DNA of 59,162 bases from the NCBI GenBank assembly GCA_022760355.1, contig JALEGB010000018.1, positions 1-59,162 on the forward strand. Reading direction: 5' to 3'. A program made the position numbers and the translations under genes. Each line of letters starts with the position of its first letter. Positions within the stretch are counted from its first letter, which is position 1. Positions 1 to 59,162 of the stretch are shown piece after piece. This stretch comes from Neomegalonema sp. Lineage in GTDB: Bacteria > Pseudomonadota > Alphaproteobacteria > Rhodobacterales > Rhodobacteraceae. The notes beneath the pieces were generated by a model that was not told the DNA's origin, did no database searches, and saw nothing but the letters and a program-made list of their open reading frames with translations.

Positions 1-93
1 GGCTTGACGGTGAGCCACACCGCCTGCGCCTCGATATTCTAGCCGACAAGCCCCTAAACCGGGCTGACGGCGTCTGATGAAGGGGTTTCGACC

Positions 94-252
94 CTAGTCT
101 GACCCCTTAGGTTTGTCGTCATCCTTCAGGATCCGCGCCGCCGCCCCCTCAAGATCCTCAAACTGCCCGGATGACAGCGCCCAAAAGAACGCTGCGAGCC
201 CGACCGCGCCGAGCACCAGCGCGGCGGGAATAAGCAGCAGTAATATATTCAT
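94..252 (-). CDS. ccoS: CcoS, cbb3 oxidase assembly protein
   Basis: A 52-residue protein, too short for ordinary ORF cut-offs. It begins MNILLLLIPAALVLG, runs through one hydrophobic helix to AFFWALSSGQFEDL, and ends in an acidic tail with DDDKP. That helix followed by W-x6-GQF-DLE is the hallmark of CcoS (FixS), the small inner-membrane protein needed for cofactor insertion into cbb3 oxidase. Its ATG overlaps the ccoI TGA in an ATGA junction, so the two are probably translationally coupled. It is the last gene of ccoGHIS. Function comes from the family; the reading frame and overlap are seen directly. Confidence 0.93.
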   Translation of the reverse strand: MNILLLLIPAALVLGAVGLAAFFWALSSGQFEDLEGAAARILKDDDKPKGSD

Positions 253-2498
253 CTGACGTCTCCCAGCGCGGCGCTCTCGGCGCGCGGCAGCAACCGAAGC
301 AGCCGTAGCGCGTTCAGCGTTACAATGATGGACGAGGAACTCATCGCCAACGCCGCGACCAGCGGCGTGACGAGCCCCAGCAACGCGGCCGAAACAGCGA
401 TCAGATTGTAGAGCGCGGCAAAACCAAAATTCTCGAGCGCCCGCCCCCGCGCCGCGAAGGCGACCCGACGCGCGAAGGCCACCGCCTCCAGCCGCCCGCC
501 GGTGAAGATCAGATCCGCCGCCGCCGCACTGACGTCGGACGCCGACGCCGGCGAGATGGAGGCGTGCGCCGCCGCAAGGGAGGGCGCGTCATTCAATCCG
601 TCGCCGACCATCAACACCTTGCGCCCCTCGGCGGCAAGCCCCTGCAGCGCCTCCAATTTGGTCTCAGGCCGCGCCTCCGCGATCCAATCGGAGACGTCCA
701 GATCACGCGCCGTGCGCGCAACCGCCGCCGCCCGATCGCCAGAGAGAATGCGAATATCAAGGCCGTCCGCCCGCATGCGGTCGAGAACGTCCCGCGCATC
801 CGGGCGCAACGCGTCCTCAAACAGGAACCGCACCGGCGCCGCGTCGCCAACCCTCAGCCACGCCGCGCTGCCGCTTTCCGCTGTGTCTTCCGCCTGCGCG
901 CCAACCCAATCCGCCCGACCGAGTCGCGCCTCACGCCCCTCATACAGGCCGCGAACGCCGCCGCCTGGCTCCTCAACAATGTCCACGATTTCTGCGGGCG
1001 CAATCTCAGGCGCGCCGGCGACCAGCGCCTTCGACAGCGGATGCGCGCTTTGACGGGCGAGGCCAACGGCGATCGGCCAGACATCGGCGGTCATTGCGGG
1101 GCCGTCCACCAATCGCGGCGCGCCCATGGTCAAGGTTCCGGTCTTGTCGAACACCACCGTGTCGATTTCCGCCAACCGCTCGAGCGCCGCGCCGTTCTTC
1201 ACCAGAACCCCAGCGCGAAACAGCGCCCGCGCCGCCGCGGTTTGCACGGCTGGCGCGGCCAGCCCCAACGCGCACGGGCAGGTGATGATCAGAACGGACG
1301 CCGCGACCAAAATCGACGCGCGCCAATCGCCGCCCGTCGCCCACAACCATCCGAGCAACGCCGCCAGCGCCACAAGATGTACGACCGGCGCATAGATTTG
1401 CGCGGCCCGATCCGCCATGCGGGTATAGCGGCTCTTTGCCTGCTCGCCTTGCTCGATCAATCGGCCGATCTCAGCCAACAAGGTGCCATCGGCGACCGCA
1501 GAAACTTTGATCGTCAGCGGCCCTGTCAGGTTCATCATGCCAGCATGCGCCACATCCCCCGGCGCAACCGGCTCCGGCGCCGACTCTCCCGTGAGCATTG
1601 AGGCGTCGATTTCGCTGCGCCCCGACATCACCTGACCATCCGCCGGCGTTCTCTCCCCCGGCGCCACAAAAACCATATCGCCCGGCCGCAACTCATCGAC
1701 AGCGCAAACGCTCCGCGAGCCGTCCGCAGCGACTTTCGTCGCTGAGCCGGCAGACAATGCCGCCAGCTCCGCCGCCGCGGACCGGGCGAGCTTTCGAGCG
1801 CGATGATCGAGATAGCGGCCAATCAGCAGGAAAAACAGCAACGACACACCGGCGTCGAAATACGCATGAGCGCCAGAGTTCGCCGTCTCGAACAGGCTGA
1901 CGCCAAATGCGAGCAGCACGGCCAGCGAAATTGGCACATCCATGTTCAACCGCCAAACCGACAAGGCGGTCAGAGCGGAACGGAAGAACGGACGCCCCGC
2001 GAAGGCGATTGTGGGCGTGGCGATCGCAGCTGATATCCAGTGCATCAGGTCGCGCGTCACCCCCTCGGCGCCGGACCAAACCGAGACCGAGAGCAGCATG
2101 ATGTTCATGGCTGCAAAGCCGGAAACCGCCAGGCAGGCGAGCAGCTCTCGCCCCACCTTATCGGTGCGATAGGCGTCCAGCGCCTCCGCGTCGAACGGCT
2201 TGGCGTCAAACCCGATCTTGGCGAGCCGCCCGACAATCTCCGCCACGTTGGTGCGCGCCGGATCAAACTCCACGCCAACCCGACGCATGCTCAAATTCAC
2301 CCGCGCGGACCGAACGCCAGGCGCGGTTTCGAACATATTCTCGATCTTGCTTAAGCAACCGGCGCATCGCACGCCTGGGGTCAACAGATCGACGCGTAGC
2401 GCTTGTTCGTCCACTTGCTTCGCCCACCGTTCATGTGGGCTGGCCGGAGCCGGAGCCGGAGCCGGAGCCGCGACATCGGATAAACTCGCCGTCGCCAT
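249..2498 (-). CDS. ccoI: CcoI, copper-translocating P1B-type ATPase for cbb3 oxidase
   Basis: A 749-residue heavy-metal P-type ATPase that supplies copper for the CuB centre of cbb3 oxidase. Visible in order: a Pro/Ala-rich N-terminus, an HMA domain with a CAGC metal site near residue 45, several membrane helices, the TGES actuator motif, the CPC metal-transport motif in the sixth helix region, the DKTGT phosphorylation site, the HP motif of the nucleotide-binding domain, and GDGLNDAP near the C-terminus. The start has an AAGGA seven bases upstream. It lies between ccoH and ccoS as in other alphaproteobacterial ccoGHIS (fixGHIS) operons. The metal is inferred to be Cu from the CPC motif and the context. 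Confidence 0.95.
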   Translation of the reverse strand: MATASLSDVAAPAPAPAPASPHERWAKQVDEQALRVDLLTPGVRCAGCLSKIENMFETAPGVRSARVNLSMRRVGVEFDPARTNVAEIVGRLAKIGFDAKPFDAEALDAYRTDKVGRELLACLAVSGFAAMNIMLLSVSVWSGAEGVTRDLMHWISAAIATPTIAFAGRPFFRSALTALSVWRLNMDVPISLAVLLAFGVSLFETANSGAHAYFDAGVSLLFFLLIGRYLDHRARKLARSAAAELAALSAGSATKVAADGSRSVCAVDELRPGDMVFVAPGERTPADGQVMSGRSEIDASMLTGESAPEPVAPGDVAHAGMMNLTGPLTIKVSAVADGTLLAEIGRLIEQGEQAKSRYTRMADRAAQIYAPVVHLVALAALLGWLWATGGDWRASILVAASVLIITCPCALGLAAPAVQTAAARALFRAGVLVKNGAALERLAEIDTVVFDKTGTLTMGAPRLVDGPAMTADVWPIAVGLARQSAHPLSKALVAGAPEIAPAEIVDIVEEPGGGVRGLYEGREARLGRADWVGAQAEDTAESGSAAWLRVGDAAPVRFLFEDALRPDARDVLDRMRADGLDIRILSGDRAAAVARTARDLDVSDWIAEARPETKLEALQGLAAEGRKVLMVGDGLNDAPSLAAAHASISPASASDVSAAAADLIFTGGRLEAVAFARRVAFAARGRALENFGFAALYNLIAVSAALLGLVTPLVAALAMSSSSIIVTLNALRLLRLLPRAESAALGDVR
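2443..2469. repeat. hexanucleotide tandem repeat inside ccoI
   Basis: Four perfect GCCGGA units plus GCC. Read on the minus strand they encode the alternating Ala-Pro linker at residues 11-19 of CcoI, ahead of the HMA domain. Copy-number change would keep the frame and alter only linker length. Confidence 0.85.
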
Positions 2499-2542
2499 CT
2501 TGTTTCCTTACCAATCAACTGCGTCGGGCGCCCAGCGGGCGG

Positions 2543-3031
2543 TTAGATTGACTTGGGAAGAGGCCCCGCGCGCCGGAAAGCGCGGCGAACCTTGTTGCCA
2601 TCTCCATCCGCGATCTCCGCCTCTATCCGCCAATATCCTTTACCCAAAGCCGGAGCGCGCCAGCGGCCTGGTCCGGTCTTGACGAACACCAGATCAACAT
2701 CTGTTCGCGCGTCCGCCGGCCGACCGATTCTTGCCTTCACCTCCAGCCCCCGGGCCGGCCCATCTCGGCCATCGATAATCAGCAGCAGCGCGTCGGGGGC
2801 CGCTTTCATTGTGATCTTCCAGCCAAGCGCCGCTTCCTTCGCCCGCTCCTTGGTCCAGTTCTGGCTCGCAACATACGAGTTCTTGGCGACCAGCCCCGGG
2901 AAGCTGCCGGTCGCATAGTAGACCAAGCTCATATTCGCGGCGATGACGACGCCGAAAGCCGCGACGGCGACGAGCAACACGTGCCGCCCCGTCCAGGGGC
3001 GGCCGCCTTTGGGGGGAGTGTTAGGGGCCAT
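2543..3031 (-). CDS. ccoH: CcoH / FixH family protein
   Basis: A 162-residue membrane-anchored protein. After a short basic N-terminus there is one transmembrane helix (about residues 20-40), then an external domain beginning VYYATGSFPGLV, matching the FixH family whose members bind cbb3 oxidase during assembly. I place the start at the ATG giving MAPNTPPKG, because a GGAGG lies nine bases upstream; an upstream in-frame start adding seven residues lacks such a site. With this start the gene overlaps the end of ccoG by 11 bases. It sits between ccoG and ccoI, the usual order. Confidence 0.9.
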   Translation of the reverse strand: MAPNTPPKGGRPWTGRHVLLVAVAAFGVVIAANMSLVYYATGSFPGLVAKNSYVASQNWTKERAKEAALGWKITMKAAPDALLLIIDGRDGPARGLEVKARIGRPADARTDVDLVFVKTGPGRWRAPALGKGYWRIEAEIADGDGNKVRRAFRRAGPLPKSI

Positions 3032-4457
3032 GTGTACGATCCTCCGGAGCAAAGAAGACTGCTGCGCGCGACGCGCGTTTTCCCGTCGCCTGATCGGTGA
3101 TCCAGAACGTCACGGGCTGGTTCTTAGACACCCATGCATAGGGCTCCGCCTCAAGGAAAACCCGAACTTTCAGCGTATCGTCGGCCTTGACCTTGACGGC
3201 GCGCGGATCCACACGCGGCGTTCGAACCTGAACGCCAAATGGCGCGTCGACGCTGATGGTGAAACGATGCGGCTCTGAGTTCTTGTTGAGGATTCGGAGA
3301 TAGTAGCCATTGCGCACGCTGCCGTCCGAGAGCTTCACGAAGCGCGGGCTGCGGTCCGGCTGAACCTTCAGCTCAATTGGCGATCGCATGAACAACGCCA
3401 CAACCATTGCGACGCCGATCGCCGACCAGAGCGTGAAGTAGATCAGCGTGCGCAGGCGCAACACGGTTTTCCATAGGCTCTTGCGCGGGGCGCCGGCCGC
3501 CTCGGCCTCACCGTCCTTCAGCGTGACATAGTCAATCAGGCCGCGCGACTTGCCGACCTTCGCCATCATCTCATCGCAGGCGTCGATACAAAGCGCGCAG
3601 GTGATGCATTCGAGCTGTTGGCCGTCGCGAATGTCGATCCCCATCGGGCAAACGGCGACGCAGGCGTTGCAGTCGATGCAATCCCCAACCTTGGTCTCGT
3701 CGACGGTCTTCCGGTGTTTTGATCGCGGCTCGCCGCGCCAATCCTTATAGGTGACGATCAGCGAGTTCTCATCCAGCATCGCGCCCTGGATCCGAGGCCA
3801 GGGGCACATATAGATGCATACTTGCTCCCGCATAAAACCGCCGAGCACAAAAGTGCTCGCCGTTAGCGCCAACACGCAGAAGTAGGTCAGATACGCCGCT
3901 TGGCCGGTGAAGAGTTCGATCGCCAATGTGGGCGCGTCTGCGAAGTAGAAAACCCAAGCCCCGCCGGTCGCAAGCGCAATCAGGAACCAGATGCTCCATT
4001 TCAGCAGCCGACGCGCGACTTTTGAGCGGCTCCAGGGCGCGCGGTGGAGCCGAATCATATTGTTCCGATCGCCGTCGACCCACCGCTCGACAGCGTAAAA
4101 CAGGTCGACCCAGACGGTTTGGGGGCAGGCATAGCCGCACCAAACCCGACCAAGCGCCGACGTAAACAAGAAAAGGCCGATACCAGCCATGATGAGCAAA
4201 CCGGCAACGTAATAAAATTCGTGCGGCCAGATCTCAATCCAGAAAAAGAAGAAGCGACGGCTTGTCAGATCAACAAGCACCGCCTGGCTCGGCATATCCG
4301 GGCCGCGATCCCACCTAATCCATGGCGTTAAATAATACACCAAAAGCGTTACCGCCATGATCCACCACTTCAAGCTGCGGTAGAAACCATGCGTCGATTT
4401 TGGAAATATCGGCTCGCGCGCCTTATACAGCGTTGGAGGAGTATCAGCAGTAGACAT
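3021..4457 (-). CDS. ccoG: CcoG, cbb3 oxidase accessory polyferredoxin
   Basis: A 478-residue membrane protein with two cysteine-rich ferredoxin signatures in the middle (CIDCNACVAVCP and CITCALCIDAC) and further membrane cysteines (GYACPQTVW, CIYMCPW). It has about five transmembrane helices and a C-terminal Ig-like domain. This is the CcoG/FixG/RdxA architecture; family members act as membrane cupric reductases during cbb3 biogenesis. It is the first gene of ccoGHIS and is preceded by its own FNR/FixK box at 4590-4603, so it can be transcribed separately from ccoNOQP. Confidence 0.95.
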   Translation of the reverse strand: MSTADTPPTLYKAREPIFPKSTHGFYRSLKWWIMAVTLLVYYLTPWIRWDRGPDMPSQAVLVDLTSRRFFFFWIEIWPHEFYYVAGLLIMAGIGLFLFTSALGRVWCGYACPQTVWVDLFYAVERWVDGDRNNMIRLHRAPWSRSKVARRLLKWSIWFLIALATGGAWVFYFADAPTLAIELFTGQAAYLTYFCVLALTASTFVLGGFMREQVCIYMCPWPRIQGAMLDENSLIVTYKDWRGEPRSKHRKTVDETKVGDCIDCNACVAVCPMGIDIRDGQQLECITCALCIDACDEMMAKVGKSRGLIDYVTLKDGEAEAAGAPRKSLWKTVLRLRTLIYFTLWSAIGVAMVVALFMRSPIELKVQPDRSPRFVKLSDGSVRNGYYLRILNKNSEPHRFTISVDAPFGVQVRTPRVDPRAVKVKADDTLKVRVFLEAEPYAWVSKNQPVTFWITDQATGKRASRAAVFFAPEDRTHGP

Positions 4458-4531
4458 GCCGCGACCATTCCTTGGTTCTGACTAAAAGCACGCTGAGAAC
4501 TTACTGACGGCTATCGCCACTCATCGTGCGA

Positions 4532-4553
4532 AAGAGCGCCCGTAGGCGCTCTT
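4532..4553 (-). terminator. 9-bp hairpin between ccoP and ccoG
   Basis: A perfect inverted repeat, AAGAGCGCC / GGCGCTCTT, with a four-base CGTA loop in the ccoP-ccoG gap. Only a short T stretch follows on the minus strand, so it may be a weak terminator or attenuator after ccoNOQP, or a structure in the ccoG leader, since it lies downstream of the FNR/FixK box. Confidence 0.4.
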
Positions 4554-4589
4554 CCATTGTCAAGCTACTGACCCAACCTTCGCGGGACG

Positions 4590-4603
4590 TTGACGCGGGT
4601 CAA
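4590..4603 (-). promoter_or_regulatory. FNR/FixK-type box upstream of ccoG
   Basis: TTGAC-GCGG-GTCAA is a perfect 5-4-5 palindrome fitting the Crp/FNR-family anaerobox (TTGAY-N4-RTCAA), 133 bases upstream of the ccoG start. It implies low-oxygen activation of ccoGHIS by an FNR- or FixK-type protein. No such regulator gene is in this window. Confidence 0.8.
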
Positions 4604-4638
4604 ACCACGGCGAATATGCCGCGGGTCGGGAAAGGGCG

Positions 4639-5523
4639 TTACTCGCCCCCGCCCAAGGAATGAACGTAGATCGTCAGCTCTTTGACGCTGGTCTCATCCA
4701 GCTTGTCGAGCCAAGCCGGCATCGCGCCGGCGCGCGAGTGATAGATGGTCGTGAAGACGGTCTTGCGATCGCCGCCATAAAGCCAAATCTGATCGCTCAG
4801 GTTCGGCGCGCCCAGACTGCGATCGCCTTTGCCTTCCGCACCGTGGCAGCGTACGCACTGCTTGGCGTAGATGGGCTCGCCTTCCGCCGCCAACTTCGGA
4901 TCATGATCCTGCTTCGACAGCTTCAGCACATACTCCGCAACGGCTTTCACTTCGCCGCGCTTGAGAATGCCCTGAGCGCCGAACGCCGGCATTGCCGAGG
5001 CGCGCGCTTTTTCCGTCGGGAGGCCGTCTTCCTCAGTCTGCCGGATGCCGTGAGAGATCGTGTAAGCAATCTCCTTCAGCGAACCGCCCCAGATCCAGTC
5101 ATCGTCAATCAGGCTGGGATAGCCCTTCGCGCCCGCGGCGTTCGAGCCGTGGCAGGTCGAGCAATGCAGCTTGAACAGGCCGCCGCCTCGCGCCACGGCG
5201 AAGTCGAACAGCTCCGTGTTTTTGCGGATCTCTTCCAGCGATGAGGATTTGATCTTTGCGCGAGTCGTCGCCAACGCGGCTTCGGCTTTCTCAATCTCTT
5301 TCGCGACTTCGGCGCGGCTCGAATAGCCGAGCATGCCCTTCGTCGCTTCGGTGAGCATCGGCCACGCCGGATAAGCGATTGTGAAGCCGATGCTCCAGAC
5401 CACGGTTGCGTAGAAGATCCACAGCCACCAGCTCGGGAGCGGATTGTTCAGCTCTTGAATTCCGTCCCACTCATGGCCGGTCGTTTCGACGCCCGTAACG
5501 TCGTCTTTTTTCGGATCAGCCAT
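4639..5523 (-). CDS. ccoP: CcoP, dihaem c-type subunit of cbb3 oxidase
   Basis: A 294-residue membrane-anchored dihaem cytochrome c, the electron-entry subunit of cbb3 oxidase. One transmembrane helix lies near residues 32-52 after the conserved GIQELNNPLPSWW segment. Two CxxCH haem sites follow (CSTCH at 121-125 and CVRCH at 223-227), each with a downstream Met ligand in a MPA context. The length is normal for CcoP. The start overlaps the end of ccoQ by eight bases. It is the last gene of ccoNOQP. Confidence 0.97.
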   Translation of the reverse strand: MADPKKDDVTGVETTGHEWDGIQELNNPLPSWWLWIFYATVVWSIGFTIAYPAWPMLTEATKGMLGYSSRAEVAKEIEKAEAALATTRAKIKSSSLEEIRKNTELFDFAVARGGGLFKLHCSTCHGSNAAGAKGYPSLIDDDWIWGGSLKEIAYTISHGIRQTEEDGLPTEKARASAMPAFGAQGILKRGEVKAVAEYVLKLSKQDHDPKLAAEGEPIYAKQCVRCHGAEGKGDRSLGAPNLSDQIWLYGGDRKTVFTTIYHSRAGAMPAWLDKLDETSVKELTIYVHSLGGGE

Positions 5524-5728
5524 TTTCCCGCTCCTTCAGCTGTTCCGACGGCCGGTCGTCGAACCCTTTGGCCGGCGCATCATTGCGAAAGGGAATATCG
5601 GCGATGTCGTCATGGGTGCTGCGGCTTCCAGGCCGCAGCGTATAGAGGACGACACCGACGAAGAAGATTGTCATCGCGAGTAAAAACCAAGTGTCCGCGA
5701 AATGACGCAATGTTTCGTACGTGCTCAT
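5516..5728 (-). CDS. ccoQ: CcoQ, small cbb3 oxidase subunit
   Basis: A 70-residue protein with one N-terminal helix (FLLAMTIFFVGVVLYTLRPG) and a charged tail, as in CcoQ/FixQ, which stabilises the assembled oxidase. The start chosen is the ATG giving MSTYETLRHF, preceded by a GAGGGG tract; the longer in-frame start adds only four residues and lies inside the end of ccoO. The order between ccoO and ccoP confirms the call. Confidence 0.93.
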   Translation of the reverse strand: MSTYETLRHFADTWFLLAMTIFFVGVVLYTLRPGSRSTHDDIADIPFRNDAPAKGFDDRPSEQLKERENG

Positions 5729-5736
5729 CCCACCCC

Positions 5737-6471
5737 TCACCGTAAGTGTTTCTTAGCGTCATAGTCTTTGAAATCGACCATGGTGCCGAGAACTTGCAGG
5801 TAGGCGATCATCGCATCCAACTCGGTGATCCGCCCCGGCTTGCCGTCAAATACCCGCGCTTGCGCTTTTGGATACCTTTTCAGCAATCCAGCCAAATCGC
5901 CTTCAGCCGGATTGGCTTGCGTCTCCAAGTCAGCGACCGCCAGCTTGATCATTTCCTCGGTGTAAGGCACGCCGACGCGGACCTGAGCTTTCAGATGTTC
6001 GGCGATATCTTTGTATTTCAGCTCACGCTTTTCCAGAAACGGATAGGCGGGCATGATCGACTCAGGCACAACCGACCGCGGATCCCGCATATGGTCTCGA
6101 TGCCATTCATCCGCATACAGACCGCCGACCCGCGCCAAGTCCGGCCCCGTCCGCTTCGACCCCCATTGGAACGGGTGGTCATACATCGACTCCGCCGCAA
6201 GGCTGTAATGGCCATAGCGTTCGACCTCATCCCGCATCGGGCGGATCATCTGGCTGTGGCAGGAGTAGCAGCCTTCGCGGATGTAGATGTTGCGCCCCAA
6301 AAGCTCGAGCGGTGAGTAGGGGCGAACCCCTTTCACCTTCTCGATGGTGTTCTTCAGGTAGAACAGGGGCGCGATTTCGACGATGCCGCCGACGGTGACG
6401 ACCAAGAGCGCCAAGACCGCCATCAGCGTGAAGTTACGCTCGATCTTTTCGTGTTTTTTCAACCAGGACAT
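5737..6471 (-). CDS. ccoO: CcoO, monohaem c-type subunit of cbb3 oxidase
   Basis: A 244-residue membrane-anchored cytochrome c. An N-terminal transmembrane helix (about 15-38) is followed by the CYSCH haem site at 68-72, and a Met ligand is provided by the SIMPAYPFL segment. CcoO passes electrons from CcoP to the CcoN catalytic subunit. It lies 12 bases downstream of ccoN and ends nine bases before the ccoQ start. Confidence 0.97.
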
Positions 6472-6483
6472 GCCGCGCCTCCC

Positions 6484-8094
6484 TTATTCGGCCGCAACCG
6501 AGCTCGGCGCGTCGCTGGTTGCGCCATGCATCGGCGCCTCCGCGCGAACATCCCCGCGGACGGTCCGGTATAGGTTGTAGGCCATGATGATGCCGCCGAT
6601 CAGATACATGCCGCCGCCGGCCGCACGGATCAGATCATAGGTGAAGATCGCCGCCACGCTGTCCGCAAAGCTCCAGACAGGCACGCCGAACGGGCTCATT
6701 TCACGCCACATGAGGCCTTGCGTAATGCCCGACACCCACATCGACGCCGCATACAGAACGATGCCGATCGTCGCGAGCCAGAAGTGAACATTGACCAAGC
6801 GCAGCGAGTACAGCCGCTCCCGTCCCCACAGGCGCGGGGTGAGATAGTACATCGCGCCGAAGCTGATCATGCCAACCCAGCCCAAAGCGCCGGAATGCAC
6901 GTGACCGATCGTCCAGTTGGTGTAGTGGCTCAGCGAGTTGACGTCTTTAATGGACATCAGCGGACCTTCGAAGGTGCTCATGCCGTAGAAGCCGACCGCA
7001 ACAACCATGGTTTTGATAACCGGGTCCGTCCGGATTTTGTCCCATGCGCCCGACAGGGTCATCAGACCGTTGATCATGCCGCCCCAGCTCGGCATCCAGA
7101 GCATCACCGAGAACACCATGCCCAGCGTCTGCGCCCAGTCAGGCAGAGCGGTGTAGTGAAGGTGGTGTGGGCCAGCCCAGATGTAGAGGAAAATCAGCGA
7201 CCAGAAGTGGATGATCGACAGTTTGTAGCTGTAAACCGGCCGCTCAGCCTGCTTGGGCACGAAATAGTACATCATGCCAAGGAAGCCGGCGGTCAGGAAG
7301 AAGCCAACGGCGTTGTGGCCGTACCACCATTGCGTCAACGCATCCTGGACCCCGGCGAAGGCTGAGTAGCTTTTCGAGCCAAGGAATGACACCGGCATCG
7401 TCAGGTTGTTGACGATATGCAGCATCGCAATGGTCAGGATGAAGCTCAGATAGAACCAGTTGGCCACATAGATATGCGGCTCCTTCCGCCTCAGGATCGT
7501 ACCGCCGAAGACCACCAGGTAAACGACCCAGACGACCGTCAGCCACAGATCAACGTACCATTCCGGCTCCGCATACTCGCGCCCCTGGGTGCCGCCGAGC
7601 ACGTAGCCCGTCGCCGCCAGAACGATGAACAGCTGGTACCCCCAGAACACGAACCATGCCGCGTCATTTGAGATCAGCCGCGCGCCCGTTGTCCGCTGCA
7701 CGACATAGAACGAGGTGCAGATCAGCGCGTTGCCGCCGAAAGCGAAGATCACTGCAGAGGTGTGCAATGGACGCAGCCGACCGAAAGTCGTCCAGGGCAG
7801 ATCCAGGTTCAGCACCGGAAACGCCAGCTGCAGCGCGATGTAAACGCCGGCGGCGAAGCCGATGACGCCCCAGAACACCGTCGCGATCACGCCGGCGCGC
7901 ACCACCCCATCGGCGTAGCCGGTGGCGGAATAGTCAATCCGCTCCGACGCGTCCATACGGCGATAGAAGAAGAAAGCAGCTGCAGCAGCCGCTATTAGAC
8001 AGTGGATGGCGAATACATCATCATGCGCCCTCCCGGCGGCTATCAATGCCGCAAAAAAGCAAATGCCCAGTATGGACAACTCGAAGGCACGCAT
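6484..8094 (-). CDS. ccoN: CcoN, catalytic haem-copper subunit of cbb3 oxidase
   Basis: A 536-residue membrane protein with about twelve helices: the O2-reducing subunit of cbb3 cytochrome oxidase. Haem and CuB histidines are visible in RPLHTSAVI (low-spin haem), QWWYGHNAV (CuB), GPHHLHY (CuB) and [10 protein letters not shown] (haem ligands). I prefer the ATG giving [10 protein letters not shown], because GGAGG lies six bases upstream of it; the ATG six codons earlier has no clear ribosome site. It is the first gene of the operon and follows two FNR/FixK boxes. Confidence 0.97.
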
Positions 8095-8170
8095 CCTCGC
8101 CCTCCATTTCATGAATATTATTTGAAGCCAAACGGCTTGCCGAAACTAGGGCAACACGGATGGAGGGACG

Positions 8171-8184
8171 TTGACGCGCGTCAA
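8171..8184 (-). promoter_or_regulatory. FNR/FixK-type box, proximal, upstream of ccoN
   Basis: TTGAC-GCGC-GTCAA is a perfect palindrome of Crp/FNR anaerobox type, about 76 bases upstream of the ccoN start. With the second box nearby it predicts low-oxygen induction of ccoNOQP. Confidence 0.8.
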
Positions 8185-8192
8185 AACCGTAT

Positions 8193-8206
8193 TTGATCTG
8201 AGTCAA
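8193..8206 (-). promoter_or_regulatory. FNR/FixK-type box, distal, upstream of ccoN
   Basis: TTGAT-CTGA-GTCAA, an anaerobox with near-consensus half-sites. It is centred 22 bases from the proximal box, about two helical turns, so two dimers could bind on the same face of the DNA. Confidence 0.75.
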
Positions 8207-8300
8207 ATAGGGCCGCGGCATGCTGGCGCATGAGGCGCCGCGCAGCGGGCGATCTGACGCTCAGGGGCGGCGGCCGCCCGTCGCCGCGCGGCGCGGCGCA

Positions 8301-8340
8301 TCGCGTCTCGTCGCGTCGTGTCGCGTCGCGTCGCGTCGCG
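8301..8340. repeat. pentanucleotide tandem repeat (TCGCG)8
   Basis: Eight consecutive five-base units, six exactly TCGCG and two with one change (TCTCG, TCGTG). It lies in the 426-base gene-free stretch 8095-8520, which otherwise holds only the ccoN promoter boxes and GC-rich sequence with no supported gene. Confidence 0.9.
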
Positions 8341-8520
8341 AAGATGACCGGTGGAGTTGGGACGCCGCTATGAATTGTCAACGGCCGAACGCCGCCCTAT
8401 CCGCGGCGCCCCAGCGAACCGCCGCCGCACCAGCTTCTCAGAACATGATCGCCAATCACTCTTGCTCTGTTGAAACAACTTTTGAATATTGAGGCCATCG
8501 AATCTAATTGAGGTGGGCCC

Positions 8521-9219
8521 ATGCTTTTTCGTTCTGCAATTTTGTGCTTGAGCTTAACTTTGGGCGCGCTTGCCCAAAGCCAGGCTTCCGCGCAATCGAT
8601 CGCCACCGCGGCGACCGTTGACGATTTGATCGGCAACACGATTGTCGGGGTGACCGATAGCGGCGGCGTTTGGGGGGCGAGCCTCTATCGGGACGGCGAA
8701 GCAGCCTATTTGTTCGTAAGCGGCAAACGCGCATCCGCACGGTGGCGACGCGCGGACAATCAGACGCTTTGTTTCGAGTTCGACGACGGCGCAAGCGCCT
8801 GCAAGGTTATTTCATCCGCCGGCCAGGGGCTGCACTGGCGCACCGAAGGCGACAGCAAGATCAGCTCCCAGCTGATCCTGTTGCTGCCCCTCGGCGTCTA
8901 TCCGGATCAATCTTCTTACCGCTCAACCATTCGCCGCTGGCGCGGCGCCTTCGTTGTCGGCCGCACAAAAAAGGACCGGGAAATCTGGTACGCCGATCTC
9001 CAGCGCGACGGCAGCTTCACATTCTCCAGCACTGGCGGGTCCATCCGCTCCGGCTCCTATGAGCTGCGTGACGGCGAGGTCTGTTTCTACTATTCAGACG
9101 ACACTGCGGCGCATTGCCGGCGCCCTGAAGTCGATGGCGAAACAATCTCTTGGGTCGACACGCTCTCCGGCTCCGCCATTTCGGACATCGTCTATCTTCA
9201 TTTCGGCCGCCGACGCTGA
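8521..9219 (+). CDS. secreted protein with two cysteine-pair modules, function unknown
   Basis: A 232-residue protein with a clear signal peptide (cleavage near SQASA-QS). The mature part seems to hold two similar modules. Each has a DG-rich beta segment followed by a paired cysteine motif: LCFEFDDGASACK in the first and VCFYYSDDTAAHC in the second. The same pattern (W, then C-F-x-Y/F, then C) occurs in the single-module proteins at 13221 and 13840, so it is probably a distant two-module relative. GAGG lies seven bases before the ATG. It may stand alone or be cotranscribed with the next gene. No function can be assigned. Confidence 0.8.
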   Translation: MLFRSAILCLSLTLGALAQSQASAQSIATAATVDDLIGNTIVGVTDSGGVWGASLYRDGEAAYLFVSGKRASARWRRADNQTLCFEFDDGASACKVISSAGQGLHWRTEGDSKISSQLILLLPLGVYPDQSSYRSTIRRWRGAFVVGRTKKDREIWYADLQRDGSFTFSSTGGSIRSGSYELRDGEVCFYYSDDTAAHCRRPEVDGETISWVDTLSGSAISDIVYLHFGRRR

Positions 9220-9333
9220 CCATCGCCCGGCGAGTTGGGCCCAAAACCGCCACATGTCGCACGCGCTGGCGCCATACACGCCGAGCATGCTCCAAAATGG
9301 CGCAACTCAACAAAGAACCTTTAGGAGGGGACA

Positions 9334-9681
9334 ATGTTCAAAACACTTTTCGGATCGTTGCTAGCGCTCTTTATGCTGGCCGCTGCGCCCGACGCGGCGT
9401 CTGCGCAAGAATTTGACGTCAAACGCTACGGCTCCCGCTGGATCCAGGTCTCCAGCCATGCTTATGAAGCCGACGCTCGCGCATCGGCGCGTCGCTATAG
9501 CCGCAGATTCGCCGACACTCGGGTTTTTCTATCGACCAGCGGCTATTTCGCGGTTGTGATCGGCTCGGCCCCGACCCGTATCGCCCGGGTGCGCCTGGTT
9601 CGCCTGCGCGATGATGGCGCTATTCCATATGACGCCTATCTCACGGGCGGCACACGCTATCTGCGCGAGGTGTTTTTCTAA
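9334..9681 (+). CDS. small secreted basic protein, weakly SPOR-like
   Basis: A 115-residue protein preceded by a strong AGGAGGGG site. The signal peptide is evident (cleavage near ASA-QE). The mature part of about 90 residues is rich in Arg and aromatics (RWIQVSSHAYEADARASAR, then a YFAVVIGSAP strand). This pattern loosely resembles SPOR peptidoglycan-binding folds, where a W/VQV strand is followed by a helix, but the match is too weak to assert. Together with its neighbours it belongs to a patch of exported proteins next to the exosortase unit. Confidence 0.7.
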   Translation: MFKTLFGSLLALFMLAAAPDAASAQEFDVKRYGSRWIQVSSHAYEADARASARRYSRRFADTRVFLSTSGYFAVVIGSAPTRIARVRLVRLRDDGAIPYDAYLTGGTRYLREVFF

Positions 9682-10236
9682 GCTGTTGGCGTTTGCGCCG
9701 CCGGTCCGCGCGGCCTCGGCGCGAGCCCCCAACGCCCTCCATAAGTCTTTCTGCCCGCCGCTGCAGAGCGGGCAGGTCAGGGATATATTCCCCCGAAAGC
9801 CCTGCGCATGCTCTACTGCGCGCGAACCTGTCAGCGGGCGCTCCCCTGACCGATGAACTGTGCCGGCATTCTCGGGCGGCCCACAATAGAAGAAGAGCCG
9901 AGCAGACGCGCGCAAAAAGCTTCTTCACGCTGCGCCGCGGTGCAGCGCCGGCGGTCAGGGCGCATCCCGACGAGGCAAAGGTTTCATAGCGCCCAAACGC
10001 CGGCTCCGAGGAAGCGGAGATTCGCGTCAAACACGATAGCGAAACTCAAGAATCCGCCAAGCGCGAAGGATTAAATTTTCCGATGCAATCCAACCACAGG
10101 CGGAAGCGCCCGAGGTCGGGCAAAAACTTAACCCGCGACGATTAGGTTGAGCTCTGCCGCTCAATTTGGCCCAGTTACTGCAGTGATGTCGTTCAACACG
10201 TCTATGTCACGCCTAACGCACATAATGGGGACCAAC
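9682..10236. other. gene-free stretch upstream of the VPEID-CTERM-like gene
   Basis: About 555 bases with no supported gene. It contains a hairpin without a T tract (9751-9775) and, near its end, the inverted repeat at 10147-10164. The frame of the downstream gene stays open back to a TTG at 10147, but that extension has no ribosome site and no coding look. Confidence 0.6.
10147..10164 (+). promoter_or_regulatory. TTGAGC-N6-GCTCAA inverted repeat, possible operator
   Basis: A perfect six-base inverted repeat 72 bases ahead of the preferred start of the sorting-substrate gene. Its spacing suits a dimeric regulator. Nothing more can be said about which protein might bind. Confidence 0.4.
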
Positions 10237-10428
10237 ATGTCGTTTTTTGAAGCACTGTCTGGCTGGAAACTGGACGCAATGGGCGGCTTCGACCGCTGGT
10301 TCGAGCAGTTCATGGACCGCCACAATGATCCAGTGTCCGCGCCTGAGATCAATGCCGTCGCCGCCGTCGCAGCCGTTGCGGCCACGATCGTCGCAATTGG
10401 AATGATCCGCGAGCGGTTCAAAAAGTAA
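10237..10428 (+). CDS. VPEID-CTERM-like exosortase E substrate, small membrane-anchored protein
   Basis: A 63-residue protein with an amphipathic, aromatic N-terminal part (MSFFEALSGW, then FDRWFEQFMDRHND), followed at 33-39 by VSAPEIN, one Ala/Val-rich transmembrane helix (about 40-56) and the basic end RERFKK. Motif, helix, then positive cluster is the tripartite layout of exosortase sorting signals, and APEIN resembles the VPEID motif recognised by exosortase E. The next gene, six bases downstream, is that enzyme. I chose the ATG at 10237 (GGGGA six bases upstream); in-frame starts exist up to 10147. The role is inferred: presumably this is the dedicated target, cleaved before or within the PEI motif. 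Confidence 0.78.
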   Translation: MSFFEALSGWKLDAMGGFDRWFEQFMDRHNDPVSAPEINAVAAVAAVAATIVAIGMIRERFKK

Positions 10429-10434
10429 TCAAGC

Positions 10435-12114
10435 ATGGCGGCGAGCGATCAGTTTCCCCCCCGCTCGACGGGGATCAGCACAACACGCGCCACGCAATGG
10501 GCGCCACGGACGCGGTTTGCGAGCCTCGTCCTGCTGGCGGCCGGCGAGCTCCTCTTGTTGAGCCTGTTTTTCTCGCTGGACTTCGTGTTCGGCGCAGCAG
10601 GACTGTCGGCGCGCGTGCTGATGACTCTGGCGAATGCTCTGCCGCTCTCGATGATTATGGCCGGCGCCCTGCTGGGCGTGGGCTTGGCGCGCCCTGGCGC
10701 GCTGCAGCCATTGCTTCAAGGCGCAGAGCGAGACCGACGCGGGGCGCTGCCCGCCATCGGGCATTTCGTCGGTTTCGCCAGCTTTGCCGCAATTCTCACC
10801 GTCACGCAGATTGGCGGCCTGAAGGTTTCGCATGACGCCATTTTGGCGGGGCTGCTTGCCGCCTCTTTGTTGGCGGGCGTCAGCTTTGCGCGACTGATCG
10901 CGCCATTGTCCGCTTGGATCGCCTTCATCCGCGCCGAAACGCCCCTGCTCATCGCAGCCGCGGCAACTGCATTGACCGCGATCGTGCTTGGAACTGTCGC
11001 GCAGGACTATTGGCGGCCGCTTTCGGACGCCACGCTCACCCTGTCGCGGCTTCTGCTCAATGCAGCGACCAGCGACGTTGTCTATGATCCAGCCGCGCGC
11101 ATGATCGGCGCCGGCGACTTCAAAGTGCTGATCGCCCAGCAATGTTCCGGCTATGAAGGCGTCGCCCTCGTCCTGAGCTTTCTGGCGTTCTTCGGCTACG
11201 TGTTTCGCGCAGAGCTGCGTTTCCCACATTTTTTGTTGCTCGCGCCGATCGGCGTTGTCGTTATCTGGCTGAGCAACTCCTTTCGCATCGCGGCGCTCGT
11301 CCTTGTCGGCTCGGAGATTTCCGGGCCGCTCGCAGCCGGCGGCTTTCATTCCTTCGCCGGTTTGGCGCTGTTCCTGGTCGTTTCCCTGACGCTTTCGCTG
11401 ATCGCGCTAAGGATGCCGTTCTTCCGACGGGATGGCGAAGCGCCGGCTCGGCGTCCGGAGGCGACGCCGGCGCAAGCGGAACGCGTTCGGCTTGCCGACG
11501 CGATGCTGCTGCCCTTTTTGGTCTTCCTGCTCAGCGGCGTTGCGCTGACCATGGCGTTTGACCTGCCTGAGAGGCTCTACTTCGTCCGCGTCGCTGCGAT
11601 GCTTATCGCAGTCAGCTTCTTTGTCTCAATCTACCGTCAGATGGATTGGCGGATTTCGACCGATGCAATTGTCGCCGGCCTTGCCGTCGCCTTGTTTTGG
11701 GTTTGGGTGGCGCCGACCGAGACGTCCGAGAACACGACGAAGCTGCTGGCCTGGCTCAAGGATGGCCCCGCGTTTGACGAAGTGCTGTGGTTGCTTGCTC
11801 GCGCCGTAGGTTTCGTCCTGCTGGTGCCGTTGGTTGAGGAACTCGCTTTTCGCGGCTACCTGCACAGGATCATCGCCCATGGCTCGCTGGATGGCGCGCC
11901 TGAGGCGACGTTCTCCTGGCGCGCTTTCCTGATCACCTCGGCCCTTTTTGGCGCGCTTCACAGCCGCTGGTGGGAGGGGGCGCTCGCGGGCGCGCTGTTC
12001 GCCTTGGCGATGTATCGCAGCGGCCGGCTCTCCAACGCCATCATCGCGCACGCAATCGCAAACGGAGCGATTTTCGTCTATGTGCTCCTAACCGGACATT
12101 GGGCGGCGCTCTAA
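10435..12114 (+). CDS. xrtE: exosortase E / CPBP-type protease fusion (VPEID-CTERM system)
   Basis: A 559-residue polytopic membrane protein made of two enzymes. The N-terminal half (to about 330) has the exosortase/archaeosortase triad: Cys237 in QQCSGYEG, Arg284 in NSFRIA and His305 in GGFHSF. The C-terminal half carries a CPBP/Abi-type intramembrane protease signature: Glu468-Glu469 and Arg473 in VEELAFRGYL, His509 in FGALHS, and His539/Asn543 in the last helices. This fusion defines exosortase E of VPEID-CTERM systems. The preceding gene encodes a fitting substrate and ends six bases before this start, so coupling is likely. Exosortases are thought to cleave or transfer C-terminally anchored proteins; what is attached here is unknown. 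Confidence 0.88.
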   Translation: MAASDQFPPRSTGISTTRATQWAPRTRFASLVLLAAGELLLLSLFFSLDFVFGAAGLSARVLMTLANALPLSMIMAGALLGVGLARPGALQPLLQGAERDRRGALPAIGHFVGFASFAAILTVTQIGGLKVSHDAILAGLLAASLLAGVSFARLIAPLSAWIAFIRAETPLLIAAAATALTAIVLGTVAQDYWRPLSDATLTLSRLLLNAATSDVVYDPAARMIGAGDFKVLIAQQCSGYEGVALVLSFLAFFGYVFRAELRFPHFLLLAPIGVVVIWLSNSFRIAALVLVGSEISGPLAAGGFHSFAGLALFLVVSLTLSLIALRMPFFRRDGEAPARRPEATPAQAERVRLADAMLLPFLVFLLSGVALTMAFDLPERLYFVRVAAMLIAVSFFVSIYRQMDWRISTDAIVAGLAVALFWVWVAPTETSENTTKLLAWLKDGPAFDEVLWLLARAVGFVLLVPLVEELAFRGYLHRIIAHGSLDGAPEATFSWRAFLITSALFGALHSRWWEGALAGALFALAMYRSGRLSNAIIAHAIANGAIFVYVLLTGHWAAL

Positions 12115-12124
12115 CGCCGCCCAA
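12099..12124 (+). terminator. 10-bp hairpin at the end of the exosortase E gene
   Basis: TTGGGCGGCG / CGCCGCCCAA with a six-base loop that contains the stop codon, followed by CCCTTT. It lies between two convergent genes and can fold on either strand. The T run is short, so termination efficiency is uncertain. Confidence 0.5.
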
Positions 12125-12152
12125 CCCTTTGGCGCAAAGGCGCAAAGAGGGG

Positions 12153-13064
12153 TCAGTACTTTTCTTCGACGTACAATTCCTTCGGCAGGTCGGACCGCTC
12201 ATAGTCTTCATTGTACCGGCGATCCGGCAGCACGACCTCCTCATGCGGCACCTCGTTGTAAGGCACCTGCCGCAGCAAGTGATCAATGCAGTTCAGCCGC
12301 GCGCGCTTTTTGTCATTTCCTTCAACCACATACCACGGCGCCTCAGAGATGTTCGTCCGCGCGAACATGTCCTCTTTCGCTTTGGTGTAGTCTTCCCACC
12401 GGATTCGAGACTGCAGATCCATCGGGCTCAGCTTCCACTGCTTCATTGGATCATGGATCCGCATCAAGAACCGGAGCTGCTGCTCCTCGTCCGTAATTGA
12501 GAACCAGTATTTCACCAGCTTGACGCCCGAGCGCGCAATCATCCGCTCAAACTCAGGCACGTCATTGAAGAAGGCTTCAACCTGGGTCGGCGTCGCGAAG
12601 CCCATCACCCGCTCCACCCCGGCGCGATTGTACCAGGAGCGATCGAACAGAACCATCTCCCCCGCCGCCGGCAAATGCTCAACATAGCGCTGGAAGTACC
12701 ACTGCGTTTTTTGCCGATCGGTCGGCGCCGGCAGCGCGACAACCCGGCACACCCGAGGGTTCAGCCGCTGTGTGATCCGCTTGATCACACCGCCCTTACC
12801 CGCGCTATCGCGCCCCTCGAACAGCACAACCAGCTTGTAGCCCGTAGCCTGCACCCAATCCTGCATTTTCACCAGCTCGGCCTGCAGACGAAACAGCTCA
12901 CGGAAATAGATTTTGCGTTGAATAGCGGATTTCGTCCGCCGCGATTTGACGTCGCGGAGCGCGGCGGGGATCAGATCATCCTCAAGCTCCAGCTCATATT
13001 CTTCGTCAAAGCTGTCCGCCAGCTCTGCATCCAACCAGCTTTCTTCAGTCGGTTCGCCGCCCAT
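12153..13064 (-). CDS. ppk2: polyphosphate kinase 2
   Basis: A 303-residue PPK2-family kinase, which transfers phosphate between polyphosphate and nucleoside diphosphates in the cytoplasm. The Walker A motif GRDSAGKGG, the DR-containing lid loop and the Walker B segment FDRSWYNRAG are all present, followed by the conserved MQWKLSPMD-like region (here KQWKLSPMDLQSR). The N-terminal 60 residues are acidic, as is common in one-domain PPK2. AAGGAGG lies seven bases before the ATG. It converges on the exosortase gene and has no operon partner. Confidence 0.93.
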   Translation of the reverse strand: MGGEPTEESWLDAELADSFDEEYELELEDDLIPAALRDVKSRRTKSAIQRKIYFRELFRLQAELVKMQDWVQATGYKLVVLFEGRDSAGKGGVIKRITQRLNPRVCRVVALPAPTDRQKTQWYFQRYVEHLPAAGEMVLFDRSWYNRAGVERVMGFATPTQVEAFFNDVPEFERMIARSGVKLVKYWFSITDEEQQLRFLMRIHDPMKQWKLSPMDLQSRIRWEDYTKAKEDMFARTNISEAPWYVVEGNDKKRARLNCIDHLLRQVPYNEVPHEEVVLPDRRYNEDYERSDLPKELYVEEKY

Positions 13065-13220
13065 CAGAGGCCTCCTTCACGCACGATCGCCGCCTTCTTA
13101 CCCTTACTTACGCGAAAGATTTTTGACAGTGCGGCGTTATCGCTGAAATTCGGCCGCCGAGCGGCGTTGACGCAGTGGCGAAACCAGCGGCTGCGCGAAG
13201 CGATGGCGCACGAACGCCGG

Positions 13221-13676
13221 CTACCGTCCGGCCTTGCGCGCAGCAAGCACAGCGCCAAAGCTTCCGAAATAGTCCTTCGGACTTAGGACAAAAGGCGCCC
13301 GACCGCTCCGCAAGTCAAAAACATCGTCTGCGCGTTTAGAGATAGTGGTTTCATAATAGTCACTCAAACTCATACAAATATCCACGCCTGCCGGCTCCGT
13401 CGGCGTCGCCTTGAATACGTATGTAGGATAATTAAAACAGATCTGAAACGCGCCTTTCAGCCACCAGCGCCCCGGCACGATCCGCTCTTCGCCCGGATAC
13501 CAGAGATAGGCGCGCCCTTTTGAATCGAGAAATTCGATCTGCACCCCATGCGTCCCGTCGAAGGAGAGGAAAGTATGCTCGCCAAGCGGCGGGCCGCCAC
13601 GCTCCGCATGCTGCGCGGAAACTCCGGCGCCGCCCGCGACAACAATGGCCAGCACCATCAGCAAACGTATCGCCAT
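13221..13676 (-). CDS. secreted cysteine-pair protein, paralogue of 13840-14304
   Basis: A 151-residue exported protein (signal peptide cut near VSA-QH). Its mature part aligns along its whole length with the product of the next gene upstream: H-T near the start, DG-x-x-GV, KGRAYLWY, GRWW, a CFNYP motif, a second Cys about 22 residues later, then KR-x-x-DVF, APF-x-LS and YFGSF. The two cysteines probably form a disulphide. GGAGGAG lies seven bases before the start. The two genes are tandem duplicates on the same strand. The function is unknown. Confidence 0.8.
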   Translation of the reverse strand: MAIRLLMVLAIVVAGGAGVSAQHAERGGPPLGEHTFLSFDGTHGVQIEFLDSKGRAYLWYPGEERIVPGRWWLKGAFQICFNYPTYVFKATPTEPAGVDICMSLSDYYETTISKRADDVFDLRSGRAPFVLSPKDYFGSFGAVLAARKAGR

Positions 13677-13715
13677 TCCGCTGCTCCTCCCTCAATCCAC
13701 GCCTTTGTCATGCAA

Positions 13716-13746
13716 AACCAGGCGCCATCCAGAACCAGGCGCCATC
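13716..13746. repeat. 14-bp direct repeat between the two paralogues
   Basis: AACCAGGCGCCATC occurs twice, 17 bases apart, in the gap between the two duplicated secreted-protein genes. It may be a trace of the duplication or a slippage product. Confidence 0.7.
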
Positions 13747-13839
13747 ATTGAACGCGGGCGCGTTCTTGGACTTTTCCGGACCGACAAAGCACGGCGCCGG
13801 CAGACCATATTTTCGAATGAAAAACGGGCGCAGCGCCAT

Positions 13840-14304
13840 CTAACGCCTCATGCCCACGGCGCGCTGGATCGCTTCAAAACTTCCAAAATACTGGCCCTTC
13901 GACAGCGTAAATGGCGCAACGCCGCGGGTCAGCCCAAACACATCTCCAGGGCGTTTGGCGATAACACGTTCGAAATAAAGCGGGCGCGACAGGCAAAACC
14001 ACTCACCCGGCTTAATATTAGGCGCATAATCAAAGGTGTAGTCGGGGTAGGAGAAACAGACGGCGCCGCCAGGATCTACGCGCCAATACCCCTTGATCGG
14101 CTTCGCTTCCCCTCGATACCAGAAATGCGCCTTCCCTTTCGCGGCCATATATTCTATCGCCACGCCGCCAAATCCGTCCGCCATAATAATCGTATGGCCC
14201 ACCAGCGGCCCGCCGCTATCCGCGTGCTCCGCCCTCGCGCCGCCGACCGCCGCCACGATGATCGCAGCGGCCAGCAATGCACGTCGCCCTGCGCCCCAAG
14301 CCAT
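13840..14304 (-). CDS. secreted cysteine-pair protein, paralogue of 13221-13676
   Basis: A 154-residue exported protein with a signal peptide ending near ARA-EH. It shares the framework of its downstream neighbour: GGPLVGHT, DGFGGVAIEY, KGKAHFWYRGE, GYWRV, CFSYPDY, a second Cys in WFCLS, KRPGDVF, APFTLS and YFGSF. GGGAG precedes the ATG by six bases. It starts 78 bases after the end of lpdA on the same strand, so weak read-through from the pyruvate dehydrogenase operon is possible. The function is unknown. Confidence 0.8.
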   Translation of the reverse strand: MAWGAGRRALLAAAIIVAAVGGARAEHADSGGPLVGHTIIMADGFGGVAIEYMAAKGKAHFWYRGEAKPIKGYWRVDPGGAVCFSYPDYTFDYAPNIKPGEWFCLSRPLYFERVIAKRPGDVFGLTRGVAPFTLSKGQYFGSFEAIQRAVGMRR

Positions 14305-14382
14305 ACCAGTCTCCCGTCGCGCCAGTCGCCCCGATCCTGACCGATCATGGCGGATCGGTCAGGCCGCGACGTCAGCATGGGC

Positions 14383-16098
14383 CTACTTTTTGGGCGGCAT
14401 CAGGTCCGTAATGTGGCCCGTAAACATCTCAGCCGCCATTGCAACCGTCTCCGACAAGGTCGGGTGCGGGTGAATGGTCAACTCGATATCCTCCGCATCG
14501 GCGCCCATCTCGATCGCGAGCGCCGCCTCGGCGATCAAATCGCCCGCGCTTGGACCGACAATCGCACATCCAAGGATGCGCTTGGTCTCCGGATCGAAGA
14601 TCACTTTCGTGAAGCCCTCGGATCGATCATTCGCCAGCGCCCGACCAGACGCCGCCCATGGGAAGACGCCCTTGGCGATCTTAACATCCTTCGCCTTCGC
14701 TTCGGTTTCCGTCAGACCAACCCAAGCAACCTCCGGGTCCGTATAAGCGACCGATGGGATGACCTTCGCGTCGAACGCCGACTTATGGCCGGCGGCCACC
14801 TCAGCTGCGGTCTTGCCTTCATGCACCGCCTTGTGGGCGAGCATCGGCTGACCAACGATATCGCCGATCGCAAAGATATGCGGCACATTGGTCCGCATCT
14901 GCTTGTCGACCGCGATAAAGCCGCGCTCATCCACATCGACGCCCGCAGCTTCGGCGTTGATCTTGCCGCCATTCGGCACGCGACCGACGGAGACCAGGAC
15001 CAGATCGAACACATCCTCCGCCGGCGCTTTGGCGCCTTCGAACATCACCTTAACGCCAGCGTCCGTCGCCTCGGCGCCGGTCACCTTGGTCTCAAGGAAG
15101 ATGTTTTCGAACTTCGGCGCCATCCGCTTCTGCCACGGCTTAACCACATCCGGATCCGCGCCAGCCATCAGGCCGCTCATCAGCTCAACCACAGTGATCT
15201 GCGCGCCGAGCGCCGCATAGACCGTGGCCATCTCCAAGCCGATGATGCCGCCGCCGACGACCAGCATTCGTTTCGGAACCGAGCGCAGCTCCAGCGCGCC
15301 GGTGCTGTCCACCACCCGCGGGTCGTCCCATGGCATGAACGGGAGATGCACCGGCTCGGAACCAGCGGCGATCACGCACTTCTCAAAGGTGACGGTCTTC
15401 TCGCCCTCCTCGCCGGAAACCGTAATCATATTGCGGCCCGAAAACGCGCCGACGCCGCGAACGACTGTCACTTTGCGGCCCTTCGCCAGACCGTTCAGCC
15501 CACCGGTCAGCTTGCCGACAACGCCGTCCTTCCAACTGCGCAGCTTGTCGATATCGACCTCGGGCTTCGCGAAGCTGATTCCATGCGCGCCCATTTCTTC
15601 GGCTTCGGACATGACCTTCGCCGCATGGAGCAGCGCTTTTGACGGAATACAGCCAACATTCAAGCACACGCCGCCAAGCGTCGGCCAACGCTCAATCAGC
15701 ACCACCTTTTGGCCCAGATCCGCCGCGCGGAACGCCGCGGAATATCCGCCAGGGCCGGCGCCGAGCACGACCAAGTCAGCGTGAATATCGCCCTCTGCGC
15801 GCGCGCCGCCTGCAACGGAGTCTGCGGATGGCCGACTGGCGACCCCCTCCGCGGCTTCGCCCGCCGCTTCGATGGTGATCAGCAAAGCGCCTTCGCTGAC
15901 CTTGTCCCCGACCGCGACCTTGACGTCCTTCACGACGCCAGCCTCCGGCGCCGGCACGTCCATCGTCGCCTTGTCGCTCTCCAGCGTCGCGATCGGATCG
16001 TCAACCGCTACGGCGTCGCCGGGTTTGACATGGAGTTCAATCACCGGAACGTCGGAAAAATCGCCGATGTCCGGAACGTGGATTTCTTTCAGGGCCAT
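14383..16098 (-). CDS. lpdA: dihydrolipoyl dehydrogenase with N-terminal lipoyl domain (E3)
   Basis: A 571-residue flavoprotein that reoxidises dihydrolipoamide in the pyruvate dehydrogenase complex. A lipoyl domain (residues 1-77, lipoyl Lys43 in ESDKATMD) precedes the enzyme. The FAD motif GAGPGGYSAA is at 113-122, the redox disulphide Cys145/Cys150 in GGVCLNVGC, an NAD-binding GGGIIGLE follows, and the active-site HPHPTLSET is near the C-terminus. I start at MALKEIHVPD, where GAGGGAG lies upstream; the longer frame runs into the cupin gene. It is the last gene of aceE-aceF-cupin-lpdA. Confidence 0.95.
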   Translation of the reverse strand: MALKEIHVPDIGDFSDVPVIELHVKPGDAVAVDDPIATLESDKATMDVPAPEAGVVKDVKVAVGDKVSEGALLITIEAAGEAAEGVASRPSADSVAGGARAEGDIHADLVVLGAGPGGYSAAFRAADLGQKVVLIERWPTLGGVCLNVGCIPSKALLHAAKVMSEAEEMGAHGISFAKPEVDIDKLRSWKDGVVGKLTGGLNGLAKGRKVTVVRGVGAFSGRNMITVSGEEGEKTVTFEKCVIAAGSEPVHLPFMPWDDPRVVDSTGALELRSVPKRMLVVGGGIIGLEMATVYAALGAQITVVELMSGLMAGADPDVVKPWQKRMAPKFENIFLETKVTGAEATDAGVKVMFEGAKAPAEDVFDLVLVSVGRVPNGGKINAEAAGVDVDERGFIAVDKQMRTNVPHIFAIGDIVGQPMLAHKAVHEGKTAAEVAAGHKSAFDAKVIPSVAYTDPEVAWVGLTETEAKAKDVKIAKGVFPWAASGRALANDRSEGFTKVIFDPETKRILGCAIVGPSAGDLIAEAALAIEMGADAEDIELTIHPHPTLSETVAMAAEMFTGHITDLMPPKK

Positions 16099-16129
16099 CC
16101 CTTGCTCCCTCGCCGAGCGCGCCGGCGTT

Positions 16130-16504
16130 CTAAATTCTGACTTTGACCGCAGCGGTGTCCGGATCGCCGGAATTCGGCTCCCCTTTGGGCTCGATGAGGA
16201 GGACATGCGCCTCCTCATCCGCCACCGGCCGATGCACAACGCCTTTCGGCACTACGAACAGTTCGCCTTCGCCAAGTTCGACGCCGGAAATCACTCCCGC
16301 ATCGTCTTTCAATTCAATCCGGATCCGCCCTTTCAGCACGAGGAAGAAGTCGTCCGTATCGTCATGATGGTGAAACGGGAACGCGCCCTGAAGCTTCACC
16401 ACCATCACTTCATCGCCGTTGTAGTCGGCGACGATCTTCGGCGACCAATGCTCGCTAAAACGCGTCAGCTTCTCCGCAAGATTAACTGCCTTGGCGTCAG
16501 CCAT
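16130..16504 (-). CDS. cupin-domain protein within the pyruvate dehydrogenase operon
   Basis: A 124-residue single-cupin protein. The first cupin motif is seen in FPFHHHDDTDDFFLVLKGR (metal-binding His residues and a downstream acidic residue), and the second in VVPKGVVHRPVADEEAH (PxG and His). It could bind a divalent metal. It lies nine bases after aceF and 31 before lpdA on the same strand, with its own TAGGAG site, so it is part of the operon. Its role is unknown; a small-molecule sensor or isomerase-like activity are only possibilities. Confidence 0.85.
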   Translation of the reverse strand: MADAKAVNLAEKLTRFSEHWSPKIVADYNGDEVMVVKLQGAFPFHHHDDTDDFFLVLKGRIRIELKDDAGVISGVELGEGELFVVPKGVVHRPVADEEAHVLLIEPKGEPNSGDPDTAAVKVRI

Positions 16505-16513
16505 CGCAAACTC

Positions 16514-18061
16514 CTACAGCAGCAGCCGGCGCACATCGCCGAGCAGGACCTTCAGCGTCGCGCAGAAACGCGCGGCCAAGGCGCCATCGATTGCGCGATG
16601 GTCATAGGACAGCGACATCGGCAGCATATTGCGTGGAATGAACTGCTTGCCGTCCCAGACCGGCGCCATCTTCGAGCGGGTGACGCCCAGAATAGCGACT
16701 TCCGGCGCATTCACGATCGGGGTGAAGGCGGTGCCGCCAATGCCGCCGAGCGACGAAATGGTGAAGCTCGCGCCCTGCATTTCTTTCGGAGAAAGCTTGC
16801 CATCCCGCGCTTTTTTGCTGAGCTCGCCCAACTCTTTGGAGATGTCGATCACGCCTTTTTCGTCAGCGTTTTTGATCACTGGCACCACCAGGCCGTTCGG
16901 CGTGTCCGCCGCGAAGCCGATATTGTAGTAGCCCTTCTTGATCAGCGCGTCGCCCGATGGCGCGATGGAGCTGTTCACTTCCCAATGCTCCGCCAACGCC
17001 TTGCAGCTGGCCTTGATCAGGAACGCCAGCAACGTCACGCGATAGCCTTGCTCCTTGGCTTTGGCGTCCAGATCCTTGCGGAAGATGTCGACATCCGTGA
17101 TGTCGGCCTCTTCATGATGGGTGACATGCGGGATGTTGAGCCAGGAGCGATGCAGCGCCGGGCCGGAGATCTTCTTGATCCGACTCATCGCCACGGTTTC
17201 GGTCTCGCCGAACTGGCTGAAATCGACAGCGGGGATCGGTGGGATGCCCATACCGCCGGAAACCCCGCCAGCGCCGCCGCCGAGCGCCTTTTTCAGATCG
17301 TCTTTGGTGATGCGCCCTTTTTCGCCCGTCCCCTTCAGCTTGGTCAGATCGACGTCAAGCTCGCGCGCCAGCCGGCGAACTGATGGGCTGGCGTGCGCGC
17401 CGCCAAAATCGGCCAAAGCCGGTTTCGGCAGTCCAGAACCGCCCGAAGCCGCAGGCGCGGCGCTCGCAGCCGCCGCCGCCGCAGGCGCAGCCGCGTTCGC
17501 CGCCACATTCGCAGCTTCCGCCGCCCCGCCCTCAGCGCTGCTCAGCACCAAAACCAGCGCGCCTTCGCTGACCTTGTCGCCGACCGCGACCTTCAGCTCC
17601 TGCACCACCCCATCCGCAGGCGACGGCACGTCCATTGTCGCCTTGTCGCTTTCGAGCGTGACCAGCGGGTCCTCGGCCGATACCGTATCGCCCACGCCGA
17701 CATGCAGCTCAATGACCGGCACATCGGAGAAATCGCCGATATCCGGCACGGTCACATTCACCAGCGCGCCTTTGCCGCTGGCGCCGCCGCCCGTCGCCGC
17801 GCCGTCGCCCGCCGCCGCTTCGGCGCCGGCTTCCAGCATCAGGATCACAGCGCCTTCGCCGACCTTGTCGCCCAGCGCGATCTTAATCTCCTTCACGACG
17901 CCGCCTTCCGGCGCCGGCACGTCCATCGTCGCCTTATCGCTTTCGAGCGTGATCAGCGGATCTTCGGCCGACACCGCATCGCCGACTGCAACATGCAGCT
18001 CGATGACCGGCACTTCGTCGAAATCGCCAATATCCGGGACTTTCACTTCAATCAAAGACAT
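16514..18061 (-). CDS. aceF: pyruvate dehydrogenase E2, dihydrolipoamide acetyltransferase
   Basis: A 515-residue E2 core protein. Two lipoyl domains come first (Lys43 and Lys140, both in ESDKATMDVP), then an Ala/Pro-rich linker, a peripheral subunit-binding domain (about 222-260, with SPSVRRLAREL and GRITKDDL), and the acyltransferase domain ending with the catalytic DHRAIDG at 487-493. E2 moves acetyl groups from the E1 product to CoA. GGAGGAG precedes the ATG. It follows aceE by 30 bases. Confidence 0.96.
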   Translation of the reverse strand: MSLIEVKVPDIGDFDEVPVIELHVAVGDAVSAEDPLITLESDKATMDVPAPEGGVVKEIKIALGDKVGEGAVILMLEAGAEAAAGDGAATGGGASGKGALVNVTVPDIGDFSDVPVIELHVGVGDTVSAEDPLVTLESDKATMDVPSPADGVVQELKVAVGDKVSEGALVLVLSSAEGGAAEAANVAANAAAPAAAAAASAAPAASGGSGLPKPALADFGGAHASPSVRRLARELDVDLTKLKGTGEKGRITKDDLKKALGGGAGGVSGGMGIPPIPAVDFSQFGETETVAMSRIKKISGPALHRSWLNIPHVTHHEEADITDVDIFRKDLDAKAKEQGYRVTLLAFLIKASCKALAEHWEVNSSIAPSGDALIKKGYYNIGFAADTPNGLVVPVIKNADEKGVIDISKELGELSKKARDGKLSPKEMQGASFTISSLGGIGGTAFTPIVNAPEVAILGVTRSKMAPVWDGKQFIPRNMLPMSLSYDHRAIDGALAARFCATLKVLLGDVRRLLL

Positions 18062-18091
18062 AGAAATTGCTCCTCCGTGCGCGTCTCAACC

Positions 18092-20770
18092 TCAGGCGCG
18101 CGCCGGGTTGGTTTTTTCCGGATTGATGTTCAGAGCCTCGATCGCCTCTTGGACGGTTTTCGACGGCAGTTTATTTTCGTCCGCCAGCGCTTTGAGCGCC
18201 GCGATCGTGGTGAAGTTGCGATCCACCTCGAAATGCGAGCGAAGCTTTTTGCGATAGTCTGAGCGGCCAAACCCGTCCGTACCGAGCACACGGTAGCGGG
18301 CTGGAATATATGGCCGGATCTGATCGGCGAACAGCTTCATATAGTCGGTTGTCGCGATGACAGGACCATCGCCCCGCTCCGCCAATTTCGCGGTGATATA
18401 GGGCGTCTTTTGGTCCTCCAGCGGATGGAGCATGTTCCAACGCTCGCAATCCATCGCCTCGCGGCGCAGTTCGGTGAAGCTTGTGACGCTCCACACATCC
18501 ACGCGGCAGCCGTAATCCGCCTCAAGCATCTCAGCGGCGGCCAACGCCTCATTCAGCATCGCGCCCGAGCCCATAAGCTGCAAATGATGGCCGCTCGACT
18601 TATCGCTCGCCCGCAGCAGGTAAGCGCCCTTGCGAATGCCTTCCTCCGCGCCCTCCGGCATCGCCGGATGTTGGTAATTCTCGTTGAGCGTCGTCAGGTA
18701 ATAGAAGACGTCTTCTTGATCCTCGAACATCCGCTTGAGGCCGTCCTGCACGATCACCGCGACCTCATAAGCAAAAGTCGGATCGTAGGAGATGCAGTTC
18801 GGGATCGTCGCCGAAATCAGATGGCTATGGCCATCCTCATGCTGCAGACCTTCGCCGTTCAGCGTCGTCCGCCCGGACGTGCCGCCGATCAGGAAGCCGC
18901 GGGCGCGTAGATCGCCGGCGGCCCAGGCCAGATCGCCGATTCGCTGGAACCCAAACATCGAATAGTAGATGTAGAAGGGGATCATCGGCGTGTCGGAGGT
19001 CGAGTAGGATGTCGCCGCCGAGATCCATGAAGACATCGCGCCCGCTTCGTTGATGCCTTCTTGCAGCATCTGGCCGGTCGCGCTCTCTTTGTAGAACATC
19101 AGCTGATCGCTGTCCTGCGGCGTGTAGAGCTGGCCGACCTGGCTGTAGATGCCGAACTGGCGGAACATCCCCTCCATCCCGAAGGTGCGGCTTTCATCCG
19201 GCACGATTGGAACGATGCGTTTGCCCAGCTCCTTGTCCCGCAGCAGGGTGTTGAGCACGCGCACGAACGCCATCGTTGTCGAGATTTCGCGGTCGCCGGT
19301 GTCGCTGAGCTGCGCTGCGAACTTGTCGAGCGTCGGCACGGTCAGCGAGGTCGACTTGGCGCGGCGCGCCGGCAAATAACCGCCCAGCGATTCGCGCTGT
19401 TTGCGGTAGTACTGCATCTCCTCGCTGTCTTCCGCAAAGGTGATGTATTCGAGGTTCTCGACCTGCGCATCCGTCAGGTTGAGCTTAAAGCGATCCCGGA
19501 ACGATTTGAGATCGTCGAACCCCATCTTCTTTTGCTGGTGGGTGATGTTCTGCGCTTCACCCGCCGCGCCCATGCCATACCCTTTGACGGTCTTAGCCAG
19601 AATGACCGTCGGCTGACCTTTGTGCGTTGTCGCCGCATGGTAAGCGGCGAATACTTTGCGCGGATCGTGACCGCCCCGGGTCAGCTTCCAGATATCGTCA
19701 TCCGTCCAACCGTCGATCAACGCGGCTGTTTCTGGATAGCGGCCAAAGAAGTGCTTGCGAATATAGTCGCCATCTTTGGACTTGAAGTTTTGGTACTCGC
19801 CGTCGACGCACTCTTCCATCAGCTGCCGCAGCTTGCCCGAAACATCCCGCGCCAGCAGATCATCCCAGCCCGTGCCCCAAAGGCATTTAACAACATTCCA
19901 GCCAGAGCCGCGGAAGTCGCCCTCAAGTTCTTGGACAATCTTACCGTTGCCGCGCACCGGCCCGTCCAGTCGCTGCAGGTTACAGTTGATGACAAAAATT
20001 AGGTTATCGAGATGCTCCCGCCCCGCCAGGGAGATCGCCCCCAGGCTTTCAGGCTCGTCCATCTCGCCGTCGCCCATAAACGCCCAAACCTTTCGGTCCG
20101 CCGTTTTCGCGAGACTGCGATTGTCGAGATATTTCAGGAAGCGCGCCTGATAGATCGCCATCAGCGGCCCCAAGCCCATCGAAACGGTTGGGAACTGCCA
20201 GAAATCCGGCATCAGCCACGGGTGTGGGTAGGATGAGATGCCCGCGCCATCCACTTCCTGACGGAAATTATCGAGCAGCTCCTGGCTGAGCCGTCCTTCC
20301 AAGAAGGCGCGCGCATAGATGCCTGGCGAGGAATGCCCCTGAACATAAATCAAATCGCCGCCGGAAGGATCCTCCTGACCGCGCCAAAAATGCATAAAGC
20401 CGGTATCATAGAGCGTTGCGGCTGACTGGAAGCTCGCGATGTGGCCGCCGAGTTCCGAGCTCTCTTTATTGGCGCGCAGCACGATCATCGCCGCATTCCA
20501 ACGGATCGCCGACCGCAGCCGATGCTCGATCTCTCGGTCGCCCGGATGAGGCTCCTGGCTCTCAGGCGCAATTGTGTTGATGTAAGCTGTGTTCGCTGCA
20601 AATGGCAGGTGCGCCCCGTGACGCCGCGCTGTTTCGACCGCCGCGCTCAAAAGCGCATCAGCATGTGCGGTTCCCTCAAACGCGATGGCCGAGGCGATCG
20701 CATCGCGCCATTCCTGCGCCTCTTCTGGGCTCTGGCTCGCGCCGCCGCCGCTTACGCCCAAATCCTTCAA
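18092..20770 (-). CDS. aceE: pyruvate dehydrogenase E1, homodimeric type
   Basis: An 892-residue thiamine-diphosphate enzyme, the full length of the homodimeric AceE family. The ThDP/Mg motif starts at GDGEMDEPES (233) and ends at INCNLQRLDG (near 262). The conserved HSSPGIYARAFLEGR and DPSGGDLIYVQGH segments are present, as are YSMFGFQRIGD and RTTLNGEGLQHEDGHS in the C-terminal half. The start codon is TTG, backed by a GGAGG five bases upstream; no nearby ATG fits. It heads the operon with aceF, the cupin gene and lpdA. Many alphaproteobacteria instead use split alpha/beta E1 subunits. Confidence 0.96.
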   Translation of the reverse strand: MKDLGVSGGGASQSPEEAQEWRDAIASAIAFEGTAHADALLSAAVETARRHGAHLPFAANTAYINTIAPESQEPHPGDREIEHRLRSAIRWNAAMIVLRANKESSELGGHIASFQSAATLYDTGFMHFWRGQEDPSGGDLIYVQGHSSPGIYARAFLEGRLSQELLDNFRQEVDGAGISSYPHPWLMPDFWQFPTVSMGLGPLMAIYQARFLKYLDNRSLAKTADRKVWAFMGDGEMDEPESLGAISLAGREHLDNLIFVINCNLQRLDGPVRGNGKIVQELEGDFRGSGWNVVKCLWGTGWDDLLARDVSGKLRQLMEECVDGEYQNFKSKDGDYIRKHFFGRYPETAALIDGWTDDDIWKLTRGGHDPRKVFAAYHAATTHKGQPTVILAKTVKGYGMGAAGEAQNITHQQKKMGFDDLKSFRDRFKLNLTDAQVENLEYITFAEDSEEMQYYRKQRESLGGYLPARRAKSTSLTVPTLDKFAAQLSDTGDREISTTMAFVRVLNTLLRDKELGKRIVPIVPDESRTFGMEGMFRQFGIYSQVGQLYTPQDSDQLMFYKESATGQMLQEGINEAGAMSSWISAATSYSTSDTPMIPFYIYYSMFGFQRIGDLAWAAGDLRARGFLIGGTSGRTTLNGEGLQHEDGHSHLISATIPNCISYDPTFAYEVAVIVQDGLKRMFEDQEDVFYYLTTLNENYQHPAMPEGAEEGIRKGAYLLRASDKSSGHHLQLMGSGAMLNEALAAAEMLEADYGCRVDVWSVTSFTELRREAMDCERWNMLHPLEDQKTPYITAKLAERGDGPVIATTDYMKLFADQIRPYIPARYRVLGTDGFGRSDYRKKLRSHFEVDRNFTTIAALKALADENKLPSKTVQEAIEALNINPEKTNPARA

Positions 20771-21298
20771 TTGCGCCTCCGTCTGTCCGATTTTTCCGCC
20801 GTCGATACCTGGTCAGTCCTTCGTCCGGAGCCACTATATCAACGAATGGTTGCACTGTTATTCGAGCCAAAGCGGCGCGTGAAGGTGGTCTTGAAGCCGC
20901 TTTCAGCCGGGTCAACGGGCCATTTGCGTTCATTTTAACGCTAGGAAAACTTTCACACGCCGCGCTTGGATTCAGCGGTGAGTTTGTTGCTCGGGACAGG
21001 GCCGGAGCGATCAAAACCTTCGCGCAAGAATCATTCGCCGCCAACCCGCTGCAAAATTGCGTCAATACACCGCAGCGGCAAGCCAGCGAAAACGATCCGC
21101 CGCCGCCGGCGCGCGCATGAAAGACGCCGCAGATCGAGGCTGAAGCGACGCGAGCCGATTCCCCCCTTCTCCAGCGCCACACTTTATGCGAGCGTGCACA
21201 GGTCGATCACACGCAACTCGATTCGATTCCGAACCGCGAGATCGGCGCGGGGGCGCGACTACTGCCGGAGCAAACAAGCCCGGAGCGAGAGGCCAACA
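20771..21298. other. divergent promoter region between aceE and the EF-hand gene
   Basis: 528 bases without a supported gene. It should hold the promoter of the aceE operon (minus strand) and that of the EF-hand gene (plus strand). The plus frame of the EF-hand gene is open back to 20966, but that stretch is Arg-rich with no signal-peptide look and is not taken as coding. No clear operator was recognised. Confidence 0.55.
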
Positions 21299-21586
21299 AT
21301 GGTATGTGACGCAGTGAAGGGGTTCGTGGCCGCCGCCATAGCGACGCTATCGGTCGGAATCGGCGGCGCGCAAGCGGATGTGACGGACGAGGCTTATCGC
21401 CCAGGCGCATCTTACGCGCATTTCGTCCTCGCCTCCTATGACGCGGACGGCGACGGCGCCCTCACCCAACGCGAGTTCGATAAAACCGGCAAAGCGAACT
21501 TTACCGACATTGATCGGGACGGAGATGGGATCGTATCGATCGAGGAAATCGCAGCGTGGTACATACGCTATCTCCAACGAGACTAA
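21299..21586 (+). CDS. small secreted EF-hand protein
   Basis: A 95-residue protein with a signal peptide cut near AQA-DV and two canonical calcium-binding loops: D48-A-D50-G-D52-G to E59, and D72-R-D74-G-D76-G to E83. It is thus a compact periplasmic calmodulin-like pair. I chose the ATG giving MVCDAVKG, preceded by GAGAGG; longer in-frame starts give an implausible Arg-rich extension. It probably buffers or senses Ca2+ in the envelope, but no partner is evident. Confidence 0.8.
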   Translation: MVCDAVKGFVAAAIATLSVGIGGAQADVTDEAYRPGASYAHFVLASYDADGDGALTQREFDKTGKANFTDIDRDGDGIVSIEEIAAWYIRYLQRD

Positions 21587-21636
21587 ACGCTCCGCACTGG
21601 GGCGGCGTAGCGGTCGAAAGTGACGGGAGCAGCTGT

Positions 21637-22329
21637 TCAGCCCTTCTTTTTCGCGCCGTCTTTCCTTCGCTTACGCGCCGCGCCTTTAGGTTTTGCGCCA
21701 GCGGCGGCCGTCTTTAGGCGAAGCCATTGCGCCAGGATAACCAGCTTCGCGTCCTGCAGAGCGCCCGCATCAAGCATCTTGAACAGCTCCGCAGGCCGCA
21801 GCTCGCACCGCCGGATATTCTCACTTTCGCCTTCAAGCCCATCAGCAGCCGGATCAACGAAATCCGCCTGCCGCACAGGCGCGTAAAAAAGGAAAAACCG
21901 CTCGGACGAGCCGCCTGGGGATGCGTAGACGCAGCCGACCGGCGCTAGATCCTGTGCGCGGTAACCGATTTCTTCCATAATTTCGCGGCGGATGCAGTCC
22001 GCAGGATCTTCCCCCTCGGCAAGCCCGCCCGCCGGCGGCTCCAGCAACCAACCGGGGCCTTTTTCATGGGTTGCAAAGCGAAACTGCTCAGCCAGCACGA
22101 TCACGTCGCGATCAAGATCATGCACCAGGGCCGCCGCGCTGTCCCCTCGCTCCAAGATCAACAAGCGATTGGGCGCCGCCAACTCACCATCAAACCGCTC
22201 ACTTCGCACGGTCACCGAGTCGACTTTCAAGAAACCATCCAGGACGCGCTCACGCGCCTGCACCAGCACTCTGCGTTGGCGCGGCGCCGTCGCGCCCTGT
22301 TTTTCGGGCTTCGGCTTTTTTGTCATCAT
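21637..22329 (-). CDS. NUDIX hydrolase, ADP-ribose pyrophosphatase-like
   Basis: A 230-residue protein with the complete Nudix box (G-x5-E-x7-REIMEEIGY) in the middle, preceded by a PAGG stretch typical of ADP-sugar pyrophosphatases. The substrate is therefore probably ADP-ribose or a related nucleotide sugar. The C-terminal 25 residues are very basic (many Lys and Arg), which is unusual for the family and could bind nucleic acid or be disordered. It is downstream of a zinc-ribbon gene on the same strand. Confidence 0.88.
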   Translation of the reverse strand: MMTKKPKPEKQGATAPRQRRVLVQARERVLDGFLKVDSVTVRSERFDGELAAPNRLLILERGDSAAALVHDLDRDVIVLAEQFRFATHEKGPGWLLEPPAGGLAEGEDPADCIRREIMEEIGYRAQDLAPVGCVYASPGGSSERFFLFYAPVRQADFVDPAADGLEGESENIRRCELRPAELFKMLDAGALQDAKLVILAQWLRLKTAAAGAKPKGAARKRRKDGAKKKG

Positions 22330-22412
22330 CCGCCCCTCTCATGCGCGCCTTCATGCAACATAGACGCGAAGGACGCTCAGGGCCGGCGTCAACAACCAAA
22401 CGTCGAGCCTGA

Positions 22413-22730
22413 TTAGTCGAACAAATCGCCAAACATTTCGAAAATGCCGCCCTCGCGCCGCCCTTTGCGCCGACGATCATCATCATCGTCATCATCGTAC
22501 CGGCGGCGGCGATCATCATCGCGGTGCGCGCGTCGGTAGTCGTCGCGCGAGGTATAGCGCGGCTCAGCCGGCGCCTCGGGCGCGCCTGCATCCGCAGTCG
22601 CCAAGAGTTTCTCCAACTCGCCGCCATCCAACCAAACACCGCGGCAGCTTGGGCATATATCGACAAACACGCCCCGGCGGCTCACCTCGGACATTGCGGC
22701 GGCGCAGTTCGGACAAACAGTTAGCGGCAT
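22413..22730 (-). CDS. zf-TFIIB-type zinc-ribbon protein
   Basis: A 105-residue protein. The N-terminal 40 residues are a zinc ribbon (VCPNCAAAM then DICPSCRGVWLDGGELEKL), matching the bacterial zf-TFIIB domain. A charged, low-complexity tail follows, with a run of seven Asp flanked by Arg, and the protein ends GGIFEMFGDLFD. GGGAG lies six bases upstream of the ATG. It sits between a membrane zinc-ribbon gene and a NUDIX gene, probably one transcript. The function is unknown. Confidence 0.85.
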   Translation of the reverse strand: MPLTVCPNCAAAMSEVSRRGVFVDICPSCRGVWLDGGELEKLLATADAGAPEAPAEPRYTSRDDYRRAHRDDDRRRRYDDDDDDDRRRKGRREGGIFEMFGDLFD

Positions 22731-22780
22731 TCACGACTCCCATTCAGTGGCTACTTCGCCGAAATGGGGCCGAGACGCGC

Positions 22781-23497
22781 CTAATCAACCGCAATCGCGC
22801 GTTTGCCGCGATTCACCGCCAAATATCGACGGCCCATCTCCAGCCGCGGAAAGCGCAGTCGCAACATGTTATCCTTCACTTCCAGACTCACATCGCCGCC
22901 ATGGTGATCGCAGTAAGGGATGTTTGACACCTTCGCGCTCTGCACTGAGATCTTGCCGATCAGCAACTTCTCATACTCGACCTCCTGCAGCTTCGCCTCC
23001 TCAAACCGAGTCGGCGCCACGCCGCAGGTGACGCACTCGCTCGGCCAGACGCCGTCGCGCACCGCCGCGAAGCTGTAGGGGGCGCTAAACGCCTCATCTT
23101 CCGGGCGTAGCGCGCGCACCTTCCCATTTTCCACCACCAGCAGCTCATGACAGTGAGGGCAGGCGGTTTGTTCGGGCTCGTCGCTTAAGGCCAGCGCGTC
23201 GGTCGAACCGTCGCCAATCGTCTCGTCACAGTAGGGGCAAGAGGCGACCTTGCCGGCCAACCCAAGATACAGCCCCATCAGGAACACGATCGCCGCCAAC
23301 CCAAAACCCGCCTTCTGAAGCCAATTGATCTCGATCAGCAAACCCGCGCCGTAGATTAAGCCGCCGAGGAATGCGCCCACGAAGGTAAAGAGCAGGATCT
23401 TCTTCACCCGGACAAACAGGCTGGCCGCGCGCATCTGAGTCACGCGATCGGCGTAAGGCGGCTTTACCGCGCCAACATACTCAACTTCCGCCGCCAT
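22781..23497 (-). CDS. membrane protein with zinc-ribbon cysteine pairs, function unknown
   Basis: A 238-residue protein. Two transmembrane helices (about residues 35-55 and 62-80) precede a soluble part with CPYC and CPHC pairs, which together could bind one zinc. Further on are CVTCG and a PYCDHHGGDV segment, a second possible metal site. I start at MAAEVEYVG because GGGGAGG lies seven bases upstream; the extra ten residues of the longer frame are rejected. It is probably cotranscribed with the next zinc-ribbon gene 50 bases downstream. I do not recognise a named family. Confidence 0.8.
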   Translation of the reverse strand: MAAEVEYVGAVKPPYADRVTQMRAASLFVRVKKILLFTFVGAFLGGLIYGAGLLIEINWLQKAGFGLAAIVFLMGLYLGLAGKVASCPYCDETIGDGSTDALALSDEPEQTACPHCHELLVVENGKVRALRPEDEAFSAPYSFAAVRDGVWPSECVTCGVAPTRFEEAKLQEVEYEKLLIGKISVQSAKVSNIPYCDHHGGDVSLEVKDNMLRLRFPRLEMGRRYLAVNRGKRAIAVD

Positions 23498-23632
23498 CGA
23501 ACGGCCTCCCCAAGTCCCGCCGCGCAAAATGCGACGGCGGCGACTAGGCCGGGAAAAATGGGTTATTTTTCGTCTGCGAGGCGACGGCTTCTGGCCGAGC
23601 GCCGCTGACCCGCCTAAGAATGAGTCGGTCCG

Positions 23633-23797
23633 CTAAACCCGGCTCGGCGTTTTGAAGCCGCCTTCCTGGTCCACCGGCTCAAACTCATAATCGTATTTTG
23701 GCGGTCGATTAGGGTCGATCGGCCCGCCGCACGCCGAGAGCAACCCGAACGCCGCCAGGCCGAGAATAGCGCCGCCGCGCCGAAGAATACGAGCCAT
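23633..23797 (-). CDS. small lipoprotein
   Basis: A 54-residue protein with a basic N-terminus, a hydrophobic segment and the lipobox LLSAC (Cys23), leaving a mature lipopeptide of about 32 residues rich in Pro, Asp and Glu. A GGAGG lies five bases before the ATG. It resembles the many tiny lipoproteins of proteobacteria (LptM-like in size), but no specific similarity is claimed. It starts 23 bases after the methyltransferase gene on the same strand. Confidence 0.75.
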   Translation of the reverse strand: MARILRRGGAILGLAAFGLLSACGGPIDPNRPPKYDYEFEPVDQEGGFKTPSRV

Positions 23798-23820
23798 GTT
23801 CGCCTCCAGTTGAACGCCGC

Positions 23821-24702
23821 CTAGCTCTTGCGGGCGACCATGAGCAGATAGCGCATCGCGCCGGCATTGTAGAGCCGCTCGAGCGCAAGCCCGCCGATTT
23901 CGCCCTGTTTCACAACTTCCTGATCGCGCCGGCGCCAAAAGGGCGCGCGTCGCGCGCGGATCGCCGTGGCGGCGCGCGCCAATTCAGGCTCCGGCCGTGG
24001 ACGCGAGAGCGCCGTCAGATCCTGGACCTGCTCCACAACCAACCCTGCGCGCGCCAGGGCCGCCGCCCACGCCGCTTCGTCGGGCGTTGTCGGAGCCATC
24101 CAGCCGGCCTGAAACTGCGCCCGCGCGCCCTGCAGCGCCGCTTCTTGCGCCGCGTCGCCAAACTGCGCGACGTCATCAATGATCGCGAGCGTCGCGCCAG
24201 GCTTTAGCGCGGCGGCGATATTCGCCAAGGTCGCCGCTTTATCCGGGCTGTGGATCAAGCTCTCAATCGCGAAGGCGGCGTCGAACCGCTCTTGCGGCGC
24301 AAAAGGCGCGTCATAGCTGCGCACCAGATACCGCGCCCGATTCGCCAATCCGCGTCGCCGCGCCGTGCGCGTCGCATGAGCGGCTTGAACCGGAGAAAGG
24401 GTCAGCCCGAGCCAGCGCCCGCCTCTCGCAGCCGCCAGCCGAAGACTGACGCCGCCATAGCCGCAGCCGATATCCAGCCCGTCAAATGCGTCGCCCAACC
24501 GCCGCCATGGGAGCGCTTGATCCAGGATACGCTCAAGCACCAGCGGACAGGGCGCCGCGGACGGGTTCGCCGGATCCACAAGCCGCCGATGCATCGTCAG
24601 TTTTTCCGCCCCTTCGCCGGCCCCGATCAACCGACGCCAGAGCAATCGGCGCGACAATGCGTCGTAATATCGCCGCAGCGCCGCACTCTCGGCTAAACTC
24701 AT
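23821..24702 (-). CDS. class I SAM-dependent methyltransferase
   Basis: A 293-residue protein with the Rossmann methyltransferase motifs: LDIGCGYGGVSL for SAM binding, GLTLSPVQ with the acidic/turn motif II region, and FDAAFAIESLIHSPD as the post-II segment. These are closest in style to small-molecule C/O-methyltransferases of the tocopherol or cyclopropane-synthase type. The substrate cannot be read. A lipoprotein gene follows 23 bases downstream. Confidence 0.85.
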   Translation of the reverse strand: MSLAESAALRRYYDALSRRLLWRRLIGAGEGAEKLTMHRRLVDPANPSAAPCPLVLERILDQALPWRRLGDAFDGLDIGCGYGGVSLRLAAARGGRWLGLTLSPVQAAHATRTARRRGLANRARYLVRSYDAPFAPQERFDAAFAIESLIHSPDKAATLANIAAALKPGATLAIIDDVAQFGDAAQEAALQGARAQFQAGWMAPTTPDEAAWAAALARAGLVVEQVQDLTALSRPRPEPELARAATAIRARRAPFWRRRDQEVVKQGEIGGLALERLYNAGAMRYLLMVARKS

Positions 24703-24807
24703 TCTTGAAACTCCCTGCCTGTTTCGCTCACCACGCGTTGATTAGATCCGGAGGACATGTCCGCGTTAGCTTGTTTCCTGAGCAAGCGGGATAAGGAGAG
24801 CAGTCGC

Positions 24808-25557
24808 ATGCGTTCATCCACTCTCACCAAGATCATCAGGCGAGCTGGCGTTGCGCTGTCGACGCTCGCCATCAGCGCCTTTGCCGCTGTCGCCGAAGAA
24901 CCGACTGCGCGCAAGGTGGTTGTTGAACTCTTCACCAGCCAGGGATGCAGCAGCTGCCCGCCGGCGGATGCGCTCTTGGGCGAATTAGCGAAGCGACCCG
25001 ATGTCATCGCGCTGTCGATGCATGTGGATTACTGGGACTATCTCGGCTGGAAAGACCGCTTCGCCTCCAAAAAATTCGGCGAGCGCCAGGTGAGATACGC
25101 TGCGTCGCTGGGGGCGCGTCGCGTTTACACGCCACAGATGATTATCCAGGGCGCTGTCGGCATGGTCGGCAATCACCGCGAAGCGACATCGATGGCGATC
25201 GAGCGGCAAGCCGCGGAGGCCCATCTGGCGACGATCAAACTGGTCCGCGCCGGCGATGCTCTGTCGGTCGCCATCAAGCCGACGAAGGCCGGCGCGGGCG
25301 TACGTTTCTACGCGCCGCTGGACATCGTCGCCGTTGGCTTTGACGGCCCCCATGAGCTCAAGATCGGAGCTGGCGAAAATACCGGCGCGAAACTGGTCTA
25401 CCATCACGTCGCCCGTGATTTCCGCGTCATCGGCGCCTGGTCTGGCGGCGAGCACGACCTGTCGATCACCATCGACCCGAAGCTGAGCGGTTACGCGGTC
25501 TTCGTCCAACATCCCGGCCCAAGCCGCATCGTCGCAGCGGAGCAGATCAACTTCTAG
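24808..25557 (+). CDS. secreted DUF1223 (thioredoxin-like) protein
   Basis: A 249-residue exported protein with a signal peptide ending around AVA-EE. The mature part opens with VVELFTSQGCSSCPPAD, a C-x2-C thioredoxin-like site, then HVDYWDYLGWKDRF and VYTPQMIIQG, all hallmarks of DUF1223. AAGGAG lies nine bases before the chosen ATG; the upstream in-frame start is rejected. Its stop codon, TAG, is the first three bases of a palindromic repeat element. The biochemical role of DUF1223 is not established. Confidence 0.9.
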   Translation: MRSSTLTKIIRRAGVALSTLAISAFAAVAEEPTARKVVVELFTSQGCSSCPPADALLGELAKRPDVIALSMHVDYWDYLGWKDRFASKKFGERQVRYAASLGARRVYTPQMIIQGAVGMVGNHREATSMAIERQAAEAHLATIKLVRAGDALSVAIKPTKAGAGVRFYAPLDIVAVGFDGPHELKIGAGENTGAKLVYHHVARDFRVIGAWSGGEHDLSITIDPKLSGYAVFVQHPGPSRIVAAEQINF

Positions 25558-25664
25558 GGTGGGACCTCATAAATCTGGGCGTCGCCAGCCCGTCAAACGC
25601 GCGTTTGACGGGCCCGAAGGGCGTCCGGCGGGCGGCTCGGCAAGATTTATGAGTTCCCACCCTA
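25555..25664. repeat. interspersed palindromic element, copy A (complete, 110 bp)
   Basis: 22-bp terminal inverted repeats (TAGGGTGGGACCTCATAAAT left; mirrored right, one mismatch) enclose a centre with a perfect 26-bp palindrome at 25588-25613. The left TAG is the stop codon of the DUF1223 gene and the right TAG (minus strand) is the stop of the acyltransferase gene, so the element exactly fills the gap between two convergent genes. It probably also folds into a bidirectional terminator-like hairpin. Confidence 0.9.
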
Positions 25665-26621
25665 AGCGTCGCTCGCATGACGCGAGCCGAACTTACGAAC
25701 CCTACCGCTTGCTCGAACTTTCCAGCGCCGGTGCATCCAAAGCCACTGCTCCGGCGCATGATCGACCCAGGCTTCAACCCGCCGATTGACTTCAGCCATC
25801 ATCTCGTCCGGCTGCGCCGGGGCGATCGGCGCTTCAAACCGAACGGTGAAGCCGCCCTCATTTCGAAATGCGACCGCCGGCACCAACGGCGCCTTCAACG
25901 TCTTGGCCATCTGCGCCGCCGCAAGCGAGGTTTCCGCCGGCTGGCCCATGAAATCGAGTATAGGGGCGCCGCCGAGACGCTGATCCACCAGAATCATGGC
26001 CCCGCCGCCATTGCGCACATGCTTAAACAACGCCCGGCCGCCCGCCGCGCCCTTGCGGAATGCAGGCCATCCGGTCTCCGTCATCTTCCGAAAGATGTGC
26101 TGATCAACGAACTTATTGTTGAAAGCCCGATAAATCAGACCCAGCGGCGGCCCGTGCAGCGCGGCCACAGCGCGCACCGCCTCCCAGTTGCCAACATGCG
26201 CCGAAGCGATGATCACCCGCCCGCCTGCGGCTTCGCGCGCCGCAAGATAATGCTCCAAACCTTCAACGCGCCAATCGACGGCGACGCGGGAGAGATAGGG
26301 GATGAAGGCGTACTCAAAACCCGTGCGTGCGAAATTGTCGAAGACGCCGCGCACGATCCGGCGGCGCATCGCATCATCGTAGCTCGGTCGAACCAAGTCA
26401 AAATTACCGTAGGCGCGTTTGCGCAGCCCCAATAGCGGGCCGACATTCCGCATCATGCCGCCCATCGCGGCGCAGGTCCAGCGCGGCCCCAGCAGTTTCG
26501 CCAGCGCGTAGCCGGTCATATATCCGCCGAAATGCACTTTTTCAGCGAGCCAATGCGGGCGCGCGCGGTAAGCGTATTCAATTTCCGCCGGCATTGATGC
26601 GGCGTTCGACAAGTCGCTCAT
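25662..26621 (-). CDS. LpxL/HtrB-like lysophospholipid/lipid A acyltransferase
   Basis: A 319-residue member of the lauroyl/myristoyl acyltransferase family, inner-membrane enzymes that add secondary acyl chains to lipid A or related lipids. The catalytic H-x4-E motif is seen in SAHVGNWEAV, and the family segments LIYRAFNNKFVDQ and ILVDQRLGGAPILDFMGQPA follow. The stop codon is supplied by palindromic element copy A. The gene stands alone. The acceptor is likely lipid A, but a phospholipid or ornithine lipid target is possible. Confidence 0.88.
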   Translation of the reverse strand: MSDLSNAASMPAEIEYAYRARPHWLAEKVHFGGYMTGYALAKLLGPRWTCAAMGGMMRNVGPLLGLRKRAYGNFDLVRPSYDDAMRRRIVRGVFDNFARTGFEYAFIPYLSRVAVDWRVEGLEHYLAAREAAGGRVIIASAHVGNWEAVRAVAALHGPPLGLIYRAFNNKFVDQHIFRKMTETGWPAFRKGAAGGRALFKHVRNGGGAMILVDQRLGGAPILDFMGQPAETSLAAAQMAKTLKAPLVPAVAFRNEGGFTVRFEAPIAPAQPDEMMAEVNRRVEAWVDHAPEQWLWMHRRWKVRASGRVRKFGSRHASDA

Positions 26622-26715
26622 TCGCCATCCAACTCAAATTTCGCCTTCGAGCTAGCGGCATGCAGGGCGCGCGCCAAGATTTTCGCTGCGTTAACCGACC
26701 GGTCTTTCGCGAGGC

Positions 26716-26760
26716 GCGCTCTTGGCGCCGCGCTCCACAGCCCTGCGGCGCCAAGAGCGC
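26716..26760. repeat. 16-bp perfect hairpin between two minus-strand genes
   Basis: GCGCTCTTGGCGCCGC and its exact complement, separated by 13 bases. It lies after the SH3-like gene and before the acyltransferase start. No T tract follows on either strand, so it is not a classic terminator; it may protect transcript ends or mark a transcription boundary. Confidence 0.85.
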
Positions 26761-26800
26761 CTCCGCAAAGGACCGAAGATTTACCGGCGCGCCCCAGCGC

Positions 26801-27316
26801 TTAGCTGCCCGACTTCGTGCGAAACTCTCCGAACACCCAGCCATAAGGGCACTTATAGCTCCGCCCATGCGTGGCGCAGTCGCCCTTCTCGCCTTTACGC
26901 GGATACATCACAAGGCGCCAGCGTTCTTCCGTTCCACATCGATAGACCACGGCGCCGATCTCCAATCGCGCCAGAGGCGTTGCGCCAACCCGAGGCGCGG
27001 CGAGTAACTGAATTGCTTCGGCAAGCACTACCGGCTCTTTGGCGCAATGTTCTGTCGGCGCCGCGGCCATTGCGGAAAGAGGCGCCGCTTTCGCCAGCAC
27101 GTCTTCGCGCGCGCGGCTCATGGTCCGCAGGGTCGCGTCGCGCACCTTATCGTCGTAAGCAAGCCCGTCGGCCAAACCGCCAATCGACGCTTCATCTCGC
27201 GAGGCCCCGATTCGCGCGGACCCGAAATAAAGGATGCTGGCGACAAGGATGACGAGCGCGGCAAGGACGGCCCCGACCTTCCAACATACGCCGTTTGAGC
27301 ACATGCTTCCCCGCAT
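26801..27316 (-). CDS. membrane-anchored protein with SH3-like C-terminus, function unknown
   Basis: About 171 residues: an N-terminal transmembrane helix (VGAVLAALVILVASILYFG), a helical region, then a C-terminal domain with a conserved-looking pattern LEIGAVVYRCGTEERWRLVMY, four cysteines and GWVFGEF, which resembles a bacterial SH3 fold facing the periplasm. Start choice is open: ATG at 27316 overlaps an upstream stop in TGATG, ATG at 27304 and GTG at 27319 are alternatives. The function is unknown. Confidence 0.68.
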   Translation of the reverse strand: MRGSMCSNGVCWKVGAVLAALVILVASILYFGSARIGASRDEASIGGLADGLAYDDKVRDATLRTMSRAREDVLAKAAPLSAMAAAPTEHCAKEPVVLAEAIQLLAAPRVGATPLARLEIGAVVYRCGTEERWRLVMYPRKGEKGDCATHGRSYKCPYGWVFGEFRTKSGS

Positions 27317-27884
27317 CACTTCCGCATCCTCATCATCGCCGACACTGTAAAACGGCGAAGCGAGGCCTGCCTCTCGCGCCGCTTAGTCATTTTACTATAC
27401 ATTGAAATGTTGACGAAACCCACCCGGCGCACAAGCCAACTTTCCACGGGCCTTCGCGCCGCGAGCCAATGCTCAAGTCGGGCGTATATCGGCGCTGAGT
27501 TCGCCAAAGCGACATCAGTGACGCGGCCAGACCGCCAGCCGACAGGTGGACATTTATAGCTCACCATCTTCAGCCCCTCCCAAGCGAATGCGCGTGGCGC
27601 CGCCACGCTGGATTTCAGCCTGCGATAAACTGCCAGAAAGTAGTGGGCAAAAAGAGGCAAAACAATGTCGGTTACAATTTGCGACACCGGCTTGTGATTC
27701 TAACGCTCACACCAGCTACAGGTTGAGAAAAACACCCTGGCGGGAAAAGCGGCGACTATGCGTCAGCCCAGTACTCGCCCGCTATAACATCGCCGCATAT
27801 TTCAAACCGGCAAGAAGCTGAAAACAAAGCGCCAAGGGCGAGCAAAAGCTGCCGCCCCCGGCGTTTAAGCGCGCAAGGAGCGGT
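27317..27884. other. stretch with one doubtful small ORF upstream of the SH3-like gene
   Basis: 568 bases with no firm gene. A minus-strand frame at 27316-27687 (up to 123 residues, Trp/Arg-rich) ends in a TGATG overlap with the SH3-like start, which hints at coupling, but it has no ribosome site I can defend and no recognisable domain. Part of the region (27390-27420) is unusually AT-rich. Confidence 0.4.
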
Positions 27885-30263
27885 CTATGCCCCTTCGCCG
27901 CGCGCCTTGCGGAAAGCTGCTGCGAACGCATTATCCGCATCCGAGCGCCCGCCTTGCCCGCCGCGTTCCTGCTGGCGGCGCGCTGGCCCGGCCGAGGCGT
28001 ACTTCGCTCGGTTGCCGCTCTGCTCGCGCCGCGCGCCGCCTTTTTCGCTCGCACCGGGCTCGTCGGACATCCGCATCGTCAGACCGATTCGCTTCCGCGG
28101 CGCGTCAACTTCGAGCACCTTGACCTTCACAACTTGGCCCGGTCGCACAACGTCGCGCGGATCATCAACAAACCGATCCGCAAGCGCCGAGATATGCACC
28201 AGACCATCCTGGTGCACGCCGACATCAACAAACGCGCCGAACTTGGCGACGTTGGTCACAACCCCTTCCAGCATCATTCCCGGACGCAAGTCGGAGATCT
28301 TCTCCACGCCCTCTTTGAACTCAGCGGTTTTAAACGCCGGGCGAGGATCCCGCCCAGGCTTCAGAAGTTCGGCAAGGATATCTTGCACCGTCGGCGCGCC
28401 GAAACGCTCATCAGCAAACTCTTCCGGGCGCATCGATCTCAGGATGGCGACATCACCGATCAGCTCCTTGATCGGCTTGGCGGCCTTTTTTGCGATCTTG
28501 CGCGCGACCGGATAGGCTTCTGGGTGAACCGCGGATGCGTCCAGCGGCTCATCGCCATCCATCACCCGCAAAAAACCGGCCGCCTGCTCAAACGCCTTTG
28601 GCCCAAGGCGCGGCACGTCCTTCAGCTGACTGCGTTTGCGAAACGCTCCATTTTCATCGCGATGCGCAACAATTGACGCGGCAAGCGACGGCGTCAGACC
28701 AGACACGCGCGCCAGCAACGGCGCCGAAGCTGTATTCAGGTCGACGCCGACCGCATTCACGCAATCCTCGACAACCGCGTCCAGACTGCGCGCGAGCTTC
28801 GCATCGCCAACATCGTGCTGATACTGGCCGACGCCGATCGACTTCGGATCAATCTTCACCAGCTCGGCCAGCGGATCCTGAACGCGACGGGCGATCGAAA
28901 CCGCGCCGCGCAGACTGACGTCGAGATTGGGGAACTCTTTCGCCGCCGCTTCGGACGCCGAATACACCGACGCGCCCGCCTCAGACACCATCGCCTTCGT
29001 CAGCGGTCGGTTAACTTTCTGGGCGAGCCCCACAATCTCGCCGGCGAGTTTATCGGTCTCGCGGCTCGCGGTGCCGTTGCCGACAGCGATCAGCTCAACA
29101 TCATGCTTCGCCACCAGCGCGGTCACCACGCCCAGCGCCTCGCGCCACTGCCGCTGCGGCTCATGCGGGTAGATGGTCGCGGTCTCAAGCAGCTTGCCGG
29201 TTGGATCGACAACCGCAACCTTACAGCCGGTCCGGAAGCCTGGGTCCAGCGCCAGCACCGCTTTCGGCCCCGCCGGCGCGGCCAACAACAGATCGCGCAG
29301 GTTTTCGGCGAAGACTTTGATCGATTCATCTTCGGACCGCTCAAATGCGCTGGCGAACAGCTCCGTCTCAATCTTGTGGGCGAGCTTAACCTTCCAAGTC
29401 CACCGAGCAGTGTCTTGCAGCCATTTGTCGGCTTTTCGGCCCTTGTTCACGATCCCCGCTTCCGCCGCGACCATATCAGCCTGCGGCGGCGTCGCGCGCG
29501 GATCATCCGTCTCGATCTCCTCCGGCAGCTTGACGGTGATATCGAGCACTTCTTCGCGTCGCCCGCGAAACAGCGCCAGCGCCCGGTGCGGCGGCACCTT
29601 GGAGATTGGCTCGTCAAAATCGAAATAATCGGAGAATTTCGCCCCCGCTTCTTCCTTGCCGGGCACAACCTTGGAGACGATGCGCGCCTCTTCCTGCATC
29701 CGGTTGCGCACCCGCTTCACGATTTCCGGCGTTTCGGCGAAGCGCTCCATCAGAATCTGGCGCGCGCCATCCAAAGCCTTCGTGGCGTCAGCGACGTCCT
29801 TGCCCGCATCGACGAACTTTTCCGCAATCTCCGCCGGGTCGAATGTCGGATTATTCAGCAGCTGGTCCGCCAACGGCTCCAGCCCCGCCTCGCGCGCAAT
29901 CATCGCCTTTGTCCGGCGTTTCGGCTTGTACGGCAGGTACAGATCTTCCAGATCCGCCTTCGTATCGAGGCTGAGGAATTTAAGCTTCAGCTCATCCGTA
30001 AGCTTGCCTTGCTCCTCAACACTTTTCAGGATCGCGGCCCGCCGATCCTCCATTTCACGCCGATAGCGCAAGCGCTCCTCTAGGTTCCGAAGCTGAGTGT
30101 CATCCAACCCGCCGGTGACTTCCTTTCGATAGCGCGCGATGAAGGGCACCGTTGATCCCTCATCCAACAGCTTAACCGCGGAAAAGACCTGCTCATCCCG
30201 TACGCCGATCTCAGCTGCGATCTTTGCGATAATCAGACCCTGAGTCTTTGTTTCTTGCGACAT
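27885..30263 (-). CDS. tex: Tex family RNA-binding transcription accessory protein
   Basis: A 792-residue protein of full Tex length. In order: an N-terminal helical domain ([17 protein letters not shown]), a YqgF-like RNase H fold ([18 protein letters not shown]), a helix-hairpin-helix region ([15 protein letters not shown]) and a C-terminal S1 RNA-binding domain ([29 protein letters not shown]). The last 80 residues are Gly/Arg-rich and disordered. AGGAG precedes the start by five bases. Tex acts on nucleic acids in transcription and translation stress; its exact role remains unsettled. Confidence 0.96.
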
Positions 30264-30649
30264 GTTCGCTCCTGCTCAGCCTCAATCTCGCCCATACGCT
30301 CCGGCCGATCTGGGCCCGCCTGAAGCGCTTTTTTGTGTGGCGGTCGGGGCCAACCAAGCCAACGCACCGGCTTGTGCCGACCTCGCCCCGCCGCCACGGC
30401 GATGTTTAGCGTCCCTATCTAGCTGAGCCGCAATATCTGGGCAAGATCCTCGCGCTCACCCCGCAGTCAGCCGGTGGCGACCGAGCCCAAACGCGGCGCG
30501 TCGCCTCCAGATCCGTTGCTCGCTTTGATGCCGCACCGCACTCTGCGCGGTTGTCTTCCGCGGCGGAAAACTCTTCTCTCAATCTCGAGGCGCACGCATC
30601 GGCGGCTCGCCGCCCTGCCCATTGCGCAGACACCAAGAGAGGGAATGAA
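30264..30649. other. divergent promoter region between tex and the thiolase gene
   Basis: 386 bases with no supported gene. The thiolase frame is open back to 30551, but the ribosome site and protein start support 30650. No operator was recognised. Confidence 0.5.
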
Positions 30650-31828
30650 ATGACCGGAGTTGTAATTCTCGACGGCGCCCGGACCGCGATCGGCACGTTC
30701 GGCGGCTCGCTCGCCGGGCTCGCGCCAACCGAGCTGGCGGCGATCAGCGCGAAAGAGGCGATCAAACGCAGCGGCGTCGCCGCAGAGGAAATCGGCCATG
30801 CGGTCTATGGGCATGTGGTGAACACTGAGCCAAAGGATATGTATTTGAGCCGTGTGGCCGCAATTGAGGCCGGGCTGCCGGAAGAAACGCCTGCGCTGAC
30901 CGTGAACCGCCTGTGCGGCTCCGGCGCTCAAGCTATCGTGTCCGCTGCTCAGCATCTGATGCTCGGCGACACGGACTTCGCCCTGGCCGGCGGCGCCGAA
31001 TGCATGTCACGCGGCCCGCACACCACGCAATCCATCCGCACCGGCGCGAAAATGGGTGATATCGCCTTTACTGATATGATGATCGGCGCGCTGCATGATC
31101 CGTTCGGCGCCGGCCATATGGGCGTAACGGCGGAAAATGTCGCCGCTGATGGCCAGATTTGCCGCGAAGCGCAGGACGCATTTGCGCTCGAAAGTCAGAA
31201 GCGCGCCGGCGTCGCGATTTCTGAAGGGCGCTTCAAAAGTCAAATCGTACCGATCGAGGTGAAAAAACGCCGTGAAATGGTGACCTTCGATACGGACGAG
31301 CACGCGAAACCCGCCACAACGGCTGAGGTGTTGGCCGGCCTGCGTCCAGTGTTCAAGAAGGACGGGACCGTCACGGCCGGCAATGCGTCCGGCATCAATG
31401 ACGGGGCGGCGTCCATCGTTCTGGCGACCGAAGACGCCGCGGCGAAGCGCGGGCTGAAGCCGAAGGCGCGGCTGCTCGGCTACGCCCATGCCGGCGTCCG
31501 CCCGGATCGGATGGGGCTTGGCCCAATTCCGGCGGTGACGAAGCTGCTGGAAAAGACGGGCCTGAAGGCTGAGGATTTTGACGTGATCGAATCCAATGAG
31601 GCGTTCGCCGCGCAGGCCTGCGCCGTCAATGCAGGGCTGGGCCTCGACACGTCGAAGGTGAACCCGAACGGCGGCGCGATTGCGCTGGGCCACCCGATCG
31701 GCGCAACTGGCGCGATCCTGACTGTGAAAACGCTATATGAGCTGGAGCGAACCAGCAGCCGCTATGGGCTCGTCACGATGTGCATCGGCGGCGGCCAAGG
31801 CATCGCCCTGGCGATTGAGCGTCTCTAA
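30650..31828 (+). CDS. acetyl-CoA acetyltransferase (thiolase)
   Basis: A 392-residue thiolase. The nucleophilic Cys89 is in NRLCGSGAQA, the second active-site region GHPIGATG carries the catalytic His, and CIGGGQG near the C-terminus holds the acid/base Cys. It catalyses acetoacetyl-CoA formation or cleavage; biosynthetic (PhaA-like) and degradative roles cannot be separated, and no phaB or phaC gene is nearby. The start at MTGVVILDGARTAIG follows a GAGAGGG site; the longer frame is not used. It is alone on its strand, facing a YciB-like gene. Confidence 0.94.
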   Translation: MTGVVILDGARTAIGTFGGSLAGLAPTELAAISAKEAIKRSGVAAEEIGHAVYGHVVNTEPKDMYLSRVAAIEAGLPEETPALTVNRLCGSGAQAIVSAAQHLMLGDTDFALAGGAECMSRGPHTTQSIRTGAKMGDIAFTDMMIGALHDPFGAGHMGVTAENVAADGQICREAQDAFALESQKRAGVAISEGRFKSQIVPIEVKKRREMVTFDTDEHAKPATTAEVLAGLRPVFKKDGTVTAGNASGINDGAASIVLATEDAAAKRGLKPKARLLGYAHAGVRPDRMGLGPIPAVTKLLEKTGLKAEDFDVIESNEAFAAQACAVNAGLGLDTSKVNPNGGAIALGHPIGATGAILTVKTLYELERTSSRYGLVTMCIGGGQGIALAIERL

Positions 31829-31878
31829 CCCCAAACGGCGCGCGCGCTGTGCGATCCATCATCGCCCGCGCCGCCGCG

Positions 31879-31906
31879 GCGCGCTCGACCATTCGATCGA
31901 GCGCGC
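31879..31906. terminator. 10-bp hairpin between convergent genes
   Basis: GCGCGCTCGA / TCGAGCGCGC with an eight-base loop lies between the thiolase gene and the convergent yciB-like gene. It is followed by a 13-base direct repeat with one mismatch (GGTCGAGYGCTTA at 31918 and 31937). There is no T run, so terminator function is only likely from position. Confidence 0.4.
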
Positions 31907-31949
31907 GTCCCATCGTCGGTCGAGTGCTTATTTAGGGTCGAGCGCTTAA

Positions 31950-32639
31950 TCAGGCTTTCTCCGGCCCTTCTTCCGCCAGGGCGTAGGTATTCATCAACGG
32001 CGCCTGCGTCATGGTAAACACGACGATGAGCGGCACGTAGACGAAGGTTTTAGCCAGCACCCAGGTGTTGGTGTCAAAAAATCGCCAGATAAACTCGTTC
32101 AGGACAGCGGCGAATACAAAGAAGAGCGCCCAGTTCCGCTCAAGCTTTAGCCAACCGACATCGGTCATCTTGGCCAAATCGCCCATAATATCCTTAAGGT
32201 AGCTGTGTCCACGAGCGACACCAAAGAACAGCGCCAGCGCAAAGAAGCCATAGGCGATTGTAGGCTTCATTTTGATAAAGACTTCATCGCGAAGCAGGTA
32301 GGTCAATGCCCCCGTAATCAACACGATGACGGCGGTAAACACCGCGACCTTCGAAACACTTTTTTCGAGCGTGTAGGTCACCGCAATCGAGATCACCAAC
32401 GCGATCATGAACGCCACGGTTGCGCCAATAAGAGCGTCAATCTCAGCCTCGAGCCGCGCCGCTTTGGCCGCTTTGACGGCGTCAGCGCTTGGCGAGGCGG
32501 CAACCGTGCTCTCCGCCGACACGCCCGGAGAGGGCGGCGTTAGATCTGCAGGCGGCTCCTTCGGCGACAATAACGTAAACACGATGAAGAACATCGCGAG
32601 AGGACCAAGCTCCGTCGCAAGCTTCAACCAACCCTTCAT
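31950..32639 (-). CDS. YciB/IspZ-family septation membrane protein, enlarged
   Basis: A 229-residue polytopic protein. The C-terminal part carries the family signature (VLNEFIWRFFDTNTWVLAKTF then TMTQAPLMN), and the N-terminus (KLATELGPLAMFFIVF) also fits YciB/IspZ, inner-membrane proteins linked to septation and envelope integrity. Usual members have about 180 residues. Here an insertion of roughly 45 residues rich in Pro, Ser and Ala followed by a charged helix sits between the first and second helices. Confidence 0.88.
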   Translation of the reverse strand: MKGWLKLATELGPLAMFFIVFTLLSPKEPPADLTPPSPGVSAESTVAASPSADAVKAAKAARLEAEIDALIGATVAFMIALVISIAVTYTLEKSVSKVAVFTAVIVLITGALTYLLRDEVFIKMKPTIAYGFFALALFFGVARGHSYLKDIMGDLAKMTDVGWLKLERNWALFFVFAAVLNEFIWRFFDTNTWVLAKTFVYVPLIVVFTMTQAPLMNTYALAEEGPEKA

Positions 32640-32749
32640 CCACCGCCTCCAGAACGAACACTAGGGCCGGACATAGGCCGCCGACGCCCACTTGTCGATT
32701 CCCACACCGTTAATGAAATCCAGAAAAACCAATTTCGCGACAGTTCGTG

Positions 32750-32878
32750 AAAACACGGCGACGGAACGCCGCCCCTTCCGCCGTATCATCAGCGGTCCTC
32801 CACCTAGCGGGCGCCGCCGGTTCTCGGCGACGCTCAGGTGGCCCTTGAGGCGGCTCTAGCGGGCCGCCTCCTTTTTTT
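32750..32878 (+). ncRNA. candidate small RNA ending in a strong terminator
   Basis: A plus-strand intrinsic terminator (32847-32878) lies between two minus-strand genes, so something should be transcribed towards it. Just before it, the sequence folds into a two-tier stem: CCACCT (32800) with AGGTGG (32836), enclosing GCGCCGCCG (32811) with CGGCGACGC (32825). No ORF is present. The 5' end is arbitrary because no promoter was recognised. The rest of 32640-32946 holds no gene. Confidence 0.33.
32847..32878 (+). terminator. intrinsic terminator, plus strand
   Basis: GAGGCGGC / GCCGCCTC, eight-base stem and eight-base loop, followed after one C by seven T. No plus-strand gene is near; the candidate small RNA is its only apparent user. 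Confidence 0.8.
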
Positions 32879-32931
32879 CGCAACCGGACTTTCGCAACCG
32901 GAGAGGCGACTGGTGGGCGCCGCCGGCGGAA

Positions 32932-32948
32932 AACGCGCTTCGCGCGTT
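32932..32948 (-). terminator. short hairpin at the end of pntB
   Basis: AACGCGC / GCGCGTT with a three-base loop, overlapping the pntB stop codon. The run ends in four T on the minus strand, so it is probably a modest terminator for pntAB. Confidence 0.45.
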
Positions 32949-34407
32949 AGCCCATCGCCTGCAGCACTTTGTCCATGCTGTCCTTCGCGTCGCCATACAG
33001 CATCCGCGTATTGTCTTTGAAGAACAGCGGGTTCTCAATGCCGGAATAGCCGGTGCCGCGACCGCGTTTGGACACGATCACATTCTTGGCCTTCCAAACT
33101 TCGAGCACGGGCATGCCAGCGATCGGCGAGGTCGGATCTTCTTGGGCGGCTGGGTTCACGATGTCATTTGCGCCGATGATGATCACCAGATCGGTGCTTG
33201 GGAAATCATCATTGATCTCCTCCATCTCCAGCACGATGTCATAGGGCACCTTCGCCTCTGCGAGCAGCACGTTCATGTGGCCCGGCAACCGGCCCGCGAC
33301 GGGGTGAATTGCAAAGCGCACATTTTTGCCCTTCGCCCGCAGCCGCCGCGTCAGCTCCGAAACCGACGCCTGAGCCTGCGCAACCGCCATGCCGTAGCCG
33401 GGCACGATGACGACTTCGTCCGCATCATCAAGCTGCTGAGCGACCGTGTCGACCTCCGTCGCGATCATCTCCCCCTCGATCGCTTGGCCGCCGGATTGCG
33501 CCTCGCCGCCAAAGCCGCCAAGGATGACGCTGATAAAGCTGCGGTTCATCGCCTTACACATGATGTAAGACAGAATCGCGCCCGATGAGCCAACGAGCGC
33601 GCCCGTCACGATCAGCAAATCATTGCCCAGCGTGAAGCCGATCGCCGCCGCCGCCCAGCCGGAATAGCTGTTCAGCATCGAGACCACGACAGGCATGTCC
33701 GCGCCGCCGATGGCCATCACCAAATGCGCGCCGATGACAAACGCGATCAGCGTGACGAGAACCAGCGTCCAGACGCCCGCGCCATAGAAATACATCGCGC
33801 CCAGCAGCACGCAGACGGCGATCATCACAAGGTTGATCAGATGCCGATGCGGCAGCGTCAGCGCCTTGCCGCTGATCGAGCCCGCGAGCTTGCCATAGGC
33901 GATGACCGACCCGGTGAAGGTGATCGCGCCGATAAACACGCCCAAAAAGACTTCGACCCGCATGATGTTGATTTCAACCACGGATTTCTTCAGCAGCGCC
34001 GCCGCAAAGCCCGCGAATTCAACGCCTTCGTTCGCGGTGCGCACCCCATCCGCCGACAGGGTGCTGTTGGCCAGCACATAGCCCAGCTCCAGATCCGCGT
34101 TCACGCCGATAAACACCGCCGCGAGACCGACGAAGCTGTGCAGAGCCGCCACCAGCTGCGGCATGCCGGTCATGGCGACGCGCGCAGCGATCGCTGCGCC
34201 GATAACCGCACCGATCGCGATCATCGAGATCAGAATGTTGAAGTTGCCGACGCCCTTGCTCAGGAACGTCGCCGCAATCGCGATGGCCATGCCGATCATG
34301 CCGTAGATCACGCCGCGTTTGGCGCTTTCTTGGCTCGACAGCCCGCCAAGGCTCAGGATGAAGAGGATACTCGCCGCGACATACGCGGCGGCAATCAGAC
34401 CGTACAT
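32947..34407 (-). CDS. pntB: NAD(P) transhydrogenase subunit beta
   Basis: A 486-residue membrane protein. About nine helices form the proton channel, and the C-terminal domain binds NADP(H) ([49 protein letters not shown] and the end [16 protein letters not shown]). With PntA it couples proton import to NADPH formation from NADH. It starts ten bases after pntA stops. The length is normal for full PntB. Confidence 0.97.
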
Positions 34408-34417
34408 ATCGCGCCCC

Positions 34418-36004
34418 TTACGATTTTTGGAACATCGCCAGCATGCGGCGCGTCACCAGGAAGCCGCCCGCAATGTTGATTGTCGCAATCAGCACCGAGA
34501 TCGCCGACATCACCAACACGATGCCGCTGCTGGATCCGATCTGCAAAATTGCGCCAAGAATAATGATGCCTGAGATCGCGTTCGTCACCGCCATCAGCGG
34601 CGTATGCAACGCATGGGTGACATTCCAGATGACCTGATAGCCCACAAAACATGCGAGCACGAAGACGATGAAATGCTGCATAAAGCTGGCGGGCGCCACA
34701 GAGCCGATCAACAGCATCAGCAATGTCCCGACCCCGAGCAACGCCCACTGAGCGCGGCCGGCTTTGCGCGCCGCCTCTGCGTCAAGCGCCGCCTGCTCCT
34801 CCGGGCTTGGCCCTTTTGGCGCCTGCTGCGGCTTGGCGATCGCCTGCACCTTCGGCGCCGGCGGCGGGAAGGTGATTTCCCCATCCTTCACGACAGTGGC
34901 GCCGCGGATGACGTCATCCTCCATATTGACGTTCGGCTCGCCGTCCTTCTCCGGCGTCAGATCGTCAAGCATGTGCCGGAGGTTGGTGCCGAAAAGCTGG
35001 CTCGATTGCGAAGCCATGCGGCTCGGAAGGTCCGTATAGCCGACGATGGTGACGCCGTTTTCCGTCAGCACCTTCTCGCCTGGCTCGGTAAGATCGCAGT
35101 TCCCGCCCTGTTCGGCCGCCAAATCGACGACGACTGAACCAGGCTTTTGCAGCTCGACCATGTCCTTCAGCCACAGCTTCGGCGCGGGACGGCCCGGGAT
35201 CAGCGCGGTGGTGATGACAATGTCGATTTCCGGCGCCTGCTCGCGGAACATCGCCAGCTGCTTTTCGCGGAATTCAGGGCTCGACGGTTTCGCATACCCG
35301 CCGTCGCCGCTCGAATCCTCTTCGAAATCGAGCATCAGGAACTCGGCGCCCATCGATTCGATCTGCTCGGCGACCTCTGGCCGAACATCGAACGCCCGCA
35401 CAATCGCTCCGAGGCCGCGTGCGGCGCCGATTGCCGCCAGGCCGGCGACGCCAGCGCCGACGACCAGAACTTTCGCCGGCGGCACCTTGCCCGCAGCCGT
35501 CACCTGGCCCGTGAAGAAGCGGCCGAAGTTATTCGACGCCTCAATAACCGCGCGATATCCCGCGATGTTGGCCATGGACGACAGCGCGTCCATTTTCTGG
35601 GCGCGACTGATCCGCGGCACCATATCCATCGCAAGCACAGCGTGTGGCTTGCGTTCCGCCAACCGCTGCATCAACGCTTCGTTTTGCCCAGGCCAAAGGA
35701 AGCAAATCAGCGTCTGCCCCTCGCGCAGAAGGTCCGCCTCATGCGCGCCAAAGTCCGAATGCTCGGCCGGCGGGCGCACTTTCATAACGATATCGGCCCG
35801 TTCCCAGACCGCCGCCGCGCCGTTGACAACCTCTACGTTCGCCGCGCGGTAGGCGTCATCGGAAATATCCGCGTCAGCGCCCGCGCCGCTCTCGACGATG
35901 ATCGAGTAGCCGAGTTTCTGGATCCGCCCGGCGGTCTCAGGCGTGAGCGCAACACGCCGCTCACCCGCCGTAAGTTCCCGCGGAACACCTACAATACGCC
36001 CCAT
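34418..36004 (-). CDS. pntA: NAD(P) transhydrogenase subunit alpha, fused form
   Basis: A 528-residue protein with the alanine-dehydrogenase-like NAD-binding domain at the N-terminus ([36 protein letters not shown]) and C-terminal membrane helices (from about 425). The two halves are separate genes (pntAA, pntAB) in several alphaproteobacteria; here they form one chain. A Pro/Ala linker, rich in [11 protein letters not shown]-type residues, joins them. GGGAGG lies four bases before the ATG. Confidence 0.96.
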
Positions 36005-36179
36005 ATAACCTCCCTGAAGCGCCGAAGCGCTAGCTCAGTCGTTCGAAAAGCGACCAAAGCGGCCTAATCGCGTCTTGTCACCCCCTGACCCCCACACAAG
36101 ATGCGTAAGAACAGCGGTTCTGCGACCTTTTCACTCGGACAATAAGCCGACTGGATCGACAAACGCGTAGGAACGCGCA

Positions 36180-37436
36180 ATGAGGCGAGCGCAAGGTGGC
36201 CGAGGAGGACGCAGCGGGATGACTCGAAATCGAAGCCCACAACCGCCCAGGCGCATGGAGAAACGTCGAAGCGGGCTGCGTGCGGAACCCAATATAGCGA
36301 CGGCCCGTCCAAAGCGCGCGCCGATGGATCTCGACCCGGATGAAGTTCGCTCCCAGCAGGCGGATCTACGACGCGCATCGCTGCCCCGTCGCATGCGTTT
36401 GGCGCGCTTCATCGTCGCCGCCGCCTTTGGAGTCGCTATCATGGCGATCGCCGTGCGCGGACTGCTCGAGCTCACGGTGCTTGTGGCCGACCTGCGCGCA
36501 CAACGCGAAGCAGGGTGGGTTGGCGTGTATATCAATGTATTCTACGCGGACAACGCCGCCGCAGCGCGCATCACAGAGTCGCTTGCGATGCTGACCGCGA
36601 CAATGATTGCCGGCGCGTTCGCAGCAGGCGCATTCACACGCATCTTCCGCGGATCGGGTTGGGTTCTACGTCATCTCTACGGGAAACCTGTTGCGTCCGC
36701 CCTCTTTGTTGCGGCGCTGGTGCTGTCCGCGGCGATTCTTCCCTACGCCGTCGCCTCAAGCTGGCGTCTTGCGCTTGTCGTTCCGAGCGTTGGCTCAACA
36801 TTGTTTTTTGTCGCAGGCGCGCTTGCGGCGATTCTGTTCGGCTGGCGCGCGGCCGAGCATGCGCGACTACCGGAAACCGTGAAATCGCCGGCGCGCCAGC
36901 CGCGCATGTCCGACGCGCCGCCGCCACAGCGCGGCAAGGGGTTTCGCGCCGCCATACTTGCGCGTGACGCCTTGGCGCGGTCCGCGTTCGAAAAGCTTCT
37001 GAAGGCCGAGAGCTTCGACGTCGTGTTCAGCGGCGATTCGGGCGAATCGGTGCGCAGCTGGTTTATCCGCACACAAGGACGCGCGGACGTGCTGCTGCTT
37101 AATGACGACGTGGCGGATATGGCGCCGCTCCGGCTGATCACCTATTTGGCGGACGACCCTTCCGCGCCGATTGGGCTGGTCCGTTTGAGCCCCGAAGCCG
37201 TCGCCGCTCGGCCGACCGGACGCCGCAGCGATCAGGTCCGCGGGAAAATTGCGTCAGTCGAACATGTGCAAACGCCAACGATTCGCGAACCGCTCGTCGC
37301 CGCCGCCGTTCGCGCCGCCTCCGCCGCGCGGGCCGCGCAAAAAGCTGCGACGCCGGAAGAGACGTCGCAGCCACGGCAAAACGCTCTGCTGCAAAGCGCC
37401 TTTGGCCAAGATGAAAAAGTGATCCCGGAGCGTTAG
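36180..37436 (+). CDS. membrane protein with degenerate receiver-like C-terminal domain
   Basis: Up to 418 residues; the true start may be 36180, 36219, 36255 or 36324, as the N-terminus is Arg-rich and no ribosome site decides. Four transmembrane helices are visible (starting LARFIVAAAFGVAIMAIAVRG). The C-terminal 170 residues begin RAAILARDALARSAFEKLLKAE, which looks like the first strand and helix of a response-regulator receiver, but the phosphoacceptor region (VLLLNDDVADMAP) lacks the usual D-x-x-MP pattern. A possible phosphorylation-independent sensor. The stop TAG comes from palindromic element copy B. Confidence 0.65.
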   Translation: MRRAQGGRGGRSGMTRNRSPQPPRRMEKRRSGLRAEPNIATARPKRAPMDLDPDEVRSQQADLRRASLPRRMRLARFIVAAAFGVAIMAIAVRGLLELTVLVADLRAQREAGWVGVYINVFYADNAAAARITESLAMLTATMIAGAFAAGAFTRIFRGSGWVLRHLYGKPVASALFVAALVLSAAILPYAVASSWRLALVVPSVGSTLFFVAGALAAILFGWRAAEHARLPETVKSPARQPRMSDAPPPQRGKGFRAAILARDALARSAFEKLLKAESFDVVFSGDSGESVRSWFIRTQGRADVLLLNDDVADMAPLRLITYLADDPSAPIGLVRLSPEAVAARPTGRRSDQVRGKIASVEHVQTPTIREPLVAAAVRAASAARAAQKAATPEETSQPRQNALLQSAFGQDEKVIPER

Positions 37437-37466
37437 GGTCGGCCAGATTTAGGAGTTCGCATCCTA
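37434..37466. repeat. interspersed palindromic element, copy B (internally deleted, 33 bp)
   Basis: The left end keeps only TAGGGT plus three bases, joined to a full right arm (CCAGATTTAGGAGTTCGCAT then CCTA). The left TAG is the stop codon of the preceding membrane-protein gene. It matches the right arm of copy E with one change. Confidence 0.85.
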
Positions 37467-37569
37467 GTGTTTGTTGATGTTTCACAGAACCACCAACAAC
37501 ATCTAAACATCTGTTTTGTCGAGATTTGCGAGCCGCTAGATGGGGCCATCCAACTTCAAATCGCTCTAG

Positions 37570-37601
37570 AAAAAAACGCAGGCCCCGTGGGGAGCCTGCG
37601 T
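37570..37601 (-). terminator. intrinsic terminator of acnA
   Basis: On the minus strand: ACGCAGG, an internal CCCC-AC-GGGG stem, CCTGCGT and then seven T. It starts 17 bases after the acnA stop. This is a textbook rho-independent terminator. Confidence 0.9.
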
Positions 37602-37617
37602 CAAATGCGGAAGCGGC

Positions 37618-40308
<2,691 letters not shown>

Positions 40309-40567
40309 GGCGATCCTCCTTCAACGCGCCTGCAAACTTCCCTTCGGCGCAAGGCCGGGCGGCGCCGCCCCCCTTTCGCCGCGCCGCGCCCCGCGATGCG
40401 GCCGCTGCGCCTGATCTATGCGCAATGATATTGCGCACATTCGTACACTTTCCGCATTCCTATGAAGCAAGCCGCGTCGCAGCGCAACATCGGCTCGCGT
40501 CTGAGTTCCCCCATAACACGAGGCGAAACATCGCGCTTCTCGCTTTGGCGCATTGCGGCGCGCCGCC

Positions 40568-40587
40568 ATTTCATCTAATTATGAAAT
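40568..40587 (+). promoter_or_regulatory. ATTTCAT-N6-ATGAAAT operator-like palindrome
   Basis: A perfect seven-base inverted repeat 18 bases ahead of the preferred arsR-type start. AT-rich imperfect or perfect dyads at this place are typical ArsR/SmtB operators, so autorepression of arsR-aqpS is likely. Its place right before the ATG at 40588 argues against that codon as the start. Confidence 0.65.
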
Positions 40588-40605
40588 ATGGAAGCGGAAC
40601 GGGCG

Positions 40606-40932
40606 ATGTCCGCCTTCGCGTCGCTGGCGCACCCCAAACGGCTTGAGGCTTTTCGACTGATCGTCGCCTCCGGTCCCGATGGGATGTCCTCCGGCGCGCT
40701 GGCGCGAAAAATGGGGCTGCGGCCAAGCACGATGTCGGTGAATTTGGTCCATCTGACCAAGGCCGGGCTCGTGCTGTCGTCGCGGGCGGGGAAAGAAGTG
40801 CTCTATCGGGCGGATCTCGATGGCGCGCGTGATTTGATCGGGTTCTTGTTCGTCGATTGCTGCGGCGGGCATCCCGAAGCATGCGGCCCCTGGCTCTCGA
40901 AACTCGCACCGCGCTGCGAACCACTCGAATAG
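40606..40932 (+). CDS. ArsR/SmtB-family metalloregulator
   Basis: A 108-residue winged-helix repressor: ASLAHPKRLEAFRLIVASG opens the domain and GALARKMGLRPSTMSVNLVHLTKAGLV is the helix-turn-helix. The C-terminal CCGGHPEAC provides three cysteines that may bind As(III) or another thiophilic metalloid, as in C-terminal-site ArsR proteins. I prefer the ATG at 40606 (GGAAC-type site upstream) over 40588, which abuts the operator. It precedes an aquaglyceroporin gene by 60 bases, on the same strand. Confidence 0.88.
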   Translation: MSAFASLAHPKRLEAFRLIVASGPDGMSSGALARKMGLRPSTMSVNLVHLTKAGLVLSSRAGKEVLYRADLDGARDLIGFLFVDCCGGHPEACGPWLSKLAPRCEPLE

Positions 40933-40992
40933 GCGCGCTGTCCGGCGCGTCGCCGTGGCTCGGTTCGAGCCCAGGGAACAAAAGAGATCATC

Positions 40993-41685
40993 GTGAATAC
41001 TGAGCTCGCTCGCAAACTCCTGGCGGAAGCGCTGGGCACCGCCATGCTGCTTGCCGCCGTCGTTGGCTCCGGCATCATGGCCGAAACTCTTATCAAAGTC
41101 CCGTCGGACACCGCGGGCAGCGACGCGCTAGCCCTGCTGGCGAACACAATCCCAACCGGCGCGATGCTGGTGGTGATCATCACGATTTTTGGCCCCATTT
41201 CAGGCGCCCATTTTAACCCCGCCGTCACCGTCGCCTTCATGTTGCGCGGCGAACTCGCGCCAAAAATCGCGCTGCTCTACATCGTTGTTCAGATTGTCGG
41301 AGGCATTCTCGGCGTTTGGGCCACCCACGCCATGTTCGTACAGGAAGAAATCTTCCAATTCTCGACCAAAGTGCGCACCGGCGCGCCGCAATGGTTCGCT
41401 GAGGTGGTCGCCACCTTCGGGCTGCTCATCACGATCTTCGGCGGCCTTCGCTACGCAGCGTCGTCGATCCCGGTGCTGGTCGGGCTGTACATCACATCCG
41501 CCTATTGGTTCACCGCCTCCACCAGCTTCGCCAATCCGGCCGTCACGATCGCCCGGACCTTTTCGGACAGCTTCGCCGGCATCGCGCCCGGAGACGCGCC
41601 GGCCTTTATCGTCGCCCAGCTGATTGGGGCGCTTGTCGCGTTGGGCGCGGCGGTGCTGCTCTTCTCGGAAAAGACCGAAAGCTGA
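40993..41685 (+). CDS. aquaglyceroporin (MIP family), AqpS-like
   Basis: A 230-residue, six-helix channel with both MIP half-pore motifs intact: GAHFNPAVTVAF and TSFANPAVTIAR. The start is GTG (VNTELARKLL as MNTELARKLL). Its neighbour is an ArsR regulator; in some rhizobia the order arsR-aqpS-arsC occurs, where the channel lets As(III) leave the cell. Here no arsC, arsB or arsH is adjacent. The substrate may be arsenite, glycerol or water. Confidence 0.9.
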   Translation: MNTELARKLLAEALGTAMLLAAVVGSGIMAETLIKVPSDTAGSDALALLANTIPTGAMLVVIITIFGPISGAHFNPAVTVAFMLRGELAPKIALLYIVVQIVGGILGVWATHAMFVQEEIFQFSTKVRTGAPQWFAEVVATFGLLITIFGGLRYAASSIPVLVGLYITSAYWFTASTSFANPAVTIARTFSDSFAGIAPGDAPAFIVAQLIGALVALGAAVLLFSEKTES

Positions 41686-41688
41686 CCG

Positions 41689-41748
41689 CCCCACGCAAAG
41701 CCTGTGCAAGGGCAGCGGCGCGCCGTGTCGCGCCGCGTTCCTGTGGGG
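41689..41748 (+). terminator. branched hairpin after the aquaglyceroporin gene
   Basis: CCCCAC (41689) can pair with GTGGGG (41743), enclosing an eight-base stem GCGGCGCG / CGCGCCGC (41715-41736). It lies just after the channel gene stop. There is no T run, so it is a structural candidate only. Confidence 0.35.
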
Positions 41749-41881
41749 CAGGCTCGCCAGAGGGGTAGGATTGGCGCCGCCCCCAGCCAGACCAACGCGC
41801 AAGGCGCGACCATCGTACGATTGCGCGACCTCTCCCTTCCTGTAAGAGCAGAGGACGCAAAGTGGGCGAGAGGACGCGGCA

Positions 41882-42583
41882 ATGCGGCTGGAGGTCAAGG
41901 ATTTAGCGGCGTTTCGGGGCGATCGGCGGATCTTCGCCGGGGTTTCGTTCGTCATCGAACCGGGCGTCGCCGCAACGCTGCGCGGCCCCAACGGATCTGG
42001 AAAAACCACCCTCCTGCGCGCCCTCGCCGGATTAAGCCGCCCTGCGGCGGGGGACGCCGTCGCAGCCGACGCCTCGCTTCAACAGGAGCGTGATCTCTAC
42101 CAAGAGCGCATCGCCTACGCTGGACACGCCGACGCCGTAAAACCCGCGATGACGCCGCGCGAAGCCCTGAGATTCTGGGGCGATTATTTCGACACGCCGC
42201 GGGCCGAGCTTGACGAACGGGTTGAGGCGGCGCTGACGCAATTTGAGCTGACAGACTTCGCCGATCGCCCTGCCGGTCGCCTCTCGGCCGGTCAGCGCCG
42301 CCGCACCGGGTTGGCGCGCCTGCTGCTGCTCGAGCGGCCGATTTGGCTGCTGGATGAGCCGTTTAACGCGCTTGACGCTAACGCGGTCGATGCGTTGGCG
42401 CGCATCATCCAATCCCATTTGAACGCTGGCGGCGCGGCGCTGTTGGCTCTCCACGGCCCGTCGCCGCTTCGCGAGGACGCCACCTTTAACATGACGGATT
42501 TCACAGCTGTGGCCCCGCCCGCCTCGGACCCCTTTCTGGATGGGTTTGACGACGTTTTTGCTCAAACCGAGCCGCTGCCATGA
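41882..42583 (+). CDS. ccmA: CcmA, haem-export ABC transporter ATPase
   Basis: A 233-residue ABC ATPase: Walker A GPNGSGKTT, signature LSAGQRRR and Walker B WLLDEPFNALD. With CcmB and CcmC it drives release of haem-loaded CcmE during cytochrome c maturation (system I). It overlaps ccmB by four bases (ATGA). It is the first gene of ccmABCDG and supplies the maturation needed by the CcoO and CcoP cytochromes. Confidence 0.94.
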   Translation: MRLEVKDLAAFRGDRRIFAGVSFVIEPGVAATLRGPNGSGKTTLLRALAGLSRPAAGDAVAADASLQQERDLYQERIAYAGHADAVKPAMTPREALRFWGDYFDTPRAELDERVEAALTQFELTDFADRPAGRLSAGQRRRTGLARLLLLERPIWLLDEPFNALDANAVDALARIIQSHLNAGGAALLALHGPSPLREDATFNMTDFTAVAPPASDPFLDGFDDVFAQTEPLP

Positions 42584-43236
42584 GAGCGCTGTTCCTTCGT
42601 GATCTGCGGCTCGCCCTGCGGCTGGGCGGCGGCGCCGGCCTCAGCCTCAGCTTCTTCTTTATCGTCGCCGCCGTCATCGGCTTTAGCGTTGAGCCGGATC
42701 CCAAATTGCTGGCGCAGGTTGGGCCAGGGGCGGTTCTGATTGCGACGGCGCTTGCCGCGCTGATCTCGTTGGATCGGTTGTTTCAGGCGGATTTCGAGGA
42801 TGGGTCGCTAGAGCAGATCGCGCTGGGGCCGGCGCCTCTCGAAGCGGCGGTGCTGTCGAAGGCGGCCGCGCATTGGGCGACCACCGGTCTGCCCGCCACG
42901 CTCTGCGCGCCGCTGCTGGCGCAGATGTTTCAAGTCCCGGACGCTGCGACGCTGACGCTGACGCTCGCCCTCGCGGTTGGCGCGCCGGCCCTCTCCCTCA
43001 CGGGCGCCGTCGGGGCCGCGCTGACGCTAGGCGTTCGGCGGGGCGGGCTGTTGCTGTCGGTGATCGTCGCGCCGATGTTCAGCCCCACTCTAATACTTGG
43101 CGCAGTCGCCGCGCGCGCCGCCGCGCTTCAACTTGATCCGTCAAGCGCGCTGTTGTTGCTGGCGGCCATCACCATCGGAGCGCTCGCAATCGCGCCCTTC
43201 GCCGCGGCCGCAGCGCTCCGTATTAATGTGAACTAA
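42580..43236 (+). CDS. ccmB: CcmB, haem-export ABC permease
   Basis: A 218-residue membrane protein with six predicted helices and the conserved FQADFEDGSLEQIALGP segment. It is the permease partner of CcmA. The start overlaps the ccmA stop, ATGA, so translation is coupled. Its C-terminus is hydrophobic (ITIGALAIAPFAAAAAL), as usual. Confidence 0.93.
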   Translation: MRALFLRDLRLALRLGGGAGLSLSFFFIVAAVIGFSVEPDPKLLAQVGPGAVLIATALAALISLDRLFQADFEDGSLEQIALGPAPLEAAVLSKAAAHWATTGLPATLCAPLLAQMFQVPDAATLTLTLALAVGAPALSLTGAVGAALTLGVRRGGLLLSVIVAPMFSPTLILGAVAARAAALQLDPSSALLLLAAITIGALAIAPFAAAAALRINVN

Positions 43237-43358
43237 GGCATGGCGAACGAAACTTAGCGGTGCTCGACCGCGCATCGGCCGATGCGCGACACTCGGCGCC
43301 GAACCGCTGATGCGGCCAGCAGTTGCCCGAAGGGTCAATCCGCTTTAGCTGAGGGTCT

Positions 43359-44123
43359 ATGGCACAGAACAGCACCGCCGACGACGGGTCGGCCCGACCA
43401 AGCATCTGGCGCTTTGCGAACCCGCATGAGTTCATGCGGCTGACCGGCCGGCTCCTGCCGTGGATTACGCCGTTGGCGATCGTCACCCTAGTTGTCGGCC
43501 TGCTGTGGGCGCTTCTGGCGGAGCTGCCGCCGCATCCTCAGGGTGAACGGGTGCGGATCATGTTTATCCATGTGCCCGCGGCGATGATGGGCATCAATAT
43601 CTACGCGATGATGATTGTCGCCAGCTTGATCGGGCTGATCAGGCGTCACCCGGTCTCACATCTAGCCGCCAAAGCCGCTGCGCCGATCGGCGCCGTCTAT
43701 ATGCTCGCAGCGTTAGTTTCAGGCGCTTTTTGGGGCGCGCCGACATGGGGCGCCTGGTGGGACTTCGGCGACGCCCGCTTGATGGCCGCGCTCATTCTTT
43801 TCTTCTTTTATCTTGGCTACATCGCGCTGTGGAACGCGATTGAGGATCCCACATCCGCTTCAGAGCTCGCCGCCGTGCTCTGCCTGTTCGGATCGATCTT
43901 CGCCTTTCTCGCCCGCTATGTGTCCGCGTTTTGGAATACGCTGCATCAAAAAACGAGCCTGAGCGCGATCGATGGCAAAGAGCTTGTCGACGACGCGATC
44001 TTTGTCCCGCTGATGGTGCTGTTCGTCGCCAACTATCTGGTTTTCTTCGTCTTGCTCATGATCAGCATGCGCACAGAAATCCGTGCGCGGCGGGTGCAGG
44101 CGCTGCGCGTCGCGGAGGGTTGA
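43359..44123 (+). CDS. ccmC: CcmC, haem-handling membrane protein
   Basis: A 254-residue, six-helix protein. The periplasmic haem-binding tryptophan motif WGAPTWGAWWD is intact, and the flanking conserved His residues lie in HVPAAMMG and NTLHQKTS. CcmC loads haem on to CcmE. It follows ccmB after 122 bases, and ccmD begins three bases after its stop. Confidence 0.95.
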   Translation: MAQNSTADDGSARPSIWRFANPHEFMRLTGRLLPWITPLAIVTLVVGLLWALLAELPPHPQGERVRIMFIHVPAAMMGINIYAMMIVASLIGLIRRHPVSHLAAKAAAPIGAVYMLAALVSGAFWGAPTWGAWWDFGDARLMAALILFFFYLGYIALWNAIEDPTSASELAAVLCLFGSIFAFLARYVSAFWNTLHQKTSLSAIDGKELVDDAIFVPLMVLFVANYLVFFVLLMISMRTEIRARRVQALRVAEG

Positions 44124-44125
44124 GG

Positions 44126-44332
44126 ATGGTCGCAAAATTGTTCACAGCCTCCTACTGGGCAATGGATGGTTGGGGCGCTTATATCTGGCCCGCCTACGGG
44201 ATCACGTTGGCGCTGCTCATCGGGTTGACGGTCCGAATCCTGCTGCGCAACCAAGCGGTTCGGCGCGAACTGACGCAAGCCGAAGCCCGCCGCGCTCAGA
44301 TCAAAACGAAACAAGGCGAAACTAAAAAATGA
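44126..44332 (+). CDS. ccmD: CcmD, small haem-exporter component
   Basis: A 68-residue protein, hidden inside a longer open frame. It begins MVAKLFTASYWAMDGWG, has one helix (YIWPAYGITLALLIGLTVR) and ends in a charged, Lys-rich tail. W-x4-WPAY-x-hydrophobic is the CcmD pattern; it stabilises the CcmABC/CcmE complex. It starts three bases after ccmC and overlaps ccmG by ATGA. Confidence 0.92.
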   Translation: MVAKLFTASYWAMDGWGAYIWPAYGITLALLIGLTVRILLRNQAVRRELTQAEARRAQIKTKQGETKK

Positions 44333-44919
44333 GCGACACGCCAGAGACGCCGAGCGGACCGCAGCCCAAACCACTGTGGAAGCTCGCCCTTTACGCGGCT
44401 CCTTTTGCGCTGTTCGCTGCGCTTGGCGCCGTTCTCGCCCAACAAGTCCTGACAGAGGGGGCGAAATCGCCCCGGCGCGGCGTCCTCGTCAACGCGCCCG
44501 CTCCTGCTCTCGAGCTGCCGCTGCTGGGCGGCGGAGGGCAGCTGAAACGCGCAGCGCTCACAGGAACCGGCGGCGTGGTGATCGTCAATTTCTGGGCGTC
44601 TTGGTGTGCGCCTTGCCGGATCGAGCATCCCGCGCTGATGGAGCTGGCAAAGCGTAAAGGCGTCACGATGTTCGGCGTCGCCTACAATGACGACCCGCGC
44701 AAATCACAGGCGTTCCTCAGCGCGTTAGGCGATCCGTTCAAACAAGTCGGCGTCGACCGGCGCGGCTTCGCCGCCGTCGAATGGGGCGTGCGCGGCGTGC
44801 CGGAGACCTTTATCCTCAGCGCGGACGGCACAATCATCCACAAGCATTCAGGGCCAATCGAGGCGGAAGATCTCGAGAAAACAATCCTGCCGGCGATCGC
44901 CAAGGCGCAGGCTCGATAA
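44329..44919 (+). CDS. ccmG: CcmG/DsbE, thiol:disulphide oxidoreductase
   Basis: A 196-residue membrane-anchored thioredoxin. One N-terminal helix (LALYAAPFALFAALGAV), then the redox site WASWCAPC (Cys93, Cys96) and GVRGVPETF with the cis-Pro. It reduces apocytochrome c haem-site cysteines in the periplasm. It closes the cluster; ccmE, ccmF and ccmH are not in this window and must lie elsewhere. Confidence 0.95.
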   Translation: MSDTPETPSGPQPKPLWKLALYAAPFALFAALGAVLAQQVLTEGAKSPRRGVLVNAPAPALELPLLGGGGQLKRAALTGTGGVVIVNFWASWCAPCRIEHPALMELAKRKGVTMFGVAYNDDPRKSQAFLSALGDPFKQVGVDRRGFAAVEWGVRGVPETFILSADGTIIHKHSGPIEAEDLEKTILPAIAKAQAR

Positions 44920-44969
44920 GACGGCGGACGCCCCGCCAGCGACGGATGAAGCGCCTAGACTGATTTCAA

Positions 44970-44989
44970 ATCGAATGCGCGCATTCGAT
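44970..44989. repeat. 20-bp perfect palindrome after ccmG
   Basis: ATCGAATGCG / CGCATTCGAT with no spacer, 50 bases after the ccmG stop and 67 before the lysR stop. It could be a cruciform, part of a terminator or a protein site. Confidence 0.8.
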
Positions 44990-45019
44990 GACTCGGAAAT
45001 CGCGACCACTCACGGAGAC

Positions 45020-45058
45020 AGAGCATTTTCATTGCCGCAATTGTTTTGAAAATGCTCT
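45020..45058. terminator. 12-bp hairpin at the end of the LysR gene
   Basis: AGAGCATTTTCA and its exact complement, with a 15-base loop. The stem overlaps the stop codon of the LysR gene (minus strand). No T run follows on either strand, so termination is inferred from position between convergent genes. Confidence 0.45.
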
Positions 45059-45959
45059 ACCGGCCAGCCGAACTCGCCTTCAACCTTTTCGCCGCGAAGT
45101 CGATGAAAGCACGCACTTTGGGTTGTGTGAATGGGCCCGGCGGCGTCACCGCCCAAACACCGAGCGCAGGCTGGCGGCTTTCCGGCAGTAAGGCTTGCAC
45201 ACGCCCGGCGGACAAGCTGTCTTCGATGATAAATTCCGGCAAATAGGCGATTCCCAAGCCCTTCTCCGCCGCAACAAGCAACGCCTCGCCATTATTCACC
45301 GCCAGCGGGCCGCCCGCGCGCACCACGCGCTCAGCGCCATTCGAACCTGCAAGACGCCAGCTGCGTCCGGAGGCGAGGTAGCTGTAATGAAGCAACGCGT
45401 GATCATTCAGATCCTCTACCCGCGTCGGCGCGCCAGACTTCGCCAGATATTCGGACGACGCCACAAGGATCATCTTCGTCTCGCCGAGCCGGCGCGCTTT
45501 TAGAACGCTGTCCTCCAGCACCCCAACACGAATCGCCAAGTCGTAGCCTTCGGAAACCAGCTCAACAAACCGGTCGTCCAGGGTCATATTTATGCGCACT
45601 TGGGGATGCGTTTCGAGAAACTCCGCGACGATCGGGGTCAGGATCCGGCGCCCAAAGCTCTGCGGCGCAGTCAATCGCAGCTCCCCACGCGGGTCGCCCT
45701 GCATCGCCATGGCGGCAGCGTCCGCTTCTTCCGCCTCAGCAAGCGCACGGGTTGCGCGATCATAATAGGCGAGGCCGATCTCGGTTGGGCTGACACGCCG
45801 TGTGGTTCGATCCAACAATCGGGCGCCAAGCCGCTGCTCCAATGAGGAAACCTGCTTTGAGATCGCTGATTTCGATACGCCGGCGCGGCGTGCGGCCTCG
45901 GTAAAACCGCCCGCCTCCACAACGCGAACGAAGGCCTCCATTTCGGAAAAACGATCCAT
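45057..45959 (-). CDS. LysR-family transcriptional regulator
   Basis: A 300-residue regulator. The winged helix-turn-helix (MEAFVRVVEAGGFTEAARRAGVSKSAISKQVSSLEQRLG) is complete and is followed by a substrate-binding domain (LRLTAPQSFGRRILTPIVAEFL). It belongs to the AaeR/DmlR-like subgroup by look. I start at MDRFSEMEAF with GGTGGGG upstream; a GTG three codons earlier is rejected. No divergent target gene exists; the upstream 844 bases are gene-free. Confidence 0.92.
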   Translation of the reverse strand: MDRFSEMEAFVRVVEAGGFTEAARRAGVSKSAISKQVSSLEQRLGARLLDRTTRRVSPTEIGLAYYDRATRALAEAEEADAAAMAMQGDPRGELRLTAPQSFGRRILTPIVAEFLETHPQVRINMTLDDRFVELVSEGYDLAIRVGVLEDSVLKARRLGETKMILVASSEYLAKSGAPTRVEDLNDHALLHYSYLASGRSWRLAGSNGAERVVRAGGPLAVNNGEALLVAAEKGLGIAYLPEFIIEDSLSAGRVQALLPESRQPALGVWAVTPPGPFTQPKVRAFIDFAAKRLKASSAGR

Positions 45960-46803
45960 AGTCCCCACCCGCGTTTGCCCGCCGATTACTCACCCCTGGC
46001 GTGGCGCACCAGCTTTGTTCCCCATTTCTCTTTTAATCGATCATTGTTGCCAACGCGTTTCCATACGTTCTTAGATCATAGAACAGACTCGGCCCGCAGC
46101 TCTTTTTGCTCGCCGCTTATGGCCGGCGCGTCGGCATTTACGCTCGCACTGGCGCCCAATCAGGCGGTTTACGACAGGGAGAACGCGCAGTTTTCGACCT
46201 GCAGAATTGTGCAAAATGCGCAAACTCAGGGATGCCGCCAGAGAGAAAATGGACCAAAACGACGCTTGCGGCACGCCTATTGAGGCGCTCGATTGCCAAC
46301 ACGCATTCTCTTGACAGGGTTCGCTGGGCCTATCCAAGCACACTTGACAGCGAAATTTTGGCGACCGGTTGCGCCCACAGTCCCGAAACAGATCCCGCCC
46401 GAAGCCAAGCAACAGCCGGCAAGCTGCATATACGAAACAATACGCCGAAAATAGTCGACCAGCTGCAAACATTCGGTGATCTGAGGAGCGATTGACCCGT
46501 TTTCGGGGAACTGTCGTGAAGCCAGAGCCTCTCATCGATCATCAAGGATCTCCCCCACACTCTGGTTCAACCAAAGGGCGAGACACAGCGACGACTGCAC
46601 TTGATTGAGAATGTGAGGTGGCCTCAGAAAGCGCAGCACAAATCCCGCCCCAAGATCCCGAATCGGTGACGAGGCGTCAACAATTGCGCGACGCTTTAAC
46701 GCGCCTGAGGCATATGGTTTGCGTCATCCAGCACCGAATTGAATGCGCAACGAAAGCCAGTCGCGTCGCCTACGACCAGCTGTGATCTTTATGAGCTCCC
46801 ACC
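45960..46803. other. 844-base gene-poor stretch
   Basis: Nothing supportable as a gene. Short overlapping ORFs on both strands (for example 46071-46535 minus) are cysteine- and arginine-rich and have no ribosome sites or domains. The stretch contains the LysR promoter near 45960-46080, two similar short words (ATCCCGCCC at 46391 and AATCCCGCCCC at 46639) and half of a palindromic element at its end. It may be a decayed gene. Confidence 0.5.
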
Positions 46804-46806
46804 CTA
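46784..46806. repeat. interspersed palindromic element, copy C (right arm only)
   Basis: GATCTTTATGAGCTCCCACC then CTA matches the right arm of copy A with two or three changes. No left arm is found upstream. The CTA is the stop codon (TAG, minus strand) of the lytic transglycosylase-like gene. Confidence 0.75.
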
Positions 46807-47460
46807 AGGACAGGCGCGCATCTGCTTTCGATAGCGCTCCGCTTGACGGCCAGCCCTTCGCGCCGCGCGTATCAGCCAAGCCTTGCGCCGGTAAGATCCG
46901 CGCCGATAGCCAGCATGCCCCTCATGATAGTTCAAATATTGCGTGATCGCGTCGCTCATCGGAACGCCGTTCACGCGTTGCGTCGTCGCCATATACCAGC
47001 CGATAAAATCCGATGAGTCGCCAAAATCAGTGCGGCTGGCGGCCCAAGAACTGCGGCCGGTTTCGCGGAGATAGCGTTTCCATGTGCCGTCCAACGCCTG
47101 CGAATAACCATAGGCCGACGAAACCCGTCCCCATGGCGCCAAACCGAACAGGATCCGCTTCCGCGGGGGGCGCGCATCATGGCGGAAACTGGATTCCTTC
47201 CAGATTATCGCCAACTGCACATGCGCCGGAGCGCCCCATTTCCGCTCCGTCCGCCGCACCGCCCGTCGCCATTCAGGATGCGTTGCGAGCATTGCGCACA
47301 CATCGTTTTGCCGTCGAGGCGCCTTCAGCGTCGCGCAGCTTGCCAACAGCGCGCAAATCAGCGCTGCGCCGCCGACGAGCAGGAGCGGCCTTGACGCGTG
47401 CAAGGAAACAAACCCAGGCGCGCAACGGACATATTTTGCAAAGGTTGCGATCAGCATCAT
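46804..47460 (-). CDS. lytic transglycosylase-like lipoprotein
   Basis: About 218 residues; the N-terminus is uncertain because no good ribosome site is seen. The lipobox LLASC anchors it in the membrane. The catalytic-type segment is IIWKESSFRHDARP (Glu in KESSF), followed by AYGYSQALDGTW (the GYxQ... motif) and TQYLNYHEGHAGY, together an SLT-type soluble transglycosylase fold that cuts peptidoglycan. The stop codon comes from palindromic element copy C. Confidence 0.78.
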   Translation of the reverse strand: MMLIATFAKYVRCAPGFVSLHASRPLLLVGGAALICALLASCATLKAPRRQNDVCAMLATHPEWRRAVRRTERKWGAPAHVQLAIIWKESSFRHDARPPRKRILFGLAPWGRVSSAYGYSQALDGTWKRYLRETGRSSWAASRTDFGDSSDFIGWYMATTQRVNGVPMSDAITQYLNYHEGHAGYRRGSYRRKAWLIRAARRAGRQAERYRKQMRACP

Positions 47461-47691
47461 GCAACAATCGCAGATTAATCTTACTGCATTGTTCCCAACA
47501 CGGGAACTCTGCAGCAGCGGCGCCAACAATCGCCTGAACCGTTGCTGCTTATCAGCGACTTAACGCAGCCTTTATCGCCATGGATCAGCGAAGCGCCTGG
47601 ACAATAGGGCTGGCTGTGCATATCTCGACGAACCTGCAACGGGGCAAACTTAGATCCTTATTGTGCCGGCACCCTTTTTCGAGTTCAGCGT

Positions 47692-48051
47692 ATGACGACG
47701 ACTACCGGTTCTGAGAAGATCAGTCTCAATGTTCTGGCGAAATTTCGCATCGGTCAGGTGGTGCGCCACCGCATCTACCCATTCCGCGGCGTAATTGTTG
47801 ACGTAGACCCCGTCTTCTCAAACACTGAGGAGTGGTGGAACGCCATCCCGGAAGACGTGCGCCCGCGGCGTGATCAGCCCTTTTATCATCTTCTGGCCGA
47901 GAATGATGAGAGCTACTATGACGCCTATGTGTCCGAGCAAAATCTTGCGCCGGACGATACAGGCCGACCGGTAGGGCATCCGGATGTCGAACGGCTGTTT
48001 GGCGAACTTGAGGACGGGCAGTATGAGCTCGATCCGATTCACAAACACTAA
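47692..48051 (+). CDS. hspQ: HspQ, heat-shock protein / hemimethylated-DNA-binding-like
   Basis: A 119-residue protein carrying the family core: KFRIGQVVRHRIYPFRGVIVDVDPVF, then WWNAIPEDVRPRRDQPFYHLLAEN and YVSEQNL. HspQ (YccV-like) is a specificity factor for Lon-type proteolysis in enterobacteria. The gene sits 188 bases before thrS on the same strand; the ribosome site is weak. Confidence 0.92.
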   Translation: MTTTTGSEKISLNVLAKFRIGQVVRHRIYPFRGVIVDVDPVFSNTEEWWNAIPEDVRPRRDQPFYHLLAENDESYYDAYVSEQNLAPDDTGRPVGHPDVERLFGELEDGQYELDPIHKH

Positions 48052-48239
48052 TTCAGAAACCGTGTTTTGACAGCGGCGCCTTCGCGTTCCTCTTCTGACG
48101 AAGCGGACCTGGCGCGACACAGGGCGCCGCCCCTCCATCTCCATGGTTGACAGAGGCCCCCTTCGGTCCCCAGTTGCCGAGGCTGATTTATGGGCCGTTC
48201 AAAACCGTAAGCGAACGGCGAGCAATAGGAGAGACGATC

Positions 48240-50201
48240 ATGGGCGCTCAGGTGGCGATCACCCTTCCCGATGGGGCTGTTCGAACCTACGAGGCGCCCG
48301 TGACAGGCGCAGACGTCGCCGCGGACATCTCCAAATCGCTCGCAAAAAAAGCGTTCGCCTGTAAGATTGACGGCGTTCTGTCCGACCTCTCCAAGCCAAT
48401 TGAGGCCGACGCTCAACTTGCGATCGTAACCGACAAGGACGAAGCCGAGGCGCTCGAACTGATCCGCCATGACTGCGCGCATATCATGGCGCGGGCGGTG
48501 CAGGAGCTGTGGCCGGACACAAAGGTCACCATCGGCCCGGTGATCGAAAACGGCTTCTACTACGACTTTGATCGCGATGAGCCCTTCTCCGACGCCGACC
48601 TTGAGAAGATCGAAGAGAAGATGCGTGAGATTATCACGCTCAAAGACCCGGTGCGCACCGAACTTTGGGAGCGCGCGGACGCGGTCGCTCACTACGAAAA
48701 GGCGGGCGAGCCCTTTAAGGTTGAGCTGGTCGGCATGATCCCGGAAGGCGAGCCGATCCGGATGTATTGGCATGGCGACTGGCAGGATCTGTGCCGCGGC
48801 CCGCATCTCGCCCATACCGGACAGGTGCCGCCAGACAGTTTTAAGCTCACCTCGGTCGCCGGCGCCTATTGGCGCGGCGACAGCAAGAACAAGATGCTGC
48901 AGCGGATCTACGGCACCGCGTGGCGGAATAAGAAAGACCTAAAAGCGCATCTGGACCGGATCGAGGAAGCCAAGCGACGCGATCACCGCAAATTGGGGCG
49001 GGAGCTGGAGCTGTTCCATCTGCAGGAAGAAGCGCCTGGGATGGTGTTCTGGCATCCAAATGGCTGGACCCTCTATCGCGCGCTCGAAGACTATATGCGC
49101 CGCCGCCTGACGAAAGCGGGGTACAAGGAAATCCGCACGCCGCAGGTGGTTGACCGAAAGCTATGGGAAGCCTCGGGCCACTGGGACAAATATCGCGAAA
49201 ATATGTTCATCACCGAGATCGATGAGGAACATGCGAACGAGAAGCGGGTCAACGCGCTGAAGCCGATGAACTGCCCGTGCCATGTCCAGGTCTACAATCA
49301 CGGCTTAAAGAGCTACCGCGATCTGCCGCTGCGCCTCGCCGAATTCGGCTCCTGCCATCGCTATGAAAGCTCCGGTTCGATGCATGGGCTGATGCGCGTC
49401 AGAGGGTTTGTGCAGGATGATGCGCATATCTTCTGCACCGAAGATCAGATCGAGGATGAGACCGCCCGATTTATCGAGCTGCTGGCCGGCGTATACAAAC
49501 ATCTCGGCTTTGACAGCTACGATATCAAACTCTCAACTCGCCCCGAAATGCGGGTGGGATCGGACGAGATTTGGGACAAAGCCGAAGCCGCCCTTGAAAG
49601 TGCGGTGCGCAAGGTCACGAACAACTATGAAATCGATCCGGGCGAGGGCGCGTTCTACGGTCCCAAGCTCGACTTTAAACTGACCGACGCGATTGGCCGC
49701 GAATGGCAATGCGGCACATTCCAGGCCGATTTCAACCTGCCAGAGCGTCTCGGCGCCGAATATGTCGGCGAAGATGGCGAGAAGAAGCGGCCGGTCATGA
49801 TGCACCGGGCGATCCTCGGCAGCTTTGAGCGATTTATCGGCATTCTGATCGAGAACTACGCCGGGCGCTTCCCGCTTTGGCTATCGCCAGTTCAGGCTGT
49901 CGTCGCCACGATCGTGTCGGACGCCGACGAATACGCCGCGCATATCGTTGATCAGATGAAGAATGCCGGCCTACGCGTTGGGCTCGATACTCGGAACGAA
50001 AAGATCAACTATAAGGTCCGCGAGCATTCGGACGCCAAAGTCCCCGCAATTCTGGCGATCGGCCGTAAGGAAGTTGAAGACCGCACCGTTTCTGTTCGCC
50101 GCCTTGGCGAGCAGGGTCAGAAGGTGATGCCGCTGGAGGAAGCCATTGCGGCGCTGACGGCGGAGGCGACACCGCCGGATCTGCGCCCAATGGACGCTTG
50201 A
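48240..50201 (+). CDS. thrS: threonyl-tRNA synthetase
   Basis: A 653-residue class II synthetase. In order: TGS domain ([21 protein letters not shown]), editing domain ([26 protein letters not shown]), catalytic core with motifs ([30 protein letters not shown], Zn ligands) and [14 protein letters not shown], and the C-terminal anticodon-binding domain ([19 protein letters not shown]). TAGGAG precedes the chosen ATG by nine bases; the 31-residue longer frame is rejected. Confidence 0.97.
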
Positions 50202-50320
50202 TCGCGCAATTGGCGCGCCTGCGAATAGGCGCGCCGCCGATGCGATCAGGGAGAGAGAGGGGAGTGCGCGGAACCGGCGTCGCGCGCGGTCATAGGGAAG
50301 AGTAAGCGAGCGTGAGCCCG

Positions 50321-50872
50321 CTACGCCGCATCCCAAGCGTATTTCTGGAACGGCGGATCGACTGGCGTATCCGCCAGATGGTTCACATAGTTGGACATGA
50401 CCTTCTGCGCGACGCCGAGGACTACGTCCAGGATCTGGCGCTTGCCGTAGCCCGCCGCGAGGAAGGCGTTGACAGCCTCTGCCGAGACATCTCCGCGCTG
50501 GCGCACCATTTCGAGGGTGAAGGTCCGCAGCGCCTCCAGTTTCGCGTCGGCCAACGGCGCGCCATTCCGCAGCGCTTCGATCACGGTGTCGTCAACCTTG
50601 GCCATCTTCGCCAGCGCCGTATGCGCGGGCACGCAGTAATGGCAACGATGCTCCACGTTAATCGCTTGCCATACAACAGTCTGCTCAACGGCGCTCAGGC
50701 TCGTCCGTTGAAACAGCTCATGAGCCTGCTGGTATGCATCAAGCAGCTGAGGCGATTCGGCCATAACGGCGTGCAGATTGGGCGTCATCCCAAACGCCTT
50801 CAGCGAGTTTTCAAGCAGCGGCTTTGACGCCTCCGGCGCGGTCTCTTTGGTATGAAGCTGAAAATCAGCCAT
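50321..50872 (-). CDS. AhpD/carboxymuconolactone decarboxylase-family protein
   Basis: A 183-residue protein of the AhpD-like superfamily. The redox motif is HRCHYCVPAHT (C-x2-C with His three residues on), which in AhpD relatives handles peroxide reduction or protects against electrophiles. It begins MADFQLHTKE. It is divergent from a TetR gene, and an operator-like dyad lies 20 bases before its start, so the TetR protein probably represses it. Confidence 0.9.
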   Translation of the reverse strand: MADFQLHTKETAPEASKPLLENSLKAFGMTPNLHAVMAESPQLLDAYQQAHELFQRTSLSAVEQTVVWQAINVEHRCHYCVPAHTALAKMAKVDDTVIEALRNGAPLADAKLEALRTFTLEMVRQRGDVSAEAVNAFLAAGYGKRQILDVVLGVAQKVMSNYVNHLADTPVDPPFQKYAWDAA

Positions 50873-50891
50873 TTTTTAGGCCCCTATGTTT

Positions 50892-50907
50892 TTGAGTGAT
50901 TGCTCAA
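50892..50907. promoter_or_regulatory. operator-like dyad 1 of the TetR/AhpD-like pair
   Basis: TTGAGTGATTGCTCAA, a near-perfect dyad (TTGAG / CTCAA) just ahead of the AhpD-like start. The same motif recurs 67 bases away beside tetR. Confidence 0.75.
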
Positions 50908-50958
50908 GAACCACATGAACGATCTAAGTAGCGTGAGCACGGCCAGCAAGGGCAATTC

Positions 50959-50974
50959 TTGAATGATTGCTCAT
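50959..50974. promoter_or_regulatory. operator-like dyad 2 of the TetR/AhpD-like pair
   Basis: TTGAATGATTGCTCAT matches dyad 1 at 14 of 16 positions. It lies 17 bases before the tetR start, a position suited to autorepression. Confidence 0.72.
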
Positions 50975-50990
50975 AAACTTTGGAGACCCT

Positions 50991-51590
50991 ATGGCGCGCC
51001 CCCCTTCCTTCGATCGCGATCAGGCGTTGGCCGACGCCTGCGACCTGTTCTGGCGCAAGGGCTACAACGCGACGTCGGTTAAGGATCTGGAGGATGCGCT
51101 GGGCCTGAAAGCCGGCAGCATCTATGGCGCATTCGGAAATAAAGAGGCGCTCTACGCCGAAGCTCTGGCGCTGTATGACGCGGCGCAGATTGCGCGCTTC
51201 AAAAAAGCGATGGCCGCGGCGCCGTCGCCGCTGGCGGGAGTCGCCGCCTATGTCCGTTCAATCGGGGAAAAATTCGGCGGGGACACGCCGCGCGCCTGCA
51301 TGATCGTTAAAACGCTGCTCGAAGCTCCGGAGACGGCGAAGTCCCTCCAAACAGATGCGCGCGAACGGTTAGATCATGTGCGAAGCTTGTTCGCTGCGGC
51401 TTTTGAGCAGGCGGTCGAGCTCGGCGAATTGCCGACGAGCACCAACACCGCGCATCTCGCATCTCGGCTCCAGTCGAATATCGTTGGCTTGCTTTGCGTG
51501 GGCGAGATCCACAGGGACCCCGCCCGCACCCGCGCTATCGCCGAAGATATCGCGCTCAGCGTGGAGACGCTCAATCAAGCGCCGGCCTGA
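50991..51590 (+). CDS. TetR-family repressor
   Basis: A 199-residue regulator. The TetR helix-turn-helix is clear: ALADACDLFWRKGYNATSVKDLEDALGLKAGSIYGAFGNKEALY. The C-terminal ligand domain is short and lacks known motifs. I start at MARPPSFDRD with GGAG five bases before; the frame to 50967 has no such site and would cover dyad 2. It is divergent from an AhpD-like gene and flanked by twin dyads. Confidence 0.92.
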   Translation: MARPPSFDRDQALADACDLFWRKGYNATSVKDLEDALGLKAGSIYGAFGNKEALYAEALALYDAAQIARFKKAMAAAPSPLAGVAAYVRSIGEKFGGDTPRACMIVKTLLEAPETAKSLQTDARERLDHVRSLFAAAFEQAVELGELPTSTNTAHLASRLQSNIVGLLCVGEIHRDPARTRAIAEDIALSVETLNQAPA

Positions 51591-51617
51591 CTGGGCCGAC
51601 GCGGCGGGTCAATTGGG

Positions 51618-52178
51618 TCACCCCGCCCACTGATCGCAGCTTGATTCGGTAAACTTCACATTCGTCCAACCGGCGCCGAGCACGTTCCACTCTTTGTCCG
51701 TCACCACGACATAGTTCCAGCCATCCACGGCGTGGTGATAAAAGCGCACATTTTGACCCGGATGCAGGTAGCTGATCAGCGTCCAATCTTCTACTCGCCG
51801 AGACAGCAAAGAGACTTTGCCGCCACGCCAGCCGATGCAGGCGCTTTCCGTGTCATCGCGCACCGGCGGCGTGTCGATCAGCTTGCGATAGCGCAGATCG
51901 TCGAGATCGAGGCTGGTCTTGCTGGTGTCGACTTTGCAGCCGGCGGCGGCCTCCAAGGCCATGATCTTTTCCACCAATTTCAGCGACGCCCGATCCAGCT
52001 TAACCTTTTTACCCGTGCAGTCGCTGTTATCGAACATCGCCTTGCCTAATGGGGAGCTGAAGCAGTACCCGGCCCGATCCATGACCGAATTTCGCGCATG
52101 CCACCAATCATCGCAAAGTTCCGACGCGGCCGCAGGCGCTGCAACGAACACAGCGAGCATCAGGAATAGAACGCGCAT
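51618..52178 (-). CDS. secreted YARHG/DUF4453-type protein
   Basis: A 186-residue exported protein (signal peptide cut near AAA-SE). The mature N-terminus, CDDWWHARNSVMDRAGYCFSS followed by PLGKAMFDNSDC, fits the YARHG-like region common in alphaproteobacterial secreted proteins. The C-terminal half resembles an SH3-like fold (VSLLSRR, WNYVVV). Six cysteines suggest disulphides. I start at MRVLFLMLAV with GAGAGG ten bases before. Family membership is from memory of the pattern; the function is unknown. Confidence 0.8.
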   Translation of the reverse strand: MRVLFLMLAVFVAAPAAASELCDDWWHARNSVMDRAGYCFSSPLGKAMFDNSDCTGKKVKLDRASLKLVEKIMALEAAAGCKVDTSKTSLDLDDLRYRKLIDTPPVRDDTESACIGWRGGKVSLLSRRVEDWTLISYLHPGQNVRFYHHAVDGWNYVVVTDKEWNVLGAGWTNVKFTESSCDQWAG

Positions 52179-52403
52179 CTTTATTAAACCTCTCAAAGGC
52201 GCAGCGCGACATTGGCGCCGGCGGTGGAAAAGACCAACAACGTCGCTTGCCAGCAAAGCATCCGGTGGTAGGCTGATTTATGTTTAGTCCATGGCGCAGT
52301 TGTGAAGCGGGGCGCAGATCCCGTGATTACAGCGCACCGTACCAGGCCGCCGTCATCGATCCTTTTCTTCGGGCCCGGCGCGCCGTGTGGGAGGAAAAGG
52401 CGA

Positions 52404-53237
52404 ATGAACGCATCAGAAGCATCCAGCGCCACGGCGCAACCGACGCCGCCAATGGGATTTCCGCACGCGCCGGCCATACGCACAGTGACCGGCGCGGATA
52501 TTCTCGCATCCCTGCGGGAGGGGTTCGCGGATTTTAAACGCGCACCGCTGTTCGGACTGTTCTTTGGCGGCGTCTACGCCGCCGGCGGTCTGCTTTTGCT
52601 GGCCTGCGTCTCCTTATGGGACACCGCCTGGGCCATTATCCCACTCGCCATCGCCTTTCCGTTGATCGGCCCCTTTGTCGCCGTCGGCCTCTATGAAGTA
52701 AGCCGGCGCCTTTCCAGCGGTGAGAAATTGAGCTGGGGCGGCGTGTTGGGCGTAGTCCTTCGTCAGCGCGATCGCGAACTGGCCTGGATCGGCTTCGCGA
52801 TGCTGTTCGTCTTCTGGATGTGGGCCTATCAGGTGCGGATCCTGTTGGCGATATTCCTCGGCTCCGCGTCCTTTACGTCGCTTTCGACGCTCGACGGTTT
52901 TCTGAAGCTCGTCATGACCACTGAAAACGGCGTGATGTTTATCCTTGTGGGCACGGCCATCGGCGCATTCCTGGCGCTGGTGCTGTTTTCAATCACCGTG
53001 ATCAGCGTCCCGCTGCTGCTCGATCGCGATGTTGACTTCATCACCGCGATCGTGACCAGCGTCACCACGGTACGGCGCAGCCCCGCCCCGATGATCGCTT
53101 GGGGGCTTGCCGTCTTGATCCTCATGCTTGTGGCGCTGGCGCCGTTGTTTTTAGGCCTGCTGTTTGTTCTGCCGATACTCGGGCACGCGACATGGCGGCT
53201 CTATGAACGCGCAATCGTCCGACCGACGGCGGAGTAA
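52404..53237 (+). CDS. DUF2189 membrane protein
   Basis: A 277-residue, six-helix inner-membrane protein. The N-terminal block SLREGFADFKRAPLFGLFFGGVYAAGG and the LIGPFVAVGLYEVSRRL segment are characteristic of DUF2189, often seen near cytochrome oxidases but of unknown function. GGAGG lies nine bases before the ATG; the longer open frame is not used. It stands alone, converging on the oligopeptidase gene. Confidence 0.88.
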   Translation: MNASEASSATAQPTPPMGFPHAPAIRTVTGADILASLREGFADFKRAPLFGLFFGGVYAAGGLLLLACVSLWDTAWAIIPLAIAFPLIGPFVAVGLYEVSRRLSSGEKLSWGGVLGVVLRQRDRELAWIGFAMLFVFWMWAYQVRILLAIFLGSASFTSLSTLDGFLKLVMTTENGVMFILVGTAIGAFLALVLFSITVISVPLLLDRDVDFITAIVTSVTTVRRSPAPMIAWGLAVLILMLVALAPLFLGLLFVLPILGHATWRLYERAIVRPTAE

Positions 53238-53324
53238 CGGTGAAAGCGAGGCGTTGAACCGCCCCGCTTCCCCCCTCTTTGCGCTGCGTCTGCGCTCGGG
53301 CGGCGATGAACTGCGCAGGTCAGC

Positions 53325-55388
53325 CTACGCCCAGCCGATTTTCTGGCGCAGGAACCGGAACCCCAGCGCTGAGAAGGCGGCTTTTTCCTTACTGTCTTTC
53401 CCGTAGGAATGGCCGCCAGCGTCGAGTTCATGATAATGCGCGTCATAGCCAAGCGCCTGCAGCTTCGCCGCGAATTTGCGCGCATGCCCCGGATGGACAC
53501 GATCGTCGCGCCGCGTCGTCGCAATTAGGATTGGCGGATAGGCGCGATCAGGCTCGATGCAGTGATAGGCGGAGAAGTGCTGCATGAACGCCCAGTCCTC
53601 CGGCTTCTCCGGATCGCCATATTCGGCAATCCAGCTCGAGCCCGCCAGCAGCTTATGGTAGCGCCGCATATCCACGAGCGGGACCGTGCAGAACAAGGCG
53701 CCGAAGCGTTCCGGGAACCGGGTCAGCATGTTCGCGATCAGCAGCCCGCCGTTGGATCCGCCTTCCGCCGCAATACGCTGCGGGACGGTGACGCCCCGCG
53801 CGACCAAGTCGGCCGCCACAGAAGCAAAATCGTCGTGCGACAGCCTTTTGCGCTCCCGCATGCCTGCCACATGCCACTCTGGCCCGAATTCGCCGCCGCC
53901 GCGGATGTGGGCGGTGACGCTGACGCCGCCGCGCTCGAGCCAAGCCTTTCCAACCAGCGCACTGTAGTGCGGCAGGACCGACGCCTCGAAGCCGCCATAC
54001 CCGGTCAAATATACCGGCGCATCGCCGCTCGCCGCCGCCGGGCCGGTCATCGTGTAGGGGATGCGCTCCCCATCCGAAGAAATTGCTTCATGCCGCGAAA
54101 CGACCAGCCCGCCTGCATCAAAGACGGCGGGCGCTTGTTTGAGCACCGTCGGCGCCGCAAGTTCAGGCGCGCTGGCGTCCAGCATCGACAATGTCGCCGG
54201 CGTAATCGGATCTTGGCTGTTGATTAGAAGCGCGCCATCGCTGGCTTCTGCGTCGCTGTCGAGCCGCCACATATCCGCAACCCCGAAGGCCGGCCCGCCT
54301 GGCAGTTCGACGGCCGCCCATTCGTCAGCCCGCGGCAATCGCAGCTCAAAGCGCGGGCGCAGCTCATCCAAGATCGCGAGCACCAGCCGCTCGCCCGCCC
54401 AGCTAAAAGCCTCCAGCGCGCAGCGGGGGGTCGGCGTAAATAGCCGCGTAAAAGCGGGCGCGCCGGCGACTAATGCGGACAATGAGCCGCCAACCAACGC
54501 GCCGGCCTCGCAGTCAATATCGCCGATGCGGCAAGCTGAGCGCGGCCGCACAGCGATCCAATCGCCAAAGATCTCCGTTTCCGCATCCGTCGGCAGCTCA
54601 AGCTTTTGCTGCGGCCCCGTTTCGTCGCCCAGCCAAATCGCGAAATCAAAAAAGCCGAGCCAATCGACATACCAGATGCGCCGATCCGAAGCGGTATGGT
54701 CGACATCGACATAGACGCCCATATCTGAGCTGGTCTCAAACAGAACCGCCGCATCGGCGATGGGCGCGCCGCGCCGCCAGCAGCGCACCGTGCGCGCGTA
54801 GCCGGCGCGGGTCGCCATTCCGTCGCCATAGGCGGACGTGAGCAGCAACGCGTCTTCATCAAGCCATTCGGCCCCGCCCTTCGCCTCAGGCAACTCAAAA
54901 CCGTTCGCAACAAACGCTCCAGCGCTGAGATCAAACTCGCGCAAGGCGACCGCATCGCCGCCTCCGCGCGACAGGCTCAAAACAGCCTTGCTGTGACGCG
55001 AGGACGTCGCGGCCCCTTTCCAAACCCAATCCTCCCCCTCCTTCGCCGCCAAAGCGTCGAGATCGAGAAGAACTTCCCACTCTGGGGCGCTGGTTTGAAA
55101 ACTTGCGAGCGACGTTCGACGCCAGAGGCCGCGCGGATTCTCCGCGTCCTGCCAGAAATTATAGAGGTGCGCGCCGCGGCGACGCACGAACGGAATGCGG
55201 TCTGGCCGATCCATAATCGCGGCGAGCGCGTCGCGGTCCGCCTCAAACACGGAATCCGCAAAAAGCCGAAAGGTCTCGCTATTTTGACGGCGCACCCAAT
55301 CGAGCACGCCAACCGCCTCAATCTCCTGGAGCCAGCCCCAGTTATCGTTATCCGGATCTTCGCGGGTCGGTCGGTAATCGATCGGCAT
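53325..55388 (-). CDS. prolyl oligopeptidase family protein (S9A)
   Basis: A 687-residue serine peptidase with an N-terminal beta-propeller and a C-terminal alpha/beta-hydrolase domain. The nucleophile is in GGSNGGLL, an Asp in DDRVHPGHA and the His in DAGGHSYG. It cuts short peptides after Pro, typically in the cytoplasm or periplasm; no signal peptide is seen. GGGGAG precedes the ATG. Its neighbours give no further hint. Confidence 0.93.
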   Translation of the reverse strand: MPIDYRPTREDPDNDNWGWLQEIEAVGVLDWVRRQNSETFRLFADSVFEADRDALAAIMDRPDRIPFVRRRGAHLYNFWQDAENPRGLWRRTSLASFQTSAPEWEVLLDLDALAAKEGEDWVWKGAATSSRHSKAVLSLSRGGGDAVALREFDLSAGAFVANGFELPEAKGGAEWLDEDALLLTSAYGDGMATRAGYARTVRCWRRGAPIADAAVLFETSSDMGVYVDVDHTASDRRIWYVDWLGFFDFAIWLGDETGPQQKLELPTDAETEIFGDWIAVRPRSACRIGDIDCEAGALVGGSLSALVAGAPAFTRLFTPTPRCALEAFSWAGERLVLAILDELRPRFELRLPRADEWAAVELPGGPAFGVADMWRLDSDAEASDGALLINSQDPITPATLSMLDASAPELAAPTVLKQAPAVFDAGGLVVSRHEAISSDGERIPYTMTGPAAASGDAPVYLTGYGGFEASVLPHYSALVGKAWLERGGVSVTAHIRGGGEFGPEWHVAGMRERKRLSHDDFASVAADLVARGVTVPQRIAAEGGSNGGLLIANMLTRFPERFGALFCTVPLVDMRRYHKLLAGSSWIAEYGDPEKPEDWAFMQHFSAYHCIEPDRAYPPILIATTRRDDRVHPGHARKFAAKLQALGYDAHYHELDAGGHSYGKDSKEKAAFSALGFRFLRQKIGWA

Positions 55389-55507
55389 AGCGGCTCCCCT
55401 TAGCGTCGAAGGGGCCAGCAGGCAGTATTAATCAAGCAATTTTACGGCCGCCATTCGGCTGGCGCGCGCAGTTCTGGGGATAATTTCCTAATCAATATTC
55501 AGCGTAA

Positions 55508-55705
55508 TCAGAAGGCGCACCACAGCCCAAAACATACGCCAAATGCGGTTTTCATCGCCGCCCATACGAATAAGTCCAACAAAATCAGCACCGCCAACAC
55601 GGGCAGACCAACATATAGAACCATGAGCGCGCGCCCTGTGGCGGTTACGCGCGGCTCCGGCAAATCATGCCCGAGAACCGCTTTGGCTCGACCGCGTCTG
55701 AACAT
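55508..55705 (-). CDS. small one-helix membrane protein
   Basis: A 65-residue protein: a basic N-terminus (MFRRGRAKAVLGHDLPEPRV), a long hydrophobic stretch (LYVGLPVLAVLILLDLFVWA) and the end FGVCFGLWCAF. AAGGA lies seven bases before the ATG; the longer frame overlaps the divergent neighbour and is rejected. It looks like the small membrane proteins seen in many alphaproteobacteria. The function is unknown. Confidence 0.75.
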   Translation of the reverse strand: MFRRGRAKAVLGHDLPEPRVTATGRALMVLYVGLPVLAVLILLDLFVWAAMKTAFGVCFGLWCAF

Positions 55706-55781
55706 TATCCCATCCTTCCGGTTCAAAAAAAAACACGGGTCGTAAATCTCTGTTAAGTGCTGACAAAAGATTACTGGGCGC

Positions 55782-56720
55782 ATGGCAGACGCGATTGAAA
55801 CCATATGGCGCGGCTCTTCGCGGAATGAGTGGCGCAGATTAGCAACGCAGGCCGGCGCGGCGCTCCAGCAAGACTGGGACTACGGCGCCGCCAACAGCAG
55901 TCTGGGCGGCCGTGTTGCTCGGGCGATTGTGCGCCGCGCTGGCGAGCCCATCGCCCTCGCCCAGTTTCTTATTCAGGATTTTGGCGTCGGCAAATGGCGG
56001 GCGGTCACCCTGGCGACGGCGTTTCGCGGGCCCGTCTGGATCTCAGATCCGCCGCAGGAGACGAAGGCGGCCGCGGTTCAGTCGATGATCCGCTCCCGCC
56101 CCTGGGGCAAGCGATCCATCTTGATGTTCCAGCCGGAGGAGGCGGCGCCCTGGCTGAGCGCCGCGCGATTGCGGCGGGTGATGACCGGGCACAGCACCTC
56201 TCTGATCGACCTTGAACAAGAGCCTGACGCCCTGCGCGCCGCGCAGCACCAAAAATGGCGCAACCGTCTGGTCGCAGCGGAGCGGGTGGACGGGCTGAAG
56301 GTGTTGAAGAACGGCGTGAAGCCCGCTCAGTATATGTGGCTGCTTGAACAGGAAGCCGCTCAGCAGAAGTCGAAGGGCTATCAGGGGCTGCCCGTCGCCT
56401 TCACCCCAGCCTATGCCGCAGCTGGCGGCAAAGAAGCGATGACAATCTTCCGTGCTGATCTGAACGGGAAGCGGGCCGCCGCCATGCTGTTTTTGCGCCA
56501 TGGCGACGCAGCGACCTACCATATCGGCTGGTCGAGCGACGAGGGCCGCAAAACGGGCGCGCACAACCTGGTGCTGTGGAAAGCCATGCTCAGCTTACGC
56601 GCCGCGGGCGTGCGGCTCCTCGATCTCGGCGGCGTGAATACGGCCAGCGGCGCCGGGGTCGCGCGATTCAAGCTCGGCGTTGGCGGCCGCGTGACGACGC
56701 TCCCAGGCGCGTATCTCTAG
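55782..56720 (+). CDS. GNAT/FemAB-like acyltransferase
   Basis: A 312-residue protein of the FemAB-like double-GNAT fold: W-DYGAANSSLG at the N-terminus, RAVTLATAFRGPVW in the first half, and AAMLFLRHGDAATYHIGWSSDEGR with LDLGGVNT in the second. Relatives join amino-acyl groups to peptidoglycan precursors or other acceptors. The stop codon TAG belongs to palindromic element copy D. The substrate is unknown. Confidence 0.84.
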   Translation: MADAIETIWRGSSRNEWRRLATQAGAALQQDWDYGAANSSLGGRVARAIVRRAGEPIALAQFLIQDFGVGKWRAVTLATAFRGPVWISDPPQETKAAAVQSMIRSRPWGKRSILMFQPEEAAPWLSAARLRRVMTGHSTSLIDLEQEPDALRAAQHQKWRNRLVAAERVDGLKVLKNGVKPAQYMWLLEQEAAQQKSKGYQGLPVAFTPAYAAAGGKEAMTIFRADLNGKRAAAMLFLRHGDAATYHIGWSSDEGRKTGAHNLVLWKAMLSLRAAGVRLLDLGGVNTASGAGVARFKLGVGGRVTTLPGAYL

Positions 56721-56762
56721 GGTTGGAGCTCATAAATCTGGCCGAGCCAGCGCTCGGCAGGC
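56718..56762. repeat. interspersed palindromic element, copy D (left arm and centre)
   Basis: TAGGGTTGGAGCTCATAAAT then CTGG, followed by the hairpin CCGAGCCAGCGCTCGG, which is nearly identical to the centre of copy E. The right arm is missing. The TAG ends the GNAT gene. Confidence 0.85.
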
Positions 56763-57195
56763 CTGCGCGCAACCGCGCCGATGGCGGCGCGGGGGTCGAA
56801 ACGCGACGCTCGAAGACAACGTCATGGCCCAAGGACGACATCATGGCCCAAGGACAACGTTATGGTTCAGGGACGACGTCATGCACATCTGTTTAGGAGA
56901 TCGGGAGGGTGTGTGAGACCCGTGGCGCGCTCCGCGACGTGGCTAGGGAGGGCGCCAGGTCGCGGAGGCTGCCGGGTATTCGGCCCACCCCTCACGGGGG
57001 GAAGGGGGAGGGGAGACGAAGGGCGAGCCGAATTCGCGTATCTCACTGTTACGTCGCCGGTTTTGCCCTGCTTGCGCTTGGTTCCGCTTGCGGAGCCCCG
57101 CCGGCTTCGTGAGACCTGTTTAACGCTGAAATGGTTAACAGCTCCCTACCAAACCGGGAGGAAACGCAGTTTTTGTTAGTTTTTCCGAATTTTTT
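56721..57195. other. gene-free stretch with palindromic element and tandem repeat
   Basis: 475 bases with no supported gene. After copy D comes the 19-bp tandem repeat (56815-56890), then a GC-rich part with a run of G (around 56994-57014) and Arg-rich open frames that do not look coding. Confidence 0.55.
56815..56890. repeat. 19-bp imperfect tandem repeat, four units
   Basis: Units GACAACGTCATGGCCCAAG, GACGACATCATGGCCCAAG, GACAACGTTATGGTTCAGG and GACGACGTCATGCACATCT follow each other without a gap; the last diverges at its end. Unit length is not a multiple of three, so it is not a protein repeat. Confidence 0.9.
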
Positions 57196-58050
57196 TCAGC
57201 GGGCGCCGGCGACCCGGAGCATCCAGTCGAATCCTTCGCCCACCCATTCGGCCGGTATGCTGTGGCCGCCGCGGTGCGTGCACAGCTCCAACCCCTTGCC
57301 GGAGGCGCAACGGCTCCAGCGCAGGCACTGTAGGCGCTTGCTCCCGGGCGCCGTGCGCGGTTCGCCAACGCACCCGTTTATCTTCGCCAGCAGCGCCAAT
57401 CCCTCGGGGATCGGGGCGGAATCGTAGATCCCGCGCACATCAAACGCGACAACTCGATCGGCGACGCCGTGAATATGGCGCAGATTAACCGGGCCGGCCG
57501 GACAATCCGCCGGGGTGCGCCCCCAAAAACCACCGGCAATAGGCGCATAGGCTTGAAACGCGCCTCGCATGTAGCAAGCAATGTTCCAAACCATGGAAGC
57601 CCCGCGCGAAAAACCGGTAGCGAGGGACCGGTTGCGGTCGATCGGGTAGCGCCGCCCCAAATCGTCCAATACGGCGCGAATAAACGCAGCTTCATCGCGT
57701 CCCGCCTCCGCCCTTCCTGGTCCGATCTGCCGCCAGTAGCCTGAGCGCGCATAGGGCGCGACGAACAGCGCCCCGCGTTGATGCGCGCTGCGCAACATCG
57801 CCTTATTTCGGAACGACGCCTCCGGCGAGCTGTTCCATCCGTGGAAATACATGATCAGCGGCAGTTCGGAGACCCCATCCCAACCCGGCGGCGGCGCGGC
57901 GAGGTAATAGCCGCCCGCAACAGCGCAGGGGGCGCCCGGCGCGCAAGGCTGCTTCGCCGCCGCAGGCGACGCAGCAAACATCGTCGCGGCGAAAATAAGC
58001 AAAACGGCCTGCATCAAGCTCAAGCCGGCGCAACGGCGGTAAAAATCCAT
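57196..58050 (-). CDS. secreted alpha/beta-hydrolase, PHB-depolymerase/LpqC-like esterase
   Basis: A 284-residue exported esterase (signal peptide cut near AAA-KQ). LPLIMYFHGWNSSPE forms the oxyanion region, GFSRGASM carries the nucleophilic Ser, DRVVAFDVR the Asp and HRGGHSIP the His. This is the pattern of LpqC-like / polyhydroxybutyrate depolymerase-family enzymes and feruloyl-esterase-like proteins. I start at MDFYRRCAG, with GAGGGA eight bases before. The substrate is uncertain. Confidence 0.87.
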   Translation of the reverse strand: MDFYRRCAGLSLMQAVLLIFAATMFAASPAAAKQPCAPGAPCAVAGGYYLAAPPPGWDGVSELPLIMYFHGWNSSPEASFRNKAMLRSAHQRGALFVAPYARSGYWRQIGPGRAEAGRDEAAFIRAVLDDLGRRYPIDRNRSLATGFSRGASMVWNIACYMRGAFQAYAPIAGGFWGRTPADCPAGPVNLRHIHGVADRVVAFDVRGIYDSAPIPEGLALLAKINGCVGEPRTAPGSKRLQCLRWSRCASGKGLELCTHRGGHSIPAEWVGEGFDWMLRVAGAR

Positions 58051-58288
58051 GGTGAGCGTCCCTCTATTGCGTCGCTGCGACATATGCCGCGCCTTCGCTC
58101 GCCAGGGCGCCCGTCCTCACGACGATCTTAACCTTTAGGAGCCGATGTGATAGCTAAAGAGGCAACGCGCCAGCGCTTGCGCCCCGCGCACGCTGCGATA
58201 TTTTCTGCTAGGGTGCTGCGTCTAATTTACGTATACGCGCAGCATTACGCATGGGAGCCCAAATCGGGGCGTCATCAAGGAGAGAACC

Positions 58289-58834
58289 ATAGCTCGTCGT
58301 CCACATAACGCGCCGCCTACCCGTGAAACGGGTCCGCGCGTGAATCGCATGATCCGCGTTCCGGAAATCCGGCTAATCGATCACGAAGGCGAAAACCGCG
58401 GCGTAATTGATCCGCGCGACGCCTATGAGATGGCGCTTGAGGTCGGGCTTGACTTGGTCGAGATCTCGCCGAACGCGAACCCGCCTGTCTGTAAGATTAT
58501 GGACTTCGGCAAGTTCAAATATGAACAGCAGAAAAAGGCGGCCGAGGCGCGGAAAAACCAACGCGTCATCGAGGTGAAGGAAGTCAAACTCCGACCCAAC
58601 ATCGATGATCATGACTATGATGTGAAGCTGCGCAATATGCGGCGCTTTTTGGAAGATGGCGACAAGGTTAAAGTAACCCTCCGCTTCCGCGGCCGCGAAA
58701 TGGCGCACCAAAATCTGGGTCGTGAGCTTTTGCAGCGTGTAAAAGCCGATACCGAAGATCTGGGCAAAATTGAATCGATGCCCAAGGTTGAGGGACGCCA
58801 GATGATCATGGTGGTTGGCCCACTGAAAAACTGA
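58289..58834 (+). CDS. infC: translation initiation factor IF-3, ATA start codon
   Basis: A 181-residue IF-3. The usual GTG or ATG candidates would cut off the conserved N-terminus. The frame extends upstream to an ATA at 58289 that gives (M)[18 protein letters not shown], the standard alphaproteobacterial IF-3 opening, and an AAGGAG lies six bases before it. Rare start codons in infC let IF-3 repress its own translation. The rest ([53 protein letters not shown]) is canonical. Direct sequence evidence supports the start strongly. Confidence 0.95.
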
Positions 58835-58847
58835 CCGGTTGGCTGAC

Positions 58848-58871
58848 GGCGCGCAGTTCTTTTTGCGCGCC
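58848..58871 (+). terminator. 7-bp hairpin after infC
   Basis: GGCGCGC / GCGCGCC with a ten-base T-rich loop, extendable outward by TTGG / CCAA across a gap. No T tail follows. A plausible but weak terminator. Confidence 0.35.
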
Positions 58872-58909
58872 AACGCCGCTGGCGGGCGCCCTCCGCAGTC
58901 ACATCGTCC

Positions 58910-58983
58910 TAGGGTACGAACTCCTAAATCTGGCCGAGCCAGCGTTCGGCAGGCGGCGACCAGATTTAGGAGTTCGCACCCTA
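58910..58983. repeat. interspersed palindromic element, copy E (complete, 74 bp)
   Basis: 24-bp terminal inverted repeats (left TAGGGTACGAACTCCTAAAT then CTGG; one mismatch to the right arm) around a centre with CCGAGCCAGCGTTCGG. It is flanked by C on the left and G on the right, making CTAG at both ends. It is the cleanest copy and does not touch a stop codon. Confidence 0.92.
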
Positions 58984-59035
58984 GACATTCCAGCCCAGAT
59001 CGCCCAGCGTGCGCGCCTGGTTATGGAGCGATCCA

Positions 59036-59162
59036 ATGGGCGATGATTTTGTCAGCGGGCGTCGTTGGCATGATATGGGCGGCGACCTTGATCGGTTGAG
59101 AGCCCTGCGCGGCGAAGACGCCGTCGAAATCTCAGATCATGATCACGCAATTTGGGAAAAAC
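59036..59162 (+). CDS. partial CDS, resembles nitrile hydratase beta-subunit-like N-terminus
   Basis: The frame stays open to the window edge (42 residues seen). It begins MGDDFVSGRRWHDMGGD and continues to ISDHDHAIWEK. The DMGG near the start and the WEK about 25 residues later resemble nitrile hydratase/thiocyanate hydrolase beta-like N-termini; this is pattern recollection, not an alignment. GGAG lies upstream of the ATG. No neighbour is visible to test it. Confidence 0.4.
   Translation, partial: MGDDFVSGRRWHDMGGDLDRLRALRGEDAVEISDHDHAIWEK

Follow-up and report, generated by a model that had tools for sequence, protein, structure and literature searches.

The gene pair at positions 10237 to 12114 of the window, the whole 59,162-nucleotide stretch of Neomegalonema sp. 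DNA analysed here (contig JALEGB010000018.1), is a real, intact and dedicated exosortase E pair, consisting of the fused exosortase/CPBP protease XrtE and a 63-residue client. The enzyme belongs to a known family; what is new is the client, which is divergent, lacks a signal peptide and lies outside the official substrate model TIGR04161. The missing signal peptide, overlooked in an earlier note on this DNA, is the feature that truly stands out, and it puts in question the rule that exosortase clients depend on one for export. The parts of the pair are as follows:

10237..10428, + strand: 63-residue dedicated substrate candidate, with a 34-residue N-terminal part without signal peptide, APEIN, one transmembrane helix and an RERFKK tail
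10288..10323, + strand: amphipathic segment FDRWFEQFMDRH in the small protein (hydrophobic moment 0.75)
10339..10425, + strand: C-terminal sorting signal APEIN + helix + RERFKK (PEIx-CTERM type)
10435..12114, + strand: XrtE, an exosortase E / CPBP protease fusion of 559 aa (TIGR04162, Pfam Exosortase_EpsH, Pfam Rce1-like)
11080..11412, + strand: exosortase catalytic region, residues 216-326, with the periplasmic beta-lobe and C237, R284 and H305
11467..12111, + strand: CPBP glutamic intramembrane protease half, residues 345-559, with E468, E469, R473, H509, H539 and N543

Both open reading frames were re-read, and the two-gene layout and coordinates reported earlier are correct, as is the description of the small protein as 63 residues with APEIN followed by one helix and RERFKK. 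The small ORF (10237-10428, + strand) has the C-terminal end APEINAVAAVAAVAATIVAIGMIRERFKK, and xrtE (10435-12114, + strand) starts 6 nt past its stop codon in the same frame.

The earlier note had proposed comparing the large protein with the exosortase E profile, and XrtE passes the NCBI exosortase E/protease model TIGR04162 nearly end to end (264.2 bits against a cut-off of 150, residues 31-557 on profile positions 2-514 of 516). Pfam Exosortase_EpsH is also matched, as is Pfam Rce1-like (48.4 bits, above cut-off), and the C-terminal half scores 102.6 bits against TIGR03008, the CAAX-type protease of PEP-CTERM loci (cut-off 81); against the MrtJ model the CPBP half reaches 34.8 bits, under the cut-off of 75. 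The exosortase triad C237, R284 and H305 and the CPBP residues E468, E469, R473 and H509, all picked out previously from this stretch, are invariant across 63 diverse XrtE sequences, and H539 and N543 (HxxxN), absent from that first list, are further invariant residues of the CPBP half. A sequence search of solved structures gave no match. The AlphaFold2 model of the enzyme is confident (mean pLDDT 88.5, pTM 0.84), and its best row in VIA-align 2 is SpdC (6u0o_A; Z 7.2 over 188 residues, model residues 348-558), a match to a CPBP-like fold at a middling Z, with nothing usable returned on the exosortase half. In the open-access literature searched, no biochemistry was found for any XrtE member, in agreement with the earlier remark that it is scarce or absent.

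Codon usage of the small ORF is gene-like from residue 1: its own frame scores +0.45 bits per codon, inside the range of neighbouring genes (0.27-0.69), the other two forward frames fall below zero, and the coding signal begins at the ATG at 10237 (+0.50 for 10237-10341 and -0.30 for the in-frame extension 10147-10236). Together with the coupling to xrtE by a 6-nt gap and the detection of the ORF by a profile of its relatives' tails, described below, this makes it very improbable that the small frame is an artefact or a decayed gene, a reading favoured by the lack of any family above cut-off in NCBIfam or Pfam and by the lack of a close relative for measuring selection, the genus being represented by one genome.

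The VPEID-CTERM model TIGR04161 (cut-off 33 bits), against which the earlier note had wished to see the small protein checked, gives no match to it even at E<=10 and nothing over cut-off in its own genome; the clients of upstream-type relatives, defined below, score 29-34 bits, near the cut-off. When a profile was built from the C-terminal tails of mini-proteins at other xrtE loci, leaving the window protein out, the small ORF was its sole match among 1116 window ORFs (E=4.3e-5), with PEI, the helix and the ER...K tail aligned. A similar short profile run genome-wide gives the window protein at E=0.24 and one noise match at E=0.029; such a profile is too weak alone at that scale, so the case rests partly on adjacency to xrtE. 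The matches to TIGR04162 and to the relatives' tail profile uphold the earlier identification of an exosortase E system comprising an enzyme and a PEI-type mini-substrate. The small frame is also kept beside xrtE in relatives, a point on which that identification had been made to depend: a mini-protein with a PE[IMV]x-helix-basic tail lies near xrtE in at least 88 of 110 distinct loci, counted by a strict pattern in small ORFs within 3 kb of xrtE, with further cases seen by eye. In annotated relatives the mini-protein is often labelled merely hypothetical; ORFs directly upstream of xrtE at L137:7319-7513, which ends in a VPEIS tail, and L140:7159-7386 carry this label.

The motif at the 88 loci is VPEID in 48, V/IPEIS in 22, VPEMD in nine, APEID in five and VPEIN in one, a Gemmataceae locus, and its P and E are invariant over 30 diverse tails. 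Given this spread, APEIN falls inside the natural variation of the family and is not the remarkable feature it was first taken for. The nearest tails end in RERFKR or RERMKR (L081, L141 and L089), close to the RERFKK of the small protein, which belongs to a wider PEIx-CTERM group defined in this analysis by the tripartite tail and linkage to xrtE.

Two locus types were distinguished: the client lies upstream on the same strand as xrtE in 37 loci, mostly with VPEIS and including the window, or downstream and convergent to xrtE in 47 loci, with VPEID or VPEMD. Exosortase targets are described as bearing a signal sequence (PMC12188702). The small protein lacks this general N-terminal mark of an exosortase substrate; judged by composition, with the start fixed by codon usage, it contains no hydrophobic stretch before the motif. 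By the same measure the window client is the only one without a signal peptide among the 37 upstream-type loci, those of the others being recognised by an automatic rule in 33 cases and by eye in L087, L099 and L062. The predicted signal-peptidase site of these relatives lies 12 residues (median) from the PEI motif, while the window client has 34 residues ahead of its motif and carries the amphipathic FDRWFEQFMDRH, whose hydrophobic moment is equalled by 2% of shuffles, where a signal peptide would be. Counted by eye, this N-terminal part has a net charge of about -4; the C-terminal tail is basic. A signal peptide is also missing from 17 convergent-type clients (Roseovarius VPEMD; Marivita-type and L006/L074 VPEID), whose sequences start with stretches rich in aromatic residues, for instance MFDWFWNGWYG or MWWDSWRIFFGGG. 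In Roseovarius and Marivita, signal-less VPEMD/VPEID clients of this kind, their N-termini rich in Trp and Phe, lie next to xrtE at L110:7183-7371, L096:7449-7622, L125:7395-7565 and L118:7152-7328.

A gene for a large SdrD-B/Ig/thioester-like protein lies just upstream of the pair in 29 of the 37 upstream-type loci and in none of the 47 convergent-type loci. Its product has a conserved C-terminal end, QPFIIGVxF..DCLC, and could represent a third component alongside enzyme and client. The gene is absent at the window, at L085 and L012 and in lineages outside Rhodobacteraceae. The possibility of a lost partner was considered; a search of the genome by C-terminal profile, run without a positive control, found no large thioester/DCLC protein. 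The large upstream proteins are encoded by ORFs of ~500-1760 aa with SdrD-B, Ig/cadherin and weak thioester-domain matches, most without an obvious signal peptide; Rhodobacteraceae examples include L067:141-5432, L059:1805-5176 and L077:2376-5141.

The signal-less N-terminus and the strict adjacency to xrtE would also suit a small protein that stays with XrtE as a permanent subunit, docked by its helix and with its amphipathic N-terminus remaining cytoplasmic or on the membrane, with the true clients being proteins that the profiles miss. The linkage of the large protein points the same way, as the mini-protein could be a helper at those loci. However, the invariant P and E of the motif and the tripartite build are those of a sorting signal, the relatives' ~12 residues between signal-peptidase site and motif leave little for a partner fold, and the large partner gene was not found in the genome, making a partner subunit unlikely and favouring the small protein as a client.

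No glycosyltransferase or polysaccharide-export genes were seen among the main window ORFs, which thus lack the nearby polysaccharide genes of an EPS-linked exosortase locus. The earlier note had recorded this absence accurately and counted it as a standout; it is in fact usual for the upstream type, which mostly carries the SdrD-B/thioester-type gene. At annotated plasmid loci of the family, polysaccharide genes are found near some xrtE copies and are absent near others. On Rhodovulum and Leisingera plasmids, xrtE lies amid polysaccharide export and synthesis genes (L138:1-10766 and L139:2452-16837), and one of these loci also has a rhomboid protease gene (convergent or distant-client type). 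Within the window, the pair is flanked by genes for small proteins with signal peptides at 13221-13676 (-), 13840-14304 (-) and 8521-9219 (+); the first two products are 44% identical, the third is weakly similar to both, and none has a Pfam or NCBIfam match above cut-off.

The host genome (3.86 Mb, 97% complete), the only one of its genus in the comparison, encodes one exosortase. Pattern and profile searches found no second PEI-helix-basic protein in it: the PEI[DN]A DNA pattern occurs at 13 sites, with a helix and basic tail at the window site alone, so that the genome scan suggested previously returns the window protein only. One exosortase and no second substrate seen in the genome argue for a dedicated pair. 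Compared with any other XrtE, the window enzyme shows only about 30-40% identity, and in the tree it occupies a long branch just outside the remaining clade, sampled mainly from Rhodobacteraceae with one other alphaproteobacterial family (support 99/97 for the window with the clade and 100/99 for the clade without it); sequences from Burkholderiales, Acidobacteria and Planctomycetes lie further out. The gene may have been transferred recently from outside the family or may reflect deep vertical descent, the long branch favouring neither. XrtE is sporadic, occurring in 32 of 293 sampled genomes of the order and 4 of 385 of the class; an alignment-based scan recovered xrtE in named genomes where a single-protein scan found none. 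Contamination of the contig was ruled out by the window threonyl-tRNA synthetase, which is 67-74% identical to those of same-family genomes and mostly 47-62% to others, the exception outside the family being a partial match of 68%; this enzyme also agrees with placement of the genome in Rhodobacteraceae as drawn by GTDB.

Averaged over the 63 XrtE sequences, loop charge follows the alternation expected from the positive-inside rule. Taken with the helix prediction on the AlphaFold2 model, this places the two active sites on opposite sides of the membrane, a point that the earlier note had missed: C237, R284 and H305 are predicted to face the periplasm, and E468, R473, H539 and N543 to lie near the cytoplasmic surface. 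The exosortase site would then act at APEIN, whereas the CPBP site would work where the client helix ends on the inner side. The locus is likely a dedicated unit of one XrtE and one client, with the exosortase working outside and the CPBP half clearing inside. For the membrane orientation, the cut site, the order of steps, any transfer and the role of the CPBP half, we infer the following scheme. The C-terminal helix would carry the client into the inner membrane in an N-out/C-in orientation, as expected from the acidic N-terminal part and basic RERFKK tail, and the N-tail is short enough that it could cross without a cleavable signal peptide. The periplasmic exosortase site C237/R284/H305 would recognise PEI and cut after or near it (between APEI and N), whereupon the ~38-residue amphipathic N-terminal peptide would be released or passed to an acceptor (lipid or glycan); a role of exosortases in surface/EPS attachment has been described (PMC12188702). 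The cytoplasmic CPBP site (EE...R, H, HxxxN) would most likely destroy or expel the leftover helix-RERFKK stub.

Against this explanation stand the missing signal peptide, the lack of a TIGR04161 match and the low-confidence docking: in an AlphaFold2 model of a read-through client-enzyme fusion the client has a pLDDT of 30-50 and its placement is not confident, and Foldseek with the fusion model gave no match at E<=0.001. Myxosortase, a CPBP protease, has been shown experimentally to remove a tripartite C-terminal tag, reportedly cutting just past the lipidated cysteine at the outer end of the substrate helix (PMC11980579). A cut at that end suggests that CPBP sites are not restricted to working from the cytoplasmic face, a further point against the preferred explanation, and tag removal is a precedent for an independent sorting role of the CPBP half. 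This precedent, in which the tag was cleaved in E. coli when myxosortase was co-expressed (PMC11980579), is the main argument for the CPBP half making the first cut, either cutting the client for transfer by the exosortase half or trimming the basic tail so that the exosortase can act. The relationship of the CPBP half to myxosortase-type sorting proteases, visible in the MrtJ score below cut-off, fits such a division of labour, which is possible but rather unlikely, the two sites being predicted at opposite membrane faces. To our knowledge, exosortases other than XrtE generally lack a fused CPBP domain, which also speaks against it.

It is conceivable, though rather unlikely, that the unit is a peptide-making machine and not a protein sorter: a signal-less 63-residue precursor would be threaded N-out and cut by a two-faced XrtE, and the ~38-residue amphipathic peptide would be set free, or capped with a lipid or glycan, at the surface, where it would serve in wetting, adhesion or signalling. 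If true, signal-less aromatic-rich clients would have evolved repeatedly, in this lineage as well as in the Roseovarius VPEMD and Marivita-type clades.

Exosortases are widespread and their chemistry is almost untested, since most have many large, low-similarity clients. With one exosortase, a fused protease and one 63-residue client, the question of cutting or transfer and of how the two sites divide the work shrinks to two small genes, which could be moved into E. coli. The value of the pair lies in its minimal size and in the test that it offers of the rule on exosortase clients.

Among the closest known systems, the pair is comparable to exosortase E/VPEID-CTERM of Rhodobacterales (TIGR04162 + TIGR04161), sharing the enzyme architecture, the catalytic residues and the adjacent PEI-helix-basic mini-protein; it differs in an APEIN tail missed by TIGR04161, the absent signal peptide and an enzyme only about 30-40% identical to the others and placed just outside their clade. 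The XrtA (EpsH)/PEP-CTERM system has its exosortase and CAAX-type protease in separate genes, within a polysaccharide locus, and serves many signal-peptide substrates. The same two enzyme families meet in one locus in both systems, and the C-terminal half of the window enzyme passes TIGR03008; in the window the two are fused in one gene. With myxosortase MrtX/MYXO-CTERM the pair has in common a CPBP protease and a motif-helix-Arg tail, a system experimentally shown for MrtX, but MrtX lacks an exosortase domain and has many substrates with a signal peptide and a lipidated Cys. The MrtJ/JDVT-CTERM dedicated pair likewise joins one sorting protease to one tripartite-tag protein (PMC11980579), and the CPBP half of XrtE weakly resembles MrtJ; MrtJ, however, has no exosortase half, and the invariant Cys of JDVT-CTERM is missing from the window client.
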